NCBI GenBank assembly: GCA_002780895.1
Contig: PEUB01000084.1
Span: 1 to 32,404 of the forward strand
DNA length: 32,404 nucleotides
From: Nitrospirae bacterium CG02_land_8_20_14_3_00_41_53
GTDB lineage: Bacteria > Nitrospirota > Thermodesulfovibrionia > Thermodesulfovibrionales > SM23-35
Reading direction: 5' to 3'
Every line of letters begins with the position of its first letter. Within the stretch, counting starts at the first letter, position 1. This document shows, piece by piece, positions 1 through 32,404 of this stretch. Both the position numbers and the translations under genes were made by a program. The notes beneath the pieces are model-generated. The model did not search any database. It was given only the letters and a program-made list of their open reading frames with translations, and was not told where the DNA came from.

Positions 1-327
1 AAAATCCTCGAAGTTTAAGGGTTTTTTACGTGTTAGATTAAGTTTTAAAAGTTTGAAATTTAGCTCTCTGAGCTTCTTAATCCTTTCTTTATCATCATCG
101 ATTGTGTTCATCAGTGAACACATATTTACCACTTCGTTTCTAAACTCAAGCTCGGGTGGTATACAGCCGGCATTTTTTAAAATCCTGTAAGCCATTCTTA
201 GATCCTCAGGAACCCATGTCTCATCCTCAAAATTGATGGGCCTTCCTTTTCCTTCAAGGTTGTCAAACTCACCATTTGCTATGGCTTCTATAATTCGTCT
301 TTCAGCAATTCTGTAAAAAAATTCCAT
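1..327 (-). CDS. DUF1992 domain protein, partial (runs off the left edge)
   Basis: This ORF is absent from the ORF track because it is cut by the window edge. It reads as 109 uninterrupted codons from an ATG at 327. The N-terminal region has the DUF1992 pattern (also called the DnaJ homologue subfamily C member 28 domain): IAERRI, then GEFDNLEGKGRPI, then VPEDLRMAYRILKNAG and PPELE. The biochemical function of the family is unknown. It begins 10 bases after the nadA stop, so it is probably the last visible gene of the same operon. No strong Shine-Dalgarno sequence precedes it. The family call is fairly firm; the role is not known. Confidence 0.85.
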   Translation of the reverse strand, partial: MEFFYRIAERRIIEAIANGEFDNLEGKGRPINFEDETWVPEDLRMAYRILKNAGCIPPELEFRNEVVNMCSLMNTIDDDKERIKKLRELNFKLLKLNLTRKKPLNFEDF

Positions 328-337
328 GGCAGTATAT

Positions 338-1324
338 TTATCTTACATCAAGCATTCTCTCAAGCGACCTCTTTGCAGGAACCCTTATTTCTTCAGGCAC
401 CTTAATAATATACTTGTTTTCTTTCAAAGCTATCAGCACGCTCTTGAGTGTGGTCTTTTTCATATTCGGGCATATCATGTCTTTTCTTAATGGATAGAAT
501 ACCTTATCAGGGTTTTCTTTTTTCAATCGGTACATAAGGCCTATCTCAGTGCCTACTATAAACTCTTTCTCAGAGGATGCCTTTGCAAATCTCAACATCC
601 CGGAGGTGCTCGTTACATGATCTGCCATTTCGAGTACATCAAGCCTGCATTCCGGATGGGCCATTAAAATGGCTTTGGGATGTTCTGCCTTTGCCTTTTT
701 TACATCTGCCGGTCTTACCCTTTCATGCACATGGCAAAAGCCGTCCCATGCAATAACCTGTTTTTTTGTATTCCGCTGAGCCCACATGGATAGGTTTCTG
801 TCAGGTATGCATATTACCCTTTCATCAGGCAAAGACTCAATAACCTTAACAACATTGGCAGATGTACAGCATATATCACTTTCTGCCTTTACATCAGCAG
901 TTGTATTCACATAAGTCACAACGGGCGTGCCCGGATACTGTGCCTTTATATCTCTCAGTGTAAATTCAACCGGGTATATGAAAGGAGGTGGATTATTAAA
1001 TCCTGGGAAGCTTTTTCTTTCCCACCTCGGTGAATCTACATGAATCATATCAGCCATCGGACAGGTTGCACCAATCTCTGTAAGGAGGACTGTCTTATCA
1101 GGTGAAAGAATTGAAGCACTTTCTGCCATGAAATTGACACCTGCAAATACTATAACGTCACAATCTATGGCAGATGCGGTTCTTGAGAGTTCAAGCGAAT
1201 CGCCCACAAAGTCAGCTATTTCTTGAACCTCATCCCTCTGGTAGTTATGGGCAAGTATAATTGCACGCCTTTGATTTTTTAGCTTCAGGATCTCTTCCCG
1301 GAGAAAGGCTTCATCAAGAGTCAT
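338..1324 (-). CDS. nadA: Quinolinate synthase NadA
   Basis: NadA condenses iminoaspartate with dihydroxyacetone phosphate to give quinolinate, the precursor of NAD. It is cytosolic and carries a [4Fe-4S] cluster. At 328 residues it has the family length. The three expected cluster cysteines are visible: C88 in ATCPMA, C197 in WDGFCHVH and C285 in MICPNMKK. The HNYQ motif near residue 26 and HPEC near 223 are also family signatures. The ATG at 1324 abuts the stop of the lytic transglycosylase gene, and a DUF1992 gene follows after 10 bases. No nadB or nadC lies nearby, so the rest of the pathway must be encoded elsewhere. Confidence 0.97.
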   Translation of the reverse strand: MTLDEAFLREEILKLKNQRRAIILAHNYQRDEVQEIADFVGDSLELSRTASAIDCDVIVFAGVNFMAESASILSPDKTVLLTEIGATCPMADMIHVDSPRWERKSFPGFNNPPPFIYPVEFTLRDIKAQYPGTPVVTYVNTTADVKAESDICCTSANVVKVIESLPDERVICIPDRNLSMWAQRNTKKQVIAWDGFCHVHERVRPADVKKAKAEHPKAILMAHPECRLDVLEMADHVTSTSGMLRFAKASSEKEFIVGTEIGLMYRLKKENPDKVFYPLRKDMICPNMKKTTLKSVLIALKENKYIIKVPEEIRVPAKRSLERMLDVR

Positions 1325-2038
1325 TCAGAACCTGACAGGATTCTTTAAAAAAAGAGTGGAATTTGTGAAAAGGACAGTACCGTCTTTCATGACAATTTTA
1401 TAAATCGGTTCCCGTCTGTTCTCTTTTTTAGCTGAATCCTTTCCTGTTAAAGGATATGTCATCTTGCCATTATAAAGAGAGAGGACTTTGCTGACATACT
1501 GTCTTGTTTCTGTAATTGGAGGGACTAAACCAAACCTCTCAACGGTCTTTGGGCCTGCATTATAAGCAGCAAGTGCAAGGGTCAGATCTCCGTTAAAACG
1601 TTCGAGGAGATATTTCAGATATCTTGTACCACCTTCGATATTCTCTTCGGGGTTAAACGGATTACGCACATTCATCTCGCTTGCTGTTGTGGGCATGAGC
1701 TGCATAAGACCCATTGCCCCTTTTCTCGAAATAGCCCTGCTGTTCCAGTTAGACTCTGTCTTTATAACAGCCTTAATAAGAGATGGATCCATATTGTATT
1801 CTCTTGACTTCTCATGCACGATGTGGTGATAACCATCCGTGTTTTTGAACTCTATTTTGGCAGGCTTCTGAGTTGGGGTTGAATTCGTGTTGTCTTTTAT
1901 AACCCTTTTTGCATTCTTGCCAAAAGGTGCGTCTGTATAGCAGACCACGCCGTTTTCATCTACATACTTATATATATCTGCATAAGCAGCAGTAAAAATA
2001 AACAGGACAAAACAAAATACTATCAGGATATATCTCAT
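1325..2038 (-). CDS. Secreted lytic transglycosylase (DUF4124 + SLT domain)
   Basis: A peptidoglycan lytic transglycosylase of the Slt/MltE type, which cleaves between MurNAc and GlcNAc in the periplasm. Residues 1-20 form a hydrophobic signal peptide ending AAYA. Residues 21-45 match a DUF4124 segment (YKYVDENG, YTDAPFG). The catalytic domain spans about 72-175, with the probable catalytic glutamate E95 in KTESNWNS, followed by GAMGLMQLMP and LALAAYNAGP. The protein is 237 residues. It is placed between the DUF512 gene (59-nt gap) and nadA (abutting). This suggests shared transcription, but there is no obvious functional link to NAD synthesis. Confidence 0.93.
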   Translation of the reverse strand: MRYILIVFCFVLFIFTAAYADIYKYVDENGVVCYTDAPFGKNAKRVIKDNTNSTPTQKPAKIEFKNTDGYHHIVHEKSREYNMDPSLIKAVIKTESNWNSRAISRKGAMGLMQLMPTTASEMNVRNPFNPEENIEGGTRYLKYLLERFNGDLTLALAAYNAGPKTVERFGLVPPITETRQYVSKVLSLYNGKMTYPLTGKDSAKKENRREPIYKIVMKDGTVLFTNSTLFLKNPVRF

Positions 2039-2097
2039 GCTAAAATCTTATCATTAAAGGTTCGGTCTGTCAATATTTTTGCTATATTGGAGGATAT

Positions 2098-3396
2098 TTA
2101 TCCATCTTCGATAATTCCTTTTATAAGTCCCTCTGGTGTTGATTTGATCTTTCTTGCAGGAATACCGAGTGCCTCTTCTATGTCATTTAAAGTGATATCA
2201 TCCAGAAATCTATTTTCTTCATTGAGGACTACATCAGGTATAAGTATAGTTTCATGCCCCTCTATTCTATCCAATACTGCTTTTATTACATCCCTCCCTA
2301 TTAGCAGTCCTGCAACTGTAATAGATGTGCCAAAAAACTTGTTTTCAACAGGTACCACATCAATAAGCTTAAGGTTTTCTTTCTCAGAGAGTCTTTCTAT
2401 AAACTTTTTTAAAAAGGGGTAGAATGATGTTCCAGTAAAGGTAAGGAATTTCTTTTTAACCTGTAACGTCTTAGTGAGTTTGAGCTTTTTTACCTGATTC
2501 ATAAAAAGTGGGACCATCCCAACACCATTTTCTATCTGATGCAGATCTCCATATTCCCTGAGTGGAGGGAATGGACGTTCTGCCTTTAAATATAGCTCGT
2601 CTGCCGCATATACGACAGAGTTGCCATGTTTCTTCCTAAACCTCTTTCGAAATGATTCTATGATGTTTATTGCGTGTTCTGCATCTGTCTTTTCAACAGG
2701 TCGAATGCTATGTTTCTTGTATATGGTCAGACCAACTGGGACGACTGCAATGGAAAGCACATAAGGATAAAACCTGTAAAGATCACTGAGAGTTTGCTGC
2801 AGTTCTTCCCCATCATTGTAACCTGGACATAGGACAATCTGTAAATTAAACCTTATCTTGTTGTCAGCAAAGAATTTGAGTTCTTTAAGGATATCTGGAG
2901 ACTTTGTATTTCCAAGCAGCCTATTCCTTAAAGCCCTGTTTGTTGAATGAACGGAAATATATAGTGGACTTAACTTCTGCTCAATAATACGCCTTCTGTC
3001 TTCTTTGGTCATATTAGAAAGGGTGATATAATTTCCGTACAGGAAGGACATCCTGTAGTCTTCATCTTTTATGTAAAGTGTTTTCCTGAGGCCTTTTGGA
3101 AGCTGTTTGACAAAACAGAATATACAGTTGTTTTTGCAAGTCATGACCTTAAAAGGTTTAAAATCTATACCAAATTCCTCACAATCCTTCCGGACTACAA
3201 GGATATTAATATTTTTCCCACCCCGCTTTACTTCTATCTTGATGTTGTCCTCACTGCTGTAAAATATGAAATCAATAGGGTCGCGAAGTTTATGTGAATT
3301 TATAGAGAGGAGTATATCGCCGGGAAGAAAACCTGATTTTTCGGCCAGACTGCCGGGATAAATATTATCTATCTTTATGCCATGTTCAGCCTGCAT
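2098..3396 (-). CDS. DUF512 family protein: PDZ plus radical-SAM-like domain
   Basis: A 432-residue protein of the DUF512 / COG1625 group, often annotated as a radical SAM protein related to NifB/MoaA. Residues 1-65 form a PDZ-like domain (PGSLAEKSGFLPGD). A CX3CX2C cluster follows at C87, C91 and C94 (TCKNNCIFCF), as expected for a radical SAM [4Fe-4S] site. The DUF512 domain fills the C-terminal half. The substrate is unknown. The ATG at 3396 lies inside the end of pgsA, an 11-nt overlap, so translation is probably coupled. The family is conserved in many anaerobic bacteria. The family assignment is strong, but no reaction can be named from the sequence. Confidence 0.9.
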   Translation of the reverse strand: MQAEHGIKIDNIYPGSLAEKSGFLPGDILLSINSHKLRDPIDFIFYSSEDNIKIEVKRGGKNINILVVRKDCEEFGIDFKPFKVMTCKNNCIFCFVKQLPKGLRKTLYIKDEDYRMSFLYGNYITLSNMTKEDRRRIIEQKLSPLYISVHSTNRALRNRLLGNTKSPDILKELKFFADNKIRFNLQIVLCPGYNDGEELQQTLSDLYRFYPYVLSIAVVPVGLTIYKKHSIRPVEKTDAEHAINIIESFRKRFRKKHGNSVVYAADELYLKAERPFPPLREYGDLHQIENGVGMVPLFMNQVKKLKLTKTLQVKKKFLTFTGTSFYPFLKKFIERLSEKENLKLIDVVPVENKFFGTSITVAGLLIGRDVIKAVLDRIEGHETILIPDVVLNEENRFLDDITLNDIEEALGIPARKIKSTPEGLIKGIIEDG

Positions 3397-3925
3397 GTGT
3401 TAGTTTCAATCCTCTGTAAATATAGTGAAGTCCAGAAAGTATTGTAATCCCCGCAGTTACCCATAAAAGCAGGGGGGGTAAATCCGGCAAGGAAGGTAGA
3501 TTGATATGTATGAGGACATACGCCACGAGAATACTTTGCATCCATATTGTCGCCTTGCCAAGCACTGTCGGTTCAACCTTTGATGTATCGGTAATGAGAT
3601 AAAGTATAAACCAGCCGGTAATTAAAATAATGTCCCTGCTTATAACCGTTATTGTAAGCCATTTGGGCATCAAATCATAAGTGGATAAAATAATAAATGT
3701 TGTTACGAGCAGGAATTTATCTGCCAGTGGGTCGAGAAATGTGCCCAGTGCGGTCTTCTGGTTTTTAAGACGGGCAAAGAGACCATCAAATATATCTGTA
3801 AATGCGGCGATTATGAATAGATAAAGGGAATAGTCATAGCGTTTGTATATTATTGAAGTTATAAATACAGGGATGATAACTATCCTTGCTATTGTTAAAG
3901 TGTTGGGTATATTCAAGACGCTCAT
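3386..3925 (-). CDS. pgsA: CDP-diacylglycerol--glycerol-3-phosphate 3-phosphatidyltransferase
   Basis: PgsA transfers a phosphatidyl group from CDP-diacylglycerol to glycerol-3-phosphate, the committed step to phosphatidylglycerol, at the inner membrane. The full CDP-alcohol phosphotransferase signature DGx2ARx8Gx3Dx3D is visible: D47, G48, A51, R52, G61, D65 and D69. The N-terminus (NIPNTLTIARI) is typical of PgsA. At 179 residues with several hydrophobic helices it has the usual size. It overlaps the TPR gene upstream by 4 nt (ATGA) and the DUF512 gene downstream by 11 nt. A related CDP-alcohol transferase is possible, but the N-terminus favours PgsA. Confidence 0.93.
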   Translation of the reverse strand: MSVLNIPNTLTIARIVIIPVFITSIIYKRYDYSLYLFIIAAFTDIFDGLFARLKNQKTALGTFLDPLADKFLLVTTFIILSTYDLMPKWLTITVISRDIILITGWFILYLITDTSKVEPTVLGKATIWMQSILVAYVLIHINLPSLPDLPPLLLWVTAGITILSGLHYIYRGLKLTHAG

Positions 3926-5079
3926 GGGATATTAAAAGGTAATCCTTGAAACCTGAGTTTTAATCCAGGTCGATTATAACATGTATTATCTATTTTTCCA
4001 TTCATGAATGATAAGATTGTCGTTGCGTGGCACCCCTCTATAGCAAAACTATTTTTCATTGACCCGTGTAAGGATGCTAAGAAGTGCCTCCTTGCTACGG
4101 CCTTCTTACCTTTGAGGAGGGCTATCTCCCCGAGTCCAAGCCTGCAGTAAATCATACCCCTTGGATCTTTTGTCTTCTTAAAGAGCAGCATCGCCTTTAT
4201 GAAGTTGTCGCGTGCCTTGTTGAGGTTTCCTATCATCTTATATGTTGTCCCGAGACTCCACAGGGTATAAGAGTAGCTCACCCTGTCACCGATCCTTTTA
4301 TATAGTCTGATTGCCTTTGCGAAATTAGCAAGGGCACTTTTATAATCCTTTCGCATTCTGTGCGCATTTCCTATGCCGCAATAGGAATAAGCTGTTCCAA
4401 ATATATCTTTAATATCGGAAAATAATCTGTGTGCAGAAGTATAGTACTTGAGGGAATCTCTAAATCGCCCTGCGATACGGGATGTACCGCCGAGACCGCA
4501 CAGACAGTAACCGGCACCCTGGATGTCTTTAAGAGATTTAAATATCTTATAGGATTTTTTGAACATTTTGATTGCGCCTATGATGTTTCCCTTTATCCTT
4601 AAGGCTCCTGCCTCCGCCCATAGCGTAAAGGCAATGCCCTGTTTATCGCCTTTTCTCTGGTATGTCTTCCTTGATTTACGGATGAGTTTTATGGCTTCCT
4701 TCCACTTTCCCTCTGCCCTTAATGAAAGACCCAAACCAACCTTTGCGTCAGCAGCCTTAATCGAGTCCTTTATTTTTTTAGCAAGTTCGATTGTATTCGC
4801 ATAGCTTTTTGAAGCAAGGTCAAAATTGCCCACCATCCTGTAAGTATCACCCAAAGAAAGCGTACAGTGAAAAATTCCATCCCGGTCACAAATCTTAGTG
4901 TATCCCTTCAATGCTTTTTTAAACAGTCTGAGAGATTCTGGGTAAAAAGATTTTTCTCTTAGTTTTTCTGCATGGTAAAGAATATTATCTATTTCCAACG
5001 ATTTCTCTAAATTGTTTGATGATTGTTTCGTAGTTTTCAAAACAGCTTCAAGTGAATTGTATCTCCAGCCTTTACCCAT
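3922..5079 (-). CDS. Tetratricopeptide repeat protein
   Basis: A 385-residue protein built almost entirely of about eight TPR-like units of roughly 40 residues, from residue 28 to about 340. Recurring elements are GLG or GIG, then R-x-x-G, then A-x-x-x-F/Y, then a K-D/G step. The longer 40-residue spacing resembles LGN/Rap-type TPRs used for protein-protein binding. There is no signal peptide or membrane segment. The ATG at 5079 overlaps the PASTA gene by 43 nt. An alternative is a TTG at 5040, whose last two bases overlap the PASTA stop (TTGA). Either way translation is coupled to the PASTA gene. The C-terminal 40 residues are not TPR. The partner is unknown; it may act with the adjacent membrane PASTA protein. 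Confidence 0.8.
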   Translation of the reverse strand: MGKGWRYNSLEAVLKTTKQSSNNLEKSLEIDNILYHAEKLREKSFYPESLRLFKKALKGYTKICDRDGIFHCTLSLGDTYRMVGNFDLASKSYANTIELAKKIKDSIKAADAKVGLGLSLRAEGKWKEAIKLIRKSRKTYQRKGDKQGIAFTLWAEAGALRIKGNIIGAIKMFKKSYKIFKSLKDIQGAGYCLCGLGGTSRIAGRFRDSLKYYTSAHRLFSDIKDIFGTAYSYCGIGNAHRMRKDYKSALANFAKAIRLYKRIGDRVSYSYTLWSLGTTYKMIGNLNKARDNFIKAMLLFKKTKDPRGMIYCRLGLGEIALLKGKKAVARRHFLASLHGSMKNSFAIEGCHATTILSFMNGKIDNTCYNRPGLKLRFQGLPFNIP

Positions 5080-5774
5080 CTGCCTGGTTCTGGTTTTTGT
5101 GTTTCTATTTTTTCTCCTGAATCTTCAGTCTCTATTTTCAGATTCAGCTTTTTTATAATTTCTTTTGCTTGTTCAAAAGACATACCCTTGAAATCAGGGC
5201 AGTGATAAATTATATCATAAGGGCCGAGACTAACAAGCACTGTAATATGGTCACTCACCTGCTCATCAGGTCCGGGTTTTTGAGCTACAATTTTGTCCTT
5301 TTCAACTATATCTGAATGTACCATTATTACCTTTGCTATCTTCAATCCTTTCTGAAGCAGTATGGATTCAGCATTTAATAATGTTTCGTTGACGAGCATA
5401 GGAACTGACTTTACCCTCGGTCCTTTACTGATGATGACCTTTATGCCTCTTCGTTCTTTAACCTTATTTCCTGCCGGGACATCCTGTCTGACTATATTTC
5501 CCACTGGAACAGTAGAATCATAATCTTCACCTTCAATCTTGAGATAGAGCCCATTCCTTGTGAGCAGCTTGTTTGATTCCAAAGGGCTTTTTCCGTAAAG
5601 GTCAGGTACCTCGACTGTACGGCTGAAACTCAGAACCTTGAAGGTAAGATAACCGAAGACGAGCCCGAGTAATATGAATAGGAGCATATAAAGAGGAAAC
5701 CTTATTAAATTACTTATTTCTTTATGCAAATATTCACCCTGGGAGGTTTTCCTCTTACCTTCTATTGCATTCAT
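5037..5774 (-). CDS. Membrane-anchored PASTA domain protein
   Basis: A 245-residue protein with a short cytoplasmic N-terminus, one transmembrane helix at about residues 25-50 (FPLYMLLFILLGLVFG), and three consecutive PASTA units at about 54-118, 119-187 and 188-245. The first begins VEVPDLYGKSPLESN, and each unit ends with a KVIISKGP- or VLVSLGP-like strand. PASTA domains are known from PknB-type kinases and penicillin-binding proteins, where they bind cell-wall material. Here no kinase or transpeptidase domain is attached. It sits 22 nt downstream of DUF116 and overlaps the TPR gene. A role in the cell envelope is inferred. Confidence 0.88.
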   Translation of the reverse strand: MNAIEGKRKTSQGEYLHKEISNLIRFPLYMLLFILLGLVFGYLTFKVLSFSRTVEVPDLYGKSPLESNKLLTRNGLYLKIEGEDYDSTVPVGNIVRQDVPAGNKVKERRGIKVIISKGPRVKSVPMLVNETLLNAESILLQKGLKIAKVIMVHSDIVEKDKIVAQKPGPDEQVSDHITVLVSLGPYDIIYHCPDFKGMSFEQAKEIIKKLNLKIETEDSGEKIETQKPEPGRWVKAGDTIHLKLF

Positions 5775-5796
5775 TTTTCAAGACCTCATTAAGGTT

Positions 5797-6330
5797 TTAG
5801 TGGTGAGGGCTCTTACCAAAAAACTCTATTGCCTTTTTGACCTTCTCTAAGTCAACTCTGGTGTTAAGGCATGGTCCGAATGGACGTTCGTTTGTTATTC
5901 CCAATATTGGAAGTGGATATGTATCAACTATTCCGCTGCTCAGGTCGTTTTCACATGCAACGGCAACTACCGCCTCTGGTTTTACCTCATTCACAATCCT
6001 CCTTGCAAGAGACCCCCCTGTTGCAACAAAAAGGTTTAAATGATTTTCGTCGGCAATCTGGATCAGGTCTTTAATCTCACATCTGCCGCATCCTTTACAG
6101 TTATAGATATTATATGTAAGCCTGATAGTGCATTCGTCTATCTGGAGGCAGTGCGGCAATAGGAGCAGTATCTTTTTTGTCTTAGACCTTTCTCTTTTAA
6201 CAAGTTTATTATTCAGGTTAATAATTAACCTCTGATAGGCCTCCTTTTTGTTTTTCGCGAAAGAGCCCGCGAGCATAAGTAAAGGATATAAAATTTTGAC
6301 AGTAAGACCTCTAATCCATCTGCGGCTCAT
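5797..6330 (-). CDS. DUF116 domain protein
   Basis: This small, cysteine-rich protein matches the DUF116 family, which often lies beside fmt. A hydrophobic segment at about residues 11-24 is followed by PHCLQIDEC, then CKGCGRC near residue 80, ACEND and GPCLNTRVD. The cysteine pattern suggests metal or Fe-S binding, but the function is unknown. The ORF track starts one codon earlier at a TTG (6333). The ATG at 6330 is preferred, with AAGGAG about nine bases upstream. The start lies within the end of fmt, an overlap of 20 nt, so the two are translationally coupled. From the ATG the protein is 177 residues. Confidence 0.87.
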   Translation of the reverse strand: MSRRWIRGLTVKILYPLLMLAGSFAKNKKEAYQRLIINLNNKLVKRERSKTKKILLLLPHCLQIDECTIRLTYNIYNCKGCGRCEIKDLIQIADENHLNLFVATGGSLARRIVNEVKPEAVVAVACENDLSSGIVDTYPLPILGITNERPFGPCLNTRVDLEKVKKAIEFFGKSPHH

Positions 6331-7243
6331 CAAAAAAGGCTCCTTCTTTTAATTGTCTTCCCTGGAGGAAGGCTTTAGCAAGCATTGGTATTTTACCCTC
6401 TGGCTGAAGTTCAATTATCGAGATTAATCCTCTACCAGTGCCGACGGTAAGTTCTTTGCCTGCTTTCTCTACCCTGCGAGGCATACCAGAGCCTTCAAGC
6501 ACCTTTACCTTGGTAATTTTAATCCTTTCTTTATTTAAATAACAATAGGCACATGGCCATGGATACATACCACGGACAAAGTTGAATATCTCTGATGCGG
6601 TTTTTGACCAGTTAAGTTTTCCGTCCTCTTTTTTGAGAGGAGGAGCATAACTTGTAGCCCCTTTCTGAGGGATTGGCTTAATAGAGTCATCTTTTATGCC
6701 TTTTATAGTCTTAATCAATAAAGATGCACCTATCTCTGCAAGTCTCTTACTAAGGGTCTCTGCATTATCATCAGAAGATATTTCTGTCTCTTCCTGTAAC
6801 AGGATATCACCTGTATCAAGCCCTTCATCCATAAGCATCGTAGTTATACCTGTCTTCTTTTCACCATTAATTATTGCCCACTGGATTGGAGCTGCTCCCC
6901 TATATTTCGGTAGCAGCGAGGCATGTACATTTATACAGCCATATAAAGGAAGCCTGAGGATTTGTACAGGCAATATCTTTCCATATGCAACTACAACAAT
7001 TATTTCAGGCATTATTTTAGAAAGTCCGTTTAGAAATAAAGAGTCTTTTATATTAACTGGGTGTAAAACCTTGATTTCTCTATCAATAGCAAGTTCTTTA
7101 ACTGGTGAAGGGGAAGATACACGACCTCTTCCTTTTCTTTTGTCAGGCTGTGTGACAACTGCAATGACCTCTTCCCCTGATTGAAGAAGTGCAGTGAGTG
7201 ATGGAACAGCAAATGATGGTGTACCGAAGAATACTATATGCAT
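6311..7243 (-). CDS. fmt: Methionyl-tRNA formyltransferase
   Basis: Fmt formylates the initiator Met-tRNA using 10-formyltetrahydrofolate, so that translation starts with formylmethionine. The N-terminus MHIVFFGTPSFA is characteristic. The formyltransferase active-site residues are visible as N105, H107 (INVHASLLPKYRG) and D143 (DEGLDTGDIL). The C-terminal OB-like tRNA-binding domain begins near residue 205. Its length of 310 residues is normal. AGGAAAG lies about five bases before the ATG. def, which removes the formyl group, lies upstream on the same strand across a repeat-containing gap. fmt appears to head the long operon running down to nadA. Confidence 0.97.
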   Translation of the reverse strand: MHIVFFGTPSFAVPSLTALLQSGEEVIAVVTQPDKRKGRGRVSSPSPVKELAIDREIKVLHPVNIKDSLFLNGLSKIMPEIIVVVAYGKILPVQILRLPLYGCINVHASLLPKYRGAAPIQWAIINGEKKTGITTMLMDEGLDTGDILLQEETEISSDDNAETLSKRLAEIGASLLIKTIKGIKDDSIKPIPQKGATSYAPPLKKEDGKLNWSKTASEIFNFVRGMYPWPCAYCYLNKERIKITKVKVLEGSGMPRRVEKAGKELTVGTGRGLISIIELQPEGKIPMLAKAFLQGRQLKEGAFFDEPQMD

Positions 7244-7291
7244 GTAAACTTTCCTAACTTGCCCTTATTATGGATTTATGTCAAATGATAT

Positions 7292-7415
7292 TATACATAG
7301 CGACAAAACTTCATTCGTCATTGCGAGCGAAGCGAAGCAATCTCTCTTTAAGTAATTGAGATTGCCACGTCGCTCCGCTCCTCGCAATGACAGACGATTT
7401 AAGTCGTTGTGTATA
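7292..7415. repeat. Large imperfect inverted repeat in the def-fmt intergenic gap
   Basis: The 241-nt gap between def and fmt holds an imperfect palindrome. The left arm begins CGTCATTGCGAG at 7316. The right arm returns as CTCGCAATGACA near 7381-7392, with GCAATCTC and GAGATTGC closer to the centre. A weaker match extends outward (AGCGACAAAACTT on the left, AAGTCGTTGT on the right). The arms are purine/pyrimidine-biased and more GC-rich than the surroundings. The CATTGCGAGCGAAGCGAAGCAATCT core is a type of palindromic repeat I recognise from many bacterial genomes. No gene is encoded, and the rest of the gap is AT-rich with nothing else recognisable. Confidence 0.85.
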
Positions 7416-7484
7416 TTTGGATATTGTAATTTGATTATTGTTATTTTAGCCTAATCCACATATTCCAATATTTCGTCAAGGCCA

Positions 7485-8003
7485 TCATCTGCCGCTTTTC
7501 ATCTCCTTTACGAACTTTTTGTACCTTCTCTTAAAAAATTCTCTTTTAATGGGGCTCATCCTATCTATAATAAGAAGTCCGTCGAGGTGGTCTATTTCAT
7601 GCTGGAGTGCCCTGGCAAGAAGACCTGTACCTTCTATCTCCACAGGCTTACCTTCTCTATTAAGCCCCCTAGCATAGACCCTCTCAGCCCTTTTTATATT
7701 TGTCATATACCCAGGAATGCTCAGACATCCCTCTTCAGCCTCAACTGTGCCTTCTTTTTCAATAATCAAGGGATTTATCAAGGCTATAAGTGGTTTCTTG
7801 TCTTCTTTCAAACTTACATCTATTACACATAATCTCTTCGGAATACCCACCTGATTAGCTGCAAGCCCTACACCTCTTGCAGAATACATTGTCTCTATCA
7901 TATCATCTATAAGATGCTGAATATGGGCGTCTATATTGTTTATAAAAGCAGCCTTTTGTTTTAGAATCTTTTCTGGATATTTTTTTATCTCGAGTACGGC
8001 CAT
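7485..8003 (-). CDS. def: Peptide deformylase
   Basis: Def removes the N-formyl group from nascent proteins and uses a metal, usually Fe2+. All three family motifs are present: GVGLAANQ (residues 44-51), EGCLS with metal ligand C93, and QHEIDH with ligands H135 and H139 and catalytic E136. At 172 residues the length is normal. The ATG at 8003 has no Shine-Dalgarno sequence. Instead a TATAAT lies only five bases upstream, so a leaderless message is possible. It is divergent from thrS and precedes fmt on the same strand. Confidence 0.97.
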   Translation of the reverse strand: MAVLEIKKYPEKILKQKAAFINNIDAHIQHLIDDMIETMYSARGVGLAANQVGIPKRLCVIDVSLKEDKKPLIALINPLIIEKEGTVEAEEGCLSIPGYMTNIKRAERVYARGLNREGKPVEIEGTGLLARALQHEIDHLDGLLIIDRMSPIKREFFKRRYKKFVKEMKSGR

Positions 8004-8008
8004 GTTAT

Positions 8009-8014
8009 ATTATA
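8009..8014 (-). promoter_or_regulatory. Candidate def -10 box next to the start codon
   Basis: On the minus strand a perfect TATAAT ends five bases before the def ATG and no ribosome binding site lies between them. If it is used, transcription would begin at or within a few bases of the ATG. The matching -35 is poor, so this is tentative. Confidence 0.4.
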
Positions 8015-8051
8015 GAACATTTCAATGACTTATTTTTGAGTTAAAACTACA

Positions 8052-8081
8052 TTGAAGTATAAAAATAAAATTGTGTATTAT
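8052..8081 (+). promoter_or_regulatory. Candidate thrS promoter
   Basis: TTGAAG at 8052-8057 and TATTAT at 8076-8081 are separated by 18 bases in the AT-rich def-thrS divergent gap. The predicted transcription start near 8088 would leave a leader of about 32 bases containing the AGGAGGT Shine-Dalgarno block. Confidence 0.5.
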
Positions 8082-8106
8082 AAAGGCTATCTGTACAATT
8101 TTTTTC

Positions 8107-8113
8107 AGGAGGT
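8107..8113 (+). promoter_or_regulatory. Shine-Dalgarno that fixes the ATT start of thrS
   Basis: AGGAGGT is followed by six bases and then ATT at 8120. An in-frame TAG occupies 8117-8119. There is no ATG, GTG or TTG in frame between this stop and the conserved HSTSH motif, so this site places the start at ATT. Confidence 0.8.
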
Positions 8114-8119
8114 TTTTAG

Positions 8120-9871
8120 ATTAAGAATATCAATTTTGATTCTAAAGAGGACAGAGAGATTTACAGACACAGCACATCCCACATAATGGCCCATGCTGTG
8201 AAGGAACTCTTTCCTGATGCAAAACTTGCTATAGGCCCTGCTATAGATGAAGGTTTTTATTATGATTTTGATATAGACAGGGCTTTTACACCAGAAGACC
8301 TTTCTTCGATAGAAAAAAAGATGTCAGAGGTAATAAAACAGGACAATCCATTTGTGCGCAAGATTGTTTCAAAAGAAAATGCAATCGAGCTCTTTAAAAA
8401 GAAAGGTGAGGATTATAAGGTCGAACTTCTTGAAGAGATAACAGACGAAGAGGTTTCCCTGTACGAAGAAGGTGGATTTGTAGACCTGTGCAGGGGACCG
8501 CATATTGGCTCTACAGGCCAGGTTTCTGCTTTTAAACTCTTGAGTATTGCAGGTGCATACTGGCGCGGAAATGAGAAGAATAAGATGCTCCAGAGGATTT
8601 ATGGTACAGCCTTTACAGAGGAAAAGGATTTAAAAAAATATCTTGATTATCTTGAGGAGGTTAAGAAGAGGGACCACAGGAGGCTTGGTAAGGAGCTTGA
8701 CCTGTTCAGCATCGGCGAAGAAATAGGGGCTGGACTTATCATCTGGCACCCAAACGGTGCATTGATAAGAAGGGTAATAGAAGATTTCTGGCTAAATGAG
8801 CACTATAAGGCAGGTTACAAAATTCTTTATACACCGCATATAGCTAAACTCAATCTCTGGCAGAAGAGTGGACATCTCGATTTTTACAGGGAGAATATGT
8901 ATTCCCCTATGGAGATTGAAGGGATAGATTACGAGCTTAGGCCTATGAATTGTCCTTTCCATATTCATGTATATAAAACTTCACTAAGGAGTTACAAGAA
9001 CCTTCCAATAAGATATGCTGAGTTAGGAACGGTTTACAGATACGAACGTTCTGGTGTCCTGCACGGCCTTTTACGTGTCAGGGGTTTTACACAGGATGAT
9101 GCACATATATTCTGCAGAGAAGATCAGATAGAGGATGAGATATTGAGAGTCCTTGACTTTACCCTTTTCATATTGAGGATATTTGGTTTTGAGCACTATG
9201 ATGTTTACCTTTCAACGAGGCCTGAAAAATATGTTGGAAGCCTTGAGAACTGGGAAAGGTCAACCAATGCCCTTAAAAGGGCACTTGAGTTAAAAGGGCT
9301 TTCTTATGAGATAGACATAGGTGAGGGTGTTTTTTATGGTCCCAAAATAGACATTAAGGTAAAGGATTCACTTAATAGGCCATGGCAGTGCAGCACAATT
9401 CAGGTTGATTTCAATAACCCGGAAAGGTTCGATATGACTTACAAAGGAAGCGATGGTAAAGAACACAGACCAATAATGATACACAGGGCATTGATGGGCT
9501 CTTTGGAAAGGTTTTTCGGGATACTGATAGAGCATTATGCAGGGGCATTTCCTTTATGGCTTGCACCTGTGCAGGTTGAGGTTCTTACAATCGCAGAGAG
9601 ACATGCGGATTATGCGATTGCATTATCAGAAAAGTTAAGATCAGAGGGAATAAGGACTGAGTTAAATATTGATAACGAAAAGATTGGCTATAAGATCAGG
9701 AGCGCCACTGTAAGAAAGGTACCATTTTTGATTATAACAGGGGATAAAGAAGTTTCAGAAAAAAAGGTTACTGTTAGAAAACGCTCAGGCGAAAACATTG
9801 GCCCATTTACGATAGATGAGTTTATCGAAACAATAAAAAACAAGATAAGTAATAAGAGTTTGAAAATTTGA
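8120..9871 (+). CDS. thrS: Threonyl-tRNA synthetase lacking the TGS domain, ATT start
   Basis: ThrRS charges tRNA-Thr. The ORF track start (8186) cuts into the editing domain. Extending upstream gives 583 residues from an ATT at 8120, directly after an in-frame TAG and six bases past AGGAGGT. The editing domain starts almost at once: HxxxH is H17 and H21 in HSTSHIM, with LCRGPH further on. The class II core shows MNCPFH (zinc Cys), FTQDDAHIFC (motif 2, zinc His) and HRALMGSLERF (zinc His and motif 3). The anticodon domain begins near PLWLAPVQV. The family's usual N-terminal TGS domain of about 60 residues is absent, and no trace of it lies upstream. The infC gene follows after 75 bases. Confidence 0.93.
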   Translation: MKNINFDSKEDREIYRHSTSHIMAHAVKELFPDAKLAIGPAIDEGFYYDFDIDRAFTPEDLSSIEKKMSEVIKQDNPFVRKIVSKENAIELFKKKGEDYKVELLEEITDEEVSLYEEGGFVDLCRGPHIGSTGQVSAFKLLSIAGAYWRGNEKNKMLQRIYGTAFTEEKDLKKYLDYLEEVKKRDHRRLGKELDLFSIGEEIGAGLIIWHPNGALIRRVIEDFWLNEHYKAGYKILYTPHIAKLNLWQKSGHLDFYRENMYSPMEIEGIDYELRPMNCPFHIHVYKTSLRSYKNLPIRYAELGTVYRYERSGVLHGLLRVRGFTQDDAHIFCREDQIEDEILRVLDFTLFILRIFGFEHYDVYLSTRPEKYVGSLENWERSTNALKRALELKGLSYEIDIGEGVFYGPKIDIKVKDSLNRPWQCSTIQVDFNNPERFDMTYKGSDGKEHRPIMIHRALMGSLERFFGILIEHYAGAFPLWLAPVQVEVLTIAERHADYAIALSEKLRSEGIRTELNIDNEKIGYKIRSATVRKVPFLIITGDKEVSEKKVTVRKRSGENIGPFTIDEFIETIKNKISNKSLKI

Positions 9872-9873
9872 AT

Positions 9874-9902
9874 TTAGTTTTTTTTAGTTTTAATTGTATA
9901 AT
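9874..9902 (+). promoter_or_regulatory. Candidate infC promoter
   Basis: A perfect TATAAT at 9897-9902 lies in the thrS-infC gap, with a weak -35 (TTTAGT) 17 bases upstream. It would give infC a leader of about 38 bases and allow expression apart from thrS. The -35 is poor. Confidence 0.35.
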
Positions 9903-9933
9903 TTAAATTACTTTGTATAGATATTTTAGATTC

Positions 9934-9940
9934 AGGAGGT
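9934..9940 (+). promoter_or_regulatory. Shine-Dalgarno that fixes the ATA start of infC
   Basis: AGGAGGT lies six bases before ATA at 9947. This is the same block and spacing as at thrS, and both are preceded by TTC. From the in-frame TAA at 9899 to GTG at 10031 there is no ATG, GTG or TTG in this frame. Confidence 0.8.
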
Positions 9941-9946
9941 GAAAGT

Positions 9947-10441
9947 ATAAGCAAAGATATAAGGGTCAACGAACAGATAAGGGCTAAGGAGGTCAGGCTC
10001 ATAGATGTCGATGGAAAACAGCTCAGTGTTGTGCCAATAGGTGATGCATTAAGGATTGCTGGCGAGAGAGGACTTGATCTTATAGAAGTAGCATCAAATG
10101 TTATTCCACCGGTTTGCAAGATACTCGATTTCGGGAAATACAGGTACCAAATAAGCAAGAGACAGACTCAGAGAAAGACAATTGATATTAAAGAGGTTAA
10201 GATCAGGCCTCAAATAACAGAACATGACCTTGGGCTGAAGGTGAAAAATATCAGACGTTTTCTTGACGATGGTAACAAGGCAAAGGTAACGATGTTTTTT
10301 AAAGGCAGGGAGATTGTCAGACGAGAACTCGGGATGAAGGTATTCGGGAGAATAACCCAGTTACTTACCGGAAAGTTTAACCTTGAACAGGCGCCGAGGC
10401 TTGAAGGTAATCGCATAACAATGGTCATTGCACCAAAATAA
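9947..10441 (+). CDS. infC: Translation initiation factor IF-3, ATA start
   Basis: IF3 binds the 30S subunit, prevents early 50S joining and checks the initiator codon. The ORF track starts at a GTG (10031) deep within the N-terminal domain. The conserved N-terminus (SKDIRVNEQIRAKEVRLID) is encoded upstream in the same frame. The only well-placed start is ATA at 9947, six bases after AGGAGGT, giving 164 residues. In E. coli infC begins with AUU and IF3 represses its own translation through that codon. An AUA here is consistent with the same logic. The C-terminal domain ends LEGNRITMVIAPK. rpmI follows after 34 bases. Confidence 0.95.
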   Translation: MSKDIRVNEQIRAKEVRLIDVDGKQLSVVPIGDALRIAGERGLDLIEVASNVIPPVCKILDFGKYRYQISKRQTQRKTIDIKEVKIRPQITEHDLGLKVKNIRRFLDDGNKAKVTMFFKGREIVRRELGMKVFGRITQLLTGKFNLEQAPRLEGNRITMVIAPK

Positions 10442-10475
10442 ATAAGAAGTAAGAACAGTTTATTAGGAGGATAAG

Positions 10476-10673
10476 ATGCCAAAGCTTAAGACTCACAGGG
10501 GGGCGGCAAAGAGATTTAAGGTAACAGGTACAGGTAAGATAAAAAGGTGGAGTGGTTATAAGGGCCATCTTCTGACAGGTAAATCTGCAAAAAGGACGAG
10601 AAGGCTCAGAACAGCGTCTTTAGTTTCTGATAGTGAATGTGTTAATATTAAAAGACTGTTACCATATATGTAG
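10476..10673 (+). CDS. rpmI: 50S ribosomal protein bL35
   Basis: A 65-residue, very basic protein with the bL35 pattern: [21 protein letters not shown] at the start, then [15 protein letters not shown]. It starts at an ATG five bases after AGGAGG. It is a structural protein of the large ribosomal subunit, in the standard infC-rpmI-rplT order. A 92-nt gap with a repeat-based hairpin separates it from rplT. Confidence 0.97.
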
Positions 10674-10675
10674 AA

Positions 10676-10753
10676 GATACACGATGCAAGATACAGGATA
10701 CAAGATAAATAGTCCGAGAGTTATCATGAATCATGTATCATGTATCATGAATT
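10676..10753 (+). repeat. Hairpin made of opposed 7-nt repeats just before the rplT ribosome binding site
   Basis: The left arm (10676-10707) has a 7-nt period of the form GATACAx or GATxCAA. The right arm (10722-10753) is its imperfect reverse complement, built of ATCATGT/ATCATGA units. About 24 of 32 positions pair, plus two G-T wobbles, around a 14-nt loop. The right arm ends directly against the GAGGAGG Shine-Dalgarno of rplT (10754-10760), so folding could affect rplT translation. It could equally be a neutral intergenic repeat. Confidence 0.75.
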
Positions 10754-10765
10754 GAGGAGGAATAG

Positions 10766-11113
10766 ATGCCGAGGGCAAAGGGTGGATTCAAGACAAGGCG
10801 AAGAAGGAAAAAGATATTAGAGAAGGCAACGGGTTATTACGGAGCTAAAAGCCGCCTTTACAGAGTTGCTACAGAAGCTGTTGATAAGGCATTGCAATAT
10901 GCATATAAGGATCGAAAGGTAAAGAAGCGTGAATTCCGGTCTCTCTGGATTGTCAGGATAAATGCTGCTGCACGTGCACTTGGGCTGAGTTACAGCCAGT
11001 TTATGTTAAGGCTGAAAAAGGCAAACATAGCATTAAACAGGAAGGCACTTGCAGATATGGCCTACAATGATCCTTCTGCTTTCAGTCAACTCGTAGAGAA
11101 AGTGAAAAATTGA
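10766..11113 (+). CDS. rplT: 50S ribosomal protein bL20
   Basis: A 115-residue protein with the bL20 signature: [18 protein letters not shown], then [14 protein letters not shown], then [15 protein letters not shown]-like spacing and an RINAAAR motif. It binds 23S rRNA early in 50S assembly and in other bacteria represses its own operon. The start ATG is five bases after GAGGAGG, which is abutted upstream by the repeat hairpin. The pheS GTG follows the stop by eight bases. Confidence 0.97.
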
Positions 11114-11121
11114 AATAAGAA

Positions 11122-12135
11122 GTGGAGGATACCCTTTCTCTAAAAAATTCATTTCTAAAAGAATCGAAATCAGCCACATCTGTGGCTAAACTCCAGCAGC
11201 TAAGGATAAAATATTTAGGTAAAAAGGGACTTATTACATCAAAACTCAAGGCTCTTTCCACAATCTCTCCAGAGTTAAGACCAGCATACGGCAAGGTAGT
11301 TAACGAAGTTAAAGTTTATATCGAAGAAGAAATAAACAGGATAGAGTCTCTTCTTAAAAAAGAAGAACATAAAAAGCGTATCGTTTCAGAGGCTGTAGAT
11401 ATAACCCTGCCAGGGAAGTTTACACCATTTGGCAGGGAGCACCCTATCAATAAGGTACTTTCTGAAATAACAGTAATATTTGTTTCAATGGGTTTCGAGG
11501 TTGAAGAAGGCCCTGACGTTGAACTCGACTATTATAATTTTGAGGCATTAAACATGCCGAAGGACCACCCTGCGAGAGAGATGCAGGATACATTTTATAT
11601 TTCTGAAGATATTGTCCTCAGGACTCATACCTCGCCTGTTCAGATAAGGGTTATGGAAAAAAGGAAACCACCTTTAAAGATTATTGCTCCGGGTAAGGTT
11701 TACAGGTGCGATGCAGATATATCTCATACCCCGATGTTCCACCAGGTAGAGGGATTCATGGTTGATACAGATGTTGCCTTCAGCGACCTCAAAGGGCTAC
11801 TTGAATCGTTTATCCACAGTTTTTTTAGTGCTGAGACCCCTGTGAGATTCAGGCCGAGTTTTTTCCCATTTACAGAACCGAGCGCTGAGGTGGATATAGG
11901 GTGTATCTTCTGTTCTGGGAAAGGATGCAGAGTGTGTAAGAACACAGGATGGCTTGAGATATTGGGTGCGGGTATGATAAATCCAAGGGTTTTTGAAATG
12001 GTTGGATATAATCCCGAAATCTATTCGGGATTTGCCTTTGGAATGGGTATAGAGAGGATGGCTATGCTCAAATATTCGATAGATGATATAAGGCTATTCT
12101 TTGAGAACGATATGCGGTTTTTAAAGCAGTTTTAA
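11122..12135 (+). CDS. pheS: Phenylalanyl-tRNA synthetase alpha subunit
   Basis: PheS carries the catalytic class II core of the alpha2beta2 PheRS. The N-terminal coiled coil (residues 1-90, LRIKYLGKKG) precedes the core. RTHTSPVQ, GKVYRCDADISHTPMFHQVEGF (motif 2 region) and GFAFGMGIERMAML (motif 3) are visible. A CSGKGCRVC segment typical of bacterial PheS is near residue 265. The length of 337 residues is normal. The start is GTG at 11122 with only a weak upstream Shine-Dalgarno. The stop overlaps the scpA start by one base (TAATG). pheT is not adjacent; four genes intervene. Confidence 0.96.
   Translation: MEDTLSLKNSFLKESKSATSVAKLQQLRIKYLGKKGLITSKLKALSTISPELRPAYGKVVNEVKVYIEEEINRIESLLKKEEHKKRIVSEAVDITLPGKFTPFGREHPINKVLSEITVIFVSMGFEVEEGPDVELDYYNFEALNMPKDHPAREMQDTFYISEDIVLRTHTSPVQIRVMEKRKPPLKIIAPGKVYRCDADISHTPMFHQVEGFMVDTDVAFSDLKGLLESFIHSFFSAETPVRFRPSFFPFTEPSAEVDIGCIFCSGKGCRVCKNTGWLEILGAGMINPRVFEMVGYNPEIYSGFAFGMGIERMAMLKYSIDDIRLFFENDMRFLKQF
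12010..12032. repeat. Perfect 9-bp inverted repeat inside pheS
   Basis: AATCCCGAA, a 5-nt loop and TTCGGGATT form a perfect palindrome in the region encoding NPEIYSGF, just before motif 3. The encoded residues look conserved for PheS, so this may be chance, or the site may resemble an intergenic palindrome. Confidence 0.5.
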
Positions 12136-12893
12136 TGGAAGAAATTTACAACATAAAGATCCCTGTATTTGAAGGGCCTTTTGATCTCCTCTTACACCTG
12201 ATCAAAGAAAACAAGATTGACATCTATGACATACCCATTGCCTTAATTACAAGCCAGTACCTTCAATATATTGAAATGATGAAAGAACTCAATCTTGAAA
12301 TAGCAGGGGAATTTCTTATTATGGTTGCAACCCTTATCCATATCAAATCGAGGATGTTACTCCCGCCTGATGAAGAAGCACCTTCAGAGGAACAGGAAGA
12401 CCCTAGACTTGAGCTTGTTCAGAGGCTGCTCGAATATCAGACATTTAAAGAAGCAGCGCTCAGCCTCAGGAAGAGAGAAGAGGAGTGGATGAAGGTTTTT
12501 AGCAAAGAACCCATATCAGGTGAGGCAGATGAGGGAGAGCTTTACCTTTTTGACATTAATCTTTTTGATCTCCTTGAGGCATTTAAAAAGATACTTGATA
12601 AAGCTCCACCAGATGTTGGTTCTATTACAAAAGAAATCCTGACTATAAAGGACAGGATGTCTATAATAATGGAGATACTCGAAGGTCAGGAGACCGTCAG
12701 ATTTGAGGAGATTTTTAAAGTAGGAAACGACTCACAACAAGAAGTTACAACAAGGATTCAGCTAATAGTCACATTCATCGCACTTCTTGAGCTGATAAGG
12801 CTCGGCCTTGCCAATGCATATCAGGAAAGGGAATTCGGGAATATATGGGTGATAAATCCATCAAAGCAGTCAACAATTGTCAATCAAACCTGA
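12135..12893 (+). CDS. scpA: Segregation and condensation protein A
   Basis: ScpA is the kleisin that bridges the SMC heads in bacterial condensin. The N-terminus shows the family signature FEGPFDLLLHLIKENKIDIYDI, followed by ALITSQYLQY and IHIKSRMLLP. The C-terminal winged-helix ends FIALLELIRLGL. Its 252 residues are typical. The start ATG overlaps the pheS stop by one base, so it is probably translationally coupled. scpB, often next to scpA, is not in the window. Confidence 0.95.
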   Translation: MEEIYNIKIPVFEGPFDLLLHLIKENKIDIYDIPIALITSQYLQYIEMMKELNLEIAGEFLIMVATLIHIKSRMLLPPDEEAPSEEQEDPRLELVQRLLEYQTFKEAALSLRKREEEWMKVFSKEPISGEADEGELYLFDINLFDLLEAFKKILDKAPPDVGSITKEILTIKDRMSIIMEILEGQETVRFEEIFKVGNDSQQEVTTRIQLIVTFIALLELIRLGLANAYQEREFGNIWVINPSKQSTIVNQT

Positions 12894-12907
12894 AATAGAT
12901 ATAGATA

Positions 12908-13579
12908 ATGTTTAGATTTCTTAAGATATTAATTGTTTTTGCTCTCATTGCAGTCCTTCTATACATCGGTCATGGTTTTATTTTAGAAAAGGCAGGTAAG
13001 TACTTATATTACAAGGATGAGATGAAACCAGCCGATGTTATAGTCGTACTGGCAGGGGAAGAAACAGAGCGGGTTGAATATGGTGTTAAAATCTTCAAGG
13101 AAGGATGGGCAAGAAAGGACAGGATAATATTAGCTGGAGGCCCGCTTGTCTGGAAATACACATGGGCGTCTCTTATGAAAGAACAAGCGATATCCCTCGG
13201 AGTGCCAAAGAATGCCATTTTACTTGAGGATAAATCAAGAACCGCAGAAGAAGACGTAATATTTACAAAGCAGATATTAAATAAATATGGTTACAGGTCT
13301 TGTATCCTTGTCACATCTCCTTATCACAGCAGGAGAGCAACCAAGATATTCAGAAAGATTATGGGTGATAAAATAATGATAATAAGTGCGCCTGCAGAAA
13401 AAAGCTGGTTCAGTTTTGATGAATGGTGGGAGAGGAGAAGAGACAGGGCAAGGGTTTTAGATGAGTATTCCAAATTCATGTGGCTGTGGGTCTTCGGCCT
13501 TAGAGATAATTTGACCACAAATAAATTAATAGACGATTTCAGCCATTTTGATAAATATGAAGAAAGGTTTAAGAAATAG
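12908..13579 (+). CDS. DUF218 / YdcF-SanA family membrane protein
   Basis: A 223-residue protein with one N-terminal transmembrane helix at about residues 4-26, followed by a DUF218 domain: ADVIVVLAGEETERVEYG, then DRIILAGG, then LLEDKSRTAEEDV, then CILVTSPYHSRRA. Related proteins (SanA, ElyC, YdcF) act in envelope integrity. The exact reaction here is unknown. It lies 14 bases after scpA with no clear Shine-Dalgarno, and its stop abuts the purD start. Confidence 0.85.
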   Translation: MFRFLKILIVFALIAVLLYIGHGFILEKAGKYLYYKDEMKPADVIVVLAGEETERVEYGVKIFKEGWARKDRIILAGGPLVWKYTWASLMKEQAISLGVPKNAILLEDKSRTAEEDVIFTKQILNKYGYRSCILVTSPYHSRRATKIFRKIMGDKIMIISAPAEKSWFSFDEWWERRRDRARVLDEYSKFMWLWVFGLRDNLTTNKLIDDFSHFDKYEERFKK

Positions 13580-14881
13580 GTGAATGTTCTTGTAGTTGAC
13601 AGTGGAGGCCGAGGTCATGCCATAGCATGGCAGTTTAAGAATGATCCTGGGGTAAAGGAGGTGATCTGTACACCCGGGAATGCTGGCATTGCTCGGGAGA
13701 TCAGATGCGAAAATGCGAGGACAAACGAAGGGATTCTGGAACTTGCAAAGCGAGAAAAGGTTGACCTCGTCTTTATTGGTCCTGAAAGTTTTTTGACAAA
13801 CGGTATTGTTGACCTTTTTACAGAGGAGAAGATACCTGTTGTTGGCCCGACAAAGAGGGCCAGTATTCTTGAGGGAAGCAAGGCATATACAAAATTGCTG
13901 TGCAGAGAGATAGGGGTACCAGTGGCTGAGTTCGAGATATTTGATAACCCTTCGGATGCAAAGGATTATGTTGAAAATGTAAAATACCCAGTTGTTGTCA
14001 AGGCTGATGGTTTAGCACAGGGGAAAGGGTCAATCGTTTGTTCAGATAGTAAAGAAGCCTGTAAAGCTATTAATCAGTTAATGGTGGAAAAGATTTTTGG
14101 TGAGGCCGGTCAAAAGGTGGTAATTGAAAAAAGACTTTATGGAATAGAGATATCATTTTTCTTTTTTACTGATGGTGAAGCAATAGCGCCGATGCCGGTT
14201 GCCCAGGATTACAAAAGGGCCTATGATAATGATGAAGGTTTAAATACCGGAGGGATGGGTGCATACTCTCCTCACCGCCTCGAAGGAGAAAAGCTTACCA
14301 ATCTTGTTTCTGAGAAGGTTGCTATGCCTTTGATCAGAGGATTTAGAGATATGGAGGGTATTCCATATAAAGGGATACTTTATTTAGGGCTGATGCTGGT
14401 TGAAAAAACCCCTTATCTCTTAGAGGTAAATGTCCGCCTCGGTGATCCAGAGGCTGAGGTGATCCTTCCACGATTGAAGACGCCGCTGAATGATATAAGC
14501 TTTCAGATAATTAATGGAGTTCTTAGTGAAAAAAAGGTAGAATGGAGCTATGAATATTTCTGTGATGTAGTGGCTGCTGCAGGCAGGACACGACAGGTAA
14601 AGAATGGTAAAAGCAAGGGCTGGTATTCTGGTTATCCTGCACGCTATGGGAAAGGGCATCCTATTTCTGGGATTGAAAGGATTCAAGATCCTTATTGTAA
14701 AATATTTTTTGCCGGTGTGAGTAATTCAGAGAAGAAAGGCCTGGTTACAGATGGTGGCAGGGTTCTTCATGTAGTTGGCCGGGGTAAGAACTTACAAGAG
14801 GCAAGAGATGTTGCTTATAGGAGTATAGAACAAATCTATTTTGAAGGTATTCGATATAGAAAGGATATTGGTAAGGAATGA
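13580..14881 (+). CDS. purD: Phosphoribosylamine--glycine ligase
   Basis: PurD joins phosphoribosylamine and glycine with ATP in the second step of purine synthesis. It is an ATP-grasp enzyme of 433 residues. Motifs include the N-terminal NVLVVDSGGRGHA, the ATP-binding VVKADGLAQGKG, then TGGMGAYSP and EVNVRLGDPEAEVILPRL. The start is GTG at 13580, directly after the preceding stop, so expression depends on the upstream gene. No other purine gene lies nearby apart from the salvage gene hpt, 15 kb away. Confidence 0.97.
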   Translation: MNVLVVDSGGRGHAIAWQFKNDPGVKEVICTPGNAGIAREIRCENARTNEGILELAKREKVDLVFIGPESFLTNGIVDLFTEEKIPVVGPTKRASILEGSKAYTKLLCREIGVPVAEFEIFDNPSDAKDYVENVKYPVVVKADGLAQGKGSIVCSDSKEACKAINQLMVEKIFGEAGQKVVIEKRLYGIEISFFFFTDGEAIAPMPVAQDYKRAYDNDEGLNTGGMGAYSPHRLEGEKLTNLVSEKVAMPLIRGFRDMEGIPYKGILYLGLMLVEKTPYLLEVNVRLGDPEAEVILPRLKTPLNDISFQIINGVLSEKKVEWSYEYFCDVVAAAGRTRQVKNGKSKGWYSGYPARYGKGHPISGIERIQDPYCKIFFAGVSNSEKKGLVTDGGRVLHVVGRGKNLQEARDVAYRSIEQIYFEGIRYRKDIGKE

Positions 14882-14899
14882 TATGGGGTACAAGTTGCA

Positions 14900-15307
14900 A
14901 TGAGAAGAAAGAAAAGAGGTTTTATCGATACACGGAAGTGGTACAGATACCAGTTTTTTGGTAACGCTACAGTTACAGTTCCAAAAGAGAAGATCGTTGT
15001 TAATGCAACCATAGCCAACATCTCGTTTTCAGGTATTGGGTTATATTCGCCCACTCCTATAGGGAAAGGCAAGAAGGTAAGGATAAAGATCACTTTTATA
15101 AATAGGGACGGCAAAACATGCGAAGATATTACAACGGGTAAAATTGGCTGGCAGTCAAAATTTAAAAATACTTATCTTATAGGTATCCTTTTTGATGAGG
15201 AACTAAACATACTAAATCAGCCCATGCTTTTAGAGCATCTTATATGGCTTATTAATACATACAACTGGCCTCAACCCTATAAAGACAAAAGAATTTCGGT
15301 GCTATAA
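14900..15307 (+). CDS. PilZ domain protein
   Basis: A 135-residue protein that is essentially a single PilZ domain. The two c-di-GMP-binding motifs are present: RxxxR as R12-K-W-Y-R16, and NxSxxG as N40-I-S42-F-S-G45. No output domain is attached, so it probably acts as a c-di-GMP-responsive adaptor, perhaps for motility or surface attachment. The ATG lies 18 bases after purD with only a distant GGGG upstream. It is the last gene before pheT. Confidence 0.85.
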   Translation: MRRKKRGFIDTRKWYRYQFFGNATVTVPKEKIVVNATIANISFSGIGLYSPTPIGKGKKVRIKITFINRDGKTCEDITTGKIGWQSKFKNTYLIGILFDEELNILNQPMLLEHLIWLINTYNWPQPYKDKRISVL

Positions 15308-15371
15308 AAAAGCCTGTATCAACCAGCCAAGACTTGCTATCCTGCGGTTTTAAAATAGCACCTGATACTGC

Positions 15372-15401
15372 TTGTCAATCCTTGTTTAGCAAATATATAA
15401 T
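15372..15401 (+). promoter_or_regulatory. Near-consensus promoter immediately before pheT
   Basis: TTGTCA (15372-15377), an 18-base spacer, and a perfect TATAAT (15396-15401). The -10 ends only seven bases before the pheT ATG and no Shine-Dalgarno intervenes. A start of transcription at or next to the ATG would give a leaderless message. It also explains how pheT is expressed separately from pheS. Confidence 0.6.
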
Positions 15402-15408
15402 AAAGTCC

Positions 15409-17463
15409 ATGCGTATACCATATGAATGGTTAAAAGAATTTGTTGATATTACTGCAACACCTGAAGATGCGGCTGAGAGGCTTACCATGATCGGCCTTGA
15501 GGTTGAGGGAGCAGAGTCTATACAAGGCGATACTGTTTTTGAGGTTAATGTTACACCTAACAGGCCTGATTGTCTGAGTATAATAGGCATAGCAAGAGAA
15601 TTATCTGCAGCCTTTAGGACTCCTCTGAAAATACCTGCACATGAGATTAAGGATGAACAGCCCGTTTCTAATTTTTCCATTGAGATTTTGAGCCCTGAAC
15701 TCTGCAACAGATATGCAGGCCGATTGATAAAGGATATAAAGATTTCTGATTCTCCTGAATGGATTAAGTCACGGCTTGAAAAGTGCGGCATAAGGGCAAT
15801 AAATAATGTTGTTGATATTACAAATTATGTGCTTTTAGAGTTTGGACACCCACTTCATGCATTTGATGCTGATAAAATTAATAGTAAAAAGATAAGGATA
15901 TCCACTGCAGGCACTAATAACAAAATTGTAACACTTGATGGCATCAAGAGGGAATTGCATGAGGATGCACTGCTTATATGGGACAGCATAAAGCCAATTG
16001 CAATTGCAGGAGTCATGGGTGGGTTGGAGACAGAGGTTTCTGATAAGACCAAAAATATATTTCTTGAAAGTGCGTATTTTGAGCCTTTCTCGATCAGGAG
16101 GACATCAAAGAAACTGAATCTCGTGAGCGAGTCTTCTTACAGGTTTGAAAGGGGCACTGATATAGAGTTTCTTGGGAAGGCCCTCACCAGGGCGGCACTT
16201 ATGATTAAGGAGATTGCGGGTGGAACGATTCATAAAATAATAGATGTTTATCCGGTGAAATATGTGCCTGAACCTGTAGAGGCAGGGTATAAGAGGATAA
16301 ATAATATTTTAGGAACAAACATCTCGAATGTTGATATACTTGAAATCCTGAAGAGGCTTGATATTCCTGCAGAGGATAAAGGAAATGTTTTTGTTGTATA
16401 TCCTCCTTCACACAGACGTGACATCAAAAGAGACAGCGATGTAGCTGAAGAGATAGCAAGGATCTACGGCTACAGTATGATTCCAACAACGATTCATAGA
16501 AGTCCTCTTTCTTCAGGTCGTTTGAATAAAAAAACAATTAATATTAACAGAATAAGGGAGGCAATGAGGAAGGCAGGTTTTACTGAGGTAATTAATTACA
16601 GCTTTATGAGTATGTCAAATCTCGATATGCTTGCTATCCCCGATTCTGACAGGAGAAGAAAAGTCATTGCTATAAGTAATCCACTTAGTCAGGATGAATG
16701 CTTGCTGAGGACGACCCTGATTCCGTCATTAATTGGAAACCTGAGATATAATCTGGATAGGGGGATAAAGGATATAAGATTCTTCGAGATATCGAAAGTC
16801 TTTGAGGACATCGGTAAACAACTTCCATTAGAGGAGTTAAGGCTTGGAGGCATATTTTACAGGGAAAAGACACCTTCACTCTGGAAAGAGGATGTGCAGG
16901 GATTTTTTATCACAAAAGGTGCTCTGGAATCTATGTTTGAAGAGTTAAAGATAAGTGGGTATTCATTCTCTACATCTTCAGAACCCTTTCTGCATACCGG
17001 TCAGGCATGCGGCATATATGTTAAAAACTTTTACGTGGGGTATCTTGGAGTCCTCGGGCCTGAAATAGTGGAAAAACTTGACCTGAAAAAACAGAAGCCC
17101 GAGATTGTCTTATTCGAAATTAATCTCGATCTTTTCTTAACACTTATTTCTGATTTGATAAAGTACAGTCAGATCCCTAAATATCCTTGTGTAGAGCGAG
17201 ATATCGCTGTTGTTGTTGATGAAAATATTTCTGCTGCTAAGATTAAAGATATTATCAGGACCTTCCCATCGGAACTTATAGAAGATATTTCAGTTTTTGA
17301 CTTTTATAAAGGAAGTAGTATCCCTGAAGGGAAAAAGAGCCTGGCATTCGGTATTGTATACAGGTCTAAGGAAAAAACTCTTACAGATGAAGAGGTTGAA
17401 GAGCTTCATGCCTTACTTGTAAGGCATATACTTGAGAAGATAGGTGGGGAACTGAGGGAATAG
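15409..17463 (+). CDS. pheT: Phenylalanyl-tRNA synthetase beta subunit, short form
   Basis: PheT completes the alpha2beta2 PheRS and carries editing and tRNA-binding domains. The ORF track begins at a TTG (15334), but the family N-terminus MRIPYEWLKEFVDI starts at the ATG at 15409, giving 684 residues. The order is an N-terminal helix region, a B3/B4 editing region (CNRYAGRLI, NNVVDITNYVLLEFGHPLHAFD), B5 (near YKRINNILG), a catalytic-like fold, and a C-terminal anticodon-binding domain (YPCVERDIAVVV). The EMAP/OB-fold insertion found after residue 40 in E. coli PheT is absent. The sequence runs straight from MIGLEVEGAE to VFEVNVTPNRPDC. It lies 101 bases after the PilZ gene. Confidence 0.95.
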   Translation: MRIPYEWLKEFVDITATPEDAAERLTMIGLEVEGAESIQGDTVFEVNVTPNRPDCLSIIGIARELSAAFRTPLKIPAHEIKDEQPVSNFSIEILSPELCNRYAGRLIKDIKISDSPEWIKSRLEKCGIRAINNVVDITNYVLLEFGHPLHAFDADKINSKKIRISTAGTNNKIVTLDGIKRELHEDALLIWDSIKPIAIAGVMGGLETEVSDKTKNIFLESAYFEPFSIRRTSKKLNLVSESSYRFERGTDIEFLGKALTRAALMIKEIAGGTIHKIIDVYPVKYVPEPVEAGYKRINNILGTNISNVDILEILKRLDIPAEDKGNVFVVYPPSHRRDIKRDSDVAEEIARIYGYSMIPTTIHRSPLSSGRLNKKTININRIREAMRKAGFTEVINYSFMSMSNLDMLAIPDSDRRRKVIAISNPLSQDECLLRTTLIPSLIGNLRYNLDRGIKDIRFFEISKVFEDIGKQLPLEELRLGGIFYREKTPSLWKEDVQGFFITKGALESMFEELKISGYSFSTSSEPFLHTGQACGIYVKNFYVGYLGVLGPEIVEKLDLKKQKPEIVLFEINLDLFLTLISDLIKYSQIPKYPCVERDIAVVVDENISAAKIKDIIRTFPSELIEDISVFDFYKGSSIPEGKKSLAFGIVYRSKEKTLTDEEVEELHALLVRHILEKIGGELRE

Positions 17464-17484
17464 TTCAGATTATAAAGATAAAAG

Positions 17485-18096
17485 TCAAAATGGCAATTCT
17501 AATGACATTACCCCATGGAAGGTTTTTCTGTGAATAGGGCAAGGACCGTAAACCTGTAACATGTCAAGGTGTTCTCTTGTTGAATAACCTTTATGTTTTT
17601 TAAAATTATAATCTGGATATTGACGATGGTAATCCAGCATGATTTTGTCCCTGACAAACTTTGCTATTATCGAGGCAGCGGCAACCGAAGCGCTTATGCT
17701 CTCTCCTTTTACTGGTGAGAGCTGTTTTATCGGAATCGATGGAAGGGATACCGCATCAATGATAAGTATATCAGGAGGGGTGGAAAGGTCTTCTACTGCA
17801 AGCTGCATCGAAAGCCTTGTGGCCCTTAAAATATTCAGTCTATCAATCTCCTCTGGGCCTACGATGCCTATGCCTATATCTGTAGAGGAACTTTGAATCT
17901 TATAGAATAGGATTTCCCTTTCTTTTTCAGGAACTTTTTTGGAATCCCTGAGCCTGTCTATCTTTACGCCTTCATTCAGGACAACTGCTGCAGCTACAAC
18001 AGGACCTGCAAGTGTTCCCCTTCCTGCCTCATCAATTCCAGCTATCCTTAAAAACCCTTTTTTCCGGAGTGATTCGTCATACTGATAAATGTCCAT
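17485..18096 (-). CDS. rnhB: Ribonuclease HII
   Basis: RNase HII nicks RNA-DNA hybrids at ribonucleotides, for example during ribonucleotide excision repair. The DEAGRG motif (D22, E23) and the third acidic residue D114 in LIIDAV are present. The fourth site, usually Asp in KGDxxS, reads KGES with E132. SVAAASIIAKFVRDKIM and the C-terminal KHKGYSTREHLDML are typical. The protein is 203 residues. Its ATG lacks a Shine-Dalgarno. It is last in the trxA-to-rnhB cluster, separated from rplS by the inverted-repeat element, and converges on pheT with a 21-base gap. Confidence 0.95.
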   Translation of the reverse strand: MDIYQYDESLRKKGFLRIAGIDEAGRGTLAGPVVAAAVVLNEGVKIDRLRDSKKVPEKEREILFYKIQSSSTDIGIGIVGPEEIDRLNILRATRLSMQLAVEDLSTPPDILIIDAVSLPSIPIKQLSPVKGESISASVAAASIIAKFVRDKIMLDYHRQYPDYNFKKHKGYSTREHLDMLQVYGPCPIHRKTFHGVMSLELPF

Positions 18097-18151
18097 GATA
18101 AGAAAAGTTAACTAATATTTACCCACTAGTTGCAATACTTTTATTCAATTT

Positions 18152-18314
18152 GTGAGGCAGATGTGTTGAAAAAGCTTTTCCAGCGACACCTTATAGCCCT
18201 TCAGTACGGCCAGCCAGCCTTGTGCCATAATGCACTGAACGTTAAAAGTACGGTCACGTGAATTACAATAAAATCTTGTCGCTTTGAAAAGGTTTTTTAG
18301 CATGTCTGCCTCAC
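18152..18314. mobile_element. 163-bp element with about 38-bp terminal inverted repeats (MITE-like or structured 3' UTR)
   Basis: The 241-nt gap between rplS and rnhB contains a left arm starting GTGAGGCAGA (18152) and ending CAGCGACA, and a right arm ending TCTGCCTCAC (18314) and beginning TGTCGC. The arms match over about 38 positions with six substitutions and one indel. Four of the substitutions would be G-U wobbles in a plus-strand RNA. The interior (18190-18275) has no convincing gene. The ORF track line 18145-18375 crosses it but overlaps rplS and resembles nothing. No clear target duplication is visible. Confidence 0.7.
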
Positions 18315-18337
18315 TTTTTGCAACGTTTAGGTAAATA

Positions 18338-18718
18338 TTATTCAGTCGGTTGGATTTCAGCAGCTTTTCCTTCAAATACCCTTTCTTGTTCCTTGATCTT
18401 CGCTGCCTTACCTTTTTTGCCTCTTAAATAATATAACTTTGCTCTTCTTACCTTTCCTTTCTTCAAAACCTCTATCTTATCAATGACAGGGGAATAAACA
18501 GGGAAAATTCTCTCTACGCCAATACCAAATGATATCTTTCTTACCATAAAAGTTTCTTTTGTCCCGCTTCCATTCCTGGCAATTACAACACCTTCAAATG
18601 GTTGGATTCTTTCCTTATCAGCTTCAACAACTTTTACTGAAATCCTTACAGTATCTCCGACATGAAAATCTGTAATATCCTTCTTAAAACCTTCCTCAAC
18701 AGCTCCTATCAAGTTCAT
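18338..18718 (-). CDS. rplS: 50S ribosomal protein bL19
   Basis: A 126-residue protein with the bL19 pattern: [13 protein letters not shown], then [16 protein letters not shown], then [23 protein letters not shown] and [16 protein letters not shown]. It lies at the interface of the ribosomal subunits. Its start overlaps the trmD stop (ATGA), with AAGGAGG a few bases upstream, so it is coupled to trmD as in many bacteria. Confidence 0.97.
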
Positions 18719-19452
18719 AGTGATTCCTCCTTTATTTCTCTGATTAATCTATAGTCGTCATCGCTGAGGCTGCTTTTTTCAAGAAGATCGGGTCTTCTCT
18801 CCAGGGTACGGCGCAGTGCCTCTTTTCGCCTCCATCGTAAAATATCTTTATGATTTCCGGAAAGTAAAATCTCCGGAACTACCAGATCCCTGAACACAGG
18901 GGGTCTTGTGTAATGTGGGTAGTCAAGTATTCCCCACGAAAATGATTCCGTCTCAGCAGAATGCTCATCACCGAGCACGCCAGGTATTAATCTGGTAACG
19001 GCGTCTATTATAACTAAAGCAGGCAGTTCTCCGCCAGTCAGTACATAGTCCCCCATTGATACCTCATCATCTACCAGGACTTTTCTTACCCTTTCATCAA
19101 TAGCCTCATACCTTCCACACAAAAATAAAAGATGCCTTTTTTCCTTTGAAAGTTCCATGGCTATGTCCTGGTCAAATTTTTTACCTGCGGGGCTGAGCAT
19201 AATAACTCTTCTTTTTGTGACATCAGGATAAAGTGCCTCAACAGCAGTAAAAAAGGGTTCTGGTTTCATAACCATGCCTGCGCCGCCTCCATATGGATAA
19301 TCATCAACAGTCCTGTGTTTATCTTTTGTATAATCACGGAGATTGTGGACTTTTACTTCAATGAGCCCCTTCTGAAGCGCCCTTTTAAGGATACTTTCGC
19401 TCAGATACGCATGGAAGATTTCTGGAAAGATTGTGATTATGTCGTATTTCAT
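18715..19452 (-). CDS. trmD: tRNA (guanine-N1)-methyltransferase TrmD
   Basis: TrmD methylates G37 of certain tRNAs with S-adenosylmethionine and prevents frameshifting. It belongs to the SPOUT (trefoil knot) superfamily. Visible are the N-terminus [27 protein letters not shown], the knot segments [15 protein letters not shown] and [19 protein letters not shown], and IPGVLG. The length of 245 residues is normal. The ATG has no Shine-Dalgarno; the 116-base leader has a long hairpin instead. rimM, normally just upstream, is absent. Confidence 0.97.
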
Positions 19453-19482
19453 AATATCGAGACCGTTGGACTGGCAAGGGAA

Positions 19483-19532
19483 AGATTAAGGGGAGAAGGA
19501 GATGTTATTAAATCTCCATCACCCCTTAATCT
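19483..19532. repeat. Long hairpin between khpA and trmD, where rimM is usually found
   Basis: AGATTAAGGGG (19483-19493) pairs perfectly with CCCCTTAATCT (19522-19532). After an internal loop, GGAGAT pairs with ATCTCC around an 8-nt loop. There is no T-run on either side, so it does not look like an intrinsic terminator. It lies in the leader of trmD. Confidence 0.8.
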
Positions 19533-19568
19533 AGATCTTTATCAATCCTATAAGGAGCACATTTGGTT

Positions 19569-19799
19569 TTATTCGAGGATTTCAAGCACGCAGCGTTTAC
19601 CTATTTTTGTTCCTGATGCACTTAGTATCGTTCTCATCGCACGTGCGGTTTTACCTTGTTTGCCAATAACCTTTCCGAGATCGCTTTGTGCTACCCTGAG
19701 CTCAAAAACAGTGGTCCTTTCGCCTTCAACCTCTGCAACTACAACCTCTTCAGGTCTGTCCACCAGAGCCTTCGCCATTCTTTCTACTAAGTCTTTCAT
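19569..19799 (-). CDS. khpA: KH-domain RNA-binding protein KhpA
   Basis: A 76-residue protein consisting of one KH domain. The GxxG loop is in [19 protein letters not shown]. The N-terminus ([16 protein letters not shown]) matches the KhpA/YlqC family, which sits beside rpsP in many bacteria and pairs with KhpB to bind RNAs. A GGAGGT lies about eight bases before the ATG. It starts 32 bases after rpsP. Confidence 0.94.
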
Positions 19800-19831
19800 C
19801 GTTCTCTACCTCCATACGAGTTTTGGACTGC

Positions 19832-20068
19832 CTATAGGCCAGCCCTTTGTATAAGCTTTTTAGCTGTATCAGTAGGTTGTGCTCCTCGCTGCAACCAAAG
19901 TTTTACCTTTTCCATATCAAGCTTTATCTCAGAGGGGTCCTTCAATGGATCGTATGTCCCGATAATCTCTATAAAGGGCCCGTTCCTTCTTGCCCTGGAA
20001 TCGGCTACTATTACCCTGTAGGAAGGTCTCTTATGTGCTCCTAATCTTGTAAGTCTTATTTTTACCAA
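19832..20068 (-). CDS. rpsP: 30S ribosomal protein bS16, TTG start
   Basis: A 78-residue protein with the bS16 signature: [33 protein letters not shown], then IGTYDP, then [16 protein letters not shown]. The start is a TTG at 20068, seven bases after AGGAGG. A nearby ATG is out of frame. It is a structural protein of the 30S subunit. It follows ffh by 91 bases of AT-rich DNA that may hold a promoter, though no convincing -35/-10 pair was found. Confidence 0.97.
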
Positions 20069-20159
20069 ACCATCACCTCCTTAAGATGTTGAAATTTTAA
20101 TATATTTCCGGATATAAAGTAAAGACGTATAACAGTTTTATATATCTTTTTTGAATGAT

Positions 20160-21479
20160 TTAAAAAGGCAGGAATTTAGGTAATTTGACCATTTTTTTGC
20201 CTTTAAACATCTTGAGCATTTTCTTTAGCTCGACATACTGCTTTATAACCCTGTTGACATCTGCAACAGTTGTACCACTTCCCGTAGCAATTCTTCTGCG
20301 TCTGCTCCCATTAATTATATTATGATCTTTTTTTTCTTTTTTAGTCATAGAATTTATTATCGCTTCAACCTTTACAAATTCCCTCTCATCAATGTCCAGA
20401 TTTTTTATCTTGTTAAAGCCAGGTATCATGCCGAGAATGTTTTCTATAGGTCCCATATTGCGCACCTTTTTAAGCTGGCTTTTAAGGTCGTCAAATGTAA
20501 ATGATTCATCTATTATCGCCTTCTGGAGTTTCTCGGCCTCTTTCTGGTCAAAGGATTTCTGTGCCTTCTCAATAAAACTCAGGACATCACCCATGCCGAG
20601 TATCCTTGACGCAATTCTTTCGGGATAAAAGGACTCGAGCATCTCAATCTTTTCTCCAACACCAATGAATTTTATTGGCTTTCCGGTTATCGCCCTCATA
20701 GAGAGTGCTGCTCCACCCCTTGCGTCGCCATCCATCTTGGTAAGTATTATCCCGTCAATGCCTATCTGCTCTTCGAAATTTTTTGCGATATTAACTGAAT
20801 CCTGTCCTGTCATTGCATCCACGACAAGCATAACCTCTTTGGGTGAGACATTTTCTTTTATCTTTTTTAACTCGGTCATCAGTGAGTCATCAATGTGTAG
20901 CCTTCCAGCAGTATCAAGGATGACTATGTCTCTTGCATCAATCTTCGCTTTTTTTAGAGACTCATTACATAGGTTTATGGGATTATTTGCCTCTTTTGAA
21001 TGATATACAGGGACATCAATCTGCGAGCCGAGTATAATAAGCTGGTCTATAGCAGCAGGTCTCTGAAGGTCTGCTGCCACGAGCAGAGGCCTCCTGCCTT
21101 CTTTCTTGAAAAGTCTTGCAAGTTTAGCAGATGTTGTAGTCTTTCCAGAACCGTGCAGCCCGACCATCATTATTATTGTCGGAGGATTGGGGGACAGTTG
21201 TATCTTGCTATTTGTTTTTCCAAGCAACTCGCAGAGCTCTTCATTAACTATCTTTATGACCTGTTGCCCTGGTGTAAGGCTTTCAAGTATCTCCTTGCCA
21301 ATAGCTTTTTCTTTAATCTTCTGAATAAAATCTTTTACAACCTTAAAGTTGACATCAGCCTCTAAAAGGGCAAGCCGTATCTCTTTAAGGGCAAGTTCAA
21401 CGTCCTCTTCTTTTAAAAGGCCTTTCCCTTTTAATCTTTTAAATATTGATTCTAATTTTTCAGTAAGTGATTCAAACAT
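20160..21479 (-). CDS. ffh: Signal recognition particle protein Ffh
   Basis: Ffh is the SRP GTPase that targets nascent membrane proteins to FtsY and SecYEG. Domain order is N (1-90), G and M. The G domain shows GLHGSGKTTTSAKLA (P-loop near 106-114), DTAGRLHID and TKMDGDARGGAALS. The M domain follows from about residue 295, with the RNA-binding segment INGSRRRRIATGSGTTVADVN. The length of 439 residues is normal. The ATG abuts the trxA stop. Its C-terminus is short and lacks a long methionine-rich tail. Confidence 0.97.
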   Translation of the reverse strand: MFESLTEKLESIFKRLKGKGLLKEEDVELALKEIRLALLEADVNFKVVKDFIQKIKEKAIGKEILESLTPGQQVIKIVNEELCELLGKTNSKIQLSPNPPTIIMMVGLHGSGKTTTSAKLARLFKKEGRRPLLVAADLQRPAAIDQLIILGSQIDVPVYHSKEANNPINLCNESLKKAKIDARDIVILDTAGRLHIDDSLMTELKKIKENVSPKEVMLVVDAMTGQDSVNIAKNFEEQIGIDGIILTKMDGDARGGAALSMRAITGKPIKFIGVGEKIEMLESFYPERIASRILGMGDVLSFIEKAQKSFDQKEAEKLQKAIIDESFTFDDLKSQLKKVRNMGPIENILGMIPGFNKIKNLDIDEREFVKVEAIINSMTKKEKKDHNIINGSRRRRIATGSGTTVADVNRVIKQYVELKKMLKMFKGKKMVKLPKFLPF

Positions 21480-21812
21480 TTATGTATTAAGAAAAGAGTC
21501 TATTTTTGCCTTTAGGTGCTGTTTCGGGACCACACCTACTATCTGGTCAAGCTTGGTGCCATCTTTAAAAAACATAATCGTAGGTATTCCCATAATTTTG
21601 TATCTGCTTGCGATTTCAGAATTTTCATCAGTATTGAGTTTCACGACCTTTATTTTCCCACTATACTCTTTTGCCAACTCTTCGACTGTAGATGAAATCA
21701 TTCTGCATGGGCCGCACCATGTAGCCCAGAAATCAATCATAACAAGTCCTTGAGCCTTGAGTACCTCGTTTTCCCAGTTAACTGATGTAACCTCGGGTAC
21801 AACTTCTGACAT
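21480..21812 (-). CDS. trxA: Thioredoxin
   Basis: Thioredoxin reduces protein disulfides in the cytoplasm. The ORF track starts at 21851. The ATG at 21812 is preferred because AGGAGG lies five bases upstream and the extra 13 residues look like leader sequence, giving 110 residues. The active site WCGPC is in FWATWCGPCRM, and the cis-proline is in MGIPTIMFF. It leads the cluster that continues into ffh, with a near-consensus promoter and a structured leader upstream. Confidence 0.96.
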   Translation of the reverse strand: MSEVVPEVTSVNWENEVLKAQGLVMIDFWATWCGPCRMISSTVEELAKEYSGKIKVVKLNTDENSEIASRYKIMGIPTIMFFKDGTKLDQIVGVVPKQHLKAKIDSFLNT

Positions 21813-21828
21813 AATAGCCTCCTCTCGT

Positions 21829-21863
21829 CCCCGTACATCTCTACGAGTCATTAACTGACGGGG
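21829..21863 (-). promoter_or_regulatory. Hairpin in the trxA leader
   Basis: CCCCGT and ACGGGG pair across 23 bases, with an inner GTCA/TGAC stem. It lies between the trxA promoter and its Shine-Dalgarno. No terminator-like T-run follows. Any regulatory role is inference. Confidence 0.45.
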
Positions 21864-21883
21864 AAAATAACTTAGATGTTTAA

Positions 21884-21913
21884 ATTATATTTTTATTGAG
21901 GATTCTTTGTCAA
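21884..21913 (-). promoter_or_regulatory. Near-consensus sigma70-type promoter for trxA-ffh
   Basis: On the minus strand TTGACA (21913-21908), 18 bases, then TATAAT (21889-21884). Both hexamers are perfect. The expected start near 21877 gives a leader of about 65 bases that includes the hairpin and AGGAGG. Confidence 0.8.
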
Positions 21914-21960
21914 CGTTTACTGTTGGTCGATGAATCGTAGAACAGAAAATCTTGGAATAT

Positions 21961-21989
21961 TTGACAGTCTTGAGTTTTTCTGTTATTTT
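21961..21989 (+). promoter_or_regulatory. Promoter for the beta-barrel-like gene and tat genes
   Basis: TTGACA (21961-21966), a 17-base spacer and TATTTT (21984-21989). The -10 ends six bases before the preferred ATG at 21996, with no Shine-Dalgarno between. This again suggests a leaderless message. Confidence 0.55.
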
Positions 21990-21995
21990 TTAACA

Positions 21996-22778
21996 ATGAA
22001 AAGATACCTTCTTCCCCTCATATTAATTCTTCTTTTCCTATGTGTAGATTCATATGCCTTTGAAACAACTGGTCTTCAGCCTATTGGTCCATATGGGATT
22101 TTTTCGACCTTCAGTGCTGAGAGTCTTCCAAAAGGTAAAGCCGCATTTTCTACAGGTGCCGAAATATCAATAGACCCGGATCTCTACAGGTTTTTTTTAA
22201 AGACAGCATATGGCATTTCAGATAGCATTGAATTCAATATGACCGTTCCGTACGTACTCGGAGCTGATTCAGCGGATGGGTTTGAAGATATTGCCCTGGG
22301 GTTTAAGCACAGGTTTTTTGATGAGGGCAAGTATGGGCCGTCCTTGGCGTACATCCTGAACGCCTCTATACCATCAGGCAGAAACGAGTTTAGTACAGAT
22401 GGACGTTTTGGTGTTGGACTCATTGTAAGTAAAAGAGTAGGCCCGGTTAACGGGCATTTAAACCTGTTTTACGAAAAGCCAGGTAAAAGAAGCCTCGATG
22501 ACGAGGTATCTTTTTTAGCAGGTCTGGACTTTGCTGCTGCGCATAATTTTAAGATCCTGGCTGAATTGTTTTGCAAGACAAGTCATGAATCGGGGAAAAT
22601 TGACTCTGTAGAGGGAAGGATTGGTTACAGGATAAAAACCACAGATTTTATATATACGACTGTGGGTGCTGGATTTGATCTTAAAAATAGAAGTCCTGAG
22701 ACCAGGGTAATGTTCTCGGTGACATTTTTATCGCCGTCTAAAAAGGAAAAAATTAAGAAGATATATGAAGAGGAATAG
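21996..22778 (+). CDS. Secreted beta-barrel-like outer membrane protein, unknown substrate
   Basis: The ORF track start (21930) is rejected, because the ATG at 21996 begins a clear signal peptide (MKRYLLPLILILLFLCVDSYA) of about 21 residues. This leaves a protein of 260 residues. The mature part is rich in alternating hydrophobic/polar strands and glycine (FSTGAEISI, SIEFNMTVPYVLG, DIALGFKHRFF, VEGRIGYRI). It resembles the beta-barrel transporter-like families grouped as Phenol_MetA_deg. The C-terminal tail SPSKKEKIKKIYEEE is charged and follows the last strand. It is 8 bases upstream of the TatA/B gene. The substrate is unknown, and the family call is moderate. Confidence 0.65.
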   Translation: MKRYLLPLILILLFLCVDSYAFETTGLQPIGPYGIFSTFSAESLPKGKAAFSTGAEISIDPDLYRFFLKTAYGISDSIEFNMTVPYVLGADSADGFEDIALGFKHRFFDEGKYGPSLAYILNASIPSGRNEFSTDGRFGVGLIVSKRVGPVNGHLNLFYEKPGKRSLDDEVSFLAGLDFAAAHNFKILAELFCKTSHESGKIDSVEGRIGYRIKTTDFIYTTVGAGFDLKNRSPETRVMFSVTFLSPSKKEKIKKIYEEE

Positions 22779-22786
22779 TTCAGATA

Positions 22787-23056
22787 GTGTTTGACATTGG
22801 ATTACCAGAGCTGATAATAATATTCGTTGTTGCCCTTCTTGTTTTTGGGCCAAAGAGACTCCCTGAATTGGCTAAAGCCCTCGGCAAAGGAATGGGTGAA
22901 TTGAAGAGGGCGTTTCAGGATGTAAAAGAGCAGGTTGATACTGAATTTGAAGAAACAAGCAAAACCCTCGATATCGCCATAGAAGGTAATAAAATTTCAG
23001 ATGTAGATCAAAAAACAAATAATAATAAGCATACCACTGATAACAAACCTGTTTGA
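22787..23056 (+). CDS. tatA: Twin-arginine translocase subunit TatA/TatB
   Basis: An 89-residue protein with one N-terminal transmembrane helix (MFDIGLPELIIIFVVALLVFGP), then the hinge GPKRLPELAKALGKGMGELKRA amphipathic helix and a charged tail. The MFDIG start is TatB-like, while the short length and KRLPELAK helix fit TatA as well. A single protein may serve both roles. It starts with GTG. tatC follows after 52 bases. Confidence 0.9.
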   Translation: MFDIGLPELIIIFVVALLVFGPKRLPELAKALGKGMGELKRAFQDVKEQVDTEFEETSKTLDIAIEGNKISDVDQKTNNNKHTTDNKPV

Positions 23057-23108
23057 AATTGAGATTTAGGATCTGGATATGTATTATGTATAAGGATGGA
23101 AGGTTAGA

Positions 23109-23888
23109 ATGGAAGAGCACAAAATGCCCCTTACAGAACATCTCGGTGATCTCAGAAAAAGGATTATCGTATCTTTTGCCGCTTTATTTATCACCTTTTT
23201 GATTTCATTCAATTATTCTGAAGATATCTTTAGATTTATTATGTTTCCCCTTAAATATAATTTAGACTTTTCCCTGAAGAATATGTATATACATTTTGTC
23301 CCACAGGATAAACTTCAAAATACAAAACTTGTATTCCTGGCGCCTGCTGAGGCATTCTGGATGAACATCAAGGTTGCCTTTGTTGCTGGACTGATACTTG
23401 CCTTACCTGTAATATTTTATCAATTATGGAAATTTATCTCTCCAGGGCTTCTCCATAAAGAAAAGAGATATGTTGTACCTTTTATTTTATTGGCAACCAG
23501 CCTTTTTCTTATCGGGGCTGCCTTTTGTTTTTTTATTGTCCTGCCTTTTGCAATGGGTTTTCTCCTTACTTATAAGGTTGGTGATTTTTTGAGCCCGATG
23601 CTTTCTGTAGGCAACTATGTTGATTTTTGCCTTAAGTTTATACTAGCTTTCGGTGCTGTTTTTGAACTTCCTATCGCTATAATCTTTTTTACGCGTATGG
23701 GTATAGTGACTCCAAAGACACTGGCAAAAAATAGAAAATACGCCATTTTATTAGCCTTTGTTGTGGCTGCTATTCTCACTCCAACCCCTGATGCCTTCAA
23801 CCAAACCCTGATGGCAGTGCCTATAATAGTTTTGTATGAGGTAGGTATAATATTATCAAGAATCTTTAAAAGGCGAAAGCTTGAATAA
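23109..23888 (+). CDS. tatC: Sec-independent protein translocase TatC
   Basis: TatC is the six-helix receptor of the twin-arginine pathway, which exports folded proteins. The N-terminus MPLTEHLGDLRKRI is the conserved signal-recognition region. FLAPAEAFWMNIKVAF and YQLWKFISPGLLHKEKRY are further signatures, and about six hydrophobic helices are visible. The length of 259 residues is normal. GGAAGG lies five bases before the ATG. The stop overlaps the start of the next small gene by one base. Confidence 0.96.
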   Translation: MEEHKMPLTEHLGDLRKRIIVSFAALFITFLISFNYSEDIFRFIMFPLKYNLDFSLKNMYIHFVPQDKLQNTKLVFLAPAEAFWMNIKVAFVAGLILALPVIFYQLWKFISPGLLHKEKRYVVPFILLATSLFLIGAAFCFFIVLPFAMGFLLTYKVGDFLSPMLSVGNYVDFCLKFILAFGAVFELPIAIIFFTRMGIVTPKTLAKNRKYAILLAFVVAAILTPTPDAFNQTLMAVPIIVLYEVGIILSRIFKRRKLE

Positions 23889-24166
23889 TGCCTACTATAA
23901 GAGGAAAGAGTCTTAAGGCAATTACCTATGGTATAGCAGAAGGTTATGTTGTTGTTAATCCTATATTTTTGAAACCACTTGATGACGATTCTCTCAAAGG
24001 GCTTTATCATGAGCTGACGAAAACTCAAACAGAGATAAGAGGCGAGAAATTTCCTCATGGTGATACACAGGCAATCAGGTGGAGAAATACAAGACTCCAG
24101 AGGCTCTATTCTGTCTCGATGATAATCAAGAATTTTGCAAGAGAAAAAAGAATAATCCTTATCTGA
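23888..24166 (+). CDS. Small hypothetical protein coupled to tatC
   Basis: I do not recognise this 92-residue protein. It is basic and has no signal peptide or membrane helix. It begins MPTIRGKSLKAITYG and includes LKGLYHELTKTQTEIRG and a C-terminal stretch WRNTRLQRLYSV. Its ATG overlaps the tatC stop (TAATG), and its codon use is like that of its neighbours. Both facts support a real, translationally coupled gene. It ends 39 bases before the convergent addA end. No function can be named. Confidence 0.55.
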   Translation: MPTIRGKSLKAITYGIAEGYVVVNPIFLKPLDDDSLKGLYHELTKTQTEIRGEKFPHGDTQAIRWRNTRLQRLYSVSMIIKNFAREKRIILI

Positions 24167-24205
24167 GGTTTGACTACCATCAAAGCGGAATACCTGCTGT
24201 AACCT

Positions 24206-27097
24206 CTAAACCTCTACCAATAAAGGCGTATGTGTGAAGAGGAGGTAACTCTTTGTCTTTAAAGAGAGTATTTTTTCTACCGCACTCCTGTAAATATCCA
24301 TCTGGAATCTGTATTTATCAATGAGTTCCGGCAACTCTTTTTCGCTCACAGGAAAGGTTTTGTAATCATAGATATTAGCTGTATTGTCTTTTCTGATGAT
24401 CCTATCGATCCTGCCTTTAAAGACCGTGTTTCCTCTCTGCAGAATAAATGGAAGTTCTGCGTAGGAGTTCGTTTGTGGAAGGATCACATTTTTTATATAT
24501 CCTGATATCTCAAGCTTCTCAAAGTCTTTTTTTATAATCTCCATCAGTCTTTCTATATCTTTTTTAATATATAACTCATTTCTTAAAAGTATTAATGCCC
24601 TGCTGTCTATTCCATCAGGTCTTATTATCCCTTTTGCAAGCTCTTCAAAGAGACCGTGAAAGACACTTCCAAGCAAGACCCAGTCTTCACCATGTTTTAT
24701 TCTTATATCTAAATCTTCTGTAACATCGCGCCATTTGAGGGGCGGGATATATCCTGCCCCTTCATATGAAATGGGCTCTGTATATATCGGTTCAAACAAG
24801 GATTGTTCTGGAAATGCGTGAGGAGTAAATCCCCCCTTACCCCCCTTTGGTAAAGGGGGGATGGGGGGATTTTTAAAGACATTAATATCAGTTTCAGTCA
24901 TTATCTTAAGGGAGGAAAGGTGTTCAAGATTATCAGTAATATACGCAAGCCTTCCTGTATGTGCTTTTTCTTTCTTCGGCGCCCCAAGCATACACAGAAA
25001 ATCCCTTGCCCTTGTGACTGCAACATAGAAGAGTCTTTTCCCCTCTTCGAGTTCTTTTTCCTTTTGTCTCTGAAAATGTCCTATCTTTTTCCTCTTGATA
25101 GAATCTTCTTCGTATGCTAAAGAGATCCTTTCCCCATCTTCCTCTATCACAATTGAACTGCTTCTGGGAACATTATCCTCATCGAGTGATGGAAGGAATA
25201 CCATCGGAAACTGAAGGCCTTTTGCAGCATGCACGGTCATTATCTTTACAGCATTCATACCCTCGGTGTTAATGTTTGCCTTTGCCTCCTCTCCCAATCT
25301 CGCCTTAATGAGTTTTTCCCTGATATCAAGGCTGGAGAACCCCTGAGACTCATATTGTTCAATAAGTCCTATGAATTTTTTTATATTTACGTGTCTCTGT
25401 TTCTCCCAGTAATATTGCCAGCCTCTTGTTTCTGAAAGTGCATCTTCAAGAATGACAGCAAGAGGTGTATATGTGGATCTTTCGATCCAGCCTGAGATAA
25501 GATTAAAAGTCTCAGATAAGTGACGAGTCATTAATCCCCTCCTGCCCCCCTTTAGAAAAGGGGGGGAAGGGGGGATTTGAGATTGAAGTTTCTCTATTAA
25601 AGGCTGGTCACCTTTTTTATCAATCAGCCTGAATAATGTCCTGTAATCAATGCCAACAAGAGGTGACCTTAACAGACAGAATAGACTGTAATCATCTGCT
25701 GGGTCGACAATAAAAGAAAGTAGTTCTCTTAATACTGCAACTTCTGGTTCATCATAAAAACCAATACCTTTTAATACAATGAAAGGTATTCCTTCTCTTC
25801 TCAATGCATCTTCAAATATGCAGAGGTGTGTCCTTTTCCTTAAAAGTATTGCCATGTCACCATAAGTGCAGGCTCTTTTTGTCTCTCCATCCCATACCTC
25901 ATATTGATGATTAATAAGGGACTGAATCCTCTTTGATAAGGCTGATGCTTCCTGCTCACGCCTCATTTTTGTGCCTTCGCCGCCTTCTATTAGAATAAGT
26001 TCAACATGTCCATCCCCAACCCTTGTTGCCTCAAAGGGTGTATACCTGGTACGCCAGCTTTCATACATAGTAGGAGGCATTAATCTCTTAAAGACGCTGT
26101 TTATAAAGTTTATTATTTCAGGAAGACTTCTGTAGTTTTTCCGTATCTCTTCAAAGTAATATTCCTGATCAAGCCATTCAGAGAATCTTTCCTTTGCATT
26201 CTGAAATACACTTACATTTGCGCCCCTGAAGAGATAGATAGACTGTTTTTCATCTCCAACAAGAAAGAGAGTTGGTGTCTTCCCTGAGTCCCTTTTTGAA
26301 CCGATGCCCGAGCGCCATTCTTCTGTGAGTTTGTCTATAATCTTCCATTGAAGAGAGCTTGTATCCTGAAACTCATCCACAAGTATATGATCTGTATGTT
26401 CATCAAATGAATAGAGGATATTCTGCCATTCAGGATTTTTGACAAGTGCCTCGTATGTGAGTAATTCAAGGTCATCGAAATCAATGAGATGTTTTTCATG
26501 TTTTTTATCTGTGTAACGCCGTAAACATTGCGAATACAATTCAAGGATTTTCTTTTCTTCCTCTCCCTCAACAGGATGATTTTCTTTTAGCATAAGTTCT
26601 GGATGCGGTCTCCTGTTGTGTAGTTCATCAAGTATTCTGTAAAGACTATCCCAGCCTTTGATGCCCCGATTTTTTAGCATATCAAAAAAGAGACCAGGTT
26701 TATTTTTCTCTTCCATAAGACTTTCATAAACAGACTCAGACCAGAGAATGGATGTGCTGAATTCATCCATTACTTCAAGGGATGGGTCAAGGCCAAGTTC
26801 TATTGAAAACCGTTTTAGTAATTTAAGGCAGAACGAATGGATTGTGGATATGCGCATGAGCGGCATCTTCTCCCGGACATTCAGAAACATATCAGGATTT
26901 TCTTTTTCGAGTATTCTGAGAATCCTTTCCTTCATCTCTGCTGCGGCCTTCTCTGTAAAGGTTATTGCCAATATCTTTTCAATCTCAGAGCCGCCGAGCA
27001 GCAGGCTGACATAACGCCTTGCAAGCTTCTCAGTCTTTCCTGAACCAGCAGGGGATGAAATGATAACGCTTTTTGTTATATCAAGATACTTTTCCAT
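24206..27097 (-). CDS. addA: AddA-type helicase-nuclease subunit
   Basis: AddA with AddB resects double-strand breaks for RecA loading. This is a UvrD/Rep superfamily 1A helicase of 963 residues, shorter than B. subtilis AddA. Visible are the Walker A SPAGSGKT (15-22), AITFTEKAAAEM, DEFQDT (241-246), GDEKQSIYLFRGA (281-293), GLQFPMVFLP and FYVAVTRARD. The C-terminal RecB-like nuclease has D898 (GRIDRI), D911 and K913 (YDYKT), then YRFQMDIY. Two repeat-derived insertions lie at about residues 507-522 and 742-757, both in frame. The start overlaps addB by 17 nt. An alternative label is exodeoxyribonuclease V beta-like. Confidence 0.92.
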   Translation of the reverse strand: MEKYLDITKSVIISSPAGSGKTEKLARRYVSLLLGGSEIEKILAITFTEKAAAEMKERILRILEKENPDMFLNVREKMPLMRISTIHSFCLKLLKRFSIELGLDPSLEVMDEFSTSILWSESVYESLMEEKNKPGLFFDMLKNRGIKGWDSLYRILDELHNRRPHPELMLKENHPVEGEEEKKILELYSQCLRRYTDKKHEKHLIDFDDLELLTYEALVKNPEWQNILYSFDEHTDHILVDEFQDTSSLQWKIIDKLTEEWRSGIGSKRDSGKTPTLFLVGDEKQSIYLFRGANVSVFQNAKERFSEWLDQEYYFEEIRKNYRSLPEIINFINSVFKRLMPPTMYESWRTRYTPFEATRVGDGHVELILIEGGEGTKMRREQEASALSKRIQSLINHQYEVWDGETKRACTYGDMAILLRKRTHLCIFEDALRREGIPFIVLKGIGFYDEPEVAVLRELLSFIVDPADDYSLFCLLRSPLVGIDYRTLFRLIDKKGDQPLIEKLQSQIPPSPPFLKGGRRGLMTRHLSETFNLISGWIERSTYTPLAVILEDALSETRGWQYYWEKQRHVNIKKFIGLIEQYESQGFSSLDIREKLIKARLGEEAKANINTEGMNAVKIMTVHAAKGLQFPMVFLPSLDEDNVPRSSSIVIEEDGERISLAYEEDSIKRKKIGHFQRQKEKELEEGKRLFYVAVTRARDFLCMLGAPKKEKAHTGRLAYITDNLEHLSSLKIMTETDINVFKNPPIPPLPKGGKGGFTPHAFPEQSLFEPIYTEPISYEGAGYIPPLKWRDVTEDLDIRIKHGEDWVLLGSVFHGLFEELAKGIIRPDGIDSRALILLRNELYIKKDIERLMEIIKKDFEKLEISGYIKNVILPQTNSYAELPFILQRGNTVFKGRIDRIIRKDNTANIYDYKTFPVSEKELPELIDKYRFQMDIYRSAVEKILSLKTKSYLLFTHTPLLVEV
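24827..24872. repeat. C/G-tract palindrome inserted in frame in addA (copy 1)
   Basis: AAATCCCCCC and GGGGGGATTT flank CCCCCCTTT-GGT-AAAGGGGGG. On the addA strand it encodes NPPIPPLPKGGKGGF-type sequence (about residues 742-757) between the helicase and nuclease domains. I recognise PPLPKGGKGG as the translation of a widespread intergenic palindrome. It keeps the reading frame. Confidence 0.85.
25533..25577. repeat. C/G-tract palindrome inserted in frame in addA (copy 2)
   Basis: AATCCCCTCC, then CCCCCCTTT, a short loop, then AAAAGGGGGG and GGGGGGATT. It has the same architecture as copy 1, but is diverged. It encodes SQIPPSPPFLKGGRRGL (about residues 507-522) in a helicase region, without breaking the frame. 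Confidence 0.85.
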
Positions 27098-29969
27098 AAC
27101 TTATAACCGTCTTTTGTATATACGGGCAATACGGCCTTTCGGGACAATTCCTGCATGTTTGCTCATTCAATGGGGATGCAGAAAAATCTCCTCTTCTCAT
27201 CTTTAATACAGTCTCCTTGAGGAAACGGAGGCTTGCCTCTATATAATCCTCTATTGCCCGCCCAATTTTCCTGTCATTTTTTCCGGGAATCCATGATAGC
27301 TTTATATCCTTGAGTGAATAGATGCCTACACGTTCTATTTTATTGCCGAGCACCTCCATCAGCGCTGCATATAAGAATAACTGAAGTGTAGTGCCCTTTG
27401 TTATTACCTGTGAACCGCTGAATTGGATTGTACCTGTCTTGTAATCAATAAGCTCAACCTCATCAGTAAAGGGTTTATCATCTTGCAAACTTTGAACTTT
27501 GAACTTTGAACTTTGAACTTTCTTGTCTATCCTGTCAATCTTCCCTTTCAGTTTTATTCCCTTTATGATCTCGCCTTTAACCGATACCTCAGCATCCGTA
27601 AATGAATATCCTTCATCCGTGATTTTGCTTTCGACTTTATATATGTCTGGAAGGATCAAAAGGAATGTATTCTTTATCACTTTTTTCCAGTAATCTTCTA
27701 AAGGTTTATCAGAAAGGAGTTTGTCTATTATCTCTTCTGCTCTAATCCTAAGGTCATCTACATCTACAAATGGTTTTGATATCAGGGCTTCCATAATTTG
27801 ATGAGCTATAGTTCCAAGAAGAGATGCCTCGACCTCATACTCTTTTATCTCTAATGGCTCAAGCCTGAGGACTTTTTCTATAAAAAACCTCCTCGGACAT
27901 GCCCTGTAAGAATCTATGTCAGTGACCCTGATATAGGAGTTCTCCCCGAACTTATTTTTGATTAACTTTTCTCCGATACCTTCAATATCTTTTATATATG
28001 ATGTTAAAGGTATCTTGCCCTTTCTGTTAAGTTCTTCCTCCTTTGAGAAGATTCCATAAACCCTGTGTTTTACCTCTTTATTCCAGGGAAGGAACGGGGA
28101 TGGGAGAAAGAATCTATCACCTTCCATTACAGGATAGGAAAGGTGAAGGTTTTTGGTTGATTCTATTACTCCGTGGAATGTGAATTTTTGAAGTAATAAA
28201 TATTTCTTCAGGTTTACAAGACCAAATCGTGTCCTTACACTGTCAGGCAGTATATGGTCAATATCAGGCTTTGATGGTAAATCTCCGTCCCTGAGTCCCC
28301 CGAAGTAAAGATATTCAGGCTCAATACCCCTTAGCTCAAAAAGACCCATAATCTGAACGCCGGTACCTTCTATTTCTGTCTGTGTGGTGTTCAGGATATG
28401 TTTCATGGTATCTATAAATTGACGTAATGTGATGGGTAAAAAATTTGAAGCGTAAGGAGTGTTGTTGTGACTCTCGGTACGAGTCGATCCCGACGATTCC
28501 GAGAGGTTATCAATAAAGGAAAGTTCTTTTAGTATCTCAAGTGCTTGTTCTTTTAAATCAACTCCCTCGCTGACATCAGAGAAATCAAGGGCGGTCAAGA
28601 GTTTAATGATAACTTCGCTGTATTTGCTGAAGGTACCATTATTTTTTATAGATTCCAGCGGTGCAAGTTTTTTAAAGACCCATCGAAGTTCCTTTTCGAT
28701 ATTTGGTAATCTGTAGTCTTTTCTGGCTTCTGGCTTAAAGAGATTGAGCCAGACATCTTTTCCCTTAATTATTCCAGCCCTGAGACAGATATGAGGTATC
28801 CATTCCCTGAATGCTGAAGGCATATTTTTAAAATAGGGTGATATAAGACTTTGTGAAAATGAAAGTCTTGGGTAGTCGTCTGCCACTGATTCAAGCAGCG
28901 CAATCAGGTCGAGAAAGGGTCGTGTCTTTCCATCGGGTTTTGAGGTTGAAATGGTGTATGGAATACCGTATTTTCTGAAGATGCGGGCCATCATGTCCGA
29001 ATACTTGTGAAGCACAGGGGATGTAATTACTATTTTTTCTAAATTTCTTATACCCCCTGATATAAATGAGTTTTTAATATTTCTCGCAATGCCTTCAATC
29101 TCTTCCTCTATGCCGGGGTAAGGGTGATAAACGGGTTCCGTTGCATCTTTTTCAGGTGGCAGAAAGATTTCTTCAACTTGAAAGTAACTCTTTATAAAAT
29201 CTACATATCTATCTGTTATATTTGAATAATTTATGTCATAAGGTATTGAGATAAGGATATCTTTTGCATTTTCTATCAGTGCTTTTAAGACTGCTTCCTC
29301 TGACCTGGTAAGTTCATAAAATCCATCGAGGATAAGGGTATCATGGCTGTAACTATGCCTCTTAATCAGTTCAGGACAGACTGCCATCACATCATTTTCA
29401 TCCGCAGCAGAATATTTATTCAGAAGTTCTTGATATGCCTTAAATATACTGAGGGCTTCCTTTGCTCTGACCGTAACCTCTTCAGGTATGCCGAGTTCAT
29501 GAAAAATAGACTTAAGCTCATTGCTGACAGTTTCTATGTTTTTGCCTGTATGATGCTGTTTAATCTCGTTGATAAAATTGGTAATGATAGATGAAAAACC
29601 AATACCCTTTTCTGATAGCCTCGATATTATGATAGGTAACAGAGATTGGGGTATGATTTTTTTGTCTTCATAAATGGAATAAAGCCTTTTTGAGAGTTGT
29701 TTTATTGTCATCATCTCAGGGGGAATGTAACAACCCCCTGTGAGCCCAGTTAGATGCTTATTATCTAACTGGGTAAGTCTATGAAATCTCTGCTGACCGT
29801 CTCTTATCTTTCTCGGCGTAGGAGCGATATAAAGGATATTTGAATAATCAGGGCTATTTATGGAGCACCATGCAATAGTGCTACCATTTATATGCTCGAT
29901 TGCTGTTTTAAAGAGGTTCTCTGTAGAGCCTTTATGTTTAAATGGAATATAGAAGATTTTGATGGACAT
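27081..29969 (-). CDS. addB: AddB-type helicase-nuclease subunit with Fe-S nuclease domain
   Basis: AddB is the partner of AddA; it has an inactive helicase-like N-terminal region and a C-terminal PD-(D/E)XK nuclease. The 962-residue protein shows no Walker A. Nuclease residues include D812 (KGKIDRID) and D842/K844 (LIDYKTG). The four cysteines expected to bind a [4Fe-4S] cluster are C691 (RACPRRFF) and C939, C942 and C948 (CRNCPERPYC). Two repeat tracts are inside the gene, at about residues 489-500 and 816-827, the second within the nuclease domain. It is the first gene of the addBA operon. Confidence 0.9.
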   Translation of the reverse strand: MSIKIFYIPFKHKGSTENLFKTAIEHINGSTIAWCSINSPDYSNILYIAPTPRKIRDGQQRFHRLTQLDNKHLTGLTGGCYIPPEMMTIKQLSKRLYSIYEDKKIIPQSLLPIIISRLSEKGIGFSSIITNFINEIKQHHTGKNIETVSNELKSIFHELGIPEEVTVRAKEALSIFKAYQELLNKYSAADENDVMAVCPELIKRHSYSHDTLILDGFYELTRSEEAVLKALIENAKDILISIPYDINYSNITDRYVDFIKSYFQVEEIFLPPEKDATEPVYHPYPGIEEEIEGIARNIKNSFISGGIRNLEKIVITSPVLHKYSDMMARIFRKYGIPYTISTSKPDGKTRPFLDLIALLESVADDYPRLSFSQSLISPYFKNMPSAFREWIPHICLRAGIIKGKDVWLNLFKPEARKDYRLPNIEKELRWVFKKLAPLESIKNNGTFSKYSEVIIKLLTALDFSDVSEGVDLKEQALEILKELSFIDNLSESSGSTRTESHNNTPYASNFLPITLRQFIDTMKHILNTTQTEIEGTGVQIMGLFELRGIEPEYLYFGGLRDGDLPSKPDIDHILPDSVRTRFGLVNLKKYLLLQKFTFHGVIESTKNLHLSYPVMEGDRFFLPSPFLPWNKEVKHRVYGIFSKEEELNRKGKIPLTSYIKDIEGIGEKLIKNKFGENSYIRVTDIDSYRACPRRFFIEKVLRLEPLEIKEYEVEASLLGTIAHQIMEALISKPFVDVDDLRIRAEEIIDKLLSDKPLEDYWKKVIKNTFLLILPDIYKVESKITDEGYSFTDAEVSVKGEIIKGIKLKGKIDRIDKKVQSSKFKVQSLQDDKPFTDEVELIDYKTGTIQFSGSQVITKGTTLQLFLYAALMEVLGNKIERVGIYSLKDIKLSWIPGKNDRKIGRAIEDYIEASLRFLKETVLKMRRGDFSASPLNEQTCRNCPERPYCPYIQKTVISYGKVS
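27488..27522. repeat. Five-copy 7-nt tandem repeat (AACTTTG) inside addB
   Basis: Four perfect AACTTTG units and a fifth ending in C. On the coding strand 21 bases give seven codons, KVQSSKF, so any number of 21-nt blocks keeps frame. It encodes KVQSSKFKVQS within the nuclease domain, between the KIDRID and DYKT motifs. Confidence 0.9.
28471..28505. repeat. Palindromic GC-rich tract inside addB
   Basis: CTCTCGG (28471-28477) and CCGAGAG (28499-28505) flank a GTCG-ATCC-CGAC core. It is clearly more GC-rich than the surrounding gene and encodes a low-complexity SESSGSTRTES stretch at about residues 489-500. It looks like a third kind of in-frame repeat insertion. Confidence 0.6.
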
Positions 29970-29991
29970 ATGTTACCACTGCATCTTAGTT

Positions 29992-29997
29992 ATTATA
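29992..29997 (-). promoter_or_regulatory. Candidate addB -10 box
   Basis: A perfect TATAAT on the minus strand lies 22 bases before the addB ATG, in the divergent addB-hpt gap. The -35 is weak and there is no strong Shine-Dalgarno. Confidence 0.35.
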
Positions 29998-30138
29998 ACA
30001 TCATTAAAAGTGATCAGGTGACAGGGGTTTTATCTGCATTGAGATTTGTATCAATACTTGCGATTTTTGGATCAATTATTATTTAATATTGGCATTAGAC
30101 TCGAGTGTCTAAAATCTAAAATAACTCAGGAGAGGCTG

Positions 30139-30660
30139 ATGATTGTGGGCAAACCCCTTTTTACTACCAAAGAGATACAGACAAAGGTCAGAGAACTTGC
30201 TGATAGGATATCTGCGGACTATTCGGGAAAAGACCTGCTTGCGGTGGGAATTCTTAGAGGTGCATTTATGTTTTTCTCTGATCTCGTGCGTGCTATAAAG
30301 GCCCCTCTTACCATTGATTTCATTGTGGCCTCAAGTTATGTGAAGATGGATACTTTAGGTGAGGTCAAGATCCATTGCGACATAAGGGAAGATATTTCGG
30401 ACAAGGATGTGCTTTTGATAGATGATATAATTGATTCCGGCATTACCCTCAATCAAATAAGGGAAAGGATTCTTGCAAGACGTCCAAGTAGTCTGAAGAT
30501 ATGTGTTTTTCTGGACAAGAAAGAAAGAAGGATGGTGGATGTACCGGTTGACTATATAGGCTTTGAGATACCAAATGAGTATGTTGTTGGTTACGGTCTT
30601 GACTATGACAACAAATTCAGGAATCTGCCTTATATCTCAATTTTTAAGAAGAAAGCGTAA
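30139..30660 (+). CDS. hpt: Hypoxanthine phosphoribosyltransferase
   Basis: Hpt converts hypoxanthine or guanine and PRPP to IMP or GMP in purine salvage. The ORF track start (30046) is rejected. The ATG at 30139 follows AGGAGAGG by a few bases and gives 173 residues, the family length. The PRPP-binding loop is DDIIDSG (95-101). The C-terminal VDYIGFEIPNEYVVGYGLDYD is a family signature. It is divergent from addB and precedes queD by 54 bases. Confidence 0.95.
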   Translation: MIVGKPLFTTKEIQTKVRELADRISADYSGKDLLAVGILRGAFMFFSDLVRAIKAPLTIDFIVASSYVKMDTLGEVKIHCDIREDISDKDVLLIDDIIDSGITLNQIRERILARRPSSLKICVFLDKKERRMVDVPVDYIGFEIPNEYVVGYGLDYDNKFRNLPYISIFKKKA

Positions 30661-30714
30661 ATCCGAATAATGCCTGCATCATTTCAATTGTATTATTTGG
30701 GTAAAAGGTAAAAG

Positions 30715-31086
30715 ATGTTTGAATTGATGGTAGAAACACATTTTTCTTCTGCACACAAGCTCAGAGGCTATAAGGGAGAATGTGAAAAACTACATGGTCA
30801 TAACTATAAGGTGCAGGTGTTTGTTATTGCAGAAAGACTTAATGAAATAGATATTGCAATAGATTTTCATGAACTCAAGAAACTTGCAGGCGAGGTTATA
30901 GCGCCGCTCGACCATGGTTTTTTGAATGAAATATTCCCCTTTACCGAGAAAAACCCGTCTTCAGAAAACATCGCAAAGTGGATTTATGACTCTCTCAGAA
31001 AAAAATTAGATAACGGTAACATTCATCTTTCTGCTGTAACAGTCTGGGAGTCTGAGACCAGTTCCGCTACTTATTTTGAAGACTGA
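30715..31086 (+). CDS. queD: 6-carboxytetrahydropterin synthase QueD
   Basis: QueD makes 6-carboxy-tetrahydropterin from dihydroneopterin triphosphate, an early step to queuosine, a tRNA modification. The 123-residue protein shows zinc ligands H14 (SSAHKL), H27 and H29 (LHGHNY), catalytic C23, D66-H67 (PLDHGFLN) and E112 (WESET). The length matches bacterial QueD. queC and queE are not in the window. The next gene follows after 18 bases. Confidence 0.95.
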   Translation: MFELMVETHFSSAHKLRGYKGECEKLHGHNYKVQVFVIAERLNEIDIAIDFHELKKLAGEVIAPLDHGFLNEIFPFTEKNPSSENIAKWIYDSLRKKLDNGNIHLSAVTVWESETSSATYFED

Positions 31087-31104
31087 AAAAGAGGGAGAGT
31101 GATT

Positions 31105-31749
31105 ATGGTAATAAAACTTGTCATCGGTTGTTGTAACTACCTTTTTGGTGAAGGGGTAAAAAAGCTCCTTAATGGTGACAGAGATGTAAATATTGTCGGC
31201 ATATTCGATGAAGCCGTAGACTTTAAAGAGATAGTAAAGCTTAATCCCGGCATGATACTTGCTAACTTCAATATTTTTCGTGAATTTCCTGAGGATTTTG
31301 CGATTGATAATCAAATAAAAATACTTCTTATAGGCGACAGGAGACTGTGTTCTACAGCATATAGGCAGATACCAGAGCTAATTAAGAGAGGTGTGGTTGG
31401 CATACTTCCACCCGGCACTGATTCAGGGCTTCTTAAAAAGGCATTAAAGGCTGTTTCTCAAGGTGAATTGTGGATAGAGCGTAAGACATTGAAAGATATG
31501 CTCACTTCAAAGAACCTTTCAGAAAAGATGGCTGATCTTACCAGAAAGAAAGAAGAGGTAATGTCCCTTATCTGTCAGGGATTTAGAAATAAGGAGATTG
31601 CCCAAAAACTCAATATCAGCGAGCAGACAGTAAAGTCGCATTGCAATCGGATTTATAAAAAGATTGGTGTCTCAGACAGGCTGCAGCTTGCCCTTTATGC
31701 TTACAAGATGTGGCCTGAATATATACCAAATGTTTTAAAACAAAAGTAA
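31105..31749 (+). CDS. LuxR-family regulator with degenerate receiver domain
   Basis: A 214-residue protein with a receiver-like N-terminal domain (1-130) and a LuxR/GerE DNA-binding helix-turn-helix (about 145-200: EVMSLICQGFRNKEIAQKLN, ISEQTVKSH, IYKKIGVSDR). The receiver lacks the acidic pair (LVIGCCN where VDD is usual), the phospho-acceptor (ILANFN in place of a D) and the lysine (GILPPG). It probably works without phosphorylation. The ORF track begins at GTG 31099; the ATG at 31105 lies seven bases after GGGAG and is preferred. It follows queD by 18 bases. Its targets are unknown. Confidence 0.87.
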   Translation: MVIKLVIGCCNYLFGEGVKKLLNGDRDVNIVGIFDEAVDFKEIVKLNPGMILANFNIFREFPEDFAIDNQIKILLIGDRRLCSTAYRQIPELIKRGVVGILPPGTDSGLLKKALKAVSQGELWIERKTLKDMLTSKNLSEKMADLTRKKEEVMSLICQGFRNKEIAQKLNISEQTVKSHCNRIYKKIGVSDRLQLALYAYKMWPEYIPNVLKQK

Positions 31750-31766
31750 AGAGCGTAGAAGGTCTT

Positions 31767-31795
31767 TTGACAAAAAGCTTAGCCTTCTGGGTAAT
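31767..31795 (+). promoter_or_regulatory. Candidate promoter for the zinc-ribbon PilZ gene
   Basis: TTGACA (31767-31772), a 17-base spacer, and GGTAAT (31790-31795). An AGAAGG/CCTTCT inverted repeat overlaps the spacer region. The -10 matches four of six bases. Confidence 0.4.
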
Positions 31796-31852
31796 TCAAA
31801 ATTCCAGAAAATAAGTTATAAAGTATATAGATAAATCTTGTGAAGGGTTAAA

Positions 31853-32212
31853 ATGTTAAGACTTATATGCCCAAAGTGTCGAAAGGATTCGTATACTTCT
31901 GCAGTAGAATCCTTTAACCCATGTCCTTACTGTGGATTTATATTCAGCGGAAAATACGGATCAGACAAAAGGCGCGAAGGACGTGATAAACAGGAAATTC
32001 CCTTTGTCTTTCCTTATCAGGGAGAGCATCTTGAAGCAGCTACGGTAGATTTTTCTGAAAAAGGACTGGGCATAGAGATATTAGGCGAGCCGCCTGTTGC
32101 AGTAGGCGATACCATAGACCTCTTCATTGGAGACCTCCAAGTCAGGGCAACGGTTATGTGGGTGAGAAGACTGCCTGATAAATCACTGGCTGGCCTGAGA
32201 AGATTAAACTAA
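31853..32212 (+). CDS. Zinc-ribbon plus PilZ domain protein
   Basis: A 119-residue protein. The N-terminus has two CxxC pairs, C6/C9 (CPKC) and C24/C27 (CPYCG), which should form a zinc ribbon. The rest is a PilZ domain with RxxxR (R40-x3-R44 in KRREGRD) and DxSxxG (D66-F-S68-E-K-G71). C-di-GMP binding is therefore likely, and the zinc ribbon may bind a partner or nucleic acid. It lies about 100 bases downstream of the LuxR-type gene with its own candidate promoter. Function is unknown beyond this. Confidence 0.85.
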   Translation: MLRLICPKCRKDSYTSAVESFNPCPYCGFIFSGKYGSDKRREGRDKQEIPFVFPYQGEHLEAATVDFSEKGLGIEILGEPPVAVGDTIDLFIGDLQVRATVMWVRRLPDKSLAGLRRLN

Positions 32213-32287
32213 AGTTTTAAATTCTCCCAGCCATTAGTTTTAAAAATCCTCCAAACTTCTATTTTGAAAATTACAACCTTTTCGGGA

Positions 32288-32316
32288 TTGAAAAGTCTTC
32301 CTGATTAAACCATACT
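32288..32316 (+). promoter_or_regulatory. Candidate promoter for the gene at the right edge
   Basis: TTGAAA (32288-32293), a 17-base spacer and CATACT (32311-32316), in the 178-base gap after the PilZ gene. It would give a leader of about 68 bases before the ATG at 32391. Nothing else is recognisable in the gap; no known riboswitch fold was seen. Confidence 0.4.
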
Positions 32317-32390
32317 TAACATAGTTAAAAAGTTCGGCTCTTCGCGTATCGGGGACATCATAATAAAATCACACATGGGGGGATATCAAA

Positions 32391-32404
32391 ATGAACATAA
32401 TCAT
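32391..32404 (+). CDS. Start of a truncated gene at the right edge
   Basis: An ATG eight bases after a GGGGGG run begins MNII and is cut by the window end. The ribosome binding site and upstream promoter candidate support a gene start. Nothing can be said about the product. Confidence 0.45.

Follow-up and report, generated by a model that had tools for sequence, protein, structure and literature searches.

Which codon initiates thrS, the gene of the aminoacyl-tRNA synthetase ThrRS, in the window (the whole stretch of 32,404 nucleotides that was analysed), and what would be gained by a start codon of the AUH type (AUU, AUC or AUA) in an essential gene? The downstream infC, encoding IF3, poses the first question as well; AUH starts of infC are, however, already known, and the novel element is the AUH start on the normally canonical thrS across a whole class. 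No report of an AUU- or other AUH-initiated thrS was found in the literature searched.

Start sites of thrS and infC

Direct reading of the window bore out the assignments of an earlier, sequence-only reading (Table 1): ATT for thrS and ATA for infC, each preceded by the block TTCAGGAGGT and six bases, an in-frame TAG directly against the thrS start, and no possibility of an ATG, GTG or TTG start ahead of conserved residues. Both genes possess an in-frame AUH codon at Shine-Dalgarno (SD) distance and lack a usable AUG, GUG or UUG. The earliest in-frame canonical codon of thrS is ATG 8186 (codon 23), the use of which would remove the HSTSH sequence (residues 17-21); in infC, an in-frame stop is located 16 codons 5' of the ATA with zero canonical codons between, and the next canonical codon downstream is GTG 10031. 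The IF3 sequence aligned over its full length to solved IF3 chains (PDB sequence comparison). ThrRS comprises the Pfam domains tRNA_SAD, tRNA-synt_2b and HGTP_anticodon, and its alignment starts at residue 7, which corresponds to residues 63-71 of the full-length structures 1qf6, 1nyq and 6vu9; the N-terminus of the protein thus coincides with the end of the TGS domain in full-length enzymes. A TGS domain concealed upstream of thrS or in another frame was ruled out (116 nt to def, TAG at -1). As a stop codon confines the start on one side and essential residues confine it on the other, the reading frame supports AUH initiation of thrS, which we regard as nearly certain.

Table 1. Positions of the features discussed; coordinates refer to the window unless a locus (L) is given.
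Feature	Position	Strand	Basis
Promoter-like TTGAAG-18-TATTAT upstream of thrS	8052-8081	+	consensus scan, 9/12 matches; predicted transcript start ~8088
thrS Shine-Dalgarno block TTCAGGAGGT	8104-8113	+	sequence; in relatives, GGAGG(T) with corresponding spacing
thrS spacer TTTTAG (6 bases)	8114-8119	+	sequence
In-frame TAG abutting thrS start	8117-8119	+	sequence; rules out upstream start
thrS start codon ATT	8120-8122	+	sole near-cognate start within reach; AUH in 53/62 class genomes
thrS, ThrRS without N-terminal TGS domain, 583 codons/aa	8120-9871 (incl. stop)	+	Pfam; PDB sequence alignment
infC Shine-Dalgarno block TTCAGGAGGT	9931-9940	+	sequence; pairing extends to AGGAGGTGA
infC spacer GAAAGT (6 bases)	9941-9946	+	sequence
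infC start codon ATA	9947-9949	+	canonical codon absent until GTG 10031; AUH in 61/62 class genomes
infC, IF3, ordinary two-domain protein, 164 codons/aa	9947-10441 (incl. stop)	+	Pfam IF3_N + IF3_C
trpB, G000 contig 18	L098:3111-4355		AGGAGG-N5-ATT; next canonical codon +23; Pfam
DksA/TraR-type zinc-finger gene, G000 contig 11	L101:595-1044	-	GGAGGTG-N4-ATA; next canonical codon +30; Pfam

Shine-Dalgarno strength within the genome

Both SD sequences are strong by the standard of this genome: a score of at least 7 at a canonical start was found for 32 of 651 sampled genes (thrS: 7.0; SD of 7 nt), and a score of at least 9 was reached by 5 of the 651 (infC: 9.0). The TTCAGGAGGT 10-mer occurs at two sites in the window, which are these two SDs (expected 0.08; two copies in 0 of 100 shuffles). 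The identity of the two blocks emphasized by the sequence-only reading is in part coincidence: the thrS genes of relatives have conserved GGAGG(T) and the spacing, not the TTC of the 10-mer. In this one genome, the combination of strong SD and AUH in the absence of a canonical start was modestly more frequent than the same arrangement for other codons with chance SDs, and the pattern GGAGGT-N5-7-ATH revealed no genome-wide enrichment (177 versus 165 for the reversed-pattern control). Since these single-genome statistics are weak, the case for AUH starts rests on cross-genome conservation.

Conservation across class and phylum

For the comparison, both genes were located in 61 genomes that belong to the family or the order, and in a phylum sample; every in-frame start candidate was scored for SD match and spacing, and starts were assigned by rule. 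The best-supported thrS start was AUH in 53 of the 62 genomes of the class (family 15/16, rest of the order 37/44, others of the class 1/2), mostly as ATT, and according to the named records among them the clade of AUH thrS corresponds to the Thermodesulfovibrionales/Thermodesulfovibrionia of the Nitrospirota. Elsewhere in the phylum, AUH was assigned in 2 of 32 genomes (G066 and G088), both calls being weak and probably scoring artefacts; the placeable thrS starts of non-Nitrospirota records from the same search were canonical. By comparison, infC was AUH-initiated in 61 of 62 class genomes (family 17/17, rest of the order 43/44, rest of the class 1/1), nearly always with ATA (58 genomes), and in 27 of 30 genomes of the remaining phylum, mostly with ATC.

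The SD-to-start spacing of the AUH thrS genes was 5-9 in nearly all cases, and in 32 of the 62 class genomes the permitted N-terminal region of thrS was devoid of ATG, GTG and TTG. The check proposed by the sequence-only reading, i.e. whether an ATT-type start and the SD spacing are kept upstream of thrS in relatives, thus came out in its favor, and the outcome that it had named as a sign of a sequencing error or a local mutation, ATG at these positions in related genomes, was not borne out, AUH being the majority state for both genes. Judged from this conservation, the AUH start of thrS is neither a sequencing error nor a local mutation. In one genome (G024) infC starts with TTG and thrS still with AUU; the AUH codons of the two genes are, in consequence, not strictly coupled.

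Codon history and loss of the TGS domain

In a ThrRS tree from which the N-terminal region had been omitted, the two-state distinction of AUH and canonical was explained by 5 changes and the separate states ATT, ATC, ATA and canonical by 19, counts that are approximate as a result of the fast tree and the rule-scored starts. According to this difference, the codon drifts yet remains non-canonical, its third base changing among T, C and A and seldom to G. Where the TGS domain has been kept, as in many genomes of the order, the AUH codon is positioned at the front of this domain (e.g. GGAGGTTTTGAG-ATT-AAG in G029; AGGAGGTAGTAG-ATT with adjoining TAG in G024), whereas in TGS-less genomes it lies directly 5' of the editing domain. 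Retention of the AUH start after an entire domain had disappeared speaks against a passive Ile codon.

ThrRS lacks the TGS domain throughout the family and also in scattered parts of the order and of the phylum (class thrS: L001-L050, L121-L141), and the domain has apparently been lost several times. In one genome (L018, G013), the thrS frame breaks off close to the 3' end and resumes in a different stretch, reflecting a frameshift or an assembly error.

AUH starts unlinked to infC

thrS and infC are same-strand neighbours in 62 of 62 class genomes and in 29 of 30 genomes elsewhere in the phylum. As the thrS genes of the latter have canonical starts despite this adjacency, adjoining an AUH infC is insufficient for an AUH start. 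Two further convincing AUH starts, both distant from infC, were present in the 0.84 Mb of this genome, the window included, that were sampled in stretches (approximately 700 gene-like ORFs), those of trpB and of a DksA/TraR zinc-finger gene (Table 1), and the attribution of the feature to the adjacent gene pair in the sequence-only reading was thus not upheld. For trpB, AUH was found in 13 of the 15 family genomes in which the 5' end was visible, as against 3 of 14 in the remainder of the order, where ATG prevails; the dksA-like gene has AUH only in G000, G011 and G003, and ATG in most relatives. AUH starts have thus been employed more than once in the family, and each lineage seems to hold a small set of AUH-initiated genes.

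Two other candidates were not retained: a hisB-like gene with ATA (L082) was dropped, its ATG six codons on suiting the family start, and a NuoE-like gene with ATT (L120) is ambiguous, a GTG 16 codons downstream being acceptable. The trpB gene contains an in-frame insert (L098:3868-3915) that encodes NPPTPPFSKGGKEGLL and resembles a dispersed repeat; the matches in relatives are shorter by about that length.

Leader of thrS and the operator question

In E. coli, thrS has an AUG start and a long structured leader. The gene in the window differs in both respects, as the leader inferred from the predicted promoter comprises only about 30-55 nt and leads to an AUH codon. The promoter assignment is accompanied by an alignment of TTGAAAT...TGTATTATA upstream of thrS in most family genomes, with the -10 element approximately 42-65 nt before the start. 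Folding of the thrS leader was no better than that of shuffles (z -0.13), and no Rfam match at gathering score was obtained in the window, hence no T-box leader upstream of thrS. The E. coli operator consists of four leader domains, two of which are tRNA-like hairpins that are bound by ThrRS (PMC11088916); the two systems would be alike in that thrS, located 5' of infC, is controlled at the level of translation. Because of the short inferred leader, an operator of the E. coli type is unlikely here, given that the predicted transcript start is correct, in agreement with the suggestion made from the sequence alone that the start-codon feature stands in its place.

Possible function of the AUH start

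IF3 discriminates against AUU, AUC and AUA at two kinetic checkpoints, and likewise against over-extended SDs (PMC4611024); the premise of the sequence-only reading on this point is backed by published biochemistry. In vitro, with a CAU anticodon, the amount of full-length product from AUU drops with rising IF3 (PMC10158994), and in S. aureus, where infC starts with AUA, AUU/AUA genes with extended SDs yielded about 10% of the AUG output, medium-dependent in one case (PMC13009471). From these data and the comparative analysis, IF3-sensitive control at the step of start-codon recognition is proposed as the function of the thrS AUH start, with a probability of roughly 0.55. The strong SD would draw the 30S subunit onto the short, unstructured leader, and recognition in the P site would be slow as a result of the third-base mismatch to the anticodon of fMet-tRNA. 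Rejection of the AUH complexes by IF3 would keep ThrRS synthesis low and let it drop as IF3 increases relative to ribosomes, the same rule as for IF3's own AUA-initiated gene. Control of thrS would thereby be exerted at the start codon where E. coli has a ThrRS-binding operator, and it would be independent of infC adjacency: trpB and, in some species, the dksA-like gene would share the device. Presumably, the level of IF3 in these cells fluctuates widely enough for a regulation of ThrRS, and AUH might serve to keep ThrRS and IF3 in step; the TTG infC next to an AUU thrS in G024 and the mostly weak SDs of thrS genes that reverted to ATG speak against such coordination. A wider, tentative view is that of an IF3 regulon of the Thermodesulfovibrionia, in which IF3, ThrRS and, depending on lineage, TrpB and the DksA-like protein might be AUH-initiated, with their synthesis tracking the balance of free IF3 and ribosomes and replacing the ThrRS operator.

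Alternatively, AUH and strong SD might together set a constant, moderate translation of ThrRS (and TrpB), the IF3 sensitivity being an unavoidable by-product; we regard this as possible, if doubtful. ATG was found as thrS start in five genomes of the order, four of them with a weak SD or none (G046, G038, G026, G025) and one, as an exception, with AGGAGG at spacing 10 (G047), so that the combined strength of codon and SD is mostly similar, as expected if the final expression level alone was selected. A static role would also be consistent with the about 10% output from an S. aureus AUU start, which in cvfC1 was independent of the medium (PMC13009471), and with the unlinked AUH start of trpB, for which an obvious need for IF3 coupling is absent. 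However, AUG with a weak SD would be a simpler route to low output, yet AUH was retained through many codon switches; moreover, the essential ThrRS gene adjoins that of IF3, where coupling would be useful. Improbable in our view is a historical relic, i.e. an ancestral AUH codon that was compensated by the SD and then drifted among AUU, AUC and AUA without codon selection. The tree would fit such a course with one change on the stem and few reversions; however, a single base change would turn any of the states into ATG, and AUH nevertheless persists in 53 of 62 class genomes, it was retained on loss of the TGS domain and its start, and trpB gained AUH separately in the family. Least of all, and despite the fact that rare start codons are often annotation errors in general, do we expect ThrRS to begin elsewhere (by a frameshift, upstream, or downstream at ATG 8186) with SD and ATT being incidental, as a stop equivalent to the TAG abutting the ATT is present in G001, G011, G007, G018 and also the TGS-containing thrS of G024, the 116 nt to the divergent def lack space for a TGS domain, ATG 8186 would delete the HxxxH motif, and SD and spacing are conserved.

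Comparison with known AUH-initiated genes

The infC of the window resembles the AUH infC genes with IF3 autoregulation of E. coli (AUU) and S. aureus (AUA; PMC13009471) in that the IF3 gene itself combines AUH and a strong SD, and shares AUA with the latter. It is thus an ordinary member of this group; the difference is a thrS with the same start type across a class. E. coli pcnB and S. aureus cvfC1, ccpN and citZ, likewise AUU/AUA-initiated, are comparable insofar as their expression is limited by the start codon; extended SD motifs are present in the S. aureus genes, and the AUH codons of cvfC1 and ccpN are conserved. In contrast to these genes for regulators, small proteins and a metabolic enzyme, the IF3-sensitive start proposed here would act on an aminoacyl-tRNA synthetase and is conserved at class rank. 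Non-canonical starts such as those of infC and pcnB have mostly been viewed as isolated curiosities; a class-wide and apparently selected AUH start on an essential synthetase beside infC would offer a natural system for IF3 as a regulator of other genes. For genome annotation, gene callers restricted to ATG, GTG and TTG would cut ThrRS after the HxxxH editing motif and assign wrong starts to trpB and infC in the affected genomes.

Further observations at the locus

pheS (11122), with a GGAGG within its first codons (11122-11140), was considered as a third rare start and rejected as ordinary, the relatives having GTG or ATG without SD; the gene begins at GTG, an upstream SD is absent here as in relatives, and its translation is probably coupled to that of rplT. 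On the other side, fmt and def, the products of which formylate and deformylate the initiator Met, are located on the minus strand at 6311-8003 of the window, divergent beside thrS-infC, so that several initiation functions are gathered at this locus.

Follow-up and report, generated by a model that had tools for sequence, protein, structure and literature searches.

A short palindromic repeat carried in frame by addA and other core genes in a Nitrospirota lineage

The window, that is, the whole 32,404-nucleotide stretch of DNA analyzed here, contains an addA gene encoding UvrD-helicase, UvrD_C, and PDDEXK domains. This is the sole AddA frame of the window, and the solved structure that matches it best is that of AddA 3u44 (E = 3e-61). 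Three palindromes lie within addA, and the partner gene lies next to it:

24206..27097, minus strand: addA (ATP-dependent helicase/nuclease subunit A), 963 aa, intact host frame
25532..25578, minus strand: palindrome copy 1 in reading order, 47 nt, AddA residues 507-522, QIPPSPPFLKGGRRGL
24827..24872, minus strand: palindrome copy 2 in reading order, 46 nt, AddA residues 742-757, KNPPIPPLPKGGKGGF
24739..24760, no strand assigned: third palindrome in addA, unlike the other two, 22 bp, GGGGCGGGATATATCCTGCCCC, reads EGAGYIPP
27081..29969, minus strand: addB, partner gene, overlapping addA by 17 bp

A preliminary description of this DNA had reported two related palindromes about 0.7 kb apart in addA that leave its frame unbroken. 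Both statements were confirmed, with the copies spaced by 705 bp and 78% identical in an ungapped comparison. They represent one oriented imperfect palindrome, CAAATCCCCCC-N2/3-CCCCCCTTTNCTAAAGGGGGG-N2/3-GGGGGGATTAC, and each can be drawn as a two-tier hairpin, AAATCCCCCC.../CCCCCCTTT-NNN-AAAGGGGGG/...GGGGGGATTA, with RNA folding energies of -33.8 and -31.2 kcal/mol. Both would be translated as PPxPPxxKGGxGG loops. The third palindrome accounts for five residues (GAGYI) that are extra relative to all 16 orthologues compared. No copy of the element is present in addB, which harbors at ~27420-27480 a heptamer-type repeat read as KVQSSKFKVQSLQ in AddB; many proteins of the relatives have loops filled by similar in-frame repeats (VKSQKSEVRSQK, NSELRTPNSEL, IRNSKFEIRNSKFE).

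The AddA orthologues of 16 relatives (50 to 81% identity) were aligned. Site 1 falls between two helices, in the 2B region. It is an insertion, as had been proposed, and a clean one of 45 bp, the stretch being wholly missing in 15 of the 16 orthologues. The exception is the relative G003, in which an insert of equal length, IPLNPTLIKDEEEDI, occupies this codon; the DNA of the insert is nonpalindromic, and 22 of 51 positions are identical to the addA copy (shuffle p ~0.001). Two origins are conceivable, decay of an element copy or an independent insertion; by its sequence the insert looks like a decayed copy, so that decay of the element probably also occurs. Site 2 lies in a variable linker with the helicase core on one side and the nuclease domain on the other; the linker is different in each genus and has heptamer repeats (TRHSSL...) in several relatives. 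The same peptides in distant AddA proteins lacking the palindrome were also looked for, and none of the aligned AddA proteins has them. Consistently with the suggestion that AddA accepts loops at both places, an AlphaFold model puts site 1 between helices 499-505 and 518-539 and site 2 in a low-confidence disordered linker (744-786). Because this model is weak (mean pLDDT 61, pTM 0.36), the surface exposure of the two sites is predicted from local disorder and from a sequence alignment to Bacillus subtilis AddA 3u44, which agrees with the model on the placement of site 1.

The pattern CCCCTTN{0,9}AAGGGG has 158 matches in the 2.0-Mb source genome versus 3 for the reversed control pattern and 2 for the control of a slightly narrower pattern, and chance or low complexity is thereby ruled out as their source. 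To locate the copies, we used 708 kb of DNA (40 stretches plus the window; 89% coding), in which 72 of 100 copies are within predicted genes; many stretches had been picked on contigs with known copies, which affects the copy density more than the ratio of copies in and out of genes. Thus, the earlier statement that this sequence is mostly intergenic elsewhere does not apply to this lineage; it describes other phyla better, one-armed intergenic forms being common there. Per kilobase, copies are ~3 times rarer in genes (72 in ~633 kb) than between them (28 in ~76 kb), indicating that genic insertion is tolerated after filtering rather than preferred. Of the two options raised previously, tolerance of insertion in an open frame is therefore retained, while selection for it is not. 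The addA pair is not special, being one case among ~100 in-gene copies genome-wide (an extrapolated number). The relative G004, from a second genus, gives the same picture, with 192 copies by pattern and 32 of 50 in predicted genes; within one family, the copy number ranges from 7 to 192.

The host genes are core genes that are unrelated to each other. By their families, they are taken to be trpB, smc, mutL (two), murD (three), murE (two), ftsW, ftsQ, ddl, purL (two), carB, aroA, hisC, dapF (two), hemH (three), mnmA, rnr, prmC, valS, hypF, and a hydrogenase gene. In NCBIfam searches, 9 of 10 tested hosts score as the named families with full-length matches kept; TrpB, MurD, FtsW, SMC, MutL, AroA, MnmA, and RNase R give equivalog matches above the cutoff, and PurL is matched by NF003672. 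The genome assembly is fragmented (159 contigs), and genes were called by a simple script, which could raise the suspicion that the in-gene copies reflect spurious open reading frames (ORFs), assembly errors, or low-complexity chance. The same copies occur at the same codons in independent genomes, and, together with the equivalog hosts and the near-empty pattern controls, this leaves practically no room for such an artifact.

An alignment of 99 copies gave the consensus 5'-CAAATCCCCCC-N2/3-CCCCCCTTT-NCT-AAAGGGGGG-N2/3-GGGGGGATTAC-3', with an element length of ~46 to 48 bp. The element is oriented, because in these copies the identity of the outermost bases (A..A or T..T) correlates with that of the central triplet (NCT or AGN); the single matching end base is thus an asymmetry of the element, not a duplication. 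No direct repeat of 2 to 14 bp rises above background in the 99 copies, and an apparent 9- to 10-bp repeat in ftsQ did not generalize to a fixed target-site duplication. A longer element with extended arms (TTCACCTGAAAATCC...) was also discarded, since the flank profile and arm complementarity are at background beyond one base. The boundaries are inexact, with 0 to 13 extra nt depending on the site.

Within genes, the two orientations number 42 and 30, showing no preference relative to the gene, and three outer and only two central frames are used. Among the family-A copies with measurable ends, a length of 44 nt (AAT to ATT) is seen in 42 of 53 in-gene copies versus 2 of 11 intergenic copies (Fisher p = 2e-4), and this excess is a mark of frame selection. 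The 44-mers encode NPPxPP[FL]xKGGxGG (32 of 42), IPPxPPLxKGGxGD, and KSPHPPFxKGGxGGI. Because the element is near-palindromic, both orientations encode nearly the same peptide. Much the same peptide is found in all hosts, at sites that are loops, and a flexible Pro/Gly/Lys linker could itself be useful to AddA and the other proteins and be selected as such. We consider this very improbable, as the corresponding sites of relatives carry different peptides or lack one, three different frames are in use, and selection on the peptide leaves the conservation of silent sites (see below) unexplained.

Clean empty sites were identified in relatives for four insertions, ftsQ (+54), trpB (+57), aroA (+48), and addA site 1 (+45 bp), all of them multiples of three; the ftsQ and trpB gains are at sites without a pre-existing C/G tract. 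In purL and hisC, the element is in place of ~12 bp rather than a simple addition, and the segment replaced in purL is bounded by matching AAAT...ATT ends. In 107 orthologue pairs between the source genome and G004 (median identity 74%), 11 sites hold a copy in both genomes, and 9 and 7 in only one of the two. Some shared sites hold different subfamilies or frames at one loop, showing that loops are reused. The congeners G004 and G016 differ at ~7 of 13 comparable sites; insertion within one species was not seen. In murE, dapF, and purL, the loop in question is occupied by other repeat families in other genera. The MurE loop at residue 389 (L092, L091, and L095) differs from genus to genus, with few exceptions, in the palindrome or repeat family that it contains and is a hot spot for in-frame repeats. 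We also observed a nested palindrome, CCGCCTGAGGCGG, inside an element copy in larC of G001 (L175), and a composite, NNPPESPHTPLWKRD-NPPFPPLVKGGEGG-LFIKGGFKGEYKGGKGGF, in two different G004 genes (L392 14463 and 18231).

In 17 orthologous pairs of copies shared between genera, fourfold-degenerate sites are 91% identical in the element versus 65% in the flanks (p = 2e-11), and 93% identical in the outer arms alone (p = 5e-8); the arms are 96% identical versus 79% for the spacers and loop (p = 2e-7), with all these values inflated by the choice of pairs in which both members retain a recognizable element. As silent sites and arms are better kept, something appears to act on the DNA or RNA hairpin itself. 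Judged from these alignments, selection on the protein would not produce the silent-site conservation, which would need either a hairpin function or copying between family members. The first option can be extended to a palindrome that is not mainly mobile and serves as a functional DNA or RNA hairpin (in mRNA stability, translation pausing, or chromosome structure), positioned and maintained by selection, in genes as well. A predicted RNA hairpin of about -34 kcal/mol accords with such a role, as does the conservation just described, within the limits set by the choice of pairs. It is nevertheless a rather unlikely account of the family, given that the element sits in unrelated host genes and at unrelated sites, which change from one genus to the next and even between congeners, that copy number varies so widely within one family, and that orientation relative to the gene is not constrained.

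The second option, copying, has its own extension, in which the repeats arise or are homogenized by template switching during replication or by gene conversion, not by transposition. Arms that are kept while spacers drift, the replacement between matching ends in purL, the lack of a target-site duplication, and the other repeat families in the same murE and dapF loops would all be expected from it. The clean gains in ftsQ and trpB need a donor, however, and conversion alone cannot carry the element into a new gene, which makes this origin unlikely.

We favor, with a probability of roughly two in three, a model in which a palindromic, non-autonomous repeat inserted into genes as well as spacers and so became widespread in this Nitrospirota lineage, its in-gene copies being filtered afterwards. 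The DNA itself would move, rather than arising in place, and selection would purge the insertions that break the frame or the fold. To persist in a gene, a copy would need a net length that is a multiple of three, a stop-free central frame (one of two), and a loop or linker site. What is left after filtering would be a flexible, hydrophilic Pro/Gly/Lys loop, PPxPPxxKGGxGG, and, as either orientation yields the same peptide, the element would be an unusually tolerable passenger. The hairpin would then be maintained by selection or by copying among family members. It is tempting to go further, although we hold this as a tentative possibility only, and to assume that a selfish palindrome has made dozens of essential coding sequences into one concertedly evolving family. 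The hairpin, including its silent sites, would thus stay nearly unchanged across genera in trpB-, smc-, hisC-, or rnr-like genes, through inter-member copying or a selected hairpin function, and parts of core proteins would be under DNA-level, not protein-level, rules.

A single-strand (HUH/Y1-type) transposase acting in trans, as in the case of repetitive extragenic palindromes (REPs), may explain the insertion step, and such a mechanism fits because of the orientation, the hairpin, and the absence of a duplication. Each of the seven genomes searched has Y1_Tnp genes, but none of these genes lies near the element, so the mobilizer is a step that we infer. The 37 Y1_Tnp loci of these genomes (102 kb) contain only two palindromes, below the average of copy-rich genomes and none near the Y1_Tnp genes, and an association with REP-associated tyrosine transposase (RAYT) genes was rejected on these loci. 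In the source genome, seven stretches carry Y1_Tnp (REP-type transposase) genes (L074-L080), none adjoining a palindrome. Other candidates were set aside as well: no autonomous element with separated arms around a gene was found in ~1.1 Mb, no known RNA family matched above the gathering score, and a search for a plasmid origin gave no match.

In a pattern scan of named genomes, the matches listed include Nitrospirota, Desulfobacterota, beta- and gammaproteobacteria, Methylomirabilota, Nitrospinota, and others; outside Nitrospirota, many of the matches listed are one-armed and intergenic, e.g., AAATCCCCCCTAGCCCCCCTTTTTCAAAGGGGGG. The pattern was also found in 78 stretches of viral contigs (L296-L373), in several cases inside long ORFs, as with GLSDRFAKSPLAPLFQRGED in L297, L300, L310, and L341. 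For 80 viral and 118 genome pattern matches in GC-rich organisms, assignment as genic or intergenic is unreliable due to the long spurious ORFs there.

It is well supported that the addA pair is part of a lineage-wide family of protein-coding palindromes, larger than the first observation. The family appears undescribed, and none of the papers searched prints its six common peptide cores. So far, protein-coding palindromes have been associated mostly with Rickettsiales, other bacteria contributing scattered intragenic REPs. The present lineage is free-living and non-reduced, and it has more than 100 copies, often several per essential enzyme. Empty sites, old shared sites, and putative decayed copies in sequenced relatives make loop gain by mobile DNA measurable, and allow the lifetime of such loops, and the upkeep of the hairpin for its own sake, to be assessed. 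PPxPPxxKGGxGG inserts are to be expected in Nitrospirota alignments, domain models, and structures. Each of them adds polyproline motifs, which normally need EF-P for smooth translation.

Several known systems resemble the element in part. REPs tagged GTAG or CGTC have intragenic copies in Opitutus terrae, Rickettsia conorii, Xanthomonas recB, and others (PMC3733652). Like the element, they are short stem-loop repeats, some in ORFs including DNA-repair genes of the recBCD group, and no target duplication is expected of them; the one-armed hairpin forms between genes in other phyla are also REP-like. Unlike REPs, which are mostly intergenic, the element is mostly intragenic, is double-armed in this lineage, and has neither a GTAG or CGTC tag (its outward flank profile consists of CAAAT/ATTAC ends only) nor adjoining RAYT genes. 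Bacterial miniature inverted-repeat transposable elements (MITEs) with in-frame ORFs, such as Correia/NEMIS and ERIC (PMC2229807), share small size, non-autonomy, inverted repeats, and in-frame fusions, while the element is shorter, and has no TA target duplication, and no related insertion sequence was found for it. Mitochondrial genes of Nematomorpha likewise retain palindromes in coding sequence (PMC6649704), although there both arms encode conserved protein parts, whereas the element is an added loop.

A close parallel is provided by the Rickettsia palindromic elements (RPE) and those of Wolbachia, which are protein-coding palindromes (Ogata, Claverie and colleagues; reviewed in PMC2229807 and PMC10969869). 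Both RPE and the element are palindromic, are read in frame within the genes of conserved, unrelated proteins, also have intergenic copies, and have no known transposase and no established target duplication; the defining trait of RPE, an in-frame palindromic insertion in unrelated conserved proteins that is missing from the orthologues of relatives, is found here as well. The element differs in belonging to Nitrospirota, not Rickettsiales, in having 72% of its copies in genes, in encoding the same peptide in both orientations, and in its conserved silent sites. It is also set apart by length (~46 to 48 bp versus 105 to 146 bp for described RPE), its sequence being unrelated as far as known. 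Shorter than RPE, and with neither the tag nor the RAYT genes by which REPs are recognized, the element is filed under neither class.
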